From Sphingopyxis macrogoltabida (lineage in GTDB: Bacteria; Pseudomonadota; Alphaproteobacteria; Sphingomonadales; Sphingomonadaceae): 64,000 nt of DNA. The position numbers and the translations under genes were made by a program. Shown piece after piece: positions 1 through 64,000 of this stretch; positions within the stretch are counted from its first letter, which is position 1; each line of letters starts with the position of its first letter. The stretch is taken from NCBI RefSeq assembly GCF_001307295.1, contig NZ_CP012700.1:3537001-3601000 (forward strand), written 5' to 3'. The notes beneath the pieces are model-generated. The model was not told where the DNA came from. It saw only the letters and a program-made list of their open reading frames with translations, and did not search any database.

Positions 1-538
1 CCGCTTCGCTCGACACGCGCTCGGTTCCCTCGCGCATCGCCGCGATCTGCCCATGCAGCAGGCCGAAGGCATCGCGCCGCTCGGCCTCGACCTTTGCCAC
101 AGCCGCTTCATATTTTTCGAGCCGGTCGTGGACCGGATGGAGCAGCGCCTTCAGATTCTGCCCAGCGGTCGCCTCGCTCTCCTTGAAGCGCGCTTCGGCG
201 CGTTCGAGAAACGCCTTTTGCGCCCCGTCGAGCATCGCCTGCCCGACTTCGCGAAACTGCGCCGTCAGCGCCGCCTGCGCGTCCTTGAGCTGGGCGATCT
301 GCGCATCATGCGCCGCGTCGCGCGCCCGTTGTTCGGCGAGCAACGCCGCAAGCTGGCGATCCGCCGCCTGCCGTGCCTCGCTTTCCGCCGCCAGATCGGT
401 GACCGCCGCCTTGAAGCGGTCGGAAAGCCCGTCGCGTTCGGCCTTCAACCCGCCCGCCTGCCGCCCGGCGAACAGCCAGCCGATCAGGGCACCGAGAACG
501 AGGGCGACGAAAGCGATTGCGAGTGACAGTCCATCCAT
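1..538 (-). CDS. rmuC: RmuC-family DNA recombination protein, N-terminal part
   Basis: The visible 179 residues begin with a membrane segment (about residues 5-22, AIAFVALVLGALIGWLF) followed by a long Ala/Glu/Lys-rich coiled coil (LKAERDGL, SEARQAADRQLAALLAEQRA), the layout of RmuC: membrane anchor, coiled coil, then a nuclease-like core that here lies beyond the window edge. RmuC limits inversions at short inverted repeats. The ATG at 538 is chosen because the membrane anchor follows at once. Truncated only by the window boundary. Assignment rests on architecture and on the QAMLDGAQKAFLERAEARFK-like core start. Confidence 0.8.
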   Translation of the reverse strand, partial: MDGLSLAIAFVALVLGALIGWLFAGRQAGGLKAERDGLSDRFKAAVTDLAAESEARQAADRQLAALLAEQRARDAAHDAQIAQLKDAQAALTAQFREVGQAMLDGAQKAFLERAEARFKESEATAGQNLKALLHPVHDRLEKYEAAVAKVEAERRDAFGLLHGQIAAMREGTERVSSEA

Positions 539-582
539 GACGGGAACATAGATCGAACACCGTCCCTGTGGCTAGTCGCTAA

Positions 583-1062
583 TTACGCCAACGGGGTGAA
601 TGGCAGGATCGCGCGATAGGCCTCCACCTTCGGCGCGCCGCCGATCGTCACGCCCTGCGTCAGCAGCCAGTAATGGCGCACGATCTCCGCCTGTTGTTCG
701 AGGCCGTAGCGGTGCAGCGGCCAGCCGGGCTTGAGGCTGTAGTCATAGGTCGCGAAGGGGTGGCGCATCAGGACAAGATACCAGCGTCCGCGCGTCTGTG
801 CCTGCCACACATGCGTCATTTCATGGATGAACAGCCCCTTGGCGCGCATGGCGCCGTCCGCGGGGCAGGAAAAATCGTCGCAATAGCTGTCGCCGCGGGG
901 GTGGAAATGGAGATGCCCCATCGGCGCCATGACGATACGGCGCGGCTGGAAGAAAATCCATTTGCGGTGCCGCACCCGCACCTCGCCATAGCGGATCGCA
1001 TCGCCAAAGACGCTGCGCGCCAGCGCGACCTCCCCGTCGGTCAGCGGGCGCCCGTCGCGCTC
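583..1062 (-). CDS. vgr-related protein with a HExxH motif
   Basis: A protein of about 159 residues containing IHEMTHVWQAQTRG, a gluzincin-type HExxH zinc-binding helix, so a metallopeptidase fold is likely; the substrate is unknown. Similar short proteins are annotated as vgr-related in sphingomonads, but no VgrG spike domains are present. The start is uncertain. A GTG at 1062 begins just after the upstream gene's stop, while an ATG at 1119 would add 19 Arg-rich residues and overlap that gene by 47 bp. Neither has a strong ribosome binding site. It lies in the same direction as the PCu(A)C gene and probably shares its transcript. Confidence 0.7.
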   Translation of the reverse strand, partial: ERDGRPLTDGEVALARSVFGDAIRYGEVRVRHRKWIFFQPRRIVMAPMGHLHFHPRGDSYCDDFSCPADGAMRAKGLFIHEMTHVWQAQTRGRWYLVLMRHPFATYDYSLKPGWPLHRYGLEQQAEIVRHYWLLTQGVTIGGAPKVEAYRAILPFTPLA

Positions 1063-1072
1063 CACAAGCGGC

Positions 1073-1609
1073 CTATTTCTTCGCCGCGTCCGCCGGCGGG
1101 CTGTGATCCATCGCGCCATGGTCCATCGCGCCGTCGCCGCCCATCGCGGTCGACGTCTGCTTGATCGGCAGGTCGAACAGGATGCGTTCGTTGTTGTTGT
1201 TGGTGAAGACGAACTGCATCGGCAGCTTGCCCGCGCGCACCGCGGCGCCGTTGATGTTCCAGATCATCAGATGCTTGCCGCCCTGCTTGAACACCAGTTC
1301 GCCCTTCGCCGGCACGTCGGCGCGGACGAGTGGCTTCATCGTCACGACGCCGTTTTCGCGCACGCTTTCATGCATTTCGACGCGCTGCGCGAGATCGGCG
1401 GTTACCGCGACGAGCTGCGCGCCGCGCGGACCGCCGGTGACGCGGAAATAGCCGACCGCGGGCCGGTCGGGGGTTGCGCCCATCTCGATATAGCCGCTCA
1501 CCACGTTGAGCTGCGGTCCGGCGCCGAGATTTTCCTTACACGCCGTCAGCGACAGCGCGGCGGCGGCAACGGCGGCCAGAGTGAGCGAGCGGCGTGCGAA
1601 AGACTTCAT
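1073..1609 (-). CDS. PCu(A)C family periplasmic copper chaperone
   Basis: 178 residues. An N-terminal signal with lipobox LTAC (Cys24) suggests a lipoprotein. The family's copper-binding signature H-x10-M-x21-H-x-M is complete: His80, Met91, His113 and Met115. PCu(A)C proteins carry Cu(I) in the periplasm, typically for assembly of the CuA/CuB sites of cytochrome oxidase. The C-terminus adds a Met/His-rich tail (AMDHGAMDHS), which could bind further copper. It is followed on the same strand by the HExxH gene, and dnaK is divergent. Confidence 0.9.
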   Translation of the reverse strand: MKSFARRSLTLAAVAAAALSLTACKENLGAGPQLNVVSGYIEMGATPDRPAVGYFRVTGGPRGAQLVAVTADLAQRVEMHESVRENGVVTMKPLVRADVPAKGELVFKQGGKHLMIWNINGAAVRAGKLPMQFVFTNNNNERILFDLPIKQTSTAMGGDGAMDHGAMDHSPPADAAKK

Positions 1610-1667
1610 GATGGCTGGGACTCCCGAAATGCGTCAATTTTCCTGTTCCAGATAAGCCGTCAAAGCC

Positions 1668-1695
1668 CTTGTGCCAAGGATTAGCGCACCTATAT
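1668..1695 (+). promoter_or_regulatory. Putative sigma-32 (RpoH) heat-shock promoter of dnaK
   Basis: CTTG at 1668-1671 and CCTATAT at 1689-1695 are separated by 17 bp. This matches the alphaproteobacterial RpoH promoter form CTTG-N17/18-CYTATNT known from rhizobia and Caulobacter. It sits about 70 bp upstream of the dnaK start. No CIRCE/HrcA operator is seen in the leader. Confidence 0.65.
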
Positions 1696-1765
1696 CGCCC
1701 CCATTGAAAACCATGGACGGCGTGCCTTTTCAGGGCGCCGGAGAAGCAACAAGGACGGAATATCA

Positions 1766-3670
<1,905 letters not shown>

Positions 3671-3681
3671 GCGTAGGGCAT

Positions 3682-3795
3682 GCCCTTCGAGACGCCATTC
3701 CGACAAGCTCAATGGCTCCTCAGGGCGAACGGTGTGTTTTTATCCGTTCGCCCTGAGGAAGGACTGAGCTCTGGCGAAGGCCCGTCTCGAAGGGC
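3682..3795. repeat. Nested inverted repeat between dnaK and dnaJ
   Basis: An outer perfect 13-bp pair (3682-3694 with 3783-3795) surrounds an inner pair of at least 15 bp (3718-3732 with 3744-3758, loop of 11 nt containing a T-run). The inner hairpin may attenuate transcription between dnaK and dnaJ. The sequence (CCTTCGA..., TTCGCCCTGAGG) resembles the repeats at 22506-22607 and 24170. Confidence 0.75.
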
Positions 3796-3821
3796 TGTAC
3801 CCTCGGGGGCATAAGCGGACC

Positions 3822-4946
3822 ATGAGTCTCGACATCGATTATTATGAGCTGCTCGAAGTCGAGCGCAACGCCGACGATGCGGCCTTGAAGGCCAGCTATC
3901 GCAAGCTCGCGATGAAATATCACCCCGACAAGAATCCGGGGTGCGGCGACAGCGAGGCACGCTTCAAGGCGATCAGCGAAGCCTATGACTGCCTGAAAGA
4001 CCCGCAGAAGCGCGCCGCTTACGACCGCTTCGGCAAGGCGGGCCTCAACGGCGGCTTCGGCGGCGGCGGTAACGCCGACTTCGGCGATATCGGCGATATT
4101 TTCGAATCGATCTTCGGCTCGGCCTTCGGCGGCGGCGGTCGCCAGCAACGCGGCCCCGCGCGCGGCGCCGACCTCCGCTACGACATGGAAATCAGGCTCG
4201 AGGACGCGCACACCGGCTGCACCCGCGAGATTCAGGTCGATGTCGCTGCACGCTGCGAGACCTGCGACGGCAGCGGCGCCAAGCCCGGCACCGCGACCAA
4301 TCGCTGCTCGACCTGCGCCGGCCACGGCAAGGTCCGTGCGCAGCAGGGCTTTTTCATGGTCGAGCGCACCTGTCCGACCTGTCAGGGCGCGGGCGAGGTC
4401 ATCGCCGACCCGTGCAACAGCTGTCATGGCGAAGGGCGTGTCGACCGGCGCAAGACGCTGACCGTCACCATTCCCGCCGGGGTCGATGAAGGCACGCGCA
4501 TCCGCCTGTCGGGCGAGGGTGAGAGCGGTGCGCGCGGCGCGGCGCCGGGCGACCTTTATATCTTCCTCCATATGGCGCGGCACAAATTGTTCGAGCGCGA
4601 GGGGACGACCTTGTTCACCCGCGCCCCGATCAGCTTCACCACCGCAGCGCTCGGCGGGTCGATCAGCATCCCCGGTCTCGACGGCAAGAAGCACGACATC
4701 AGCATTCCCGCGGGCATCCAGTCGGGCAAGCAGCTCCGCCAGCGCGGCGCCGGCATGCCCGTCCTCAACGGCCGCGGCCACGGCGACCTCGTGATCCAGA
4801 TCGACGTCGAAACGCCGACGAAGCTGAATGCCAAGCAGAAGGAACTGCTGCAAGCGTTCCGCGAAACCGAGACCGGCGACGAATGCCCCGCGAGTCAGGG
4901 ATTTTTCGGCCGCATCAAGGAAATGTGGGACGATTTGACCGATTGA
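3822..4946 (+). CDS. dnaJ: Chaperone protein DnaJ (Hsp40)
   Basis: 374 residues with the standard order. The J-domain carries the HPD motif (MKYHPDKNPG). A Gly/Phe-rich linker (GGFGGGGNADFGDIGDIF) follows. The zinc domain has four CxxCxGxG repeats (CETCDGSG, CSTCAGHG, CPTCQGAG, CNSCHGEG). Two C-terminal beta domains complete it. It stimulates DnaK ATP hydrolysis and delivers unfolded clients. The start MSLDIDYYELLEV aligns with the family. It lies downstream of dnaK in the usual order. Confidence 0.97.
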   Translation: MSLDIDYYELLEVERNADDAALKASYRKLAMKYHPDKNPGCGDSEARFKAISEAYDCLKDPQKRAAYDRFGKAGLNGGFGGGGNADFGDIGDIFESIFGSAFGGGGRQQRGPARGADLRYDMEIRLEDAHTGCTREIQVDVAARCETCDGSGAKPGTATNRCSTCAGHGKVRAQQGFFMVERTCPTCQGAGEVIADPCNSCHGEGRVDRRKTLTVTIPAGVDEGTRIRLSGEGESGARGAAPGDLYIFLHMARHKLFEREGTTLFTRAPISFTTAALGGSISIPGLDGKKHDISIPAGIQSGKQLRQRGAGMPVLNGRGHGDLVIQIDVETPTKLNAKQKELLQAFRETETGDECPASQGFFGRIKEMWDDLTD

Positions 4947-4967
4947 TCCGGCGCGATGGGACCGTCG

Positions 4968-6080
4968 TTATCGCAGCCCCAGCGAGTCCAGCTTCGGTTT
5001 CGGGTTCCAGCGCAGCCTGTCGCACAAGGCGGCACGGCGCGAACGCGCGGCGGCGAGTTCGCTATTGCTATTGTCGGCGGTTCCGATCGGCAGGCGAACG
5101 CAGGACGTGCGGGCGAGCTGCATCAACGCCATGAATGTCTTCCCGCTGACGTCGATGCGCATATCCTCCCCGGCGATTTCCCCCGGATGGGGCCCGAACA
5201 GATTGTCGGCCGAAATGCCAAGGCACGCCACCGCCTGCTTTACCGTCCAGCGGGTTTCGTCATATTCGTCATAATCGGGCGCCACGGCGGATTTGCTGCT
5301 GCAGCGATCGAGGTTGGCGACCACCGCCTCCTGTCCGCTTCGATATGTGCCCGAAGCGGTATGCAGTCCCTTGATCCCGACGAACACCACCTTGAGCCCG
5401 TTCCAGGCGCTGCCCAGAAAATTGCCCTTCTGGATGTCTTCGGCGAATTTGCGAACATGGTCGCGCGGCAGGGTCGCGAAGAGCAGGCGCATCATCCGCG
5501 CTTCGATCAACGGCACATCGGCTTCGAAATTGACGAAGTAACCGTTGCAGGGTGGCACCGCCGGTTCCGGAGCAGCTGCCGTTGCAATCGCCGGAGGGTT
5601 TCCGCTCGCAAGCATGGCACGAACCGATGTTTCCGCGGCCGTCGCCACCTGTGCCGAACGCCCGGCGTCCTGTGCGGCCCGTTCGGCGTCGGCGACTGCC
5701 GCATCGAGCCGCGCAATCTGTCCGGGCAAAGGACGAGCAGGCTGTTCCACGTCGCCGACCCGGCAAGCCACGCCGCCGTCGGAGGGGTAGATATTCGCCG
5801 CGGCATAATTGATCTCGTCGGCAGCGGCCGCCAGATAGTCGGCGATGGCGTCGGCTTCCTTTGCATCGGTCACCGTTTCGCCCCCCATCCGCGCCGCCAT
5901 CGCGAGGATGATGGTGAAGCGAAGCAATTGAACCTTCTTCGATTCGCTGGCGTCGAACGTCCGCTCGTCGAGAAGATGGCCCGGATAACCCCCGGGATGG
6001 CGCAAATCGCGCGTGATCGCCCCGCAGCCGGAGAGGCAAAGCGCCGCCGCCATCGTCGCAACCATACCGGTGTTTCGCAT
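4968..6080 (-). CDS. Hypothetical lipoprotein
   Basis: 370 residues; no family recognised. The start is set at ATG 6080 because GGGGAAGG lies 4 bases upstream and the protein then opens with a lipoprotein signal (lipobox LSGC, Cys19). An upstream ATG at 6155 would bury that signal. The middle (about 110-190) is Ala-rich and probably helical or coiled (LDAAVADAERAAQDAGRSAQ). Seven scattered cysteines could form disulphides in the periplasm. It converges with dnaJ, with 21 bp between the stops. Confidence 0.75.
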   Translation of the reverse strand: MRNTGMVATMAAALCLSGCGAITRDLRHPGGYPGHLLDERTFDASESKKVQLLRFTIILAMAARMGGETVTDAKEADAIADYLAAAADEINYAAANIYPSDGGVACRVGDVEQPARPLPGQIARLDAAVADAERAAQDAGRSAQVATAAETSVRAMLASGNPPAIATAAAPEPAVPPCNGYFVNFEADVPLIEARMMRLLFATLPRDHVRKFAEDIQKGNFLGSAWNGLKVVFVGIKGLHTASGTYRSGQEAVVANLDRCSSKSAVAPDYDEYDETRWTVKQAVACLGISADNLFGPHPGEIAGEDMRIDVSGKTFMALMQLARTSCVRLPIGTADNSNSELAAARSRRAALCDRLRWNPKPKLDSLGLR

Positions 6081-6191
6081 CAGCCTTCCCCAAAAGCCAC
6101 AGCAGATTCGCCCGATATCATCTGCTAATCCCGCGGCCGGGAAAGGAAAGCCCATTATTCTTCCATATTGATCGCCATGTCGGCGCTTTCG

Positions 6192-8513
6192 TTACCGTTC
6201 CGGGCCGATCTCGCCGCGCAGCTCGTCGATCAGTGCCTTCACCTTCGGCAGCCGCTCTTCCTCCTCATCAAGGATGGCGTGAAAGGCGCGCCGCTTGATC
6301 GCGACCAGTTCGTCGGCTTTCAGCGCGCCCTCGCCGGTCACGCTGCTCGATACGATGTCGATGAGCCGGTCGGCGCCGTGGAGGCGTCCCCAGAGATAAT
6401 CATTCTCGCGGTACGCACGGCTGAAGAAAGCGCCGAAGCTGTTGAATTCGATGCCCTTGAGCATCGCCGACGCGCCGCCGCTGCGGATCGCGGTCGCGTC
6501 GGAGGGCGAGATACGGTCGATCTTGATCGGGTCGAACTCGTCGAATCCCTCGCCTTGCAGCAACGGCAGCGTCGCGATGTCGTAGAAGGGATAGCCCAGA
6601 TAGGCGAGCAGCAGCACGCGCCGGTCGTCCTTCGGCAGCGCGGTCAGTGCCGCGGCGATCAGGACGTCCGCCTCGCCATCGACGGCCGTGAGGTCGCGCC
6701 GCGCCGCGATGGCATCGATCCACTGCCCCGGTGCGGCGTCGGTAGGCACGTCGAGTTCGGCAAGCCAGCTATCGCCCTCGCGTTCGAGATAGAAGCCGAG
6801 CGCGGTGAAGATCGCGCCGCGCATGTCCTCGCACGCCGTATCGCGTCCTTCGCGGCGGCTCTCGATCACCGCGTCGAGTTCGCGCGCCATGAAGCGCAGG
6901 CGGCGGATGCGAAAGCCGAGGTCGTGAGTGCGGAAGAAGGCGATCGCGTCGCCGCTCGCCCCGGCGCCTTTCCGGCCCGAAATACGGTCGAGTCCGCGCG
7001 CCCGCACCTCGTCCCACATTGCCTGCCGCCGGTTGCTGCGGTGGACGGCACCCTCGGGCGGGGCCAGCCGGTCGACCATGCCGACGAGCTCCTCGACCAC
7101 CGCAGATAATTTGAGGTGGCCATAGGGCGCATAGGCGAAGCCGGCGCGTGCCGCCGCCTGCTCCTGTGCCTTGGCGCGCCATTTCTCGAGCCGCGCCGAG
7201 GTCGGCGTGTCGAGGAAGAAGGTGGTGCCGAACAGCGCCGCGACCTGTTCCTCGACCTCGACCTTCATCGCGTCGACGATATGCTGCATCCGGCGAATGC
7301 GCCGCGACATGCCCTCGATCGCCTCGACATTCTCCCGGATCGGCTGTTCGCGCGGGATTTCGGACAGCGCACCGAGGATCGTCGGCAGGAAACCGGGCAG
7401 CCGCGCCTCCTCGCCCGCCGCGACCTCGCCCGGTTTTCCGAAGCTGATCGAGCGATAATCGGGCTTGGGATCGATATAGACGAAGCGCCGGTCGACCTCG
7501 CGCCGTGCCGGGCGCTGTTTCAGCGCCGCGATCGCCGGCCGGAAAGGCGCATTGGCGAGCACCGACCCATCGATCAGCACCCGGTCGGCGGGATCGCCCT
7601 CGCCGCCCGCGGGAAGCTGGGTGCGGATGAACGCATCGCGCCCGGACCACTCGATGCCACGCTTTTCGAGCACCGCGTCGAGTTCGCGCAAGGTGAAGGG
7701 CGGGAAGGCGCCCGGGAAACTCGCGGTCGCGCGCGCCGCCGCGGCGAGGCCCGGCATATCGCCGAGATCTTTGCCGCGCCGGCCGTCCTGACGGAAATGC
7801 AGGATCAGCCGATGCTCCTGTTCGGTCACCCGCGGCGGGCTGTTGAGCGCAAGCGGCATGCTGTGACCCGCGAAATCAGTGACCGAGACGAAGAGGTCGA
7901 CGGGCTGCCCCGCCGGGACCAGCACCGGCCCCTTCGGCCCCGCGTCCATGGCGTCGAAGGCGTCGACAAGCAGATTCGAGAAGGTTTCGCCGCCGAACGG
8001 CGGTTCGAACCAGCGCGCGCGGACGAAGCGCGACAGCTTGGCGCGCACCTCGTCCTGCGCGCCCTCGCCCACCGTGCGGTCGATGACGTTGCCGCGCCGC
8101 TTCATCGCCCAGCCGGCGATCGGCACCGCCCAGAATTTGGTCGCCGCCGACAGCGGCCGCGCATCGGGGTCGAGCAGGCTGTCGACATCGGCGCCGCCCA
8201 GCCACAATTCGGTCAGCGGGTCGAGCGACTGGCCGGTCGCCAGCGCCCGCGCGAGGAAAATACCGTTGATCCCGCCCGCGCTCGCCCCCGCGACGATGTC
8301 GGCGAGCACGCGCAGCCGGACGCTGCTGCGCGCCGCGATGGCAGCGAGCAAATCGCGATAGACCGCGCCCGAACCCGCCGGCTCGCCACCGTCGTGCCAG
8401 GCGCGCGACGCGGCGGCGAGGCGCCATATTTCCTTGGTGATACCGTGCATATAGACGGCGAGGCTGATGCCGCCGTAGCAAATCAGGGCAAACCGCAGTT
8501 CCTTTTCGCGCAT
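6192..8513 (-). CDS. Patatin-like phospholipase with DUF3376-type C-terminus
   Basis: About 773 residues. The catalytic nucleophile elbow GASAG (Ser78) lies in VAGASAGGINGIFL. A DGS motif (LIDGSVLANAPF) supplies the Asp of the Ser-Asp dyad. An N-terminal RFALICYGGISLAVYMHG oxyanion-loop region matches patatin-like proteins of the long TIGR03607/DUF3376 class. Such enzymes hydrolyse acyl esters of phospholipids. The ATG at 8513 is chosen because homology starts at MREKELRFALICYGG; the open frame continues upstream to 8711 with no family match. It is divergent from the TonB receptor gene. Confidence 0.85.
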   Translation of the reverse strand: MREKELRFALICYGGISLAVYMHGITKEIWRLAAASRAWHDGGEPAGSGAVYRDLLAAIAARSSVRLRVLADIVAGASAGGINGIFLARALATGQSLDPLTELWLGGADVDSLLDPDARPLSAATKFWAVPIAGWAMKRRGNVIDRTVGEGAQDEVRAKLSRFVRARWFEPPFGGETFSNLLVDAFDAMDAGPKGPVLVPAGQPVDLFVSVTDFAGHSMPLALNSPPRVTEQEHRLILHFRQDGRRGKDLGDMPGLAAAARATASFPGAFPPFTLRELDAVLEKRGIEWSGRDAFIRTQLPAGGEGDPADRVLIDGSVLANAPFRPAIAALKQRPARREVDRRFVYIDPKPDYRSISFGKPGEVAAGEEARLPGFLPTILGALSEIPREQPIRENVEAIEGMSRRIRRMQHIVDAMKVEVEEQVAALFGTTFFLDTPTSARLEKWRAKAQEQAAARAGFAYAPYGHLKLSAVVEELVGMVDRLAPPEGAVHRSNRRQAMWDEVRARGLDRISGRKGAGASGDAIAFFRTHDLGFRIRRLRFMARELDAVIESRREGRDTACEDMRGAIFTALGFYLEREGDSWLAELDVPTDAAPGQWIDAIAARRDLTAVDGEADVLIAAALTALPKDDRRVLLLAYLGYPFYDIATLPLLQGEGFDEFDPIKIDRISPSDATAIRSGGASAMLKGIEFNSFGAFFSRAYRENDYLWGRLHGADRLIDIVSSSVTGEGALKADELVAIKRRAFHAILDEEEERLPKVKALIDELRGEIGPER

Positions 8514-8601
8514 GCGCCGGCTGATAGCGCGGTTTCGCGACTGTGGCGAATTTTCCACATCGCCAGACCTAAACGCCCGATTCCCGGGTTTCTTCTTGCA
8601 T

Positions 8602-8618
8602 ATGCGAATTGGTCGCAT
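8602..8618. promoter_or_regulatory. Palindrome upstream of the TonB receptor, possible operator
   Basis: ATGCGA-ATTGG-TCGCAT is a perfect 6-bp dyad with a 5-bp spacer, 28 bp upstream of the receptor start and in the divergent intergenic region. The TGC-N9-GCA form would suit an iron-responsive (Fur/Mur type) repressor, but that is inference from the downstream gene. Confidence 0.35.
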
Positions 8619-8645
8619 TAGCCGCGCCGCGAACAGGAGATGAGA

Positions 8646-10790
8646 ATGAATCGCAAATTTGCCCTCGCCGCGCTCGCCTGCACGGCGCTTTCCTCGCCCG
8701 CTTTTGCGCAAGACAGCGCGCCGGTCGCCGATGGCGACGAAGGCGAGGGCACGATCATCGTCACTGCCGCGCGAACGACCCTGCCGCCCAACGCCCTGCC
8801 GCTGACGATCGATGTCATTTCCCAGGACACCCTAGATCAACAGGTCGCGATTTCCGGCTCGGTCATCGATGCGGTGGCACACCTGACCCCCAGCTTCTCG
8901 CCGACGCGCCAGAAACTCTCGGGCGCGGGCGAAACGCTGCGCGGCCGCTCGCCGCTCTATGCGATCAACGGCATTCCGCAATCGACCCCGATCCGCGACG
9001 GATCGCGCGACGGCTATACGATCGACCCCTTTTTCCTCGATCGCGTCGAGCTGATCTATGGATCGAACGCCCTGCAGGGGATCGGCGCGACCGGCGGCGT
9101 GGTCAATCAGGTGGTGATCAGGGCGCCGCGCGAAGACGGCCTCTCGGGCCGCGCGCTGGTGCAGGGATCGACGGGCAATTTCGAGGATAGCAGCTTCGGC
9201 GGCAAGCTCGGCGGGCTGCTCGCCTATCGTCAGGGCGCGTTCGATGTGACCGGCGGCGTCGTCTATGAAACGCGCGGCCTTTATTACGACGGCGCCGGCC
9301 GCCGCGTCGGCATCGACAACACGCAGGGCGATGTGCAGGACAGCAAGAGCCTCAGCTTCTTTGCGCGGCTGGGCTATGACCTGTCGTCGACCGCCCGCAT
9401 CGAACTGTTCGCCACGCGCTTCAACCTCGAGGGCAATGGCAACTGGGTGCAGGTCGCGGGCGATCGGGCGACGGGCCTTCCGACCAGCTCGAAGCGTGAG
9501 GACATTCAGGGCGAAGCCGCCTCGAACCGCGTCGAAACGGTCAACCTGACGCTGACCGATACCGACCTTGGCGGCGGCAATCTGGTATTTCAGGCCTTTT
9601 TCAACCGGTCGCGCGATATTTTCGGCGGCGATGTCAGCGCCACCTTCCAAGACGCCAGCATCGCGCCCATCGGCACCCTGTTCGACCAGTCGGCGAACCG
9701 TTCGCGCAAGCTGGGCGCGCGCGTCAGCTATGAACGCCAGCTTTTCGACGCGCTCAACATCACGCTCGGCTTCGACTCGATGTGGGACAAGACCCAGCAG
9801 GGTTTGCTCGCGACCGGACGTTATTGGGTCCCGCCCACGACCTTCCGCACGCTCGCGCCCTTCGGCCAGGCCAATCTGAAACTGTTCGACGGCGCCCTAC
9901 GCCTGGCCGGCGGCGCGCGCTGGGAAAATGGCCAGCTCAAGGTCGACGATTATGTGACGCTGGCCTCCTATAATTCGGCCCGGGTCAGCGGCGGCACCCG
10001 CAATTTCGACGATCTGCTGATCAATGGCGGCGTGATTGTCGAGCCCGCGCAGGGCATCCGCGCCTATGCCAGCTATGCCGAAGGCTATTCGATTGCCGAC
10101 GTCGGCCGCATCCTGCGCGCGGTCAACGGCGCGACCCAGCCGAATTTCCGCATCGAGGATGTCAACGTCACCCCCGTGATTTCGAACAACCGCGAGGTCG
10201 GGATCGAAATCAAGCGCGGGCCGCTCGATGCCAGCGCGTCCTATTTCTGGTCGACGTCGAAAGACGGCGGCCTGTTGGTCCTCAACAGCGCCGGCGTCTA
10301 CGACGTTCAACGCCAGCGCATCGAAATCCAGGGTTTCGAGATCAACCTTGCGGTCCAGCTTCCGGTCGACGGGTTGAAGCTCGGCACCGGCTATGCCCAT
10401 CTGTCCGGCCGCACCGACAGCGACAAGGACGACAAGGTCGATATCGATCTGGACGGCGCGAATATTTCGCCCGACCGCGTCAATGTCTGGGCCAGCTATG
10501 AAAAGGGGCCGGTGTCCGCGCGCGTACAGGCGGGCCTTTATCTCGACCGCAAATTCGATGGCGCCGCGGCGAACACCGATTTTTCGGGCTACACGCTGAC
10601 CGACGCCGTGCTGCGCTATGAACTGCCGCGGCTGGGCGGGATCACGCTTGCGGCCTCGAACCTGTTCGACGTCGACTATGTCACCTATAACAGCCAGACC
10701 ATTCGCTCGACCGTCGCGGCAACCGACAATGCCCGCTTTTTCACCGGGCGCGGACGGACCTTCACGCTCGGGTGGGATTACCGGTTCTGA
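8646..10790 (+). CDS. TonB-dependent outer-membrane receptor, siderophore type
   Basis: About 714 residues: a signal peptide (ending SSPAFAQ), a plug domain with a TonB-box-like TIIVTAARTTLP and the plug motif RVELIYGSNALQGIGATGG, then a 22-strand type barrel ending in aromatic YRF. The closing segment (TGRGRTFTLGWDYRF) and the PepSY partner suggest a ferric-siderophore receptor; the ligand cannot be told from sequence. AGGAG at 8635-8639 fits the ATG at 8646 (6-base spacing) better than the ATG at 8640. The stop overlaps the start of the PepSY gene. Confidence 0.92.
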   Translation: MNRKFALAALACTALSSPAFAQDSAPVADGDEGEGTIIVTAARTTLPPNALPLTIDVISQDTLDQQVAISGSVIDAVAHLTPSFSPTRQKLSGAGETLRGRSPLYAINGIPQSTPIRDGSRDGYTIDPFFLDRVELIYGSNALQGIGATGGVVNQVVIRAPREDGLSGRALVQGSTGNFEDSSFGGKLGGLLAYRQGAFDVTGGVVYETRGLYYDGAGRRVGIDNTQGDVQDSKSLSFFARLGYDLSSTARIELFATRFNLEGNGNWVQVAGDRATGLPTSSKREDIQGEAASNRVETVNLTLTDTDLGGGNLVFQAFFNRSRDIFGGDVSATFQDASIAPIGTLFDQSANRSRKLGARVSYERQLFDALNITLGFDSMWDKTQQGLLATGRYWVPPTTFRTLAPFGQANLKLFDGALRLAGGARWENGQLKVDDYVTLASYNSARVSGGTRNFDDLLINGGVIVEPAQGIRAYASYAEGYSIADVGRILRAVNGATQPNFRIEDVNVTPVISNNREVGIEIKRGPLDASASYFWSTSKDGGLLVLNSAGVYDVQRQRIEIQGFEINLAVQLPVDGLKLGTGYAHLSGRTDSDKDDKVDIDLDGANISPDRVNVWASYEKGPVSARVQAGLYLDRKFDGAAANTDFSGYTLTDAVLRYELPRLGGITLAASNLFDVDYVTYNSQTIRSTVAATDNARFFTGRGRTFTLGWDYRF

Positions 10791-11878
10791 TGATGAAACT
10801 GCTCGACACGCTGCACCGCTGGACCGGTGGCCTGATCGGTCTCGTGCTCGGCCTGCTCGGCCTGTCGGGCACGATTTTGCTCTACGAGCATCTGTGGATC
10901 GGGGTGCCGGGCGCGGGTGACGCGTTGCGCGGCGACCTGCCCACCGTCACCGCGGCAACCGAGCGGCTGATGGCGACGCCGGGCACGCAAGGCATCATCT
11001 ATGCCGACGCGCGCTTCGGGCTGCATCAAACCCGCTTCGGCGAAGGCGCGGGCGCCTATGCCGACCAGTCGGGCGAGGTCGTGACGCGCTGGGCGAGCCA
11101 GTGGGAGCGGCCCGAGCTGTGGATTTTCGACTTCCACCATCATCTCTTCGCGGGCGACAGCGGTGAGTGGGTAATCGGGATCGCGGGATTGTGCGGCCTG
11201 TTCTTCGTGATCAGCGGCGCGATCCTGTGGTGGCGGACGCGGCGGACCTTTCAGCTCCGTCTGTGGCCCAAGCGGATGAGCCGCCCGTCGATCGTGTGGC
11301 ACCACCGCGACCTCGGCATCGTCGCCGCGCCGTTGCTGCTGATCTCGATCGTCACCGGAACGATGATGATCTTTCGCCCCTTTGCGATGGTGATGGTCGC
11401 GCCTTTCGGCTCGCCGGGGGCCGCCGCGAAGGCGCTCGACCCGCCGAAATACAAGGGCGGTCCGCTTGCGGCAAAGCCCGATTATGCGGCAATGCTGGCC
11501 GAGGGGCGACGACGCTTTCCCGACGCCGAGTTCCGTATCCTGAGCCTGCCGCGCAAGCCCGGCGACCCGATCAGCCTGCGCATGAAACAGCCCGCCGAAT
11601 GGCTGCCCAATGGTCGCACGACGATCGCCTTCGACGCCGCGACCGGCGACGTGCTCGCCGCGCGCGATGCGCTCGCCCTGCCGGGCGGGGCACAGGCGTT
11701 CAACATGGCCTTTCCGATCCACGCGTCGAAAGTCGGCGGCTGGACCTGGCGCATCCTGCTGACAATTTCGGGCCTCGCGATGACGATGCTCGGCAGCTTC
11801 GCGGTATGGACCTTCTGGGGCAAGCGGCCGAAGTCGGTGAAACGGCAGGCGAAAAAGGCGACGCTAGCGACAGGCTGA
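10790..11878 (+). CDS. PepSY-associated TM protein, likely siderophore-iron reductase partner
   Basis: About 362 residues with four predicted membrane helices: GGLIGLVLGLLGLSGTILLY near the N-terminus, GIAGLCGLFFVISGAILWW, APLLLISIVTGTMMIF, and one near the C-terminus (ILLTISGLAMTMLGSFAVW). Conserved His in the DFHHHLF and VWHHRDLG segments match PepSY_TM proteins, which are commonly paired with TonB receptors and thought to reduce or release iron at the inner membrane. The start ATG overlaps the receptor stop (TGATG), so translation is probably coupled. An in-frame ATG follows at 10793. Confidence 0.88.
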   Translation: MMKLLDTLHRWTGGLIGLVLGLLGLSGTILLYEHLWIGVPGAGDALRGDLPTVTAATERLMATPGTQGIIYADARFGLHQTRFGEGAGAYADQSGEVVTRWASQWERPELWIFDFHHHLFAGDSGEWVIGIAGLCGLFFVISGAILWWRTRRTFQLRLWPKRMSRPSIVWHHRDLGIVAAPLLLISIVTGTMMIFRPFAMVMVAPFGSPGAAAKALDPPKYKGGPLAAKPDYAAMLAEGRRRFPDAEFRILSLPRKPGDPISLRMKQPAEWLPNGRTTIAFDAATGDVLAARDALALPGGAQAFNMAFPIHASKVGGWTWRILLTISGLAMTMLGSFAVWTFWGKRPKSVKRQAKKATLATG

Positions 11879-11927
11879 CGCGCAGCGCTTTCCTATTTTG
11901 CGGGCAGCCCTATATCCTGCCCGATCC

Positions 11928-14096
11928 ATGACCCGCGCCCGCGTCCTCCTTTTGACCGCCGCCCTCGGCCCGCTCGATTATCGCGTGCCTTATGGCAGCG
12001 AAGCGCCGCTCGGCAGCGTCGTCGTCGTGCCGCTGGGGCCGCGGCGGATGGGCGGCGTGGTGTGGGAGGATGAAAGCTTCGGCGCGCCCGAACCCGTCGG
12101 CGACAATCGCCTGCGCAACCTGTTCGAAGTGGTGCCGGTGCCGCCGGTTTCCGCGCCGCTGCGCAAGCTCGTCGAATGGACGAGCGACTATTATCTCGCG
12201 CCGCCGGGGTCGGTGCTGCGCATGGTGCTGCCCGGTGCGGCCTTTGCCGATGCCCGGCGCCCGATCGTCGAATATCGCGCCACCGGCGAACTGCCGGCGC
12301 GGATGACGCCACAACGCACCGTCGCGCTCGAAAAGATCGGCACGCGGCAGGGGATCGTGCGCGAACTCGCGGCGATGGCCGAGGTCAGCGAGGCGGTGAT
12401 CCGCGGGCTCGTCCAGACGGGCGCGCTCGAAGCGGTGAGCGTGTCGGCCGACCAGCCCTATCCGCAGCCCGATCCTGCGTTCGCGCCGCCCGATCTGTCG
12501 GACGAGCAAACCGCCGCCGCGCATCAGCTTCGCGAGGCGGTCGATGCCGCGAAGTTCGAGACGTTGCTGCTCGACGGCGTCACCGGATCGGGCAAGACCG
12601 AAGTCTATATGGAGGCGATCGCCGCCGCGATCGACGCGGGCAAGCAGGCGCTCGTCCTGCTCCCCGAAATCGCACTCACCGAACCGATGCTGACCCGCTT
12701 CGCCGCGCGCTTCGGCTGCGAACCGGTCGCTTGGCATTCGGGCCTCCGCTCGACCGAGCGCCGCCGCGCCTGGCACAGCATCGCGGCGGGCGAGGCGAGG
12801 ATCGTCGTCGGCGCGCGATCGGCCTTGTTTCTGCCCTATGGCAATCTCGGCGTCATCGTCGTCGACGAAGCGCACGAGACGAGCTTCAAGCAGGAGGACG
12901 GCGTCCATTATCACGCGCGCGACGTCGCGGTGATGCGCGGGCATTTCGAGGGACTGCCGGTGGTGCTCGCGAGCGCGACCCCGGCGCTCGAAAGCCTCGC
13001 GCAGGTCGAGGCGGGGCGCTATCGCCATATCGTCCTCCCCGCGCGCTTCGGCGGCGCGGCGATGCCCGACCTTGCCGCGATCGACATGCGGCAGGATCCG
13101 CCCGACCGGGGAAGCTGGCTCGCCCCGCCGCTCGTCGAGGCGCTCGCCGACCGGCTTCACAAGGGCGAGCAGAGCCTGCTGTTTCTCAACCGCCGCGGCT
13201 TCGCGCCGCTGACGCTCTGCCGCACCTGCGGCCACCGTATTCAGTGCCCGAACTGCACCGCGTGGATGGTCGAGCACCGGCTCGTCCACCGCCTTGCCTG
13301 CCATCATTGCGGCCATGTCATGCCGCCGCCGCGGCTCTGCCCCGAGTGCGAGGACGAAGACAGCCTCGTCGCGTGCGGCCCGGGGGTCGAACGCGTCGCC
13401 GACGAGGTCGCCCTGCGCTTTCCCGAAGCGCGCGTCGCGATTGTCACCAGCGACACCTTATGGTCGCCCGCGAAGGCCGCCGAGTTCGTCGACAATGTCG
13501 AGGGCGGCCTCATCGACATCATTATCGGGACGCAGCTCGTCACCAAGGGCTATCATTTCCCCAACCTGACGCTCGTCGGCGTGGTCGATGCCGACCTCGG
13601 GCTCGACGGCGGCGACCTGCGCGCCTCCGAACGCACCTTTCAACAAATCGCGCAGGTCGCAGGACGCGCCGGGCGCGGGGTGAAGCCGGGCGCGGTGCTG
13701 ATCCAGACGCGCGTGCCCGAGGCGCCGGTGATGGCGGCGCTCGTCGCGAACGACCGCGACGGTTTCTATACCGCCGAAGCGGCGGCGCGGAAGTTCGCCG
13801 GGGCGCCGCCCTATGGCCGCTTCGCCGCGCTGGTCATTTCGTCGGAGGATATCGAGGTCGCGCGCGGGCAGGCGCAGCGGCTGGGCCAGAAAGCACCGGT
13901 TGCCGAAGGCCTCGCCGTCTACGGCCCCGCGCCCGCACCACTCGCGATGCTGCGCGGCCGCCACCGCTTCCGCCTGCTCCTCCACGCGCCGCGCAGCTTC
14001 GATCTGCAGGGAACGATCCGCGAGTGGGTGAACAGCGTTGACTGGCCGTCGAAGGCGCGTCTGGCGATCGATATCGATCCTTATAGTTTCGTCTGA
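11928..14096 (+). CDS. priA: Primosomal replication restart helicase PriA
   Basis: About 722 residues. The N-terminal 3'-DNA-binding domain is followed by a superfamily 2 helicase core with Walker A GVTGSGKTEVYM (about residue 217), DEAH box VVDEAHETSFKQ, and motif VLASATPALES. The PriA zinc region with eight cysteines follows (CRTCGHRIQCPNC, CHHCG, CPEC). The motif VAGRAGRGVKPG closes the helicase. PriA reloads the replisome at stalled forks. The ATG at 11928 is chosen because MTRARVLLLTAALGPLDY is the normal N-terminus; the frame is open further upstream without homology. Confidence 0.96.
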   Translation: MTRARVLLLTAALGPLDYRVPYGSEAPLGSVVVVPLGPRRMGGVVWEDESFGAPEPVGDNRLRNLFEVVPVPPVSAPLRKLVEWTSDYYLAPPGSVLRMVLPGAAFADARRPIVEYRATGELPARMTPQRTVALEKIGTRQGIVRELAAMAEVSEAVIRGLVQTGALEAVSVSADQPYPQPDPAFAPPDLSDEQTAAAHQLREAVDAAKFETLLLDGVTGSGKTEVYMEAIAAAIDAGKQALVLLPEIALTEPMLTRFAARFGCEPVAWHSGLRSTERRRAWHSIAAGEARIVVGARSALFLPYGNLGVIVVDEAHETSFKQEDGVHYHARDVAVMRGHFEGLPVVLASATPALESLAQVEAGRYRHIVLPARFGGAAMPDLAAIDMRQDPPDRGSWLAPPLVEALADRLHKGEQSLLFLNRRGFAPLTLCRTCGHRIQCPNCTAWMVEHRLVHRLACHHCGHVMPPPRLCPECEDEDSLVACGPGVERVADEVALRFPEARVAIVTSDTLWSPAKAAEFVDNVEGGLIDIIIGTQLVTKGYHFPNLTLVGVVDADLGLDGGDLRASERTFQQIAQVAGRAGRGVKPGAVLIQTRVPEAPVMAALVANDRDGFYTAEAAARKFAGAPPYGRFAALVISSEDIEVARGQAQRLGQKAPVAEGLAVYGPAPAPLAMLRGRHRFRLLLHAPRSFDLQGTIREWVNSVDWPSKARLAIDIDPYSFV

Positions 14097-14165
14097 CCGT
14101 CTTGCGACGAAGCGATCTGGATTCGCCGGATTTTCCTGTTAATCATCGGCGCATTACCGGGGTCA

Positions 14166-14432
14166 GAGTCTATCCTGGAGAGATTGAGGCGTCGTGACGG
14201 AGCCGATTTTGGCTCAGGGCGAGGAGCGAGGAGGGAGCTATGCGGAAGCATAGTGACCGACGAGCGACGCGGCCCTGGGCCAAAATCGGCCCGCCGCATA
14301 ACGGTTGCCCTGGGAAGCCCGCCGGACTTCGTCGCGGCGCTGGCAGGGGCCACCAGCCCCTGCTGCACGCCGCTTCTTGCCGGCGGGCTTCCCAGGGCAA
14401 TCACGACGCCTCAATCTCTCCAGGATAGACTC
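14166..14432 (+). ncRNA. Candidate structured RNA or palindromic element (three-way junction)
   Basis: No protein gene lies between priA and the next CDS. An outer stem of 32 perfect base pairs (14166-14197 with 14401-14432) encloses two arms. Arm A: 14202-14220 pairs with 14272-14290 (18 of 19, the exception T14214-G14278 being a U-G wobble if read as + strand RNA). It continues through four tandem G-A/A-G mismatches separated by Watson-Crick pairs and ends in a 6-bp hairpin (14238-14243/14248-14253) with a GGAA tetraloop. Arm B: 21 perfect pairs (14305-14325 with 14380-14400), then 6 bp (14334-14339/14368-14373) and 7 bp (14344-14350/14356-14362) around a 5-nt loop. It ends 9 nt before a GGAGG ribosome site, so it could be a leader RNA, an independent ncRNA, or a MITE-like repeat. 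No target-site duplication is seen. Confidence 0.7.
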
Positions 14433-14451
14433 CAAGTGGGTGGAGGTTACC

Positions 14452-16038
14452 GTGAATATTCGCAAGATGGCCCGCGCGATCGGCGCGGGCGTGGCTTTGG
14501 CAGCGCTGACGATCAGCGGCGCGGCGCGCGCCGAATGGTGGGAAGCAGAAACGTCGCACTTCATCGTCTATTCGGAAAGCAAGAAGGAAGACGCCGAACA
14601 GTTCGCGCGCCTGCTCGAGCGTTATGACAATGCGCTGCGCTATTTGCAGGGCCGGCCGGTCCCCGGCCCCGACATGGGCAAGGCGAACAAGGTCAAGGTG
14701 TTCCGCAGCGGCGATACCGACGACATCGCGGCGCTCGCCGGCGCCCCCGAATCGGGCATCTACGGTTTTTACATCCCCCGGGCAGGCAGCACCGTCGCCT
14801 TCGTGCCGGCGCGCAACAAGCGCCGCGACGGCGTCGGCGTGCGCACCCTCAACGAGGTACAGCTCGACACTCAGCGCGTCCTGTTCCACGAATATACGCA
14901 CCATTTCATGCTGACCAATTTCAGCACCGCCTATCCCTATTGGTACACCGAAGGTTTTGCCGAAGTGTACGGCACGATCGAGCTGAGGGACGATGGCAGC
15001 TTCCATCTGGGCAATGTGCCGCAGGCGCGCGGCGAAGCGCTGCGCGTGCTGCCCGATACCCGTCTGTCCCGCATGTTCGACCACAAGGTCAAGCTGAAGG
15101 GAATGGAGCTGATGCAGTCCTATTCGGTCGGCTGGCTGCTCTCGCACTATCTGAACTTCAGTCAGGAACGCAAAGGCCAGCTCCCGGCCTATCTGAGCGC
15201 GCTCAACAAGGGCGAGGACAGCCTCGAGGCCGCGAAGCGCATCTTCGGCGACCTCGACAAGCTGCAGGCCGAATTGCGCAAATACAAGAACGGCCCCTTC
15301 CCCGGCTATGACGTCAAGCCGGCCTCCTACGTCGAACCGGTGGTGACGATGCGCGCCCTGGCACCGGTCGAGGAAAGCCTGATGTCGTCCTATATCCGCT
15401 CGCAGCGCGGCGTCGACCAGAAGCAGGCCAAAGATGTCGCTCGCGACGTCGCGGGGAAAGATGCGGCCAATCCCGACAGCCTGTTCGCGCAGCTTGTCGT
15501 CGCCGAGGCGCAGCTCGATGCGAAGAATTACGACGCCGCCGAGGCCGCGGCGAAACGCGCGATCGCCATCGCGCCCGCTTCGTCGCTCGCCCATTTCATG
15601 ATGGGCGGCGTCTTTATGGCGCGCGGCGAAGCCGACAAGGCGCAATATGCCGCGGCACGGCCGTGGTTCGAGAAGGCGCACCAGCTCGACCTCAAGGACC
15701 CGCGGCCGATGATCGGGCTCTATATGTCCTATTTCGAAGCCGGCGAGGCCATTCCCGAAGCCGCGCTCATCACGCTCGAGGATGCATGGGATTATGCGTC
15801 ATACGATACGGGCTACCGTCTGATCCTCGCGCGGCAATTGCTGAACGAGAACAAGGGCAAGCTCGCCAAGGACGTGCTGTCGCCGATCGCCTATTCGGCG
15901 CACGGATCGGACAAGGAAAACAAGATTCTCGCGACGGTCGAATTTATCGAGCAAGACAAGCTCGGCGACGCGCGCGCAAAAATCGCCGAAATCTTCCAGG
16001 AGCAGAAGGACGAGGCCGCGGGCAAGAAGAAGGGCTGA
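14452..16038 (+). CDS. Secreted HExxH metallopeptidase-like protein with TPR-like C-terminus
   Basis: About 528 residues from a GTG start preceded by GGAGG at 5-base spacing; the open frame upstream runs through the palindromic element and is not coding. A signal peptide (ALAALTISGAARA) is followed by a gluzincin motif HEYTHHF (residues 146-152) with the third ligand Glu167 in YTEGFAEVYG, as in DUF1570-like peptidases. The C-terminal half has helical TPR-like repeats (AEAAAKRAIAIAPASSLAHF). Substrate unknown, periplasmic by inference. A paralogue follows 34 bp downstream. Confidence 0.8.
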   Translation: MNIRKMARAIGAGVALAALTISGAARAEWWEAETSHFIVYSESKKEDAEQFARLLERYDNALRYLQGRPVPGPDMGKANKVKVFRSGDTDDIAALAGAPESGIYGFYIPRAGSTVAFVPARNKRRDGVGVRTLNEVQLDTQRVLFHEYTHHFMLTNFSTAYPYWYTEGFAEVYGTIELRDDGSFHLGNVPQARGEALRVLPDTRLSRMFDHKVKLKGMELMQSYSVGWLLSHYLNFSQERKGQLPAYLSALNKGEDSLEAAKRIFGDLDKLQAELRKYKNGPFPGYDVKPASYVEPVVTMRALAPVEESLMSSYIRSQRGVDQKQAKDVARDVAGKDAANPDSLFAQLVVAEAQLDAKNYDAAEAAAKRAIAIAPASSLAHFMMGGVFMARGEADKAQYAAARPWFEKAHQLDLKDPRPMIGLYMSYFEAGEAIPEAALITLEDAWDYASYDTGYRLILARQLLNENKGKLAKDVLSPIAYSAHGSDKENKILATVEFIEQDKLGDARAKIAEIFQEQKDEAAGKKKG

Positions 16039-16072
16039 CGCCGGGGCGGCGCAGACCCGAACGGGGGGGCAT

Positions 16073-17614
16073 ATGCGACACTGGATTGCGGCAGCGCTTG
16101 CCGTCCTGCTCACCACCGCGCTGGCCACCCCGGCCAGCGCGCGCTGGCTGCGCGCCGACACGAACAATTTCATCATCTACAGCGAGGGCAGCGAAAAATC
16201 GCTGCGCAGCTTTGCCGAGAATCTGCAGCGGTTCGACGCGACGCTGCGGCATCGTTTCAACGTGCCGGGCGGGGCCGAGCCCAACCGGCTGACCATCTAT
16301 CTGGTCGAGCGCGCCGACGAGGCGGGGCGGCTGGCGTCGGGGAAAAGCGGCTCGTCGATCGCGGGCTTCTATCTCGCGGGGTCCGACGGCGCGTTTGCGG
16401 TATCGAACCGCGAGAATGACGAAGGGCGCGGCACCCCTGCGGCGCAGCAGACGCTGTTCCACGAATATGCCCATCATTTCATGAAGCGCTATGTCCCCGC
16501 CGCCTTCCCGGCATGGTTCATCGAGGGCTTTGCCGAATATGTGTCGACCGTCGACTTCTCGCGCGAGGGCAAGGCCTCGATCGGCAAACCCGTCTATCGC
16601 CGCGCCTACGGGTTGCTCGAAATGCCGAAGATTCCGGTCGAGCAGCTGATCACCCAGCGTCCCGACGCGATGCGCAGCAGCGGGATGGCCGACGCCTATT
16701 ATGGGCGGTCATGGCTGCTGACCCACATGCTCTACAGCGATCCGAACCGGCAGGGCCAGTTGCTCGCCTATATGCAGGCGATCAATCGCGGCGAGGAAGC
16801 CGTCGAGGCGGCGCGCAAGACCTTTGGCGACCTTGGCCAGCTCGACAAGGATCTCAATCGCTACCTCAATCGCTCGCTCGCCTATGTCGCGCTTCACGAA
16901 CCGATGAAGGTCGAGGGGACGATCGCCATCGCGCCGCTCGCCGCCGCCGAAGATGCACTGATCCCACTCCGCCTCGAACGGCTGAGCGCCCAATATTCGC
17001 CCGAACGGATGGCCACCGTCCGCCTCGCGCTGCAAAAGCTTGCCGTCTCCCAGCCGGGCGATGCCGGCACCTGGTACGAACTCGCCGCGGCCGAATGGGG
17101 CATGGACAAGGACAAGCGCGACCTCGCCGCAGCGCGCGCGGCGGTCGACAAGGCGATCGCGCTGCAGCCCGAACATGTTCGCGCCAATGTCCTGCTCGGG
17201 CGGCTGATCGCGGTCGGGCTGGACGAGAAAGGCGATTACAGCGCCGGGGCGTGGAGCGCGGTGCGCAAGCCGATCATGCTCGCCAACCGCACCAACCCCG
17301 ACGACCCGATTCCGCTCTATGCCTATTTCCAGACTTTCGGCGATCAGGGCTTCCGCGCGACCGACATGGCGCTGCAAGGGCTGGAAAAGGCCTTCATACT
17401 CGAGCCCGAGAATGTCAGCATCCGGATCAGCCAGGCCTTCGCGCTCGCCAACCAGGCTCGTTTCAACGAAGCGATCGGGCTGGCCGAAAGCGTCGCATTC
17501 GACCCGCACGATCGCGGTCAGGGACAATCGCTGCTCGACCAGGTCGAAGCCATGCGCGCCAACCGCGAAAAGACGTTCATACGTACCGAGGGAACCGAAG
17601 GCGTGACCGACTGA
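16073..17614 (+). CDS. Secreted HExxH metallopeptidase-like protein, tandem paralogue
   Basis: 513 residues. A signal peptide is cleaved near ATPASA-RW. The peptidase motif HEYAHHF (residues 130-136) and third ligand Glu151 (FIEGFAEYVS) correspond to those of the upstream gene. The TNNFIIYSEGSEKSLRSFAE opening matches TSHFIVYSESKKEDAEQFA there, so the two arose by duplication. TPR-like helices fill the C-terminus (AAVDKAIALQPEHVRANVLL). The genes have diverged considerably and are 34 bp apart, so they are probably co-transcribed. Confidence 0.8.
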   Translation: MRHWIAAALAVLLTTALATPASARWLRADTNNFIIYSEGSEKSLRSFAENLQRFDATLRHRFNVPGGAEPNRLTIYLVERADEAGRLASGKSGSSIAGFYLAGSDGAFAVSNRENDEGRGTPAAQQTLFHEYAHHFMKRYVPAAFPAWFIEGFAEYVSTVDFSREGKASIGKPVYRRAYGLLEMPKIPVEQLITQRPDAMRSSGMADAYYGRSWLLTHMLYSDPNRQGQLLAYMQAINRGEEAVEAARKTFGDLGQLDKDLNRYLNRSLAYVALHEPMKVEGTIAIAPLAAAEDALIPLRLERLSAQYSPERMATVRLALQKLAVSQPGDAGTWYELAAAEWGMDKDKRDLAAARAAVDKAIALQPEHVRANVLLGRLIAVGLDEKGDYSAGAWSAVRKPIMLANRTNPDDPIPLYAYFQTFGDQGFRATDMALQGLEKAFILEPENVSIRISQAFALANQARFNEAIGLAESVAFDPHDRGQGQSLLDQVEAMRANREKTFIRTEGTEGVTD

Positions 17615-17627
17615 TCGACGCTTGGCG

Positions 17628-18381
17628 TCAATAATCGGGTTCTTCGCCGCCCAGCACCTGTCCTGCCTGCGCCGTCAGCCACGTCATTGCCGCGGCCCAT
17701 GGCTGATGGCCATGACTGATCCGCGCGACGCCGAGGTCCGCGAGTTGCTTGTGCGTCGGTCCGCCCTTGGCGCGCAGGATGTGGCAGCGGCGACGCCTCG
17801 CAGATCTCGCCGATGCATTTCGGATCGAGCAGGAAGGGCACGAACAGCGATCCCGCGCCGGCATCGGCATAGGCCCGCGCGCGTTCGAGCGTCGCGGCGA
17901 CGAGCGCACCGCCGTCCTTCGCGATATCCTGCCCGCGGAAAGTGTCGCAGCGCGCATTGACGAAAATGCCGGTGTCGGCGGCGGCGCGATAACGGTGCTG
18001 CGCCTCGCCGATCGAAAGCAGCTCGGTAACGCCCGGCAGCCGGTCCTCCATATTGATCCCCGCCGCACCCGCGGCTTTCGCACGCCCGACCGAGGCGCCG
18101 ACCGCCGCGGCATCGGCGCCATAGCCCGATTCCATGTCGATGGTGACGGGGAGGTCGGTGACCGACAGGATGCGCGCCAGATTTTCGAAGACGTCTTCGA
18201 GCGGAAAATCCTCGCCGTCGGCGCGCCCCTGTGCCCCCGCGACGCCATAGCTGCCGGTAGCGATCGCCTTTGCCCCTGCCGCGGCGACGGCCTTTGCGCT
18301 CCCGGCGTCCCAGATGTTGACGAGGATCAGCGGGTCGCCGGGCACGTGCAGCGCGCGAAACTGCGCAATCTTGTCGGTCAC
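17628..18381 (-). pseudogene. Isocitrate lyase/PEP mutase family protein, frameshifted
   Basis: The N-terminal 200 residues read well as a PEP mutase/isocitrate lyase superfamily enzyme: VNIWDAGSAKAVAAAGAKAI, the active-site region DMESGYG, and GINMEDRLPG. The frame breaks near 17783-17784 and the expected C-terminus (LRAKGGPTHKQLADLGVARI) continues in another frame to a stop at 17628. The span is 754 nt, three times 251 plus one, so one extra base would account for it. The GTG start overlaps the ada stop (GTGA). It is either a real frameshift mutation or a sequencing error. Probable role is C-C lyase on a small 2-oxo or phosphono acid. Confidence 0.75.
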
Positions 18382-19418
18382 TTGATCGTCTCCCTCTTGA
18401 GCAATTCTTCCTTGATCGGCAGGCCATAGGCATAGCCGCCAAGCGTGCCGTCGCTGCGGACCACGCGGTGGCACGGGATCAGCACGGCCACGTTATTGGC
18501 GCCGTTCGCGCTGCCCGCGGCGCGCACCGCGCCCGGCTTGCCGACCGCGGCGGCGATATCGGCATAGCTGCGCGTTTCGCCCGCCGGGATCTTCCTGAGT
18601 TCGCGCCACACCGCTTCCTGGAACGCCGTCCCCTTCACGTCGATCGGAATATGGTCGAAGCCCCGGGTCGGCGCCTCGACCGCGGCGACGACCTGTTCGA
18701 GCAGCGCGGAAAACTCGTCGCCGCCCTCGATCAGGCCGGCGGCGGGAAAGCGTTCCTCGAGCGCCTCGCGCCCTTCGGCGAACGACAGGCGGCAGACGCC
18801 CTTGTCGGTCGCAGCGACGAGCATGTCGCCAAGGCTGGTCGGCACGACCGCCCAGTGGATCGTCACGCCCCGGCCGCCATTCACCCACGCCGACGCCGTC
18901 ATCCCCATGCGGCCTTCCATATTTTCGTAGAAGCGCGACGGCCCCGAAAAGCCCGCATCGTAAATGGCGTCGGTGACGCGGCCGCCCTCGCTCAGCGCCT
19001 GCCGCGCCCGCTCCTCGCGCAAGGCGCGCGCATAGGCGGCGGGCGACAGCCCGGTATGGCGAGTAAAGACGCGCTGGAAATGCGTCGGCGAATAACCTGC
19101 GCGGTCCGCAAGATCGCCAAGCGCCAGCGGTTCCTCGCTCTCTTTGATCGCCGCGATCGCGGCGAGCACCGCGCCTTCGTCGCGTGCGACCTCGTCGGGC
19201 AGGCAGCGCTTGCACGCGCGCAGCCCGGTTTCGCGCGCCGCAGCGCCGTCTTCGAAGAAGCGGACATTCTCCCGCTTGGGATGGCGCGCAGCGCAGCTCG
19301 GCCGGCAATAGATGCCGGTGGTCAGCACGCCGGTGACGAAACGCCCGTCGAGCGCCCGGTCGCGGCGCAGCACCGCGTCCCAGCGATCGTCGTCGGTCAT
19401 GGTCTCGGCGGCGCTCAT
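18378..19418 (-). CDS. ada: Ada: methylphosphotriester sensor/regulator and O6-methylguanine-DNA methyltransferase
   Basis: 346 residues, full-length three-part Ada. The N-terminal zinc domain has Cys38, Cys42, Cys69 and Cys72 (Cys38 is the phosphotriester acceptor). An AraC-type helix-turn-helix region follows (GYSPTHFQRVFTRHTGLSP). The C-terminal methyltransferase has the acceptor motif PCHR with Cys316 (IPCHRVVRSDG). It repairs alkylated DNA and, once methylated, activates its own operon. It is the middle gene of three that overlap by 4 bp on each side (ATGA, GTGA). Confidence 0.96.
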   Translation of the reverse strand: MSAAETMTDDDRWDAVLRRDRALDGRFVTGVLTTGIYCRPSCAARHPKRENVRFFEDGAAARETGLRACKRCLPDEVARDEGAVLAAIAAIKESEEPLALGDLADRAGYSPTHFQRVFTRHTGLSPAAYARALREERARQALSEGGRVTDAIYDAGFSGPSRFYENMEGRMGMTASAWVNGGRGVTIHWAVVPTSLGDMLVAATDKGVCRLSFAEGREALEERFPAAGLIEGGDEFSALLEQVVAAVEAPTRGFDHIPIDVKGTAFQEAVWRELRKIPAGETRSYADIAAAVGKPGAVRAAGSANGANNVAVLIPCHRVVRSDGTLGGYAYGLPIKEELLKRETIK

Positions 19419-19885
19419 TGCCCGTCCCTTTCGATCCGCGCGGCAAAGCAGCCGTGCGCGGCGTTATGTGCATCGATATAGGCGATACGATCGTCCGCAA
19501 ACAGGTCCCGGATCGCGCTATCGGCCTCGCCCGGCCCCGCCAGCCGTGCGTCCTGCAGCATCCCGTCGCGATCGAAGGCGCGCAGCGCCAGCAGACGCCC
19601 TTCGAACACCGGCGGCGGCGCGTCGCGATATGTCGCCGCGACGACGCTCGGCCGGACATAGATCGCATAGGCGCTGCGATAGGGCGTTTCGACATCGTGG
19701 CTGGTGTGGTGGACCAGGATCAGCGCCTCGCCGGCGCGCGCATCTTCCAGACTGATGCGGCAGGGAAAGCCCCGGTCGGCGGTCGCGATGACGCGGCGGG
19801 CGTTGCAGGCGGCAAGCGCGGCATCGTCCATCGCAAACAGCGGCGCGAAGCGGTCGGGTTCGAGTCCGGTAATCGAATAGGCCAT
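19415..19885 (-). CDS. DUF1203 domain-containing protein
   Basis: About 156 residues, function unknown. The ATG at 19885 (with AAGGA upstream) is preferred to an upstream start at 19960 because the family begins near YSITGLEPDRFAPLF. The C-terminal motif YIDAHNAAHGCFAARIER and the central LVHHTSHDVETPYRSAYAIY segment are typical of DUF1203. Its stop overlaps the ada start by 4 bp, so it is the first gene of an alkylation-response operon. An AAAGCG word at 19926-19931 (minus strand) resembles part of an Ada box, but only weakly. Confidence 0.85.
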   Translation of the reverse strand: MAYSITGLEPDRFAPLFAMDDAALAACNARRVIATADRGFPCRISLEDARAGEALILVHHTSHDVETPYRSAYAIYVRPSVVAATYRDAPPPVFEGRLLALRAFDRDGMLQDARLAGPGEADSAIRDLFADDRIAYIDAHNAAHGCFAARIERDGQ

Positions 19886-20047
19886 CGGATTGTCCTTTCT
19901 TTGGGCGCGATCATCTTTGCCATACCGCTTTGAGGGCCGCGTCCCGGGGCTTGCGTTCAAAGCTTCCCCTTGGTGTGTTACTGTATTATATCATTGACTC
20001 ACTAGCGCATCCGGGCCAGTCTGCTGCTTCAGAACGGAGTTGGCGAT

Positions 20048-20867
20048 ATGGCGACCATCGACGCATCTTTCGCACCCGCACGCAAGCGACGCCGCGCCGA
20101 CTGGCTGGGGCGCGCGGCGACCCTCTGCTATCTCGCCATCGCGGCGGGGCAGCTACTCTTCGTCGCCTTCATCCTGCTCTTTTATTACCCGCCGACGCTG
20201 ACCGGCAATTTCGCGGCGTGGAACGACAAGCCGCTGATCACCGGCCATGTCGCGGGCGACGCCGCGGGCAACCTGTTCTTCGCCGTCCATGTGCTGATGG
20301 CGGCGGTCATCACGCTCGGCGGACTGGTCCAGCTTGTCCCCGCGATCCGGTCCCGCTGGCCTGCGGTCCATCGCTGGAACGGCCGACTCTACCTGCTCTC
20401 GGCGCTGGGGCTTGCGTTCGGCGGGCTGTGGCTGACGTGGATTCGCGGCACATGGCTGGCGCTGGGGCGCGATCGGCATTACGCTCGACGCGCTGCTGAT
20501 CCTCGCATTTGCCGGGCTGGCGTGGCGAGCGGCGCATGCGCGGCGCTTCGCCGACCACCGCCGCTGGGCGATCCGGCTGTTCGCGGTCGCGAGCGCGGTG
20601 TGGTTCATGCGCGTCGGCTATATGGCGTGGGGCCTCGCGACCGGCGGCGCGGGCATCGGCAAGGCGATGGACGGGCCGTTCGACCTGTTTCTCGCCTTTG
20701 CCAATTCCCTGCTGCCGCTTGCCGTCGCCGAACTGTATCTGCGTGCCGGTGCGACCGGCACCCCGGCGGCGCGCAAGGCGGTCGCGGGGCTGCTCGGACT
20801 TTGCGCCCTCGTCATCCTCGCCGGCAGCGCCGGGGCATGGATGGTCATGTGGGGGCCCTATATCTAG
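20048..20867 (+). pseudogene. DUF2306 family membrane protein, frameshifted
   Basis: Membrane helices read in frame up to WIRGTWLALG, then the frame is lost at a GGGG run (20464-20467). Removing one G restores LGAIGITLDALLILAFAGLA and continues without interruption to the stop at 20867 (ending AGAWMVMWGPYI). The span of 820 nt is three times 273 plus one. The restored product of about 272 residues has seven or so helices with conserved His (AVHVLMAAVI, VHRWNGRLY), typical of DUF2306. As written the frame runs on into the protease gene. Real mutation or homopolymer error cannot be separated here. Confidence 0.8.
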
Positions 20868-20908
20868 CACCGCTTGCCTTCGCATCCGCGGCGGCTAGTC
20901 TGCGCGCC

Positions 20909-22468
20909 ATGACCCGCCTCCTCACGCTGCTACTCGCCCTCTTCGCCCTTGCCCTGACCCCGGCGCTTCCCGCCCGCGCCGCCGACGATATCAGCGCCGC
21001 GTCGCGCAGCGTCGTGCGCGTCGTCACCGTCGCGATGGTCGATGGCGAGGTTGTCGGCTTCGGCCACGGCAGCGGCATCGCAATCTCGCCGACGCGCATC
21101 GTCACCAACGCGCATGTCGTCGAATCGGCGGTCAAGTATCCCGGCAATGTCGCGCTGGGGGTCGTCCCCTCCGAAGGACAGAAGAGCTATACCGGCAAGC
21201 TGATCGCGATCGACACGGCGCGCGACCTCGCACTGATCGAGATCACCGAGGGGCGGCTGCCCGCCGCCGCAGTCTATACCGGCCCGCTCGAATCGGGTGC
21301 CGACGTCGTCGCGCTCGGCTATCCGGGCAATGTCGACCTCGCGACCGCGCGCAGCGCCGCCGATTATATCACCCCCCGCACCCCGACGCGCAGCGAAGGC
21401 AATCTGTCGAACACGCAGGCCGTCGACGGAGTCGCGATGCTCGTCCACACTGCCAAGATTTCGCGCGGCAATTCGGGTGGCCCGCTCGTCGACGGATGCG
21501 GCCGCATCACCGGTATCAACACCGCGATCACCCGCGCCGACGACGGCGATTCGCCCTTCGCCTTCGCTATCTCGACGCGTGAACTCGCGCGCTTCCTTGC
21601 CGACGCCGACCAGCAATATGCCGGCATCGGCACCCCCTGCCTGTCAATGGCCGAAGCCGATGCGCGCGATCGCGCCGCGCTCGACGCCGAAAGCCGCGCG
21701 AGCGCCGAAGCCAATGCCGCGAAGGAAACCGCGGCGAAGCTCGATCGCGAACTCAGGCAGGCGCGCGCCGAGGAAGAGGCGCTGGCGTCGCGCGAGAACC
21801 GTATCGCGCTCGCCGGGGTGCTGTTCGTCATCGGCGCGCTCGCCGCAGGCGCCGGCCTGCTCTTTTACAGCCAGAAGAATATGCGCAACGCGAAGATCGC
21901 CGGCGGCGCCGGCGCGGTGCTGGTGCTCGGCGCCGCGGTGCTGTTCGTGACGCGCCCCGACGCGCATGCCGAGCTGGCCGATACGCCCGCGCCGGGCGCC
22001 GCGACTGGCACCGTCACGGCTGCGCTGGCCGAGGGGCAGTATCTCTGCACCATCCAGCCCGAACGCAGCCGCGTGACGGTGTCGGCGACGACAGACGTGC
22101 CGGTTAAGATCCGCGGCGGCGGCTGCGTCAACGACCGCACCCAATATGCGCAGGGATCGGACGGGCGCTGGCAGCGCATTCTGGTGCCGAACGAGGAAGC
22201 AACGGTCACCGTCGCGTCGATCGATCAGGCAGGGAAGGAATATCGCGTCGACCGTTACCTGCTCGATGCCGAGACGATGGCGAAGGCGCGCGAGATTCGC
22301 GCCGGCACGACGCTCAAGGGCTGCACCGCCGACGCGGGCGCGCTCGCCGCGCTCGCGACGCAGCAGGAAGCGATCCGCAGCGCGCTGCCGCCGAGCCCGA
22401 ACGAACGCCTCGTCTATCGCTGCCAGCCCGCGAGCGGCGCGGCGGCGAAGCCCGCGACCGGCGGCTGA
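20909..22468 (+). CDS. Trypsin-like serine protease (S1C type) with membrane segment
   Basis: About 519 residues. A signal peptide (to ARA-AD) precedes a chymotrypsin-fold protease with the triad His69 (VTNAHVV), Asp106 (ARDLALIE) and Ser189 (RGNSGGPL). No PDZ domain is seen. Residues about 245-290 form an Ala/Glu coiled coil, followed by a membrane helix (GVLFVIGALAAGAGLLFY) and a C-terminal periplasmic domain with paired cysteines. Probably an envelope quality-control or processing protease. The ATG at 20909 is used; the longer open frame from 20048 is the result of the upstream frameshift. Confidence 0.85.
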   Translation: MTRLLTLLLALFALALTPALPARAADDISAASRSVVRVVTVAMVDGEVVGFGHGSGIAISPTRIVTNAHVVESAVKYPGNVALGVVPSEGQKSYTGKLIAIDTARDLALIEITEGRLPAAAVYTGPLESGADVVALGYPGNVDLATARSAADYITPRTPTRSEGNLSNTQAVDGVAMLVHTAKISRGNSGGPLVDGCGRITGINTAITRADDGDSPFAFAISTRELARFLADADQQYAGIGTPCLSMAEADARDRAALDAESRASAEANAAKETAAKLDRELRQARAEEEALASRENRIALAGVLFVIGALAAGAGLLFYSQKNMRNAKIAGGAGAVLVLGAAVLFVTRPDAHAELADTPAPGAATGTVTAALAEGQYLCTIQPERSRVTVSATTDVPVKIRGGGCVNDRTQYAQGSDGRWQRILVPNEEATVTVASIDQAGKEYRVDRYLLDAETMAKAREIRAGTTLKGCTADAGALAALATQQEAIRSALPPSPNERLVYRCQPASGAAAKPATGG

Positions 22469-22505
22469 GCCTTAGGGTCGGTCCTGCTCAGGCTGAATCA
22501 AGTCA

Positions 22506-22607
22506 CCGTAGCCCTGAGCCTGTCGAAGCCTGTCCTGAGCGCCTGCAAGGCAGTCGAAGGGGGCGCTTATCGGCGAGAAGCGCCCTTCGACAAGCTCAGG
22601 GCTACGG
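22506..22607. repeat. Inverted repeat of the CCTGAGC-TTGTCGAAG family
   Basis: 22506-22528 pairs with 22585-22607 over 23 bp with one mismatch, and an inner 8-bp stem (22561-22568/22578-22585) lies inside. It sits between two convergent genes, so it may also terminate transcription from both sides. A related half-copy lies at 24170-24185. Confidence 0.8.
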
Positions 22608-22629
22608 ATCAATTTGAACAGAACAGACT

Positions 22630-23427
22630 CTAGCGCAGCCCGTCCACCCAATTGGTGAGCAGCGCCTGCGCGGGCGCGGTATAGGCGAGCTCGTGGCCGA
22701 TCCCCGCGATGCGCGCGACCGTCGCACCGCGCCGCGCCTGCACCAGCCGGTCGAGATTGTCGGGCGTCACCAGCGTGTCGGCATCGCCGTGCATCAGGAA
22801 AACGGGCGCTTTCACTCGCGCAAGCTTGGCGCCATTGTCGAACCGGTCGCGCACCAGCCAGCGCGGGACGAACGGCACCTGCCGTCGTACCACCGACGGC
22901 AGGTCCGAAAAGCCCGACACGAGCATCAGCGCCGCGACCTCGTGATGCCGCGCGATCTCGGTCGCCGGCCCCGACCCGATCGAATTGCCGACGACGACGA
23001 CATCATGCGGCGCCACCCCCGCGTCGCCGAGCCACCGCATTGCCGCGGCGCCGTCGCGATAGAATCCCGCCTCGCCGGGCGACCCCGGATTGCCGCCATA
23101 GCCCCGATATTCGACGAGCATCAGCCCATGCCCCGCCGCCCCCGGGCCGCGCGTCGCCTCGATCGCGCCCCGCATATTGTCGCCATTGCCATGGAAGAAG
23201 AGGATCGTCTTCTTGCCCGGCGCCGCGGGGCGATAAAAGGCCATCAGCCGCAGCCCGTCCTCCGTCTCCGTATGGACGAGCCGGAAACCGGGCAGCGCCG
23301 CGCGCGGATAATCCTGCGGCGCGGGAAAAATCATCCGTCGCTGCTGCGTATAGAGCAGCGCAGCGACAACGAGCCCAAAGACGAACAGTCCCTGCAGAAG
23401 CTGGACCAATATTCTCACCCGCCGCAC
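22630..23427 (-). CDS. Alpha/beta hydrolase, BEM46/FAM108-like, membrane-anchored
   Basis: 265 residues. One N-terminal membrane helix (GLFVFGLVVAALLY) is followed by an alpha/beta hydrolase core. The oxyanion segment FFHGNGDNMRG, nucleophile GNSIGSG, acid Asp in LMHGDADTLV and base His in GIGHELAY are all present. The layout resembles BEM46-type serine hydrolases; substrate unknown. Its start overlaps the end of the dienelactone-hydrolase gene by 13 bp, so the two are co-transcribed. Confidence 0.85.
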   Translation of the reverse strand: MRRVRILVQLLQGLFVFGLVVAALLYTQQRRMIFPAPQDYPRAALPGFRLVHTETEDGLRLMAFYRPAAPGKKTILFFHGNGDNMRGAIEATRGPGAAGHGLMLVEYRGYGGNPGSPGEAGFYRDGAAAMRWLGDAGVAPHDVVVVGNSIGSGPATEIARHHEVAALMLVSGFSDLPSVVRRQVPFVPRWLVRDRFDNGAKLARVKAPVFLMHGDADTLVTPDNLDRLVQARRGATVARIAGIGHELAYTAPAQALLTNWVDGLR

Positions 23428-24092
23428 GCCTTGAACAGCATCAGCGTCCGTTCACGCGCGAGCTCGCTCGACGCCTCGTGATAATCCTTGCGCCGGTCGC
23501 TGTTGAAGCCGTGGTTGGCGTCATAGACAAAGATCTGCGCGGTCGGGTGATCCTTCGCGATCAGCGCCTCGACCCCTTCCATCGGGATGCCCGCGTCATA
23601 GCGGCCGAAATGGGCGATCGTCGCGCATCCGGGTGCCTGATCGGCGAACTGCGTCGGGACCAAGCTGCCATAATAGGCCGACGCCGCGGCCAAGTCGGGA
23701 CTGATCTGCGCCATCCGCCAGGCCACCGAGCCGCCATAACAATAGCCGGTAATAAAGACCGGACCGCGGCCCTTCAGCGCATCGACGCAGGTCTGCGCGT
23801 CCTTCAGGCTCTGCTCGAACGGGTGGAGATGGCGCGCGAGTTCGACCGCCCGCTCGAACTGCGGCCCCGAATAATCGCTCTCGAAGCCCGGATGCTCGCG
23901 ATCGAACAGCGCGGGCGCCAAAACCTCGTAACCGTCGGCGGCATATTCGTCGCACAGCTCGCGGATATGATCGGTGACCCCGAAGATTTCCTGGATCAGG
24001 ACGAGCCCGCCGCGGCGCTCCCCTTCGGGTTGGGCATGATAGACGGCGATCTCCGCACCATCGTCCATCGTCATGCGGATCATCTCGCCCAT
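23415..24092 (-). CDS. Dienelactone hydrolase family protein
   Basis: 225 residues. The nucleophile is Cys in TGYCYGGSVAWRMA; the Asp and His come from the FGRYDAGIP and DANHGFN segments, giving the Cys-Asp-His triad of the family. The family cleaves lactones such as dienelactone in chlorocatechol breakdown, but many members act on other esters and no catechol genes are nearby. The ATG at 24092 is chosen (GGA-rich site upstream); open frame to 24371 lacks homology. Confidence 0.9.
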   Translation of the reverse strand: MGEMIRMTMDDGAEIAVYHAQPEGERRGGLVLIQEIFGVTDHIRELCDEYAADGYEVLAPALFDREHPGFESDYSGPQFERAVELARHLHPFEQSLKDAQTCVDALKGRGPVFITGYCYGGSVAWRMAQISPDLAAASAYYGSLVPTQFADQAPGCATIAHFGRYDAGIPMEGVEALIAKDHPTAQIFVYDANHGFNSDRRKDYHEASSELARERTLMLFKACGG

Positions 24093-24351
24093 CGTTCCAT
24101 CCTCTTCCATTCGTCCCGAGCTAATCGGAGTACCGCTCTTTTCCCGATGGTCTTTGAAGAAAGATCGATCCTTCGACAAGCTCGGCGCGAGCGTGATCGG
24201 CCGGGGGGCGGAATGAGTCCCAACCCCCGCCTTGCATTGCAGCAAAATCGTTGCTAGGCGCGCCGCGACTTCGCGCGGGGGGCATTCGTCGAATCCCCCA
24301 CAAAAGCGCGCGACCCATCCCCCACGGGATCGTAGCAAAGGACTTTCGCGC

Positions 24352-24918
24352 GTGGAGAATTCCGGCGGCATTCAGGGCAACATCACGGCGGGCCTCGCGG
24401 GCCGTTATGCGGTCGCGCTGTTCGATCTGGCCCGCGAATCGAATCAGATCGATGCGGTCGCCAAGAGCCTTGCGACGCTGAAAGCCGGCCTTGCCGATTC
24501 GGCCGACCTCACGGCACTGACCCAGAGCCCGGTCGTCGGCCGCGCCGACGCCGCCAAGGCCGTCGCCGCGGTCGCCAAGACGCTGAAGCTCGATTCGCTG
24601 ACCGCCAAGTTCCTCGGCGTGCTCGCCGAGAATCGCCGCCTCGCCGACCTCGGCGGCATGATCGGCGCCTATGAAGCGATCGTCGCCCAGCACCGCGGCG
24701 AAGTGACGGCGCAGGTCACCAGCGCGCATCCGCTGACGGCCGAGCAGCTCAAGGCGCTGACCGCCAACCTCAAATCCCGTGTCGGACGCGACGTCACCGT
24801 CGCGACGACCGTCGACCCCGCCATTCTCGGCGGCCTCGTCGTCCAGCTGGGCAGCCAGCTGATCGACGGCAGCATCCGTACCCGTCTCAATAGCTTCGCA
24901 CAGGCGATGAAAGGCTAA
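24352..24918 (+). CDS. atpH: ATP synthase F1 delta subunit
   Basis: About 188 residues from GTG 24352, with AAAGGA upstream. The open frame begins earlier (24232) but the family starts near GLAGRYAVALFDLA. The C-terminal signature GGLVVQLGSQLIDGSIRTRL is typical of OSCP/delta, which joins F1 to the peripheral stalk. First gene of the atpHAGDC operon; the Fo genes lie elsewhere, as in other alphaproteobacteria. Confidence 0.96.
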   Translation: MENSGGIQGNITAGLAGRYAVALFDLARESNQIDAVAKSLATLKAGLADSADLTALTQSPVVGRADAAKAVAAVAKTLKLDSLTAKFLGVLAENRRLADLGGMIGAYEAIVAQHRGEVTAQVTSAHPLTAEQLKALTANLKSRVGRDVTVATTVDPAILGGLVVQLGSQLIDGSIRTRLNSFAQAMKG

Positions 24919-26451
<1,533 letters not shown>

Positions 26452-26465
26452 GCCAAGTTACCGTG

Positions 26466-26487
26466 AGCCCGGCCTTCGCGCCGGGCT
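26466..26487 (+). other. Hairpin between atpA and atpG
   Basis: AGCCCGGC (26466-26473) pairs with GCCGGGCT (26480-26487) around a CTTCGC loop, in the 56-bp gap between stop and start. There is no T-run, so it is more likely a processing or stability element than a terminator. Confidence 0.55.
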
Positions 26488-26507
26488 GACGAACAAGAGG
26501 GGCCGTA

Positions 26508-27383
26508 ATGGCATCGCTTAAGGAACTCAAAGGGCGGATCGTCTCGGTCAAATCGACCCAGAAGATCACCAAGGCCAAGAAGATGGTCGCCGCCGCCAAG
26601 CTGCGCAAAGCACAAGCGGCCGCCGAAGCCGCGCGCCCCTATGCCGAGCGTCTCGAACGCGTCGTCGCGAGCCTCGCGTCGAAGGTCGGCGCGTCGGATT
26701 CGGCGCCGAAGCTGCTCTCGGGCACCGGCAAGAGCGACACGCACTTGCTCGTCGTGCTCAACAGCGACCGCGGGCTTGCCGGCGCGTTCAACTCGAACAT
26801 CGTCAAGGCCGCGCGCGACAAGGCGCTCGAGCTGCAGGCGCAGGGCAAGAAGGTCGTCTTCTTCCTCGTCGGCCGCAAGGGCCGACCGGTGATCGCCCGC
26901 CTCTTCCCCGGCCAGATCATCGAGAATTACGAAACCACCGGCATCCGCGACATCGGCTTCGAACAGGCGAGCGACATCTCGGCGAAGGTGATGGAGCTTT
27001 ACGAGGCCGGCGCCTTCGACGTCGCGCATCTCTTCTACTCGAAGTTCCGCTCGGCGCTGCTCCAGATCGCCACCGGCCAGCAGATGATCCCGGTTCCGCC
27101 GCCGGCAGACGTCCCGACGTCGAGCGGCGCCGCGGTCGAATATGAGCCCGACGAGGAAGCGATCCTCGCCGACCTCTTGCCGCGCAACGTCACGATTCAG
27201 ATCTTCAAGGGCCTGCTGGAAAATGCCGCATCCGAACAGGGCGCGTCGATGACCGCGATGGACAATGCGACGCGCAACGCGGGCGACCTGATCAACAAGC
27301 TGACCATCGTTTACAACCGCACGCGTCAGGCGGCGATCACCACCGAACTCATCGAAATCATTGCTGGCGCGGAAGCGCTGTAG
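26508..27383 (+). CDS. atpG: ATP synthase F1 gamma subunit
   Basis: 291 residues. The N-terminal helix [20 protein letters not shown] and C-terminal helix ending [16 protein letters not shown] [12 protein letters not shown] form the rotor shaft of F1. AGAGGGG lies just upstream. A near-copy of its final codons and stop recurs 32 bp further on in the spacer to atpD. Confidence 0.97.
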
Positions 27384-27416
27384 CAACACGAAGAAAACGG
27401 CGCCGAAGCGCTGTAA

Positions 27417-28982
<1,566 letters not shown>

Positions 28983-28993
28983 TAGACCTATCG

Positions 28994-29015
28994 CCCCTCC
29001 CCGCACGGGGAGGGG
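28994..29015 (+). other. GC-rich hairpin between atpD and atpC
   Basis: CCCCTCCCCG (28994-29003) pairs with CGGGGAGGGG (29006-29015). It ends 4 bases before the ribosome site of atpC and could reduce epsilon-subunit translation or protect upstream mRNA. No T-run follows. Confidence 0.6.
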
Positions 29016-29030
29016 GCCAAGGATTTGAAA

Positions 29031-29288
29031 ATGGCCCTGAAGTTCGAACTCGTCACCCCCGCCCGCCTCGAACGGTCGAGCGATGTCTATATGGTCACCG
29101 TGCCGGGCAGCGAAGGCGATTTCTCGGTGCTCGAAGGCCATGCGCCGTTCATGGCGACGCTGCGCAACGGCCCGCTGACGATCTATGCGACCAACGGCGC
29201 GGCGCCCGAAACGATCGAGGTCGAAGGCGGCTTTGCCGAGGTCAACGAAGCCGGCCTGACCGTGCTGGCCGAGCATATCGCCGGCTGA
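29031..29288 (+). CDS. atpC: ATP synthase F1 epsilon subunit
   Basis: 85 residues, corresponding to the N-terminal beta-sandwich only ([33 protein letters not shown]). The C-terminal helical hairpin that inhibits ATP hydrolysis in E. coli is absent, as is common in alphaproteobacteria. ATG 29031 follows AAGGA by 7 bases. Last gene of the operon. Confidence 0.96.
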
Positions 29289-29306
29289 TCGCGCCGCATT
29301 GGCGAC

Positions 29307-29345
29307 AAAAAGGGCCCGCATTCGACGCGAATGCGGGCCCTTTTT
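29307..29345 (+). terminator. Rho-independent terminator of the atp operon
   Basis: An 18-bp perfect stem (29307-29324 with 29328-29345) with a 3-nt loop ends in TTTTT. The matching A-run on the other arm means it could also act on the minus strand, though no gene needs it there. Confidence 0.95.
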
Positions 29346-29387
29346 GTTTGGATGATCGGTTGCGGCTGCGAGCTGCCTCATCCATCA

Positions 29388-29462
29388 TCGTCACCCCGGA
29401 CTTGATCCGGGGTCCATGACTTCAGCGCAGCGATGGATCCCGGATCAAGTCCGGGATGACGA
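29388..29462. repeat. REP-like inverted repeat, copy 1
   Basis: 29388-29417 pairs with 29433-29462 over 28 of 30 bp around a 15-nt loop. Core words are CCGGA-CTTGATCCGGG. The same unit occurs at 46968-47046, so it is a dispersed palindromic repeat of this genome. Together with the terminator it fills the 290-bp gap after atpC; nothing else is seen there. Confidence 0.85.
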
Positions 29463-29579
29463 ATGAGGGCAACGAACGCCCGCTCACCACGCCATATCGG
29501 CCACCGGCACCTCGCTCCCACATCCGCAACCCGCAATTCCCTCTTCCCTATCGCGCCGCGCCATGCTCATGGCGGCGCC

Positions 29580-30374
29580 ATGTCCGACACCGCTCCCCTG
29601 CTTTCGATCGCCAACGCCCGTGTGATGGCGGACGAGACCTGTATCCTCGACCTTCCCGCGCTGACCCTCTACCCCGGCGAAAGCACCGCCATTCTGGGGG
29701 CCAACGGCTCGGGGAAGTCGACGCTGGTCAAGCTGATCACGCGCCAGATCTATCCGCCTTACGGCGGGCAGGTGCGGATTTTCGGGCAGGACAACTGGAA
29801 TGTCTTCGACCTCCGGAAATTGCTCGGGATTGTCTCCTCGACGATGCAGCTCGATTTCGACGCCGATCCGCCGCTCGAAGTCGTCGATTGCGTCGTCTCG
29901 GGCTTTTTCGCGGCGCGCGGGCTATGGGCGCATAACGAGGTGACCGCAGCAATGCGCGAAGCGTCGCACGCCGCGCTCGCGGACGTCGGCGCGGCGCATC
30001 TAGCCGGGCGCAGCATGGCAAGCCTGTCGACCGGCGAAGCGCGCCGCGTCCTGATCGCCCGCGCCCTCGCCCACCGGCCCCGCGCCCTGCTGCTCGACGA
30101 ACCGTGCGCCGGGCTCGATCCCGCGGCGCGGCACCATTTCCTCGACATGCTGCGCGCCGTCGCGCGCGGCGGCACGACCTTGCTGCTGATCACCCATCAT
30201 ATCGAGGAGATATTGCCCGAAATCTCGCGGATCGTGACATTGCGCGGTGGCCGGATCGACGAAGACGGCACCAAAGACCGGCTGCTGACCAGCGCCACGC
30301 TCACCCGTCTGTTCGGGCTGCCGATCGAAGCATCGCCGCGCGGCGACTGGTTCCACGCCGATATTATTGCCTGA
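29580..30374 (+). CDS. ABC transporter ATP-binding protein
   Basis: 264 residues, one nucleotide-binding domain: Walker A GANGSGKST, Q-loop region IVSSTMQLDF, signature LSTGEARRVLIARALA, Walker B ALLLDEPCAGLD, switch His in LITHHIEEI. No permease or binding protein adjoins it. It may be a stand-alone ModF/YheS-like ATPase or serve a permease elsewhere. The ATG at 29580 is chosen because MSDTAPLLSIANARV matches ABC N-termini; the frame is open to 29463. Confidence 0.85.
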   Translation: MSDTAPLLSIANARVMADETCILDLPALTLYPGESTAILGANGSGKSTLVKLITRQIYPPYGGQVRIFGQDNWNVFDLRKLLGIVSSTMQLDFDADPPLEVVDCVVSGFFAARGLWAHNEVTAAMREASHAALADVGAAHLAGRSMASLSTGEARRVLIARALAHRPRALLLDEPCAGLDPAARHHFLDMLRAVARGGTTLLLITHHIEEILPEISRIVTLRGGRIDEDGTKDRLLTSATLTRLFGLPIEASPRGDWFHADIIA

Positions 30375-30401
30375 TCCGGCCGCCGGGCAGCCCTGTCCGG
30401 G

Positions 30402-30672
30402 TCAATCGACGACCTCGACCGCAATATGCGGCCAGGCCGCAGCCAATCGCCCGGCCCAGCGCTCATAGGGCCAGAGGATAACCTCCTCGTCGAACCAGAA
30501 CAGCCGGTCGCCGTCGAGATCGTAGAGGTGGACCGCATCGGCGCTGTCGTCCTGCCGGATGATACGGATCTTGCCGATCCGCGACGGATGAATCCGTCCT
30601 TCGTCGCCGCCGGTCGCGCCGATCCGACGAAAGCCGTGGCGGCCAAGGAGCGAGGCAAGCGAGTCCGTCTAT
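30402..30672 (-). pseudogene. Small conserved-looking ORF with disrupted start codon
   Basis: A coding-like reading of about 88 residues (LASLLGRHGFRRIGATGG, then VHLYDLDGDRLFWFDEEV and ILWPYERWAGRLAAAW) ends at 30402, but no ATG, GTG or TTG opens it and a TAG precedes it. The bases there read ATAG ACG GAC; dropping the A at 30670 gives ATG ACG GAC and a complete 89-residue ORF. The span is 271 nt, three times 90 plus one. Family not recognised. Likely a frameshift within the start codon or a sequencing error. Confidence 0.5.
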
Positions 30673-30748
30673 GGTGACGATCACAGCCCGCCGGGCTTCG
30701 ACATGTGAAACGAAAGAGACTACACTGATCGAAGGAATTATCCTTTCC

Positions 30749-31738
30749 ATGCAAACCCTTGTCGACCGCCCCCGAAAGACCGCCGTCGTTCTGGCCTTTC
30801 TCGCCGCGACGCTGCTTGCCCTGCTCCTCCCGGCCGGACCCGCGATGGCGCAGGCCTATCCCTGCAACGGCCCGGGCCCCGGCGAGCGGATGGTCGGCAT
30901 GACGCCGGGCGGCAATGGCGTCGCCGGGGTGCCGCTGTGCGTGCGCGACGAAGCGGCGGCGCCGGTGCCGCAGGAGCCGCCGACGCAATGGGTGAACAGC
31001 TATTATGTCGCGGCGTGGCACCCCGAAGCGTCGGATGTCTGGACCGCCGCGGGCTATCGCAGCGCCGACGCCGCGGGCGAAGCCGCGCTCGCCGCCTGCG
31101 CCGCGGCGATGGGCCCCGGCTGCACGCTGACGCCGGGCGCCGCCAACGGCTCGATCGCCATCGCGCGCGACGGCCTCGGCACCCTGTGGGCCGCCACTGG
31201 GGCGAGCGACGGCAAGGCGAGGAAGGAGGTCGAGAAACTGTGCGTGAAGGAGCAGCAGGCGATCTGCGAGGTCATCAACACGACCAACTCGCCGTCGTGG
31301 ATCGAAGAGATCGGCTATCCGGTCAGCCAGGCGATCGTCTTTCCACCGAAGGGCAATTTCCATCGCATCTATGCATCGACCGCGTGGGTCGACAGCGGCA
31401 GCGCCGAGGGTGACTGGGGCTCGAAAATATGGGTCAATTCGGGCTATACGAGCGGCAAGGATGCCGAAACCGCTGCGGTAACCCAATGCGAACGCGACAG
31501 CGGTGCGAAGTGCAAGGCGGTCCGGACGATTTCCGACGCTTTTCTGACCATCGCGGTCGATACGAGCCGGTCGATCCGGGTCGGGTCGAGCCCCGATTAT
31601 AAGGAGGCCCGGAAACATGCCGAGCAACGCTGCAAGGACACGGGAACCAAATGCACCGTCACCGCGACCTTCGATGCGACGCAGAAGGGCGCGTTCGTCC
31701 ACGATGCCTATCAGGCCCTCGCCGAAATGAAGAAATAG
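30749..31738 (+). CDS. Secreted protein with two DUF4189-like domains
   Basis: About 329 residues from ATG 30749 (GAAGGA upstream). A signal peptide ends near GPAMAQAY. Two related Cys-containing domains follow, at about residues 75-180 and 205-325. Each has a repeated pattern of an alanine-rich helix with AALAAC or AVTQC and a closing strand (SIAIARDGLGTLWAA, LTIAVDTSRSIRVG), as in DUF4189. Function unknown; periplasmic or outer surface by inference. A small secreted protein follows 23 bp downstream. Confidence 0.8.
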   Translation: MQTLVDRPRKTAVVLAFLAATLLALLLPAGPAMAQAYPCNGPGPGERMVGMTPGGNGVAGVPLCVRDEAAAPVPQEPPTQWVNSYYVAAWHPEASDVWTAAGYRSADAAGEAALAACAAAMGPGCTLTPGAANGSIAIARDGLGTLWAATGASDGKARKEVEKLCVKEQQAICEVINTTNSPSWIEEIGYPVSQAIVFPPKGNFHRIYASTAWVDSGSAEGDWGSKIWVNSGYTSGKDAETAAVTQCERDSGAKCKAVRTISDAFLTIAVDTSRSIRVGSSPDYKEARKHAEQRCKDTGTKCTVTATFDATQKGAFVHDAYQALAEMKK

Positions 31739-31761
31739 CCGATTTGACGAAGGAGGCCGCC

Positions 31762-32223
31762 TTGAAATTCCTTTCCCGCACCCTGCTTGCATCGGCGGCA
31801 CTGATGGCCGCGCAAGCACAGGCGCAAGACGCCGATCCCGACGAAGGCCTCGACTATGTGGCCGAATATGGCGCGACGATCGGCGAGCCCGACCGGATCG
31901 ACAGCGATGGCGCGGCGCTCACCGATCCCGCCGCGATCCTCGCGCAGGACCGGTTCAATGTCGATGTGCGGGGCATCCTCCAGCCGGGCGATAGCCCCGA
32001 CGAATATTTTGCCGATGAGGCGCAGCGGGAAGAAATCGCCGGCGCCGACATCCGCTTTCAGGACGATCGGGCCGCAGCCGAACTTGCGGTTGGCACGCCC
32101 TCGCTGTTCGTGACGGTGATGCGCCGGCCGGACGACGGGCGGCTGGTCATCTTCCTCGCGACCTCCGACGGCGAACCGGCGGACGATCCCGATTCGGTCG
32201 ACGATTCGACGCCAACGGCCTGA
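31762..32223 (+). CDS. Small secreted acidic protein, unknown function
   Basis: 153 residues from a TTG start, chosen because AAGGAGG (31750-31756) lies 5 bases upstream and a signal peptide follows (LSRTLLASAALMAAQAQAQ). The mature part is strongly acidic (DADPDEGLDY, and DDPDSVDDSTPTA at the end). No family recognised. It lies 23 bp after the DUF4189 gene, so the two probably act together. Confidence 0.7.
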   Translation: MKFLSRTLLASAALMAAQAQAQDADPDEGLDYVAEYGATIGEPDRIDSDGAALTDPAAILAQDRFNVDVRGILQPGDSPDEYFADEAQREEIAGADIRFQDDRAAAELAVGTPSLFVTVMRRPDDGRLVIFLATSDGEPADDPDSVDDSTPTA

Positions 32224-32360
32224 AGCGACGCATTTGCGCCATTATCCCGCCACCGATCGCTTGCCAGAGCGGCGGAACCGCTTAACCGGCGCCGGCGCGC
32301 CTGTGCCCCTGCGGGACATGCGATCGAGAATGAAACATTTTATTGGCGTTTCAGGGCATA

Positions 32361-33572
32361 ATGCAGGCTGACCCGCCTCCACGCGAATCGGTCGTGCGGC
32401 GGCGGGATGGGAATTTCGACACGCGGATGAAGCCCGAACTCAACCTCACGGCCCGCTCGGCGTGGCTCGATCCGGTGGCGCCGAAGCCCGCCGGACCCGA
32501 CCGCTCGTTCTGGACCGCGCTGGCGGCGGCGGTGATCGTCGCGTGCCTCGGCCTCGCGCTCGCGAGCGGACGGCTGCGCGACTATACGCCGTTCGGGCCG
32601 TACAGCGTCACCGTGCCGCTGAGCTTCAAAACCTATGACCCCGCACGCTGGGCGGTGATGAACGCCGAGGACTATGAGGCGGCGCTGAAGATCGACCCGA
32701 CGCTGCCCGACCCGAACAGCGTCGGCTATGCCGATGCGACGGCGCTTCCCCCCGCCGACCCGGCGGCGCTGCGCGACGAGGCCTTCGTCGGGCCGCCGGC
32801 CAAAAGCTATGTCTTTCGCGGCGTGACAGCGCTCGACCGTGAACGCGCCCATTATTGCCTGACCTCGGCGATCTATTACGAGGCCGCGTCCGAAAGCGAC
32901 GACGGCATGCGCGGCGTCGCGCAGGTGATTATCAACCGCGCCCGTCACCCGAGCTTTCCCAGCACGATTTGCGGCGTCGTCTTCCAGGGGTCGCAGCGCG
33001 CGGGCGTGTGCCAGTTCACCTTCAGTTGCGACGGCGCGATGGCGCGCGCGCCGAGCAAACCCAACTGGCTGCGCGCGAGCCGCATCGCGTCGGCGGCGCT
33101 CGGCGGCTATGTCTTCCCCAAGGTTGGCCTCGCGACCCATTATCACACGACGGCGATCTGGCCGCGCTGGGGAAAGAGCCTGGTGATGACGAATATCGTC
33201 GGCGCGCATATCTTCCATCGCTGGCGCGGCCGCTGGGGCATGCCCGACGCCTTCCGCGCGCCCTATCTCGGCCGCGAGCCGGTGCCGGGCCCCTATCTGC
33301 CCGTCGCGCAGCAACTCGCGATCCTGAAAGGACAGGGGATCGCACCCGGCGCCGGACCGCTGCCGGCGATCACCGGCCCCGCCGCCGCGGCGCCGCTACC
33401 CGATGTCGCACCGGCGCCGATGCCGGGCACGATGGCGCAGCAGGGCCGCGATATCGGCACGCCGGCCGCGCCGGCGCCCGCCACGCCGCCGGTGACCTAC
33501 AGCGATCCGCGGCTCAACCAGTCGGGGCAGATTAAGGAAGAGTTCCAGAAAAGCGGAGAGTGGATTCGCTGA
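32361..33572 (+). CDS. Cell wall hydrolase, SleB (Hydrolase_2) family
   Basis: About 403 residues. A single N-terminal membrane helix (AAAVIVACLGLALASG) anchors a Hydrolase_2 domain at about residues 165-270. That domain contains CLTSAIYYEAASESDDGMRG, with the conserved catalytic Glu, then VAQVIINRARHPSFPSTICG, and GVCQFTFSCDG. SleB-type domains cleave peptidoglycan glycan strands. The C-terminal 90 residues are Pro/Ala-rich and disordered. An upstream TTG at 32343 and an ATG at 32427 are alternative starts. Confidence 0.85.
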   Translation: MQADPPPRESVVRRRDGNFDTRMKPELNLTARSAWLDPVAPKPAGPDRSFWTALAAAVIVACLGLALASGRLRDYTPFGPYSVTVPLSFKTYDPARWAVMNAEDYEAALKIDPTLPDPNSVGYADATALPPADPAALRDEAFVGPPAKSYVFRGVTALDRERAHYCLTSAIYYEAASESDDGMRGVAQVIINRARHPSFPSTICGVVFQGSQRAGVCQFTFSCDGAMARAPSKPNWLRASRIASAALGGYVFPKVGLATHYHTTAIWPRWGKSLVMTNIVGAHIFHRWRGRWGMPDAFRAPYLGREPVPGPYLPVAQQLAILKGQGIAPGAGPLPAITGPAAAAPLPDVAPAPMPGTMAQQGRDIGTPAAPAPATPPVTYSDPRLNQSGQIKEEFQKSGEWIR

Positions 33573-33620
33573 CCGAAGCCTCCTAGTCTCGTCGCATCAC
33601 CACCATCAGGGAGGATGGCC

Positions 33621-34007
33621 ATGGGACATGTCAAAGGCATCGGCGGATTGTTTTTCCGGGCGCGCGATCCCGCCGCGCTCAACGCCTGGTACCGCGATCG
33701 GCTCGGCGTCGGCGGCGGCTGCAGCGCCGACGAGAGCGTCCCGCCGAACGAATGGGTGTGGAACGTCACCGCCGGCCCACTCGTCTTTTCGCCCTTCAAG
33801 GCGGATACCGATTATTTCGCGGCCGACCGCCAGTATATGATCAACCTGCGCGTCGACGATCTCGACGCGGTGCTGGCGCCGTTCCGCGCCGCGGGCGATG
33901 AGATCATCACCAAGAAGGAGTGGGACGACCCGTCGGTCGGTCGTTTCGCACGCGTCCACGATCCGGAGGGTAATCCGATCGAATTGTGGGAGCCGCCGAA
34001 GGGCTAA
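33621..34007 (+). CDS. VOC (glyoxalase/bleomycin-resistance) family protein
   Basis: 128 residues with two beta-alpha-beta-beta-beta modules: GIGGLFFRARDPAALNAWYR and YMINLRVDDLDAVLAPFR, ending GRFARVHDPEGNPIELWEPP, where the Glu is a usual metal ligand. Possible lyase or dioxygenase; substrate unknown. The ATG at 33621 lies 6 bases after AGGGAGG and is preferred to the ATG at 33615. Confidence 0.88.
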   Translation: MGHVKGIGGLFFRARDPAALNAWYRDRLGVGGGCSADESVPPNEWVWNVTAGPLVFSPFKADTDYFAADRQYMINLRVDDLDAVLAPFRAAGDEIITKKEWDDPSVGRFARVHDPEGNPIELWEPPKG

Positions 34008-34026
34008 CCCTGAAATCCCATTTGCA

Positions 34027-34090
34027 TCGAGCGAAGTCGGGATGCCCATCGGTCTGGCGCTTGCCATCGGGGTGTCTCGACTTCGCTCGA
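34027..34090. repeat. Inverted repeat TCGAGCGAAGTCG family
   Basis: A perfect 13-bp pair (34027-34039 with 34078-34090) lies between two convergent genes and may serve as a bidirectional terminator. The TCGAGCGAAGTCG word is a common dispersed repeat type in sphingomonad genomes. Confidence 0.65.
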
Positions 34091-34115
34091 CACGAACGGA
34101 AACTGACGGAGGCTC

Positions 34116-35837
34116 TTACCGCCCCTGGCTGCGCCAGCGCTTGACGACGCGTTCGAGTATCTCGGCTTCGCCGCCGGTCTCGCGCCAAAGCTTCGAGAAC
34201 AGCGGGTCGCTCGACGCAGGCCGCTTTTCTTCTTCGAGCGTGTCGAGATAGACGCGGATCGGGATCGATACGCCCTCGCCGCAGACGATGCATTCGCGGT
34301 TGCGGAGCGCCGGGATCGAATCGATGAAGCCGCGCGCCCCCTCGGGCATCGCCGCCTTGACGAAATGCTGGTCGCGTTCGTTGTTGAGGCGCATCGAGAT
34401 GATCGTGCCGCACTGCGACAGCACGCCCTCGGCAAGGTCCGACGGGCGCTGGGTGATCAGGCCCAGCGACACGCCATATTTACGGCCTTCCTTGGCGATC
34501 CGTTCGAGAATCTTGCGCACCGCCTGCCCCTGCCCGACGTCCTTCGCCGGGATGTAGCGGTGCGCCTCTTCGCAGACGAGCAGGATCGGCCGCTGCGGCT
34601 CGCCGCGCGACCAGATCGCATAGTCGAAGGTCAGCCGCGACAGCACCGCGACGACGACGCTGGTGATGTCGGAGGGCACGCCGGAAACGTCGATGATCGA
34701 GATCGGCCGGCCGTCGGACGGCAGGCGGAAGATCTTGCCGATGAAATTCGCCATCGTGTCGGCGACGAGCATGCCCGAGAACATGAAGTTATAGCGCGGG
34801 TCGGCGCGCATTTCCTCGATCTTGCCCTTGATCCGCATGAAGGGCGCGCTCGACGTCGCCTTGTCGAGCCGGCCCATCTCGTTGCTGAGAATGCTGAGGA
34901 GATCGGAGAGCAGATAGGGAATCGGCGAATCGACGGTGATCTTGTTCATCCCCTCGGCGAGCCGGTTCTTCTGCCGCGCCTGCAACAGGCATTTGGCGAG
35001 CACGTCACAGTCACCCTGCCGGTCGCGGCCCTCGCTGGTGACGAACACCTCGCAATGTTCCTCGAAATTCATCAGCCAATAGGGCATCGCGAGATTGTCG
35101 ACGTCGAACAGCGCGCCGGTGCCCTTGAACGCCGCCGAATATTCGCCGTGCGGGTCGATCATCACAATATGACCCTGCGGCGCGAGTTCGCAAATCTTGT
35201 GGAGGATCAGCGCGGCGCTCGTCGACTTGCCGGTACCGGTCGAACCGAGGAGCGCGAAATGCTTGCCGAGCATCGCGTCGACATAGAGCGAACCGCGAAT
35301 ATCCTTGGTCGGATAGACGGTCCCGATCTCGACATGCGCGCGTTCGTCGGCGGCATAGATTTGCTTGAGATCGGCGCTGGTCGCCGCATAAACCTTGCCG
35401 CCCGGCACCGGGTAGCGTGTGACGCCACGACGGAAATTATGGATGCGGCCGGTGATCTTTTCCTCGTCGCCTTCGCCGAGAAAGTCGATCGAGGCGACGA
35501 TGACGCCCTGTCCCTGTTCGTGGAGCTGCTGGTCGCGGATGCTCGCGACGAGCCACACATTGCCGACGCGGACCTTGACCTGCGCGCCGACCTGTCCCGC
35601 CATCGCGACCGCCATGTCGGTCGACGACGACAATTGGCCGATCACGGCGGAATCGATCAGGATACGCGACGCCGAACCCGAAATATCGATCACTTCGCCG
35701 ATCAGCAGGTCGTCGCGATGATGCGCCGTCACCGGCGCAACGGGCGCAGCAGGAGCGACGGTGCCGCCGCCGGCGAGCCGGACGTGCTGTGCCGCCGTCA
35801 TGTCCCCGGCGCCGATCGCGCCGCCCTGGCTGTCCAT
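34116..35837 (-). CDS. HerA-like ATPase (DUF87/FtsK-HerA superfamily)
   Basis: About 573 residues. An N-terminal HAS-barrel-like beta domain (IGEVIDISGSASRILID) precedes a RecA-type core: Walker A GSTGTGKS, Walker B region LLVCEEAHRYIP, and the sensor segment LGLITQRPSDL with an Arg-rich region SMRLNNERDQ. HerA forms a hexameric translocase that works with NurA in DNA end resection; no nurA or mre11-like gene is adjacent. Start MDSQGGAIG at 35837 has GGGGCAACGGA upstream; another ATG is at 35873. Confidence 0.88.
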   Translation of the reverse strand: MDSQGGAIGAGDMTAAQHVRLAGGGTVAPAAPVAPVTAHHRDDLLIGEVIDISGSASRILIDSAVIGQLSSSTDMAVAMAGQVGAQVKVRVGNVWLVASIRDQQLHEQGQGVIVASIDFLGEGDEEKITGRIHNFRRGVTRYPVPGGKVYAATSADLKQIYAADERAHVEIGTVYPTKDIRGSLYVDAMLGKHFALLGSTGTGKSTSAALILHKICELAPQGHIVMIDPHGEYSAAFKGTGALFDVDNLAMPYWLMNFEEHCEVFVTSEGRDRQGDCDVLAKCLLQARQKNRLAEGMNKITVDSPIPYLLSDLLSILSNEMGRLDKATSSAPFMRIKGKIEEMRADPRYNFMFSGMLVADTMANFIGKIFRLPSDGRPISIIDVSGVPSDITSVVVAVLSRLTFDYAIWSRGEPQRPILLVCEEAHRYIPAKDVGQGQAVRKILERIAKEGRKYGVSLGLITQRPSDLAEGVLSQCGTIISMRLNNERDQHFVKAAMPEGARGFIDSIPALRNRECIVCGEGVSIPIRVYLDTLEEEKRPASSDPLFSKLWRETGGEAEILERVVKRWRSQGR

Positions 35838-35930
35838 TCCGTTGCCCCGCCTCAAATTGGTCCCGGACAACATATCGCACCAGTTGGTAAATAAAGCGCT
35901 TATGGTCGTCCGCAGCGCCCCAAGTTCGCC

Positions 35931-36707
35931 CTAACGGCGGCGGAAAATCGCCGATGCACCCCACCCGAGGACGAGCGACAGCAGCACTGCCGCCAGCCCG
36001 TAGAGAAAGCCGTGACGCTGCGCCGCGAGCGCGACGAAGCGTTCGAAGCCTGCCTTGCGGATCTGGACGTCGCGCGATGCCACCGCGAGCACGCGGCCGC
36101 GGCTGATCAGATAGGTTTCGGCGCGATAGGTGCCGACCGGGACGCGCGCCGGCACCGGGATACGCGCCCGGTAGAGCACGCCTTCGCTGATTTCGACCGC
36201 CGCCGGATTTTCATAGAAAAGCCCGAGGCGGCGATAAAGATCGATCAGCCCGCCCTCGAAACGCTCGAGCTTCTTCGCCTCCGAAAAGCCGCTCGGCGAC
36301 ATCGACAGGTTGTTTAGCCCCAGTTCGAAGATCGCGGCGGTGCGTTCGTCGACCAGCTTGTCGATCGGGCGCGACGAGCCGATGGCATAAAAGCCCGGCG
36401 AGGTGCGCAGGCGGATGCTGTTGGCGTTGACCCAGATGCCCGCGACGCGGCGCTTTTCGCGCAGCACGATCGGGCGCACCGGCCCCTTCAACACCACGAC
36501 GATATCGGCGCGGTCGTCGGGCAGCCGCTGTCCCGGATAGAGGATCGCGCCGAACAGCAGCAGTTCCTCGCCGGTAAAGCTGTACTGGATATCGATGGCG
36601 CGGCTCGACACGTCGGGGACCAGCCGCGGATCGCTCCCCTGCGCCGCAGCCGCGGCCGGGAGCAGCAGCGCCGCGCACGCCAGGGCCAAGGCGCACGCGT
36701 TCCTCAT
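35931..36707 (-). CDS. TIGR02186 family membrane protein
   Basis: 258 residues: a signal peptide (ALLLPAAAAAQ), a periplasmic beta-rich domain (ELLLFGAILYPGQRLPDDRADIV), and one C-terminal membrane helix (LYGLAAVLLSLVLGWGASAI). This family almost always sits beside a TauE/SafE exporter in alphaproteobacteria, as here: the start overlaps the exporter stop by 4 bp (ATGA). It is probably an accessory of that exporter. Confidence 0.88.
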   Translation of the reverse strand: MRNACALALACAALLLPAAAAAQGSDPRLVPDVSSRAIDIQYSFTGEELLLFGAILYPGQRLPDDRADIVVVLKGPVRPIVLREKRRVAGIWVNANSIRLRTSPGFYAIGSSRPIDKLVDERTAAIFELGLNNLSMSPSGFSEAKKLERFEGGLIDLYRRLGLFYENPAAVEISEGVLYRARIPVPARVPVGTYRAETYLISRGRVLAVASRDVQIRKAGFERFVALAAQRHGFLYGLAAVLLSLVLGWGASAIFRRR

Positions 36708-37612
36708 TGCACCGTGTAGATTTCTTCGGGGCGGATAAAGAGATCGACCGCCATGCGCAGTGCGACGAGCAACACGATCGCCGCGAGCGCCATGCGCAGA
36801 TATTCGGGCTTCACCTTTTGTGCGAAACGGGCGCCGAACTGAGCCCCGGTGACGCTACCGAGCAGCAGCAGCCCCGCCAGCACGATGTCGACCGCGCCGG
36901 TCGTCATCGCATGGACCATCGTCGTCGCGATCGTCACGAACAATATCTGGAACAGCGAGGTGCCAACGACGACCTGCGTCCCCATGCCGAGCAGGTAGAG
37001 CATCGCCGGGACCATGATGAAACCGCCGCCGACGCCGAGCAGCATGGTCAGGATGCCGACCGCCATGCCGAGCAAGAGCGGCGCGAGCGGCGAGATATAG
37101 AGCCCGGAGCGATAGAAACGCCAGCGAAGCGGCAGGTTCGCGACCATCGGGTGGTGGCGCCGCTTGCGCGCCGGCGCGGGAAGCCCCGCCTGCGCCGCGC
37201 GGTACGAACCCCATGCCTCGCGCCCCATGAAACTGCCGACGGTACCGAGCAGGGCGACGTACAGGATGTTGATCGTCGTATCGATCTGGCCCCAGGCGGT
37301 GAGCAATTCGAACAGCCCGGCGCCGATCAGCGAGCCGAGGAGGCCGCCCGCCACGAGCACCGCGCCCATGCGCAGGTCGACGCCGTCGCGTTCGAGATGC
37401 GCCATCACGCCCGACACGCTGGCGCCCGTCACCTGCGTCGCCGCCGATGCCGCCGCGACGGTCGGCGGGATGCCGTAGAAGATCAGCAGCGGGGTCGTCA
37501 GGAAGCCGCCGCCGACTCCGAACATGCCCGACAGGAACCCCACACCGCCGCCGAGCAGGATGATGACCAACGCATTGACCGACAGATTAGCGACGGGAAG
37601 GTAAAGGTCCAT
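36704..37612 (-). CDS. Sulfite exporter TauE/SafE family (TSUP) permease
   Basis: 302 residues with about eight membrane helices in two homologous halves, each starting with the family motif (GGGVGFLSGMFGVGGGFLTT and GMAVGILTMLLGVGGGFIMV). TSUP proteins export or import small sulfur compounds or organic anions; the true substrate is not clear. It is the first gene of a two-gene unit with TIGR02186. Confidence 0.92.
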   Translation of the reverse strand: MDLYLPVANLSVNALVIILLGGGVGFLSGMFGVGGGFLTTPLLIFYGIPPTVAAASAATQVTGASVSGVMAHLERDGVDLRMGAVLVAGGLLGSLIGAGLFELLTAWGQIDTTINILYVALLGTVGSFMGREAWGSYRAAQAGLPAPARKRRHHPMVANLPLRWRFYRSGLYISPLAPLLLGMAVGILTMLLGVGGGFIMVPAMLYLLGMGTQVVVGTSLFQILFVTIATTMVHAMTTGAVDIVLAGLLLLGSVTGAQFGARFAQKVKPEYLRMALAAIVLLVALRMAVDLFIRPEEIYTVQ

Positions 37613-37719
37613 GGGCCCCGAGATGCTTTCGCGGCGCTGGAACCGCGCCGGTTACTGCGATCCTAGACCATTTTTGAGGGGTGGGGAATCCGCACCTTAG
37701 CCTAAATTTTCGGCAAAAT

Positions 37720-38880
37720 TCAGAAGTCGGCAGCGAGGGTCAGCGCCAGGCCGCTTGCGGGCGCCGCATCGCCGGCGACACGTTGCCGCCAGTCGAGCGC
37801 GATCCGGCTGCCTTCGCCCAGCTTTGGGAGGCGCACGGTCAGCCGCGGACCGACATCGACGCGTGCCGCGTCCGGCTGGGCCGCACCCGCCGCAAGCGCG
37901 CCGAGCCGCAGCGGAGCGTTTTCATCAGGGCCTAGCCGCCGGTCGACCACCACGGCGCCGTCGACGAATCCGTCGCGGCGACGCGCACCGACGAGCCCCG
38001 CCTGCCCATAAGCGTCGAGCCGGAACCCGCCGGGCAGCGCCGCCCCGCTCACCCCGCCGCTGACCATCGCGGCCAGCGCCGTGCGGCCCTCCGGGCCGAT
38101 GGCCAGCCGCTGTTCGATCGCGATGTCGACGGGCCAGCGCGCCACCGGTGCATAGGCAAATCCCAAAGCGATTTCGCGCTGCCGCTGGCGCTGGACGGCC
38201 ATCGTCGCGCGCGCGTAGGCGCGGGCGCGGCCCGTTTCGCCGAGACCATGGGCAAGCCGCAGCCCGGCCTGGCTGCCGCCTAACTGGCCAGGCCCCGCGA
38301 TCCCGCCGGGCGCGTCGCCACTCCCCTGCCGCAGGTACAGCCATCCACCGAGCGACCAGCCGGCAAGCTGCCGCTGCATCCAGAAGTGCTTGGCTTGCCC
38401 TGGCTCCGCGCGCTCCGCCGCGGGAACCGGCGACCACGCGAGGCTTCCGGCCGGTAGCGCCGTTCGTGCATTGCCACCGAGCGGTGCAGGGAGCAGCCGG
38501 GCCATGAGCGCAATCCGAAGGCTGTGGCGATCGGCGCTATAACCGCCGGGCGCCGGCTTTTCCTCCGCCGCCGATAACAGTGCCGGAGCACCGCGGATTT
38601 GTGCGGCGAGCATGGGCGGCGGGGAAACAGGCGGCCGGGTCCACGATGACACGAGCGTGGGCAGCGCGTCCGCATGCTTCCCGCCGATCGAGGGCGCTGG
38701 CACTGCCGCAAACGGCGACGGCGCGGCCCATCGCGGGTGCGCGGGCGGGGGTATGGGAACCGCCGGATTCCAGAGCGCTCCCACCCGAACCGCGACCCAC
38801 GCGCCAAGAAACAGCGCAAGGAAACGCAGCGCCGGCGCGTCGCGCAGCGGCCGCAGCCCCGATCGGCGCGCGGCCGTCAC
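37720..38880 (-). CDS. Outer-membrane beta-barrel-like protein, NfrA C-terminal type
   Basis: 386 residues. An N-terminal membrane or signal segment (FLALFLGAWVAVRVGALW) is followed by a Pro-rich linker. A C-terminal half of alternating beta strands (LGGSQAGLRLAHGLGETGRA, REIALGFAYAPVARWPVDIA) ends in Phe, like an outer-membrane barrel and like the C-terminal domain of the phage N4 adsorption protein NfrA. The NfrA TPR region is missing. The GTG start overlaps the stop of the glycosyltransferase gene by 4 bp. Probably the export channel for a surface glycan. Confidence 0.65.
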   Translation of the reverse strand: MTAARRSGLRPLRDAPALRFLALFLGAWVAVRVGALWNPAVPIPPPAHPRWAAPSPFAAVPAPSIGGKHADALPTLVSSWTRPPVSPPPMLAAQIRGAPALLSAAEEKPAPGGYSADRHSLRIALMARLLPAPLGGNARTALPAGSLAWSPVPAAERAEPGQAKHFWMQRQLAGWSLGGWLYLRQGSGDAPGGIAGPGQLGGSQAGLRLAHGLGETGRARAYARATMAVQRQRQREIALGFAYAPVARWPVDIAIEQRLAIGPEGRTALAAMVSGGVSGAALPGGFRLDAYGQAGLVGARRRDGFVDGAVVVDRRLGPDENAPLRLGALAAGAAQPDAARVDVGPRLTVRLPKLGEGSRIALDWRQRVAGDAAPASGLALTLAADF

Positions 38881-40283
38881 CGCACGGTCACCGGCGCTGG
38901 CTCACATCCCGCTTCGCGATGCTCGGTCTTTTCCCACACGATCTGTCCCGAGCGAAGAATCCGCCAATAGGCGACGATGGCCCGGCGCGCCGCGAGGATC
39001 GCGATGATGTTGGCGACCAGCGCCCGCGGAAAGGAAAAGACGCCCTGCCGCCAGCCATAGCATCGCGCCGTGAAATAGCCGCGCATGCCGAGCCGCCACA
39101 TCAGCAGCATCGCATTGAGCCCGAGGAGCAGGTCCATTGCCGCATCGGAGGTTACGGGACGCCAGCCGAGCAGGACTTCGCCGGTGAACCCGACGGTGAC
39201 GAGCACGAAGGCGGCATAGGCAGCGAGCAGGATGGTCGCGGTGAGCGGCGCGCGCCGGTCGCGCCATAGCATCCAGCGGATCAACCATGTCCGGCTCGCC
39301 GGCTCGTTCGGCGCAGCCGGTCTGAGCCAGCCGAGATGCTCCCAGCCGGCGAGCGCGATTCCGGTGATCCACCGCGACTTCTGCTTCACCGATTTTTCCC
39401 ATTCGTCGGGAAATTCGCCCTGCGACACGATCCGCCCGCCGCGGGTGCCGGGTGCATCGACGAAACGCGCCGCAAGACCATAGCCGGCGATCAGCATGCC
39501 GACCTCATAATCCTCGGTCAGGCTATCGGCGCGAAAGGGTTCGCCGCCGCGGTCGAGCGCGAGGAGAGCCAGCGCATTGCGGGTGAGCGCGCAGCCGACG
39601 CCCGCCGACGGGATCGGCAGGCCGAGCCGCGAACGCAGCACCAGCTCCTTGCCATGCGCTTCGGCAAATTCGTCGCCATAATGGCCGGCGATCCATTGCG
39701 GGCCGCGGCCGACGATCGGCACCACCGGAATCTGCACCATCGCATAGGCGCCGAGATGGCGGCGATAGAGGTCGAGTTCCTCCGGATGGACATGATCCTC
39801 AGCATCGTGGAGCGCGATCGCGGCAAAGCGCCGCCCTTCCGCGCGTTCGTCTTCGCCCAGCGCCGCCCACATCCGGTTGAGATTGTCGCCCTTGGTGGTC
39901 GGCCCGTCCTCCCCGCCGATCACGAGGCGCAACCGGGGATCGCGGGCAATCAGCGGCGATACCGCGAAAAGCGTTGCCGCATCGTTGGGATAGCAGCCGA
40001 CGTAGAGCCGGAAATCTTCGCCGTCCCATGCCGCGAGCGTCCGCCGCAGGGTTGCGGCGAGCACGGCGTCTTCCTTCCACGCCGGCAGGAATATCGCGAT
40101 CGTCCCGTCGAGCCGCGACGGCGCGGAGAAAGGGACCGGTGCCGCGCGCCGGCTCGCGATCCACAACGCGTCGAAAAGCAGGTCGTCGAGCCCGATCAGC
40201 AGGATGCCGACCGATGCGAACAGCATCAGTTCATGCCCGGCAGCATGCACCAGCCACTCCAGTCCTGCGGTCGACAGCTCCAC
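38877..40283 (-). CDS. Membrane glycosyltransferase, family 2, NfrB-like
   Basis: About 468 residues. A helix near the N-terminus (LMLFASVGILLIGLDDLLF) precedes a GT2 domain: FLPAWKEDAVLAATLR, the DxD-type HDAEDHVHPEEL, the acceptor region TEDYEVGM, and the QxxRW-like KQKSRWITG. Several membrane helices follow. This matches NfrB, which polymerises a surface glycan in the N4-receptor system; the C-terminal c-di-GMP-binding MshEN domain of E. coli NfrB is absent. The GTG at 40283 is chosen because homology begins there; an ATG at 40427 is less likely. Confidence 0.85.
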   Translation of the reverse strand: MELSTAGLEWLVHAAGHELMLFASVGILLIGLDDLLFDALWIASRRAAPVPFSAPSRLDGTIAIFLPAWKEDAVLAATLRRTLAAWDGEDFRLYVGCYPNDAATLFAVSPLIARDPRLRLVIGGEDGPTTKGDNLNRMWAALGEDERAEGRRFAAIALHDAEDHVHPEELDLYRRHLGAYAMVQIPVVPIVGRGPQWIAGHYGDEFAEAHGKELVLRSRLGLPIPSAGVGCALTRNALALLALDRGGEPFRADSLTEDYEVGMLIAGYGLAARFVDAPGTRGGRIVSQGEFPDEWEKSVKQKSRWITGIALAGWEHLGWLRPAAPNEPASRTWLIRWMLWRDRRAPLTATILLAAYAAFVLVTVGFTGEVLLGWRPVTSDAAMDLLLGLNAMLLMWRLGMRGYFTARCYGWRQGVFSFPRALVANIIAILAARRAIVAYWRILRSGQIVWEKTEHREAGCEPAPVTVR

Positions 40284-40432
40284 CCTGCTGGCCCCACCCC
40301 CAATCGACGGCGCCTCGCCATCGATCCGTCTTGGGTAATGGCGCGAGGTTTTTTGTAAAGGGTGACGCTGGCGGGTCCCCGCGCTAGGAGAATTTGCGAT
40401 ACCCCTGTCCCGAAAGGTCCTCCACACCCGTT

Positions 40433-41719
40433 ATGCCCCGCAAATCCGCCCCCCGCTCCGCCTTGCGCGATTTTCTCGAAAGCGAGAGCGCCGGCGGCAT
40501 GCTGCTGATTTTTGCAGCCATATTGGCGATGATTGTCGCCAACTCGGCTTTCGGCGAAACTTATCTCCATGTCATCCATGCAGTGACGGGGCCGGTGCTC
40601 ACCGACAAGCTCGGCCCGATGACCGTCCATCTCTGGATCAACGACGGGTTGATGGCGGTTTTCTTCCTGCTCGTCGGGCTGGAGATCAAGCGCGAGTTCG
40701 TCGACGGGCGGCTGGCGAGCTGGGATCGGCGGCGCCTTCCCTTCATCGCCGCCGCCGCAGGGATGGCGGTGCCTGCCGCGCTCTATATGCTCTTCGCAGG
40801 CGGAACACCGGGGCTCGCGCAAGGCTGGGCGATTCCGGCCGCCACCGATATCGCCTTCGCCATCGGCGTGCTGGCGCTGCTCGGCAAGCGCGCGCCGACG
40901 TCGCTGAAGCTGTTCCTCGTCACCGTCGCCATCGTCGACGACATGGGCGCGGTTGCGATCATCGCGCTGTTCTACACCGCCAAGATCAATGTCGCGGCGC
41001 TTGCCGCGGCGGCCGTGATCGTCGGCGCGATGTTCGCCTGCAATCGCCTCGGCGTTCGCAGCCTGATCGTCTATCTGCTGATGTTCGTCCTGCTCTGGTA
41101 CGCGATGCTCCTGTCGGGCGTGCACGCGACGATCGCCGGCGTGCTCGCGGCGATGGCCATTCCTTTCGATCGGACGCCGGGCGCCCCCGACAGTGCGACC
41201 TCGCCGCTCCACCGGCTCGAACATGGGCTGCATCCATGGGTGGCCTTCGCGATCGTGCCGCTGTTCGGCTTTGCCAATGCCGGGGTCGACATGAGCGGGC
41301 TCACCGTCGATCAGATCTTCGCACCGCTCCCCCTCGGCATTGCCGCGGGACTGTTCCTCGGCAAGCAGATCGGTATTTTCGGCAGCGTCTGGCTGTCGGT
41401 CAAACTCGGCATCGCAGGCAAATTGCGCGGTGCGACCTGGCCGCAAATCTATGGCGTTTCGCTGCTCTGCGGCATCGGCTTCACGATGAGCCTGTTCATC
41501 GGCGGGCTCGCCTTCCCGGGCGACGCGACGCTGATCGAGGAAGCCAAGATCGGCATTTTGATGGGATCGCTGGTCGCAGCGCTGGCCGGTTTCGCGGTGC
41601 TGCGCTTCACTCCGCTCCATCCCGAGCATGACCGGATCGAAACCGAGTCCGACGCCGAAATCGCGAGCGACGGCGACGTTAACGACACATGCGAACCCGA
41701 AGGGAGAGCGAACGCATGA
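40433..41719 (+). CDS. nhaA: Na+/H+ antiporter NhaA
   Basis: About 428 residues with some 12 helices. The ion-binding aspartates lie in VAIVDDMGAVAI (E. coli Asp163-Asp164) and ATDIAFAIGVLALLG (Asp133 region); WINDGLMAVFFLLVGLEIKRE is the N-terminal signature. It expels Na+ using the proton gradient, for pH and salt homeostasis. The ATG at 40433 fits the family start (LRDFLESESAGGM); a TTG at 40394 with AGGAG is also possible. Its stop overlaps the DUF885 start (ATGA). Confidence 0.95.
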   Translation: MPRKSAPRSALRDFLESESAGGMLLIFAAILAMIVANSAFGETYLHVIHAVTGPVLTDKLGPMTVHLWINDGLMAVFFLLVGLEIKREFVDGRLASWDRRRLPFIAAAAGMAVPAALYMLFAGGTPGLAQGWAIPAATDIAFAIGVLALLGKRAPTSLKLFLVTVAIVDDMGAVAIIALFYTAKINVAALAAAAVIVGAMFACNRLGVRSLIVYLLMFVLLWYAMLLSGVHATIAGVLAAMAIPFDRTPGAPDSATSPLHRLEHGLHPWVAFAIVPLFGFANAGVDMSGLTVDQIFAPLPLGIAAGLFLGKQIGIFGSVWLSVKLGIAGKLRGATWPQIYGVSLLCGIGFTMSLFIGGLAFPGDATLIEEAKIGILMGSLVAALAGFAVLRFTPLHPEHDRIETESDAEIASDGDVNDTCEPEGRANA

Positions 41720-43311
41720 CATCCCGCTGGCGAAAGGCGATGGCGCTGTCGTTGACCGCCGCCGTCGCTCTCTCGGGCTGCTATTCGCTCGACCCCGAGA
41801 TGAAGCGCACGGTCGCGCAGCGCAAGGCGCAGCAGCGCGCGGCGCAGGGTAGCACGCAACCGGCCCCGCCCGCCGCAACGCCCGCTGTGCCGTCCGGCGA
41901 AGCGCCCGCGCTGACCACGCGGGCCGCCAAGGATATTCCGACGATCGACGTCCGGCGGCTCGAAGTCGTTTCGGGCGCCAGCCAGCTACCGGCGCCCGGC
42001 CCCGCGCCCACACTTCCTGCGCCAGCCGACCGCGCCGACTGGCCCGCCCCGGCAAGCCCCGCCGATCCCGCCGCCGCCATGTTCGCGACGCAGACGATCG
42101 ACGCGGTCGCGACCGCCTATGTGCTGCTCAGCCTCGAGATCGGTACGCATGAAAAGGGCTATATCGACGCCTATTACGGTCCGCCGAGCCTGCTCGACGC
42201 GGCGATCGCCTCGCCGCGCGACAAGGCGGCATTGCTCGCGGCGGCGCGGCAGCTGATGGCGAAGCTCGACGGCATCGCGCCCGACCTGTCGGACCCGATC
42301 GAGAAACGGCGCAGCGCCTTCCTCCGCGCCCAGCTTCGCGCCGCCGAAACGCGGCTGATGATGATGGACGGCACGCGCTTTCCCTTTGCCGAAGAGGCCG
42401 AGCGGCTGTTCGGGGTGCGCCCCGACCTCAAGCCGCTGGCGAGTTACGACGCGCAGCTCGCGGCGATCGACGCGCTGGTGCCGGGCCCCGGCGACCTCGC
42501 GACCCGCGTCGAGGCCTATCTCGATCGCTTCACCATCCCCAAGGAGCGGTTGCAGAAGGTGTTCGACGCCGCGATCGCCCGCTGTCGCGGCCGCACCGCC
42601 ACGCATGTCGCGATGCCCGAGGGCGAGAGCTTCGATTTGCAGTTCGTCACCGGCAAGAGCTGGAGCGGCTATAATTATTACCAGGGCGGCTACCACAGCA
42701 TCATCCAGGTCAACACCGACCTGCCGATCCGCCTGTCGCGCGCGCTCGACCTCGGTTGCCACGAAGGCTATCCCGGCCACCACCTGCTGAACATGAAGAT
42801 CGAGGAGCAGTTGGTGAAGGGCCGCGGCTGGGCCGAGTATAGCGTCTATCCGCTCTACAGCCCGCAAAGCCTGATCGCCGAGGGAACCGCCAATTACGGC
42901 ATCGACCTCGCCTTCCCCGACCGGACGCGCCCCGACACCGAGCGCGACGTGCTGATGCCGCTGGCCGAGATCGCGCCGCCGAGCGACGACCGTTACTGGC
43001 AGCTTCTCGATGCGATGAAGCTGTTGCAGGGGGCGCGGCTGACCATCGCGCAGCAATATCTCGATGGCCAGATCGACCGGCCGACTGCGCTCGCGCTGAC
43101 GCAGAAATATCTGCTCTTCTCGCCCCAGCGCGCCGAACAGTCGGTCACCTTCACCGACCAGTATCGCAGCTATGTGATCAACTATGGCATCGGCGAGGAG
43201 ATGGTCCGCGCCTTCATCGAGCGTGGGGGCCCCGACCGCGACGAAATCTGGCGGCGTATGGCGCTGATCCTCGGCGAACCGACGCTGCCGGCGGACCTCC
43301 TCGCGCACTGA
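41716..43311 (+). CDS. DUF885 family lipoprotein, putative metallopeptidase
   Basis: 531 residues. A lipobox LSGC (Cys22) is followed by a Pro/Ala-rich linker to about residue 120. The DUF885 domain carries the zinc motif HEGYPGHH and a downstream Glu (LIAEGTANYGIDLAF), as in carboxypeptidase-like enzymes of this group. Likely a periplasmic peptidase of unknown substrate. It overlaps nhaA by 4 bp. Confidence 0.88.
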   Translation: MTSRWRKAMALSLTAAVALSGCYSLDPEMKRTVAQRKAQQRAAQGSTQPAPPAATPAVPSGEAPALTTRAAKDIPTIDVRRLEVVSGASQLPAPGPAPTLPAPADRADWPAPASPADPAAAMFATQTIDAVATAYVLLSLEIGTHEKGYIDAYYGPPSLLDAAIASPRDKAALLAAARQLMAKLDGIAPDLSDPIEKRRSAFLRAQLRAAETRLMMMDGTRFPFAEEAERLFGVRPDLKPLASYDAQLAAIDALVPGPGDLATRVEAYLDRFTIPKERLQKVFDAAIARCRGRTATHVAMPEGESFDLQFVTGKSWSGYNYYQGGYHSIIQVNTDLPIRLSRALDLGCHEGYPGHHLLNMKIEEQLVKGRGWAEYSVYPLYSPQSLIAEGTANYGIDLAFPDRTRPDTERDVLMPLAEIAPPSDDRYWQLLDAMKLLQGARLTIAQQYLDGQIDRPTALALTQKYLLFSPQRAEQSVTFTDQYRSYVINYGIGEEMVRAFIERGGPDRDEIWRRMALILGEPTLPADLLAH

Positions 43312-43320
43312 GGGACGACC

Positions 43321-44328
43321 TCAGATATCGACGATGATCTTGCCGAAATGAGTGTTCGACATCTGATGGCGAAAGGCATCGGCAAGATTTTCGAGCGGGA
43401 AATGACGGTCGAGGACCGGTTTGATCCCGTTAGCCTCGATCCCGGCGATCATCGCCAGTTGCTGCGCGCGGCTCCCGACGGTCAGTCCCTGCACGCGCAG
43501 ATTCTTGTGCATCAGCAGCGCAGTCTGCACTGGACCCACGATTCCCGCGAGCACGCCAATCAGCGCGACATGACCGCCGACACGCGTCGCGACCATCGAC
43601 TGGTCCAGCGTGCCGGCACCGCCGATTTCGACGACCGTATCGACCCCCCGCCCGCCGGTCAGTTCGAGCGCCTTCGCGCCCCATGCCGGGACGTCCTTGT
43701 AATTGATCAGCTCATCGGCGCCGAGCGCCTTCAGCCGTTCGAGTTTCGCGTCGGACGAGCTTGTCGCGATCACGCGCGCGCCTGCCGCTTTTGCAAATTG
43801 CAGCGCGAACACCGAGACGCCGCCGCTGCCTTGCACGAGCACCGTCGACCCCGGCTGCGTGACGCCATCGACGAACAGCGCCCGCCACGCGGTCAGCCCG
43901 GCGCAGGTCAGTGTCGCCGCCTCGGCAGCCGAATAACCCTTTGGCGCATGCGTGAACCAATGCTGCGGCGTCACCACCACCTCGCGTGCATAGCCGTCGA
44001 TGCTGTCACCCGGGACCTGCGTGAAGGCATGCTGCGGCGGCGCGCCATCGGCCCAGAAGGGGAAGAAGAGCGAAACGACCGCGTCGCCGACGCGAAAGTC
44101 GCTGACGCCCTCACCCACCGCCTCGACCGTCCCCGCGCCGTCGGACATCGGGATGCGCCCGTCGACCGTCGGGATCATTCCGGCGACGACCGCGAAGTCA
44201 TGGAAGTTGAGCGAGGAGGCGACGAGCCGCACACGAATTTCGCCGGGCCCCGGATCACCCGGGTCGGGAAGATCGGTCGGGGTAAGGCTGTCGAGGGAGG
44301 CCGGTGCGCCCAGCCGGACGGCGCGCAC
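43321..44328 (-). CDS. Medium-chain NAD(P)-dependent alcohol dehydrogenase/quinone oxidoreductase-like protein
   Basis: 335 residues. A GroES-like N-terminal domain (GEIRVRLVASSLNFHDFAVV) and Rossmann fold with VLVQGSGGVSVFALQFAKAAGA are present. The structural zinc cysteine cluster of classic alcohol dehydrogenases is absent, so it is closer to the zinc-free MDR branch. The GTG start shares a base with the stop of the amidohydrolase gene (TAGTG), so translation is probably coupled; the open frame upstream of 44328 is not coding. Confidence 0.88.
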   Translation of the reverse strand: MRAVRLGAPASLDSLTPTDLPDPGDPGPGEIRVRLVASSLNFHDFAVVAGMIPTVDGRIPMSDGAGTVEAVGEGVSDFRVGDAVVSLFFPFWADGAPPQHAFTQVPGDSIDGYAREVVVTPQHWFTHAPKGYSAAEAATLTCAGLTAWRALFVDGVTQPGSTVLVQGSGGVSVFALQFAKAAGARVIATSSSDAKLERLKALGADELINYKDVPAWGAKALELTGGRGVDTVVEIGGAGTLDQSMVATRVGGHVALIGVLAGIVGPVQTALLMHKNLRVQGLTVGSRAQQLAMIAGIEANGIKPVLDRHFPLENLADAFRHQMSNTHFGKIIVDI

Positions 44329-46067
44329 TATTCCGCCGCCATCGCCATTTCCACGCGCTGCGGGCCGCGGATGACGCCGCCCGGGGTCGGCCCCTGCATC
44401 GCGCCGTCGCGGAAGGTGACGACCCCCGATTTCACCGTCGCGACATAGCCGTCGGCCTTTTGCAGCAGGCGCTTGCCGCCCGCCGGCAGGTCGAAGGCGA
44501 GCCAGGGCTTGCCGAGCTTGATCGCATCCATGTCGATGACGTTGAGGTCGGCGAGATACCCCGGGGCGAGCACGCCGCGATCCTCGAGCCCGTAGAGCAG
44601 CGCCGTATCGCGGCACTGACGCTGGATCGCATGTTCGAGCGCGATACGCTTGCCCGCCCGGTCGCGCACCCAGTGCTGGAGCATGAAGGTTGGCGACGCG
44701 GCGTCACAGATCGTCCCGCAATGCGCGCCGCCGTCGGACAGGCTGTTCACCGTATCGTTCGCGGCCTGCAGATCCTCGAGGAAGTTGAGATTGCCGTCGC
44801 GGTAGTTGAGGATCGGGAAATAGATAAAGCCCTTGCCGTCGTCCTTCATGAGGAGGTCATAGGCATATTCGGCCGGCGAGACGCCCGCCGCCGCAGCGCG
44901 GCCGGCGATGCTTTCGTCCATCTTCGGCTCATAGTTGAAATCGGGGTCCATCTCGAAATGGACGGGCCAGCCCTCGGCGACGATCTTCAGGAAGTCTAGG
45001 ATGTCGCTTTCGGGCCAGACATTCGCCTCTTCGACCATGCGCTTGCGGAACGCCGGGTCCTTCAGATGCGCAAGCTGCTGCTCCCACGGCAGGTCGATGA
45101 TCTCGTTCCACGCCGGCTTGAAACGGAATGGGTGCACCGTGCCCTGCCATGCCATGATCACGCCGTTGCCGCGGAGCGCGATCTGCGCGACGATGTTCGC
45201 GCCGGTGGCATTCTGCTGGCGCATCTCGGCAATCTGTTCTTCGAGCGGCAATTCCTTGGCGATCGACTGGAGCGCGGCGAAGGTCACGGGCAGCCCGGTC
45301 TCGCGGCTGAGATCGCCCATCCACTGGAACTCGTTCCACTCGCGCTTCATGTCGCTCGCCATTTCGAACACGCCATAGCCGACGCGGCCCATCGCGCGGC
45401 CGATCGCGATCAGCTCCTCGGCGGTCGCGGTGGTGCCGGGGACGAGTTCGCCGTCGACCGACTTGTGGAGCACGGTGCGGCTGGTCGAGAAACCGAGCGC
45501 GCCCGCGCGCACGCCTTCCTCGACGATCCGCGACATCTCCGCGATGTCCGCGTCGGTCGGGATCGCGCCGGGCTTTTCACGATCGCCGAGCACATAGGCG
45601 CGCACCGCGCCGTGGGGGACGTGGCACGCGACGTCGACGGTGCGCGGCAGTTTTTCGAGCGCGTCCATATATTCGGGGAAGGTTTCCCAGTCCCACGACA
45701 TGCCTTCGGCGAGCGCGGTGCCGGGGATGTCCTCGACGCCTTCCATCAGCGAAATCAGCCAGTCGTGGCGGTCGGGCTTTGCGGGGGCGAAGCCGACGCC
45801 GCAATTGCCCATCACGACGGTGGTGACGCCGTGCCAGCTCGACGGCGCCATCTCGGAATCCCATGTCGCCTGCCCGTCATAATGGGTGTGGACGTCGACG
45901 AAGCCGGGGGTGACGATCTTGCCGCTGGCGTCGATCTCTTCGCGCCCGGCGCCGAGATTTTCGCCGACCGCGACGATACGGTCGCCATCGACCGCGACAT
46001 CCGCCACGAAAGGCTGGCCGCCCGTCCCATCGACGACGGTGCCGCCGCGAATCACCAGATCATGCAT
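44328..46067 (-). CDS. Amidohydrolase, D-aminoacylase (N-acyl-D-amino-acid deacylase) type
   Basis: 579 residues. A beta-sandwich N-terminus ([20 protein letters not shown]) surrounds a metal-dependent barrel with HxH in [16 protein letters not shown], the D-aminoacylase Cys region [14 protein letters not shown], and later SDGGAHCG with the catalytic Asp. It probably deacylates N-acyl amino acids or a similar amide. ATG 46067 has GGGAG upstream. Operon with the downstream oxidoreductase. Confidence 0.9.
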
Positions 46068-46193
46068 GTTCGCTCTCCCGAATCTTTTGGTAAGATTTTT
46101 TCGTTTCGAGGTGAAACCTATCATGGATTCGCGAGATGCCAAGAGCCCTCGGGCCCGCTATGCTGGGGCAATCAAGCAACAGGAGTCACCGTA

Positions 46194-46943
46194 ATGATCC
46201 GCTCGCTTACATGCGCCCTCTTCCTCGCGGTCTCCGCACCGTCGCTCGCCGCGCCGCCGACCGCCACCCCCGATTATAGCGCCGCGCTCGCCGATCCGGC
46301 GCGCCCTGCCGCCGACCGCGAACGCGACACCGCGCGCAAACCCGCCGACCTGCTTGCCTTTGCGCAGGTGACGCCCGGCGAACAGGTCGGCGATTTCGTG
46401 ATGGGCGGCGGTTATGTCACCCGCCTGCTCGCCGCCGCGGTCGGCCCGGCGGGGCGCGTCTATGCCTTCCAGCCGGCCGAATTCATTGCCTTCAAGAAAC
46501 AATATGGCGACGATCAGGCTGCGGTCGATGCCGCCTATGCCAATGTCGACGCGGTCGCCGGGCCGTTCGCGGCGCCCGCCTTTCCGGTGCCGCTCGACAC
46601 GATCATCACGGTGCAGAATTTCCATGATCTGTATCTGAAGCCCTTCCCCGAGAGCACGGGCGACAAGGCGAGCGCGGCGCTGTTCGCGGCGCTCAAGCCC
46701 GGCGGGACGCTGATCGTCGTCGACCACAGCGCCGCCGACGGCACGGGAACGACGCTGTCCGACAGCCTGCACCGCATCGACAAGGCGGCGGTGGTCGCGG
46801 CGCTAACCAAGGCGGGCTTCACGCTCGAAGCGGAAAGCGACCTCTACAGCCGCGCCGACGACCCGCGCACCGCGAATGTGTTCGACGCCGCGATCCGCGG
46901 CAAGACCGACCAGTTCGCGCTGCGTTTCCGGAAACCGGAGTAG
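46194..46943 (+). CDS. Exported class I SAM methyltransferase-like protein
   Basis: 249 residues from ATG 46194 (AGGAG, 8-base spacing). A signal peptide (SLTCALFLAVSAPSLAA) precedes a Rossmann methyltransferase fold: VTPGEQVGDFVMGGGYVTRLLAAAVG for SAM binding, VYAFQPAEF and LKPGGTLIVVDHSA. The usual GxGxG is replaced by MGGGYV. Export of a SAM-dependent enzyme is odd because SAM is not expected in the periplasm. Function unknown. Confidence 0.8.
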   Translation: MIRSLTCALFLAVSAPSLAAPPTATPDYSAALADPARPAADRERDTARKPADLLAFAQVTPGEQVGDFVMGGGYVTRLLAAAVGPAGRVYAFQPAEFIAFKKQYGDDQAAVDAAYANVDAVAGPFAAPAFPVPLDTIITVQNFHDLYLKPFPESTGDKASAALFAALKPGGTLIVVDHSAADGTGTTLSDSLHRIDKAAVVAALTKAGFTLEAESDLYSRADDPRTANVFDAAIRGKTDQFALRFRKPE

Positions 46944-46967
46944 CACGCGGCGGTCATTCCATCCTCA

Positions 46968-47046
46968 TCGTCACCCCGGACCTGATCCGGGGTCCATCGG
47001 CGCCGACGGCGGGATATTGGATCCCGGATCAAGTCCGGGATGACGA
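46968..47046. repeat. REP-like inverted repeat, copy 2
   Basis: 46968-46997 and 47017-47046 are inverted arms matching those at 29388-29462 with few differences. The right arm lies 28 bp before the SMR start, so it is in that gene's leader. Confidence 0.85.
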
Positions 47047-47073
47047 CGTAAGTGATTCGGGAGAAAACACCCC

Positions 47074-47403
47074 GTGCAATATCTCTATCTCGGCATCGCG
47101 ATCGTCGCCGAAGTGATCGCGACCTCTTTCCTCAAGCAGTCGGACGGCTTTCGCCATATCGGCCCGACGCTGATCATGGCGGCGGGTTATGTCGTTGCCT
47201 TTTATTTCCTGTCGCTGGCGCTGCGCGATATTCCGACCGGGGTCGCCTATGCGATCTGGTCCGGCGTCGGCATCGTGCTGATCGCGGCCGTCGCGTGGGT
47301 GTTTCAGGGTCAGCGCCTCGATGCGCCCGCGATGATCGGCATGGCGCTGATCGTCGCGGGGGTCGCGGTGATGAACATCTGGTCGAAGACGGCCGCCCAC
47401 TGA
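47074..47403 (+). CDS. Small multidrug resistance (SMR) family transporter
   Basis: 109 residues, four helices, starting with GTG. Glu13 in IAIVAEVIATSFLK is the proton/cation-binding residue of EmrE; YAIWSGVGIVLIA is the family signature in helix 3. The EmrE-like Glu-and-Lys context suggests export of quaternary or lipophilic cations. A REP element occupies its upstream region. Confidence 0.93.
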   Translation: MQYLYLGIAIVAEVIATSFLKQSDGFRHIGPTLIMAAGYVVAFYFLSLALRDIPTGVAYAIWSGVGIVLIAAVAWVFQGQRLDAPAMIGMALIVAGVAVMNIWSKTAAH

Positions 47404-47422
47404 CGGGCAGCCGCCTCAAACT

Positions 47423-48712
47423 TCAGGAAAACAGGGCCTTGCGCGGCCCCAGATAACCGAACAGATAGGCACCGACCTTGCGCATCTGGATTTCCTCGGC
47501 GCCTTCGGTGATCCGGTAGCGGCGGTGGTGGCGGTAGATATGTTCGAAGGGCTTGTGGCGTGAATAGCCGATGCCGCCGTGGACCTGCATCGCGCGATCG
47601 GCGGCCTCGCAGCAGAGGCGGTTCGCCCAATAGTTGCACATGCTGACGCGGTCGGAGAGGCGATGTTCGACCTCCTTGTGCGGCATATTGTCCATTTCCC
47701 ATGCCGTCTTGCGGATCAGCAGGCGGAGCATTTCGGCCTGCGTCGCGAGTTCGACGAGCGGGAACTGGATCGCCTGGTTCTTCGCCAGCGCCTCGCCGAA
47801 CGGCTTGCGTGTCCGGGCGTATTTGACGCTTTCCTCGATGCAGAAAACCGCGGCGCCCAAGGACGACGCCGCCTGGCGGATGCGGTTCTGGTGGACGAAG
47901 CTCTGCGCGATCGACAGGCCGCCGCCCTCGGGCCCGAGGCGCGCACTGTCGGGCACCCACACGTCGGTGAAGGTCATGCGCGGATGGTCGGTCGGCATGT
48001 TGAAGGTCCACATATATTCGTCGACCGTCATCCCCGGCGTGCCCGTGGGCACGAGCAGGCAGGTGATGCCCTTGGCATCGCCGTCCTTGCCGTCGGTGCG
48101 GCAGAAGGTCGCGCAGTGGCTCGCGACATGCATGCCGGTGATCCACATCTTGCGCCCGTTGATCAGCCAGCCGTCGACGCCGTCGCGCGTTTCGCGCACC
48201 GCGCGCGTTTCCATATGCGTCGCGTCGCTGCCATGATCGGGTTCGGTGAGGCCGAAGGCGGTGCGACGCTTGCCTTCGAAGCCGCCGAGGATGAACTCTT
48301 GTTTCTGCTCCTCGCTCGTCGCGAACTGCTCGAACATCTCGACGAAGGGGAAATTGCCGACGATGCTGTGCTCGTTCTGCAGGTCGTTGTGGAGACCGAG
48401 GCCCTTGGCGGCGAAATGCTCGCGGATCACCGCCATCCACAGGTTCGACCCGTCCTTGCCGCCATATTTCTTCGGCGCCGAAAAACGCCAGTGGCCCGCG
48501 GCGTCGGCCAGCCTCGTCGCCTGTTTGAGCAATTCCTCCCAGTCGTGGCGCGGCAGCCCCTGATTGTCCCAGTCGGTGCGGCTGTGCTCGCGGCGATGGT
48601 CGAAGAAGCGGATATTGTCGTCGGCCAGCTCGAGCGGCTTGATCTCCGCCGTGATGAACGAATCGAGTTCGTCCAGATAGGCCTGCAAGTCGGCGGGCAT
48701 CGCAAAATCCAT
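47423..48712 (-). CDS. Acyl-CoA dehydrogenase
   Basis: 429 residues. The FAD-binding signature regions GLTEPDHGSDATHM and AQSFVHQNRIRQAASSLG, and C-terminal QVHGGIGYSRHKPFEHIYRH are present; the base Glu is probably in RITEGAEEI. It oxidises acyl-CoA thioesters and passes electrons to ETF, whose genes are at 56.6-58.3 kb. It is next to an APH-like kinase, a pairing seen fused in eukaryotic ACAD10/ACAD11. Start at ATG 48712 with GGGAG upstream. Confidence 0.93.
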   Translation of the reverse strand: MDFAMPADLQAYLDELDSFITAEIKPLELADDNIRFFDHRREHSRTDWDNQGLPRHDWEELLKQATRLADAAGHWRFSAPKKYGGKDGSNLWMAVIREHFAAKGLGLHNDLQNEHSIVGNFPFVEMFEQFATSEEQKQEFILGGFEGKRRTAFGLTEPDHGSDATHMETRAVRETRDGVDGWLINGRKMWITGMHVASHCATFCRTDGKDGDAKGITCLLVPTGTPGMTVDEYMWTFNMPTDHPRMTFTDVWVPDSARLGPEGGGLSIAQSFVHQNRIRQAASSLGAAVFCIEESVKYARTRKPFGEALAKNQAIQFPLVELATQAEMLRLLIRKTAWEMDNMPHKEVEHRLSDRVSMCNYWANRLCCEAADRAMQVHGGIGYSRHKPFEHIYRHHRRYRITEGAEEIQMRKVGAYLFGYLGPRKALFS

Positions 48713-48725
48713 CTTTTCTTCTCCC

Positions 48726-50069
48726 TTAATTCTGTTCCCGCCCGCCCCAGAGCGACTGCGCGCGCGCCAGCGCGGCATATTTGGGACTGTCGACGGCGAG
48801 TTTGTCGAGCGCGGCGCGGCGCAGCGCCGCGAGCAGGCCGGCCTCGGCGAGCGTCCGGGCGCCCGACAGCAGCGCGCCGGCCAGCGCGGCCTCTTCGGCG
48901 CGCACCCCAGCATCGAGGTCGCGCATCACGATGCCCAGCGCGTTCATCGCCACCGCGACCTCGAACTTGTCATGGCCTTCGGCCCCGGGCTTGATCGCCT
49001 GTTCGAGCCAGTCGCGCACCGCCTGCACCATTTCGCGATTGACCGGTTCGCCCACCGGCCCGGGAGCGGCGGGCGGCGACGCGGGCAGCGCGCGAAGGCG
49101 TTCGGTTTCGGGTGCTTCGGCTTCGAGCAACAGCAGCAGGTCGAGTTCCTGCTCGGCGGTGCGGCGTCCGACGACGACGCGCTCGACGGTCGTGTCGGCG
49201 CCGCTGCGCCACGCCTGCCCCATCTGCAGGCAGCCGAGCGCCCACCACAGGGTGCGGTAGACAAGCCAGAAATGAAAGCGGTCGCGGTCGACCGGCGCTC
49301 CGCCCGCCGCCTCATAGGCCGCAAAAAAATCATCGAGCCCGCCGACGCCGAACGCCGGCTGGTCGAGGCGGCCGAAGCGCCACACGGTCATGCAGCCATA
49401 GGCGAGGTCCTCATGCGCGTCGCCCAGATGCGCGAGTTCCCAGTCGAGCACGACCGCAAGGCCTTCTGCATCGACCATGATATTGCCCATGCGATAGTCG
49501 CCGTGGACGAGCACGGGATTCGTCGGTGCGGGCAGATGATCCTCGCACCATTTGATCGCGAGCGCGATCAGCGGGCGGTCGCCGCCGTAGGACAGGAAAC
49601 GCGCCTTGAGTTCGGCGAGCGCCGCGGCGGTGTCCATCGTCGGGATCGCGCCGGGGATCGTGGCGCGCGGAAGCGCGTGCGTCCGTGCCAGCTCGCGCGC
49701 GAGGTCGGCGAGCAGCGACGGCGGCGGGGCCGCCAATATCTTTGCCGGCGCGACTTCGGCGACGACCCGGTGCATGACATAGCCGGTGCCCATGCCGTCG
49801 CCGTCGCCCAGCACGCCGACGACCTCGGGCGCCCGCACGCCGCCCGCATGCGCCGCCATCACCAGCGCCGCCTCGTCGGCGTGGCCATAGGGGCGCCCCT
49901 CCATATATTCGGCCGAGGGGGCGCGGCGCAGGACATAGCCCTTCCCGGCCCAATCGAATGCCCAGCTTTCCATATTGGCGCCGCCCGACAGGCGCATGAG
50001 CCGCTCGAGATTTCCGGGGCCGGCGACGCGGGTCATGAAGGCGGAAAGTGGTGCACCGAGATCGTTCAT
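48726..50069 (-). CDS. APH-family phosphotransferase associated with acyl-CoA dehydrogenase
   Basis: 447 residues. Kinase core: ATP-lid RLSGGANMESWAFD, catalytic loop VLVHGDYRMGNIMVD, metal motif VLDWELAHLGDAHEDLAY. A C-terminal extension of about 130 residues follows. It belongs to the ACAD10/11-like branch rather than to antibiotic kinases; LvaA of Pseudomonas putida, which phosphorylates 4-hydroxyacyl-CoA, is a relative in this group. The dehydrogenase gene follows after 13 bp. Confidence 0.9.
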   Translation of the reverse strand: MNDLGAPLSAFMTRVAGPGNLERLMRLSGGANMESWAFDWAGKGYVLRRAPSAEYMEGRPYGHADEAALVMAAHAGGVRAPEVVGVLGDGDGMGTGYVMHRVVAEVAPAKILAAPPPSLLADLARELARTHALPRATIPGAIPTMDTAAALAELKARFLSYGGDRPLIALAIKWCEDHLPAPTNPVLVHGDYRMGNIMVDAEGLAVVLDWELAHLGDAHEDLAYGCMTVWRFGRLDQPAFGVGGLDDFFAAYEAAGGAPVDRDRFHFWLVYRTLWWALGCLQMGQAWRSGADTTVERVVVGRRTAEQELDLLLLLEAEAPETERLRALPASPPAAPGPVGEPVNREMVQAVRDWLEQAIKPGAEGHDKFEVAVAMNALGIVMRDLDAGVRAEEAALAGALLSGARTLAEAGLLAALRRAALDKLAVDSPKYAALARAQSLWGGREQN

Positions 50070-50139
50070 TACTTAACCTTGCTAAGTATTTTCGCGAACC
50101 GCAAGCCGCAATCGCACCCGCCCTGACGCGAGGGCCGGA

Positions 50140-50922
50140 TCAGCCGGCGTGCGTTCGTCCGCGCTCCATGACGGCTTGCCGCCGCATCTCGACCTCCTCG
50201 GCGCGGACGCTGCGGTTCGCCGCCGAAGAGCGTTCATGTTCGAGCGCCATCGCGACGCCGAACCGCAACGCATAGCCATCGTCGATCAGCTTTTTGTAAG
50301 CGCGCACCATCGCGGGATCGGCGCTGGCGATATCGCGGGCCAGCGCCTGCGCCGCGGGCAGCAGCTCCCCCGGCGCGACGACGCGATTGACCAGTCCCCA
50401 GTCGCGCGCCGTCCCGGCGTCGAGGAAATTGCCGGTCAGCGACAGTTCCTTGGCGCGAGAGATACCGATCAGCCGCGACAATTTCTGCGACAGCCCCCAG
50501 CCGGGCATCACGCCGACGCGGGCGTGGGTGTCGGCAAAGCGCGCGTCGGTCGATGCGATCAATATATCGCACGCCAGCGCGACCTCGAACCCACCGGTGA
50601 TCGCGACCCCGTTGATCGCGCCGATCACCGGTTGCGGGCAGAGCTCGATCGCCTTCACCGGATTTTCGTCGGCACCGGTGGCATTGGCGGCGCCGAGGTT
50701 GCTCGTATCGGTACCGAGTTCCTTGAGGTCCAGCCCCGCGGTGAAGGCGCGGGTGCCGGCACCGGTCAGGACGATCGCGCGGACGCTGTCGTCGGCGGCG
50801 AGCGTCCGCATCGTGCCGGCCAGCTCGGCACGGAGCGCACGCGACAAGGCGTTCATCGCGTCGGGACGGTTGAGGGTGACGGTGGCGACAGCATCGTCGC
50901 GCGTGACGAGAACAAGGGTCAT
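50140..50922 (-). CDS. Enoyl-CoA hydratase/isomerase family protein
   Basis: 260 residues with the crotonase fold: LNRPDAMNALSRALRAEL, oxyanion loop GAGTRAFTAGLDLKE, and GVAITGGFEVALACD with the first catalytic Glu. The position of the second Glu of classical hydratases appears to be His (FADTHARVGVMPG), so it may be an isomerase, hydrolase or lyase instead. ATG 50922 follows AAAGGCGG. First gene of the cluster with the kinase and the acyl-CoA dehydrogenase. Confidence 0.9.
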   Translation of the reverse strand: MTLVLVTRDDAVATVTLNRPDAMNALSRALRAELAGTMRTLAADDSVRAIVLTGAGTRAFTAGLDLKELGTDTSNLGAANATGADENPVKAIELCPQPVIGAINGVAITGGFEVALACDILIASTDARFADTHARVGVMPGWGLSQKLSRLIGISRAKELSLTGNFLDAGTARDWGLVNRVVAPGELLPAAQALARDIASADPAMVRAYKKLIDDGYALRFGVAMALEHERSSAANRSVRAEEVEMRRQAVMERGRTHAG

Positions 50923-50944
50923 GCCGCCTTTGTTGCCCGCCGCG

Positions 50945-50981
50945 CAGCAAAAGAAAAGGGGCCGGCGTTCACCGGCCCCTT
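50945..50981 (-). terminator. Terminator after the slipin gene
   Basis: On the minus strand a 10-bp stem (50981-50972 with 50965-50956), loop of 6 nt, is followed by TTTTCTTTT. It separates the slipin gene from the crotonase gene. Confidence 0.85.
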
Positions 50982-50999
50982 CCCATTTTCGCGCGAAGA

Positions 51000-52157
51000 T
51001 CAATCGCGCAGGCGCACCAGATCGTTGAGCAGCCCTTCGGTGCCGCCCAACACCGTCAGCCGTTCGACCTTGCCCGCGATGCTTTCCAGCGCCTCGAGCT
51101 CCTTCAGGCGGAGCATGACCGGGTTTTCGGCCATGACCTTCGCCGTGTTGAGCAGCGAGCGCGTGGCGTTCGTTTCCTCACGCCGGCGGATGACGTTCGC
51201 CTCCGCCTCCTTCTGCACCGCGACGACCTGGTTCAGGATTTCGCGCATCTCGCCCGGCAGGATCACGTCCTTGAGCGCAATGTCCGAAACCTCGACCCCG
51301 ATCAGCGCCATGTCGGCACGGACCTTGTCCGCCGCCCCGGCGTCGACCGTCACCTTGTTTTCAAGGATCTGGTCGAGCGTCAGCGCGCCGAGCGTCTTGC
51401 GGAAGGCCAGCTGCAGCGCCCGGTAGAGCGCGTCGGCGAAATCCTTCACGCTCGTCACCGCGAGCAGCGGATCGGCAACGCGGTATTCCGCGCTGATGTT
51501 GATCCGCAGCGTCACACGGTCGCGGGTCAGCATTTCCTGCCCGGTGACGTCGAGCGACTGGCGGGTCAGGTCGACCAGCTTGACGCCGATCTTCCGCCCC
51601 GGGTTCCAGTAACCATAGACGCCCGGTTCGAGCCGGTCGGTCATGCGGCCGTCGATGCTGACAAGCGCGGTCTTGCCCTCGCCAACCTCGACCACCGTCA
51701 CGAACTGCATCCGGTCCGTCTTCTGCAAACGCTGGAGCAGCTTCGGTTCGACCCGTACATTATCGACGATATCGACGAGGCTCGCCTTCCACGGGCCTGC
51801 ATCGCTCCACACGATCAGCTTGGCGTCCGGACCGAGAATGGTGTTAATGATTCCATCGCGTTCGATGACAGCAATCTCGTTCTCGGCCGTACGGACCACC
51901 GTCAGATGCGTCGCCACATCCACCGGCAGCTTGTCGAGCACCGCCTGTTCATAGGCCGATGCGAACATCATCCGCGCGAGCGGCTGACGTTCGATGCGCA
52001 GCGACCCGTCGCGGTTCTTCAGCACATGTTCGCCGGCACCCAGGATGCCGCGGACCTCGCCCTTGTAGAGCCAGACCGCCCGTTCGGTTTCATCGATGAG
52101 CACGCGCTTGCGGCCCATCAGGCTATCGATCAGTTGCTTCATCATCTCATTCACCAT
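51000..52157 (-). CDS. Slipin family (SPFH/band 7) protein
   Basis: 385 residues. The SPFH domain (VIERDGIINTILG, VGVGEG-like VVEVGEGKTALVSIDG, RDRVTLRINISAEYRV) is followed by coiled coil (VQKEAEANVIRRREETNATR) and a C-terminal region (LKELEALESIAGKVERL). No N-terminal membrane hairpin is evident, unlike typical stomatins, so it may bind the membrane through partners. Alternative ATG starts exist at 52145 and 52142. Terminator downstream. Confidence 0.9.
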   Translation of the reverse strand: MVNEMMKQLIDSLMGRKRVLIDETERAVWLYKGEVRGILGAGEHVLKNRDGSLRIERQPLARMMFASAYEQAVLDKLPVDVATHLTVVRTAENEIAVIERDGIINTILGPDAKLIVWSDAGPWKASLVDIVDNVRVEPKLLQRLQKTDRMQFVTVVEVGEGKTALVSIDGRMTDRLEPGVYGYWNPGRKIGVKLVDLTRQSLDVTGQEMLTRDRVTLRINISAEYRVADPLLAVTSVKDFADALYRALQLAFRKTLGALTLDQILENKVTVDAGAADKVRADMALIGVEVSDIALKDVILPGEMREILNQVVAVQKEAEANVIRRREETNATRSLLNTAKVMAENPVMLRLKELEALESIAGKVERLTVLGGTEGLLNDLVRLRD

Positions 52158-52498
52158 TCTTAATCCGCGTCACGTCACGCCGATTTCCTTTCTTGCTTGC
52201 GGTTGCACATTCCCCGTCAGCCCAAAGGGTCCGGGGACCGGCGGCATGGCGGCGGGCGGACAAGAGGCGAGCGGGCCTTGCAGCGCGCGGCACGGGGACA
52301 GACCGTTCGAAAACGGCGCGTCCCAGTCCCGGCGCAGCGCAACCATCACCGCCTGTCGAGCCTTCCGGCATGGCGTCCGGACGAAGCCGTCCCATCCACC
52401 ACCCAAAGGCGGCGAACAGGCGCAGCGCCCTTTCGCAAGCCGATCCCCGAAGCCCCACGTTAAGGACCAGAACCTAAATCTGGCGGTCTTTGAAGGAC
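52158..52498. other. 340-bp gene-free stretch
   Basis: Open frames exist on both strands (52170-52406 minus, 52197-52463 plus) but neither has a recognisable family, a ribosome site or a codon pattern clearly better than the others. Small palindromes are seen (GGTCC-GG-GGACC at 52228-52239; CCGTT-CGAA-AACGG near 52303). It may hold the slipin promoter. Confidence 0.4.
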
Positions 52499-52571
52499 CG
52501 TGTGGAGAGGGAGTCGAACCCTCGACACCTAGATTACAAGTCTAGTGCTCTACCCGCTGAGCTATCCATTG
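52499..52571 (-). tRNA. tRNA-Thr(TGT)-like gene with defective acceptor stem
   Basis: D arm (GCTC/GAGC), anticodon arm (CTAGA-CTTGTAA-TCTAG, anticodon TGT with U33) and T arm (GAGGG-TTCGACT-CCCTC) are all good. The acceptor pairs only four of seven: the 3' strand TCCACAC would need GTGTGGA but the 5' strand reads CAATGGA. No CCA follows. Its 5' end overlaps the CCA of the preceding tRNA-like gene. Probably a degenerate tRNA or a tRNA-like element. Confidence 0.5.
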
Positions 52572-52645
52572 GGTCTTTTGACGGGAATCGAACCCGCGAC
52601 CTCCGGTCTTGCGGACCGGCGCTCTCACCACTGAGCTACAAAAGT
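52570..52645 (-). tRNA. tRNA-like gene, anticodon GCA, CCA encoded
   Basis: Canonical geometry: T8-A9, D arm GCTC/GAGC, anticodon stem CCGGT/ACCGG, 5-nt variable loop, T arm GCGGG/CCCGT. Acceptor pairs 2-7 form (A1-A72 do not) and C73-CCA is encoded. The loop CCGCAAG puts GCA in the anticodon, nominally Cys, but position 33 is C instead of the near-universal U and the discriminator is C rather than the U73 expected for Cys. A functional Cys tRNA is therefore doubtful. Confidence 0.5.
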
Positions 52646-52837
52646 CGTCCAACCGACCAAACGTGGCGGCATCCGTACAGCGAACCGGCAGCGCCGGTCG
52701 ATGCGGGCGGGCTTCGCGAAACCCCGATCCGTCGATGTCCGCCCCGCCGACTGGCCGGGGGACGGCGCCGTTAGGCGCGGTCAAAATATCGTGCAAGTAA
52801 AAAATGACATATAAGGAATATTTTACATCGGAATCGA

Positions 52838-53830
52838 CTAGAGCGCGCCCCATGATCGATAGTCTTCGACATGCGCATTGGGCCTGCGAAAGCTGGTAAA
52901 ACTCATGCTGGCCGACAGGTCGAGCGCTTCGACCTGATGCCACCAGCCGACGGGCAGGAATATCGCCTCGCCCGGACCGATGACCGTTTCGAGCACCGGC
53001 GGCACAGCCGAATCGCCATCCCCGGCAGGCAACGCTTCATTGCCCCAGTCAGAGAAGCAGTGACGGCTGTTGCGCATGCGCGCATATGCCCATGGCGGCG
53101 CCATCCGCACGCGCTTGCGGCCCACGACCTGAACAAGCAGGTTGTTGGTGAGATCGTGGTGCCAGGGGGTGAGCGTCCCCTTCGGCCCCAGCCAGAAAAA
53201 GCCATCGCGCACGCGGGTGCCGTCGAGCAGCGCGATCGGCGCCATATCGTCCCAGAGCGGGGCGAGCGCCGCGGCATTGGTGCCGCTGTTATAGGCGGTG
53301 AGATAGATGTCGTTGCTCGCCTCGTCGCTGCGCAGCCAGTCGACCAGCTCGCCAAAGCGTATGAGGCGGCGGTGGTCGTCCTTCGCGAGCTCATAATCGG
53401 GGTCGCGTTCGCGTTCGACCTGCGCCTCGACGACCGCGTCGCCCGCAACCGCCGCGAAATGATCGAGCGACCAGCGCACGAGCGCCGGCCAATGATCGAC
53501 GAGGCCGGAGAGCTTTGCGGGCCGGTTCGCCTCATAATAATGATGGTAGAATTGATCGGGCGCAGGCGCATCGAGCATGTCGAGCATGAAGCCGCCGTCG
53601 GCCTCGCGCGCGAGGCGCTCCTGATTGGCGAGCAGCCAGCCCTGCTTCGCCATCCGCGCGGCCTGCCGCCGCAGCATCGCGGCCATCGGGTCCTTCGCCA
53701 GCCGGTCGATCTCATACTTTGCCGCGGCCGCCGACACGCCCGCCGCCGCCAGCCGGGCGTGGAGCGCAGCATCGTCCTCGCCGGCCGCGAGGCCTTCGGC
53801 GAGCAGGGTGCGTTTATCGGGCTGGGGCAT
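52838..53830 (-). CDS. Cupin-like (JmjC/Cupin_8) Fe(II)/2-oxoglutarate oxygenase-type protein
   Basis: 330 residues. An N-terminal helical region (about 1-90) precedes a Cupin_8 domain with the HxD of LTPWHHDLTNNLLVQVVG and distal His in LPVGWWHQVEAL, plus YHHYYEANRPAKLSGLVDHW near its start. The family includes asparaginyl and ribosomal-protein hydroxylases; the target is unknown. ATG 53830 with GAGGAG upstream; the frame is open to 53977 without homology. An AT-rich stretch (52795-52827) lies downstream. Confidence 0.88.
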   Translation of the reverse strand: MPQPDKRTLLAEGLAAGEDDAALHARLAAAGVSAAAAKYEIDRLAKDPMAAMLRRQAARMAKQGWLLANQERLAREADGGFMLDMLDAPAPDQFYHHYYEANRPAKLSGLVDHWPALVRWSLDHFAAVAGDAVVEAQVERERDPDYELAKDDHRRLIRFGELVDWLRSDEASNDIYLTAYNSGTNAAALAPLWDDMAPIALLDGTRVRDGFFWLGPKGTLTPWHHDLTNNLLVQVVGRKRVRMAPPWAYARMRNSRHCFSDWGNEALPAGDGDSAVPPVLETVIGPGEAIFLPVGWWHQVEALDLSASMSFTSFRRPNAHVEDYRSWGAL

Positions 53831-53885
53831 CGAACACTCCTCGGCTGCGCTCAAAGAATATTGCGATGACAAAAGGATGACAATG

Positions 53886-55166
53886 CTAGTCGCCCGCCGG
53901 TCCCTTATAGTCCACCCCATAGACCGCCGCGCGAAAGTCGCGGTGCAGCGTACCGTCATAGGGAATGGTCTGGACAAAGAAGACCGCCGTCAACCGGTTT
54001 GCAGGATCGACCCAGAACAGCGTCGACGCCATGCCGTCCCAGAAAAACTCGCCGGTCGCGCCGCGATTTTCCTGCGGCGTTTGCGGCGTTCCCTTGCGAA
54101 CCGCGACATCGAAGCCGAAGCCGACGGTGCCCTTGCCGGGAAGCCATGCGCGTTCGGCAATCGCGGGATCGAGCTGGTCGGTCGCCATCAACCGCACCGT
54201 CGACGGTTTCAGGATGCGGGCGCCATCGAGCAACCCCTCGTTCAGCAGCATGCGCGCGAAACGATGATAATCGTCGAGGGTCGAGGCGAGGCCGAAACCG
54301 CCCGGGGTCAGCGCGTGATCGGTGAAATTCAGCGTTCGCGCCGTTGCTGCATCCTGCTGGACGAGCTTGCCGTCCTTTTTCACGTTCATCGCCGCGAAGC
54401 GCGGCAGCCGGTCGTCGGGCTGGCGCCATGCCGTCTCGGTCATCTTCAGCGGCGCGAAGATATGTGTGTTCACATAGGCGGCGAAGGACTCGCCCGACAG
54501 TTTCTCGACCAGCGCGGCCTGCACGTCGACCGCGGCGCTATATTCCCACCGCGTTCCCGGATGGAACAAGAGCGGCACGGCGGCGAGCCGGCGGCTTGCC
54601 TCGGCGAGCGGGATGCCGAGCGCGAGCGGATCGGCGGCGACATAAGCGGCGTGGACCGGGGTCGCCCCCGCGCCATAGGCGAAGCCCGCGGTATGACGCA
54701 GGATATCGCGGACGGTGATCGGCCGTTCGGCGGCTAAGTAGCGCGGCTGGCCCGTCGCATCGACCCCGGCATAGACGCGCATGTCGGCATATTCGGGCAG
54801 GTAGCGGGCCAGCGGATCGTCGAGCCGGAACTTGCCCTGTTCCCAGAGCTGCATCAGCGCGACCCCGGTCACCGGCTTGGTCATAGAATAGATTTGCGCG
54901 ATCGTATCGCGGCGCATCGGCCGCTTCGCCGCGCGGTCGGCCATGCCCGCCGCGCCGAAATAAACCTCGCGCCCGTCCTGCCAGATCAGCGCCGACGTCC
55001 CTGCCGCCCGCCCGTCGGCGACCATTGCGGCGAGCGCGGCGTCGATGCGCGCCTTGTCGATCGTCACCGTTTCGGCCGGAGCGGTGTGGGCCTGTGCCGC
55101 CGGAACGGTCGCAGCGAACAGGACGCTCGCTGCGATTATCGCCAGTGCCATTCGTCTGCCGCGCAT
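53886..55166 (-). CDS. Serine hydrolase, class C beta-lactamase/esterase family
   Basis: 426 residues. A signal peptide (AASVLFAATVPAAQA) precedes the beta-lactamase fold: SxxK in IYSMTKPVTGVAL, YxN-like Tyr in WEYSAAVDVQAAL, and ILRHTAGFAYG. The KTG-like motif is unclear, as in EstB-type esterases, so hydrolysis of an ester or D-amino peptide is as likely as of a beta-lactam. Good GGGAGAGATGG site before the ATG. Confidence 0.88.
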   Translation of the reverse strand: MRGRRMALAIIAASVLFAATVPAAQAHTAPAETVTIDKARIDAALAAMVADGRAAGTSALIWQDGREVYFGAAGMADRAAKRPMRRDTIAQIYSMTKPVTGVALMQLWEQGKFRLDDPLARYLPEYADMRVYAGVDATGQPRYLAAERPITVRDILRHTAGFAYGAGATPVHAAYVAADPLALGIPLAEASRRLAAVPLLFHPGTRWEYSAAVDVQAALVEKLSGESFAAYVNTHIFAPLKMTETAWRQPDDRLPRFAAMNVKKDGKLVQQDAATARTLNFTDHALTPGGFGLASTLDDYHRFARMLLNEGLLDGARILKPSTVRLMATDQLDPAIAERAWLPGKGTVGFGFDVAVRKGTPQTPQENRGATGEFFWDGMASTLFWVDPANRLTAVFFVQTIPYDGTLHRDFRAAVYGVDYKGPAGD

Positions 55167-55259
55167 GCCATCTCTCCCAGACCGGTGGTTCGGCGTGGTT
55201 CGGGACGCAGCAGATGGGATTGCCGGGGCACGGTCAACCCGAATAGGTCTGCAACGCGT

Positions 55260-56621
55260 TTATTCGCCGGCGGTGCCTGTGGCCGGGGGCGCTTCGGCTG
55301 CGGTCAGGGAGCCATTCTGGACCAGCCACTGCGGATAACGCGCCTGTACCGACGCCATGATCCGGTCGACCGCGGCGGCGACCTCGGCGCTTTCTTCTTC
55401 GCGATCGCGCTGGACGACCACCCGCCTCGCCTGCGCGTCGATCAGCACCCGGTCGCGCGCCACCAGGTCGCCGACGGTTAGCCCGGTGAGGATCGCCCGG
55501 CTTTCCTCCTCGCGCTGTTCGAGCGCCGCGAGGCGCTGGTTCAGCCGTTCCTCGAACTGCGCGGCGGCGTTGGTCTGCTGCCTGAGCTGGACGATGCTGA
55601 CGCGGACGTTGCGGCGCGCCTTGTCGCGCACGGCGCGGGCAAGGTTGGCGTTGAGCTGCGACGCATAGCGGTCGACCAGCACCACCCCGTCGATCGCGAT
55701 CTCGTCATTCTCGATCCGGACGTTCAGGCTGTCGACGCGGTCATCCTTGCCGAGCAGCGCCGCGAGTTCGGATTGTACCGTCGTACGCGCGCCGATTTCG
55801 CGGACGATACTATTCAGCGACAGCGCCAGCGGGATCGAGAGGACACCGAGCGTCGCGGCGATGCCGACCACCTGCATCGCTGTGTGCTGCGGCGTCAACG
55901 AGGGGCCGAACCGATTGAGCCGCGCGACGATCGTCGCCGCAAACGCGATGGCGAGCGTATTGGTAAGGAAGAGCAAAGCCGCGCCGAGTGCGAAGTCGAA
56001 ACGCCCCGTCGCGAGGCCGAAGCCGATCGTCGAAAGCGGCGGCACCAGCGCGGTCGCGATCGCGACCCCGACCATCACCCCCGACAGCTTGCGCATGATC
56101 GCATAAACGCCGGCGATGCCGCCGACGACCGCGACGCCGAGGTCGAGCAGGGTCGGTTGCGTCCGCGCCCTGATTTCGGGCGTTACGTCCTTGATCGGCG
56201 AGAGCCAGATGATCAGCATCGCGACCAGCACCGCGACAGCCATGCCCGCCGCCATCGTCGCCAGCGAGCGCTTGATCAGGCTGCTTTCAAGCGTCGCGAG
56301 CCCGAAACCGACCCCCATGATGGGGCCCAGCAGCGGCGACACGAGCATCGCGCCGATGACCACCGCCGCCGAGCCCTGGAGCAGGCCCAAGGTCGCGATC
56401 GCCGCCGACAAGGTGATCAGCAGCAGAAATTTTTGATTGAATCGCGCATCGCGCGCGACGCTTGCCAACGTCAGCGCGCGGCCGTGATCGTCTTCTTCGG
56501 CCGCATCGTCGTCGTCATCGTCGCGGGTCTCGCGGCCTGGCCCCGTCCGCGCAGACCGGCGACCACCGGCGTTGAACGGTGCGTCGCCCAGTCCGGGGAC
56601 TCCGGGGTGGTGACCCGCCAC
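55260..56621 (-). CDS. DUF389 family membrane protein (TIGR00341-like)
   Basis: 453 residues. An acidic N-terminus ([13 protein letters not shown]) precedes about six helices with the DUF389 core motif [20 protein letters not shown], and [19 protein letters not shown] long C-terminal cytoplasmic or periplasmic domain has coiled coil ([11 protein letters not shown]). Function unknown. A GTG start; it follows etfA by 12 bp and may share that transcript. Confidence 0.85.
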
Positions 56622-56633
56622 GGCGGCTGCCGC

Positions 56634-57563
56634 TTAGATTTTCCCGGTCAGTTCGGGAACGGCGCTGAACAGATCGGCGACGAGGCCGAAGTCGGCGACC
56701 TGGAAGATCGGCGCGTCTTCGTCCTTGTTGATCGCGACGATCGTCTTCGAATCCTTCATCCCGGCGAGATGCTGGATCGCGCCCGAGATGCCGATCGCGA
56801 AGTAAACTTCCGGCGCGACGATCTTGCCGGTCTGGCCGACCTGATAGTCGTTGGGGACATAGCCCGCATCGACCGCGGCGCGCGAAGCGCCGAGCGCGGC
56901 GCCGAGCTTGTCGGCGAGCGGGACGATGACTTCCTGATATTTCTCGCTCGAACCCAGCGCGCGGCCGCCCGAGACGATGATCTTCGCCGAGGTCAGCTCG
57001 GGGCGATCCTGCTTGGCGATTTCAGCGCCGACGAAGCTCGAGATGCCGGTGTCGCCACCCGCCGAGACGGCTTCGACCGCACCCGAACCACCGGTGCTGG
57101 CGGCCTTTTCAAAGGCGGTGCCGCGGACGGTCAGAACGAGTTTCGCGTCCGACGATTCGACGGTCGCGATCGCGTTGCCGGCGTAGATCGGACGGGTGAA
57201 GGTCTTCGGACCCTCGACCGACAGGATTTCCGAAATCTGCATGACGTCGAGCAAGGCTGCGACGCGCGGCGCGATATTCTTGCCGGTCGTGGTGGCGGGC
57301 GCGACGAACGCATCGTGCGAACCCATGAGGTCGGCGACGAGCGGCGCAATGTTTTCGGGCAGGTTGTGACCGAAAGCGGCATTGTCGGCGACATGGACCT
57401 TGCCGACGCCGGCGATGCCGGCGGCCGCCTTGGCGACGCCATCGACGCCGCTACCGGCGACGAGCAGGTGGACTTCGCCGAGCTTCGCGGCGGCGGTCAC
57501 CGCAGCGAGCGTGGCATCCTTGACGGCGCTGCCGTCATGTTCGACCCAAACGAGCGTTTTCAT
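56634..57563 (-). CDS. etfA: Electron transfer flavoprotein alpha subunit
   Basis: 309 residues. The C-terminal FAD-binding signature ([20 protein letters not shown], then [20 protein letters not shown]) is complete, as is the N-terminal domain ([20 protein letters not shown]). With EtfB it accepts electrons from acyl-CoA dehydrogenases and passes them to ETF-quinone oxidoreductase. Start overlaps the etfB stop by 4 bp (ATGA). Confidence 0.97.
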
Positions 57564-58309
57564 GAATGCACTCCCAGCGCTTTGAGCTTGGCAACCAGAT
57601 CATCGACGTCGGCAACCTTGACGCCGGCCGAGCGGACGGGCGGTTCCGATACCTTGACCGTCTTGACGCGCGGCGTGGTGTCGACGCCGTAGTCGGCGGG
57701 CGACTTGGTATCAAGCGGCTTCGACTTCGCCTTCATGATGTTCGGCAGCGAGGCATAGCGCGGCTCGTTGAGGCGCAGGTCGGTGGTGACGATCGCGGGA
57801 AGCTTGAGCTTCACCGTTTCGAGGCCGCCATCGACTTCACGCGTCACGCTGACATGATCGCCTTCGACGTTGACGGCGCTGGCGAAGGTACCCTGCGCCC
57901 AGCCGGTCAGCGCAGCGAGCATCTGGCCGGTCTGGTTGTTGTCGCCGTCGATTGCCTGCTTGCCGAGGATCACGAGGCCCGGCTGTTCGGCATCGGCAAT
58001 CGCCTTGAAGATCTTGGCGAGCGCGAGCGGTTCGACTTCGTCGTCGGTCTGGACGAGGATCGCGCGGTCGGCGCCCATCGCGAGCGCGGTGCGCAGCGTT
58101 TCCTGCGCCTTCGCCGGGCCGACGCTAACCGCGACGATCTCGGTCGCGACGCCCTTTTCCTTCAGGCGGATCGCCTCTTCGACGCCGATCTCGTCGAACG
58201 GGTTCATCGACATCTTCACATTCGCAAGGTCAACGCCTGTGCCGTCGGACTTGACCCGCGGCTTCACGTTGTAATCGAGCACCCGCTTGACGGGGACGAG
58301 GATTTTCAT
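57560..58309 (-). CDS. etfB: Electron transfer flavoprotein beta subunit
   Basis: 249 residues. [19 protein letters not shown] at the start and the signature [22 protein letters not shown] are typical; the AMP-binding region [18 protein letters not shown] is intact. ATG 58309 has GGAG upstream; the frame is open a further 11 codons. Partner of etfA directly downstream. Confidence 0.97.
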
Positions 58310-58386
58310 GGCTTTTAAAGCTCCTCTCGAAAAATTGTGCACTGCGCCATAGTTGCGCTTTACGTAAACGTCAACTAGCAGTCCCG

Positions 58387-58413
58387 CGCGCGCTCCCCGA
58401 CGAGGAGCGCGCG
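58387..58413 (-). other. GC-rich hairpin downstream of sucC
   Basis: A perfect 10-bp stem (58387-58396 with 58404-58413) and a 7-nt loop lie just after the sucC stop. No T-run follows, so it may be a weak or Rho-assisted terminator, or an mRNA 3' stabiliser. Confidence 0.6.
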
Positions 58414-58420
58414 TCTCTTA

Positions 58421-59629
<1,209 letters not shown>

Positions 59630-59732
59630 GAGGTCTGCCGGGCCTTTCGACTCTGGGGAAGAGATGATCGGCGCCGCCTAAGCACAAGTTTGGCGGCAAC
59701 GCTACCCCTGAGACCCCGACAGTAATTCTTGC

Positions 59733-60047
59733 CTAGCTGAAAGCGCAGACCGCCGCCGAACTGGTGGTGACCGTCAAAATCTCTGGGTCTTTGAGCGCGC
59801 GGACCTTGTGAAGGAACTGGTTGAACGACAGGTCGCTCATCCTTTTATCCTTGAGGCTGCCGAGCGATCCGAGGCGGCGGAGCTGGACGAGCGACAGCCG
59901 GTCGACCATCCGGTCGGCCATGCAGGCGGCGATCGCTTGCGACAGTCCGGCGTTCACCAGCCCGGCGCGCAGCCGCGTTTCGGGTGTCGCGCATGCGGAG
60001 AGCGCGAGGGCCGCGATCGCGGGAAGGAGAAGAAGAGGTTTCATCAT
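59733..60047 (-). CDS. Small lipoprotein, unknown function
   Basis: About 104 residues. A lipobox LSAC (Cys19) follows a hydrophobic stretch (PLLLLPAIAALALSAC). The mature part is helical (NAGLSQAIAACMADRMVDRL) and resembles small periplasmic lipoproteins of sphingomonads, but no characterised family is recognised. ATG 60047 has AAGGCGG upstream; the frame is open to 60080. Confidence 0.7.
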   Translation of the reverse strand: MMKPLLLLPAIAALALSACATPETRLRAGLVNAGLSQAIAACMADRMVDRLSLVQLRRLGSLGSLKDKRMSDLSFNQFLHKVRALKDPEILTVTTSSAAVCAFS

Positions 60048-60122
60048 CGCCGCCTTTAGCCGGTCAGACGGAGAAGCCAAAGACCGTTTGTCCTCCCTCG
60101 GGATAAACGCATTCGGCGATGC

Positions 60123-61283
60123 TCAGCGCCCGTGAAATTCGGCGACCGCGCCCGACACCGCCTGCATCAGCGACATGCGCGCCGGGATCGGCGAGGTCGT
60201 GTTGCCGAGCATGACGACGATGGCATAGCGGGTGCCGTCGGGGGCGGTCGCGATGCCGATGTCGTTATAGCCGGCGGTCATGCCCTTGTAATCCTGCCCC
60301 GTCCCCGTCTTGTGAAGAAATTGCCAGCCGGGCGGCAGTCCGCCCTTGAGCCGCCGCGGGCCGCTCTTGGTCCGGCTCATCACGCCGAGCAGATACTCGG
60401 TCGATTCGGGCGACAGCAAGGTGCCGCGGGCGAGGCGGGTCAGGGCGCTGGCGATGGCCGACGGACTCGCACCGTCGACCGGATTGGCGAGATAATTGTC
60501 CATCGCCGCCTTGCGCGTTGCGTCGGGCAGCGCGGCGCGCGCGGTCTGGAAATTGCGGCCGCGCGAATAGCTTTGCTGCCAGGTCAGGCCCGCAGTGCCG
60601 CTCTGCAGCAGCCGCTCGCCGGGGCCGAAGCGGATCGACCCCAGACCCTTGTTCGCGATGAAACGGCGCACCGCGTCGGGGCCGCCGACGGTGCGCAGCA
60701 GGCTGTCGTTGGCGAGATTGTCGCTGTGCGTGATCGCGGTCTCGATAAGGTCGCGGACGCTCATCGTCACCGACCCTTCGGCGAGGACACGTGCGGCGAG
60801 CGGCTGGTGGAACACCGCGAGGTCGTCGGGGCCGATACGCACCATCTGATCGAGGCGGAGCCGGCCCTGATCGACCGCGTCGAGCACCGCCATCGTTACC
60901 CACAGCTTCGACACGCTCTGCTGCGGGAACAGGTCGCCGCCGCGCTCGGAAAACTCCCATTCGCCGTCGATGCGCTGGATGGCGATGCCGGTCTTGCCGG
61001 GAAAGGCGCGCCACAAGCCGTTGATGCGGTCGGAGAGCCCGGCGGGCGGGCGGCGGAAGCCAGGGTCGAGCGTGCCGCGCGGCGCCGGAAGCTGCGACCG
61101 CACCGGCTGGCCGATCGGCACCGTCACCGACCCGGTCGAACTGCGCACGGGTTGCTGCTGCTGTTGCGGCGGCGCATGCTGCGCGCGCGGTTGCGGGACG
61201 ATCGCGGAGCTGGCGCAGCCCGCGAGCACCGCGGCACTCGTCAGCGCGGCGAGCAGCGGCTTGCCGGTAAACTCGAACTTCAT
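60123..61283 (-). CDS. Class A-type serine hydrolase (beta-lactamase2 fold) lipoprotein
   Basis: 386 residues. A lipobox LAGC (Cys23) is followed by a Gln/Pro-rich linker. The penicilloyl-serine transferase motifs are SVSK (Ser123, Lys126), SDN (187-189) and KTG (LHKTGTGQD). The Glu166-xx-Leu-Asn omega-loop motif of true class A lactamases is not found in its expected place, so deacylation of penicillins may be poor and a PBP-like or esterase role is possible. Confidence 0.88.
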   Translation of the reverse strand: MKFEFTGKPLLAALTSAAVLAGCASSAIVPQPRAQHAPPQQQQQPVRSSTGSVTVPIGQPVRSQLPAPRGTLDPGFRRPPAGLSDRINGLWRAFPGKTGIAIQRIDGEWEFSERGGDLFPQQSVSKLWVTMAVLDAVDQGRLRLDQMVRIGPDDLAVFHQPLAARVLAEGSVTMSVRDLIETAITHSDNLANDSLLRTVGGPDAVRRFIANKGLGSIRFGPGERLLQSGTAGLTWQQSYSRGRNFQTARAALPDATRKAAMDNYLANPVDGASPSAIASALTRLARGTLLSPESTEYLLGVMSRTKSGPRRLKGGLPPGWQFLHKTGTGQDYKGMTAGYNDIGIATAPDGTRYAIVVMLGNTTSPIPARMSLMQAVSGAVAEFHGR

Positions 61284-61431
61284 TCAGACCCCGCGCTTGC
61301 GACCATTATCATCTTGTTTTGTTCCCGACCCCCATCGGTCGGGCCGTTCGTCCCGCAGCCATGCGAAGCGGACCAGCGATTTGCGACGAATGATTCTTCT
61401 GCCGCGATGAGCGGCGCATCGGGCGACGCGT

Positions 61432-62121
61432 TCAGGGTGCCGGGGTACCGCGGACGAGCGCCGGATAGAGCCGCTTCAGCGCCGCCAGCTTCGGCGCGTC
61501 CCAGCGGACGATATAGGAGTTGGCCGGATTGCGGCGCATGAAATCCTGATGATTCGCCTCGGCGCGATAAAAGCGCTTGTAGCTTTCGACCGGCACGACG
61601 ACCGGCTTCGCGAAATATTTTCCCTTGCCGATCTGCGCCAGATAGGCGGTCGCCACCTGCCGCTGCACCGCGTCCATCGGCACGATCGCGGCGCGATATT
61701 GGGTGCCGACGTCGGGGCCCTGCCGGTTCTTCAGCGTCGGGTCGGCAACGACCGAAAAGAGGATGCGCAGCAGGGTGCCATAGCTGACCTGCGTGGGGTC
61801 ATAGACGATGCGCACCGCTTCGGCATGGCCGGAGGTGCCGTCGTGCGTCAGTTCGTACCGGGCGGTCGCGGCGCTGCCGCCATGATAGCCCGATTCGACC
61901 GAGATCACGCCCTTGACGTTGGAAAAGACGCCCTCGACGCCCCAGAAGCAGCCCCCCGCAAGCACAGCGGTGGCGCGCTTCGCCTTGACGGCGGGATCGA
62001 CTGTAGCGGCGGGACGCCGGACGACGCTTTCAGCCTTTGCAGGCGCGCATCCAACGAGCAGCGCTCCGGCGACGAGCGCCGTCAGCGCATGGGAGACGAA
62101 ATGGCGGCGCCGCGCCGTCAC
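61432..62121 (-). CDS. msrA: Peptide methionine sulfoxide reductase MsrA, exported
   Basis: 229 residues. An N-terminal lipoprotein-like signal (LLVGC, Cys25) precedes a full MsrA domain with catalytic GCFWG (Cys58) and GYHGG, HAEAVRIVYDP, YFAKPVVVPVE. It repairs oxidised methionine in the periplasm with thioredoxin-type reductants. The GTG start overlaps the stop of a 35-residue ORF (GTGA). Confidence 0.94.
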   Translation of the reverse strand: MTARRRHFVSHALTALVAGALLVGCAPAKAESVVRRPAATVDPAVKAKRATAVLAGGCFWGVEGVFSNVKGVISVESGYHGGSAATARYELTHDGTSGHAEAVRIVYDPTQVSYGTLLRILFSVVADPTLKNRQGPDVGTQYRAAIVPMDAVQRQVATAYLAQIGKGKYFAKPVVVPVESYKRFYRAEANHQDFMRRNPANSYIVRWDAPKLAALKRLYPALVRGTPAP

Positions 62122-62225
62122 AGCGGCAGGGCGACCGCCGGCTGATTGGTGATGATGTACGTTGCGCCGATGGCAAAGCCGGCGAGCATCGTCAGGAACC
62201 AGTCGGAGCGGAGCATGGCAATCAT
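62118..62225 (-). CDS. 35-residue membrane protein coupled to msrA
   Basis: ATG 62225 with AAAGAGG five bases upstream begins a 35-residue ORF with one membrane helix (WFLTMLAGFAIGATYIIT), then NQPAVALPL and a TGA that overlaps the msrA GTG by 4 bp. The coupling and ribosome site support translation. No family recognised; it may assist or sense for MsrA. Confidence 0.6.
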   Translation of the reverse strand: MIAMLRSDWFLTMLAGFAIGATYIITNQPAVALPL

Positions 62226-62448
62226 GAGAGCCTCTTTAATTTCTATCTTCGGTCGGGCGGCGGGTGCCGCGCTGGTTACACCGATGATATGGCACGCCCC
62301 GGACCAGTCACGCAGTGATGGCGATCACCTTAGCCGTTCAGACTTACCATATGGTGAACCGGACGCTTAACCGCCGTTCATCTGCCAATTGGGATGGCGC
62401 CTGGTCCATTTCAAGACCGACCGGTATAAAATATCGCAGCGGGGTACC

Positions 62449-64000
62449 TCATTGCCGCTTGCCGGCGCGCGGCGGCGCGTCGAGCGGCAGCACCGGCAGC
62501 CAGACCCTGCTGCCCTCGCTGCCACCGCGCTCGAGCGTGATCGTGGCGGCGCGATAGTCCTGTTTCGTCGCCCGGAAGATATTCGGCACGAAGGTCTGCG
62601 GGTTGCGGTCATAGAGCGGAAACAGCGACGATTGTATCTGCACCATGATGCGATGCCCCGGCCGGAACACATGATTGACCACCGGCATGCGGAATCGATA
62701 GCGCTGCACGATATTGGCCGGAATTGCGCTCGGCCTTGAGGGATCGTCGCGATAGCGCCCGCGCAATATCTCGATGCTGATCGGCAGTTGATAGCCGCCC
62801 ATCGGCGGATCGTTGGCATTTTCCGGTGGCAAAACGTCGATCAGCTTGACGACAAAGTCGCCGTCGGTTCCGGTGGTGCGCGCGAACAATTCGGCGATCG
62901 GCACGCCCGAAACGCGCACCGGAGCGGTCAGCGGTTCGGTCTCATAGGTCATCACGTCGGGCCGCTTGTCGACGTGGCGCTGGTCGGAAAGACGCCACGT
63001 GGTCCACGGCTCGGCGAATTCGTCCATGTCATAGGGCCGCGGCATGAAGGGCACCGGCTTGGCCGGGTCGGAAACATAGCTGTCCTCGCCGCGCGCGCCT
63101 TGCGCGAAGCTCAGCCCGCCCTCGCCCGCCAGATTCAGCGGCGTCAGGGGCGCCGGACAGTCGCGCTCGCAGGCCAGCGGCCAGCGCGCGAACCGTTCCC
63201 AGCGATCCTCGGCGGTGTTGTAGAGGATCGCCGACGGCAGGTTCGCCTTCGGCCCGTCTTCCAGCCGTTCGCGGAACAACGGCATCACCATCTCGTCCCA
63301 ATATTGCCGTACCGTGTCGCCGTTCCACGCGAAGGCACCGGTGCGGCGCCCTTCGCGATTGACCTGGCTGTGCCGCCACGGCCCCAGCACCAGGTGGTGG
63401 TTGCCGACCTTGCCGGCGGCTTTCAGCGCTTCCCACGCGAGCACCGCGCCGTGGATCTCTTCCTGATCCCACAGCCCGGCTTCCCAGATCGTCGGCACGT
63501 CGGAGGGGTTGGCCGCCAGCAACCGGTCGAGCGCCTGTCCCTGCCAGAGTTCGTCATAGGCGGGATGTTCCTCGAGCCGCTTGTAGACGGGCATCTGGTC
63601 CAGCCCATGCTTTACGGCCCAGTCATGGGTCGATCCGGCGCGCAGGAAATTGTCATAGTCGTCATAACCATGGTGCGGCGGCCGCGGGAGCGCGCCCTTC
63701 GCTCCGGTCTGCATTGCAAAATAGTCGAGGTAGATGTTGTGGAAGGCGCCGTTGTGAAACCAGTCGTCGCGCCACTGGTCGATCATCGGACTCTCGGCGG
63801 CGGCAACCTTCAGCGCCGGGTGCGGGCGGAGCAGCGCCATCGCCACCGTATGCCCCTCATAGGACGAACCGATCATGCCGATGCGGCCATTGCTTTCAGG
63901 CAGGTTCGCCTTGTCCGCCAGCCAGGCGATCGTGTCAAAGGCGTCGGTGGCGTTATCGACGCCGGTATCGTTGAGCGGCCCCACCGGGGGGCGCATCATC
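62449..64000 (-). CDS. CocE/NonD family hydrolase (X-Pro dipeptidyl-peptidase type), 5' end cut
   Basis: 516 residues are visible; roughly the first 100 lie beyond the window. The nucleophile Ser is in GMIGSSYEGHTVAM, the Asp in the cap-core region and His in LVLGPWRHSQVNREG complete the triad. The C-terminal jelly-roll domain (GDFVVKLIDVLP, RPGHRIMVQIQSSLFPLYDR) is typical. Members cleave X-Pro dipeptides, cocaine-like esters or beta-lactam side chains; substrate unknown here. The 220 bp to the next gene show no other feature. Confidence 0.9.
   Translation of the reverse strand, partial: MMRPPVGPLNDTGVDNATDAFDTIAWLADKANLPESNGRIGMIGSSYEGHTVAMALLRPHPALKVAAAESPMIDQWRDDWFHNGAFHNIYLDYFAMQTGAKGALPRPPHHGYDDYDNFLRAGSTHDWAVKHGLDQMPVYKRLEEHPAYDELWQGQALDRLLAANPSDVPTIWEAGLWDQEEIHGAVLAWEALKAAGKVGNHHLVLGPWRHSQVNREGRRTGAFAWNGDTVRQYWDEMVMPLFRERLEDGPKANLPSAILYNTAEDRWERFARWPLACERDCPAPLTPLNLAGEGGLSFAQGARGEDSYVSDPAKPVPFMPRPYDMDEFAEPWTTWRLSDQRHVDKRPDVMTYETEPLTAPVRVSGVPIAELFARTTGTDGDFVVKLIDVLPPENANDPPMGGYQLPISIEILRGRYRDDPSRPSAIPANIVQRYRFRMPVVNHVFRPGHRIMVQIQSSLFPLYDRNPQTFVPNIFRATKQDYRAATITLERGGSEGSRVWLPVLPLDAPPRAGKRQ

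Follow-up and report, generated by a model that had tools for sequence, protein, structure and literature searches.

What is the 267-nt element at positions 14166-14432 of the window, the 64,000-nucleotide stretch of Sphingopyxis macrogoltabida DNA analyzed here, which separates priA from a gene starting at 14452? An earlier note on this DNA had read it as a structured plus-strand RNA, possibly also mobile, and several of its structural details are borne out by the sequence (Table 1). The terminal inverted repeat, which forms the outer stem, is perfect over 32 bp, all eight G-A dinucleotides described in arm A are present, and the lower stem of arm A consists of 19 bp with a single U-G flaw. 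The junction, described as three-way, is four-way because a small hairpin sits between the arms; this mini-hairpin is kept by relatives, with C-G/G-C swaps. Arm B also has G-A-rich internal loops, and these lie on the minus strand. The contention that the minus strand would present C-U clashes thus holds for arm A and fails for arm B. The fold of the window copy is far beyond chance on either strand, with -215.8 kcal/mol (z -19.3) for the plus strand and -201.8 kcal/mol (z -17.0) for the minus strand, and 0 of 200 shuffles as good in each case. Strand preference is almost absent from arm B of this copy (14303-14402; minus -84.7 vs plus -83.8 kcal/mol). A search of the window against 4227 Rfam families brought only two tRNAs to the gathering score and no match to the element; the best match below threshold had 28.9 bits where 168 are required. 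The loci of 13 relatives likewise matched no Rfam family at gathering score. We found no intrinsic-terminator pattern within the window copy and no promoter-like site around it. The frame of the downstream gene is open back into arm B (14305-16038), so that the protein might be longer if it started at a TTG that lies within the element.

Table 1 Coordinates of the element, its parts and the adjacent genes in the window.
Feature	Position	Strand	Evidence or remark
priA, upstream gene	11898..14096	+	PriA_3primeBD and PriA_C above cut-off; stop 69 nt before the element
Putative 2-bp target duplication, left copy (CA)	14164..14165	.	Sequence; statistics over sites
Left terminal inverted repeat (left half of outer stem)	14166..14197	+	Sequence; two-sided variation among relatives
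Arm A, hairpin carrying the G-A ladder, plus strand more stable	14199..14293	+	Folding, relatives
GA step 2, 5' side	14224..14225	+	Opposite 14266-14267; aligned columns 69-70/141-142
GA step 3, 5' side	14228..14229	+	Opposite 14262-14263
GA step 4, 5' side	14231..14232	+	Opposite 14259-14260
GA step beside tip, 5' side	14235..14236	+	Opposite 14255-14256; by eye absent in some subfamilies, uncounted
Mini-hairpin between the arms (fourth junction branch)	14294..14304	+	Folding, relatives
Arm B, hairpin, minus strand more stable in most relatives	14305..14400	-	Folding, relatives
Right terminal inverted repeat (right half of outer stem)	14401..14432	+	Sequence
Putative 2-bp target duplication, right copy (CA)	14433..14434	.	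Sequence; statistics over sites
Downstream gene	14452..16038	+	Weak TPR match below Pfam cut-off; start 19 nt past the element

BLAST searches detected the element in 14 of 60 related genomes. From the 30 BLAST loci we excluded short matches (L012, L013, L014 and L022) and L025, which has no arm A, leaving 25 copies. A covariance model of arm A and the mini-hairpin was trained on 22 of these, copies with altered tips (L011, L021 and L027) being left out. The model matched 56 of 80 genomes in the genus (E<=0.001), 76 of 396 in the order, spread over 21 of 84 genera (E<=1e-6), and 13 of 385 in the class, 11 of the 13 outside the order. The carriers among the 80 matches listed, of at least 120, include Sphingomonas, Novosphingobium, Sphingopyxis, Erythrobacter, Qipengyuania and Hephaestia; the few matches in unrelated phyla look like chance. 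The genome of the window holds 13 matches. Eight of them were opened (three of type I, five of type II), and the terminal repeat is present in every one. Type I comprises the window-like matches of about 78 bits or more, among the matches listed; type II is a second sequence family with the same architecture, at about 48-60 bits in the matches opened. There is one clear copy in the 64-kb window; a weak match at 60391-60497 (17.7 bits, E 0.05) is perhaps due to chance.

At least 120 matched loci were examined for ends; 13 lacked any inverted repeat, and among the remaining 107 the score was insufficient in 25, many of these loci being at contig ends, truncated, or chance matches in unrelated phyla. 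Four loci of the series L095-L124 were too short to try. Altogether 201 of 229 scored copies reached the inverted-repeat score and 195 passed the filters for length and for letters, 145 of type I and 50 of type II. After removal of near-duplicates, 152 copies (112 type I and 40 type II) were aligned by sequence. The core is 264-269 bp long in 142 of 173 copies and contains no transposase gene; each of its two arms measures about 95-100 nt. Five of the eight loci opened outside the order (L354, L356, L358, L359 and L360) have an outer stem around an arm A; in four of them the fold is a four-way junction whose arms measure 96-101 nt, and the best fold of L354 has five branches. The remaining three (L355, L357 and L361) yielded no full element. 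A type II copy matched six sphingomonad plasmid records; neither the window copy nor a type I copy from G061 matched a plasmid, and the window copy matched no phage. One IMG/VR contig contains the conserved arm A pattern (L396, 8417-8436). Reduced forms are also seen: arm B has collapsed to a plain hairpin in L352 (209 nt) and arm A is missing from L025 (175 nt), the long inverted-repeat ends remaining in both, and a solo outer-stem palindrome with the arms deleted (L331, G061:C2:2452907-2452969) lies near a gene that by eye is PII/GlnK-like.

The earlier suggestion that the element might be mobile is supported by empty sites and target duplications. The genome G035, 94% identical in the priA flank, has no element at the window site, and among the 30 loci opened only the window's own has an element within 200 nt past the priA-flank match. 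Since this empty site reads TTTGA at the junction, the duplication at the window site is not exactly proven. We then compared the joined flanks of six of nine copies (2,050 of 3,060 joined-flank bases) with 14 genomes. Relatives spanning the junction were recovered for five of the six copies (1, 10, 1, 9 and 8 loci) and none for L015. The empty sites read CTAG (L002 and L026), TTAG (L023) and CTAA (L008), and at L018 TTAG or another TTA in 9 of 10 loci. The corresponding filled sites are flanked by TA/TA (L018 and L023), TT/TA (L002), AA/TA (L026) and CA/CA (L008). Thus, at three of the five copies the flanks have drifted or differed from TA at the outset. L010 shares its site with L026, and comparison with nine loci gave a matching empty-site picture. 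By their flanks, L010, L026 and L029 represent one insertion in three species, in the tsf-pyrH region (gene names by eye); it sits in the loop of another palindrome, and several element-free relatives retain GCTCTA there.

A YTAR (CTAG-like) target serves as a criterion for IS630-type elements. Of 170 distinct sites, with the register set by the repeat alone, 145 have Y at -3, 148 have R at +3 and 86 are flanked by TA/TA. Where the left dinucleotide is not TA, the right one is identical in 7 of 56 sites vs 1.69 expected (4 of 10000 shuffles), one or two of the seven (L239 and L293) perhaps being misplaced. An alternative count with a bonus to TA and CA agrees (173 sites, TA/TA at 90, non-TA duplications in 9 of 56, of which at least two look misplaced). 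Copies are also lost: at the site of L018, which is a full copy in G035, G000 (L079) keeps 14 bases from the end of the right repeat, apparently a loss by imperfect deletion. The L008 copy (1494-1760) is inserted at a cobalamin-riboswitch leader; RF00174 scores 112.2 bits in an empty relative (L065) and 86.9 bits in the filled locus, where the match begins inside the element. That the element is dispersed, non-autonomous and mobile is well supported.

The ends of the element read TA|GAGC or close variants. We examined 23 IS630-family loci, comprising nine of 12 from the genomes of this study and 14 from plasmids. Ten have no clear repeat; the other 13 have clear terminal repeats, and all 13 carry GAGC beside TA at one end at least. 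Beyond GAGC, the 23 insertion-sequence repeat ends, taken from 12 loci, include two that resemble an element stem more than shuffles do (p<0.02 without correction for multiple tests), with 13 of 16 bases (0 of 300 shuffles) and 12 of 16 bases (4 of 300). The distant copy L356 ends in ATACCAAAGG, and the candidate repeat of an IS630 locus in the window genome (L368) begins ATACCAAGGC, a hint from sequence that the core may travel with different ends. ISY100, of the IS630 family, is described as inserting at TA with duplication of the TA and as having 24-bp inverted repeats (PMC2170065), a length close to that of the near-perfect distal part of the element's outer stem. In G061, which has 34 arm A model matches, we saw no transposase-bearing partner with the same repeat; of its 39 repeat matches, 36 pair up to bound 17 elements and a solo stem, and the other three, which are unpaired, by eye resemble truncated copies or remnants. 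Among the named loci without a nearby second end, none had a distant one that would mark an autonomous version. IS630 genes above cut-off occur in 8 of 17 element-rich genomes (two partial or broken) vs 3 of 13 element-poor genomes, and do not closely track the element. Of the readings considered, putative IS630-type mobilization has the best support.

Two other ideas were considered and rejected, one on the element's movement and one on the origin of its outer stems. Y1 transposase in the host genomes is the criterion for REP/REPIN elements moved by RAYT; Y1_Tnp was found in 5 of the 17 genomes rich in the element and in 2 of the 13 poor in it. Palindromes that occur on their own and might have given rise to the outer stems were sought with two stem types in seven genomes, with matches only at known copies; the window's own stem matched in its genome only its own copy and one close copy.

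Folding energies favor the plus strand for arm A in 111 of the 112 type I copies and in all 40 of type II. For arm B they favor the minus strand in 95 of the 112 (16 opposite, one tie) and again in all 40 of type II, a weaker preference than that of arm A. Four of the five distant copies have an arm A that favors the plus strand, and arm B favors the minus strand in all four in which it was recognized at full length; the second arm of L354 as taken from the fold is a 44-nt piece, better on plus. By these predicted energies, the better hairpin of either strand is the one nearer its 5' end.

Wobble pairs give the same picture in arm A. We counted only pairs predicted on both strands, a set that excludes a junction column with G-U in 107 of 112 copies, since structures from a single strand bias the type I ratio of G-U to A-C in arm A (121:7 with the plus-strand structure, 32:112 with the minus). 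The plus-strand structure favors G-U columns, and thus counts of 121:7 (type I) and 59:6 (type II) overstate arm A; the folding-energy split holds regardless, because energies do not depend on the choice of structure. On the restricted set, type I arm A has 32 G-U and 1 A-C (16 vs 1 clusters, p 0.0003) and arm B has 24 and 63 (6 vs 22 clusters, p 0.004). Type II has 11 and 6 in arm A (4 vs 0 clusters, not significant) and 10 and 28 in arm B (1 vs 6, not significant); over its 8 clusters the two arms differ (Fisher p 0.015) in the same direction as in type I. In type I, arm A tolerates G-U and not A-C, a pattern that suggests selection for its plus-strand hairpin; type II gives weak signs of the same. 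An A.C mismatch at the base of arm A, considered as a minus-strand wobble, turned out to be a bulged A.

Relatives also keep the G-A steps and show many compensatory changes in arm A, as the earlier note had anticipated for a functional RNA. Counted by alignment columns (a regular-expression parse covered 46 of 112 copies), GA/GA is kept at step 3 in 91 and at step 4 in 97 of the 112 type I copies. Step 2 alternates between GA/GA (48 copies) and GC/AA (44); base by base, it is A.G in 60, C.A in 47 and something else in 5, or 30, 18 and 2 with one representative per 80% cluster (Fisher p 2e-11). Both A.G and C.A are able to form a sheared-type pair, so that the alternation would amount to covariation of a non-canonical pair. 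In arm A and the mini-hairpin together, 15 of 36 pairs vary on both sides, a number reached by 0 of 500 shuffles. The GNRA cap fared less well: the GGAA loop is present at 14244-14247, but a GNRA loop occurs in the best fold of only 3 of 112 type I copies, which counts against that part of the functional-RNA argument.

The outer stem has no strand preference. Its distal part is nearly all Watson-Crick while its sequence differs greatly among copies, though the requirement for an inverted repeat inflates the pairing. The few distal wobbles are balanced (G-U 20 and A-C 22 in type I, 3 and 3 in type II), as are those of the proximal part (57 and 40 in type I, 8 and 10 in type II). A proximal excess of G-U seen in 25 copies (20:4) was rejected with more copies, at 57:40 and 16 vs 14 clusters. 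The absence of a G-U excess is conservative, because the score was more lenient toward G-U than toward other mismatches. Copies at the same site were compared in eight pairs, a small sample with matching flanks in which two pairs share the tsf-pyrH site and one (L026/L029) was added by hand. Within these pairs the outer stem underwent 16 two-sided and 3 one-sided changes vs 22 and 26 in the arms and mini-hairpin (Fisher p 0.006). Without the hand-added pair, the seven comparisons give 20:22 for the arms (p 0.011). Nine of the 16 outer-stem changes need a transversion, and those therefore had no G-U intermediate. Mostly two-sided changes together with balanced wobbles point to copying between the repeat arms at the DNA level and not to selection on one RNA, with the reservation that two-sided changes are frequent in the arms as well (22 of 48). 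Template switching has been described as making two-sided changes in one step that restore RNA hairpin stems (PMC8794818). There the maintenance of hairpins was described from RNA genes, and here it would concern transposon terminal repeats at shared sites.

Gene context could be scored for 102 of 106 copies with enough flank (the other four scored too low; only four are of type II). The neighboring genes are convergent at 40, co-directional at 51 and divergent at 11; the co-directional copies lie 29 with and 22 against the direction of the genes, so the element occurs in both orientations. Genes reading toward the element, called from open frames and codon composition and not from annotation, stop a median of 2 nt away and within 10 nt in 84 of 131 cases. 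Since the element supplies a G after TA, a TAG stop that is interrupted at its TA is rebuilt on insertion. A frame entering the element tends to end at this TAG, and the short distances are thereby inflated.

With moderate confidence, we explain the element as an IS630-mobilized MITE that inserts in intergenic DNA and stop codons and carries two inward-read RNA hairpins at gene ends. The outer stem would serve IS630 transposases as a pair of terminal inverted repeats, through which they would mobilize the element in trans. Transcripts of flanking genes would enter from either side and each meet its own good hairpin first; this hairpin may set or protect the 3' end of the mRNA, whether by protection, processing or termination. 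With its own hairpin for each side, insertion at gene ends would be tolerable in either orientation. The outer stem would never have to work as RNA, and template switching during replication could copy one repeat arm from the other at the DNA level. If true, a gene-less transposon is made harmless at gene ends by giving each neighbor its transcript end. Beyond this lies a wider possibility to which we give less credence than to the MITE itself, namely an alphaproteobacterial superfamily in which two opposite-strand RNA devices are combined with freely drifting ends and with different IS630-type transposases. In such a superfamily each device might be read only by transcription entering from its side, a tentative proposal, and the drifting terminal repeats might be kept complementary by DNA copying from arm to arm, which we put forward just as tentatively.

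The strand split need not reflect RNA. The arms could be single-stranded DNA or cruciform hairpins, the transposase or a replication factor recognizing at each end the hairpin of the strand that has its 5' end there, and the split would then reflect the two-fold symmetry of a transposition complex, in which opposite arm preferences are expected of the two ends. The preference is unchanged with energy parameters for DNA (among 112 type I copies, plus for arm A in 110 and minus for arm B in 98), and the balanced orientation to co-directional genes suits this explanation as well. It is nonetheless unlikely in our estimation. IS630/Tc1-mariner elements move as double-stranded DNA, and mini-transposons of ISY100 with about 30 bp per end match the activity of the full element (PMC2170065). 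The near-absence of A-C where G-U is tolerated (32:1 in type I arm A) is typical of RNA, and present-day copies with a lost or collapsed arm exist (L025 and L352).

Alternatively, the arms might have no function, strand-biased mutation producing the G-U/A-C asymmetry (for example C-to-T changes where transcription entering from either side exposes a strand) and template switching keeping the hairpins palindromic. If the neighbors read in, exposure of either strand would fall mostly on its 5'-proximal half, and the arms also show two-sided changes (22 of 48), but we regard this account as improbable. A-C occupies 1 of 1344 cells in type I arm A vs 22 of 2443 in the distal and 40 of 779 in the proximal outer stem; since A-C is rarer in arm A than in the outer stem, it looks removed and not merely un-made. 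Moreover, the G-A steps and A.G/C.A pairing persist across 50 clusters, and an outer stem with two arms persists outside the order. Equally improbable is the earlier note's own proposal of one free-standing structured plus-strand RNA, carried about by transposition: it accounts for the conserved fold and G-A ladder, the A.G/C.A covariation and the excess of G-U over A-C in arm A, but arm B is better on the other strand, the outer stem is strand-neutral, the element lies in both orientations beside genes, no promoter-like site accompanies the window copy, and presence or absence at one site varies among close relatives.

MITEs with IS630-like ends are already known, RUP among them (PMC2229807). 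RUP of Streptococcus pneumoniae and Correia/NEMIS of Neisseria are described there as TA-flanked MITEs, RUP being attributed to IS630-Spn1. In common with both, the element is small and gene-less, with inverted-repeat ends, terminal TA, multiple copies and foldable transcripts, and its ends are IS630-like, as are those of RUP. RUP and Correia/NEMIS are about 107-155 bp long and form stem-loops by pairing of their ends, with no arms in that description (PMC2229807); the element differs in its usual length of 264-269 bp, its four-way junction, its opposite-strand arms and its highly variable outer stems. The alphaproteobacterial IS630 insertion sequences with clear repeats share the YTA|GAGC ends of the element; they are about 1050 bp long, carry a transposase (DDE_3 in both tested) and have mostly imperfect repeats, whereas the element is gene-less. 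We found no earlier description of the element in the open literature, a scope into which most subscription-journal papers do not fall. If our explanation is true, alphaproteobacterial genomes contain a further family of structured repeats that is widespread and still unnamed. Insertion sites shared across species are natural replicates for how long inverted repeats stay perfect. Two-sided changes, often transversions and without G-U intermediates, would reveal a source of compensatory changes other than RNA structure; such changes are usually taken as proof of RNA structure, and arm-to-arm DNA copying would be an alternative origin.

The nearest alphaproteobacterial kind known to us is the CIR repeat of Caulobacter and Brucella, which PMC2229807 describes as about 110 bp long, with two arms, a linker and terminal TA. 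CIR and the element are both intergenic repeats of alphaproteobacteria with two arms and TA at the termini. CIR has a conserved GANTC in an arm loop and, in that description, no pairing of its ends, while the element has a long outer stem and 267 bp. Identity with CIR fails on size and on GANTC, which is present in 32 of 112 type I copies vs 67.9 expected from shuffles and in 5 of 40 type II copies vs 24.4.
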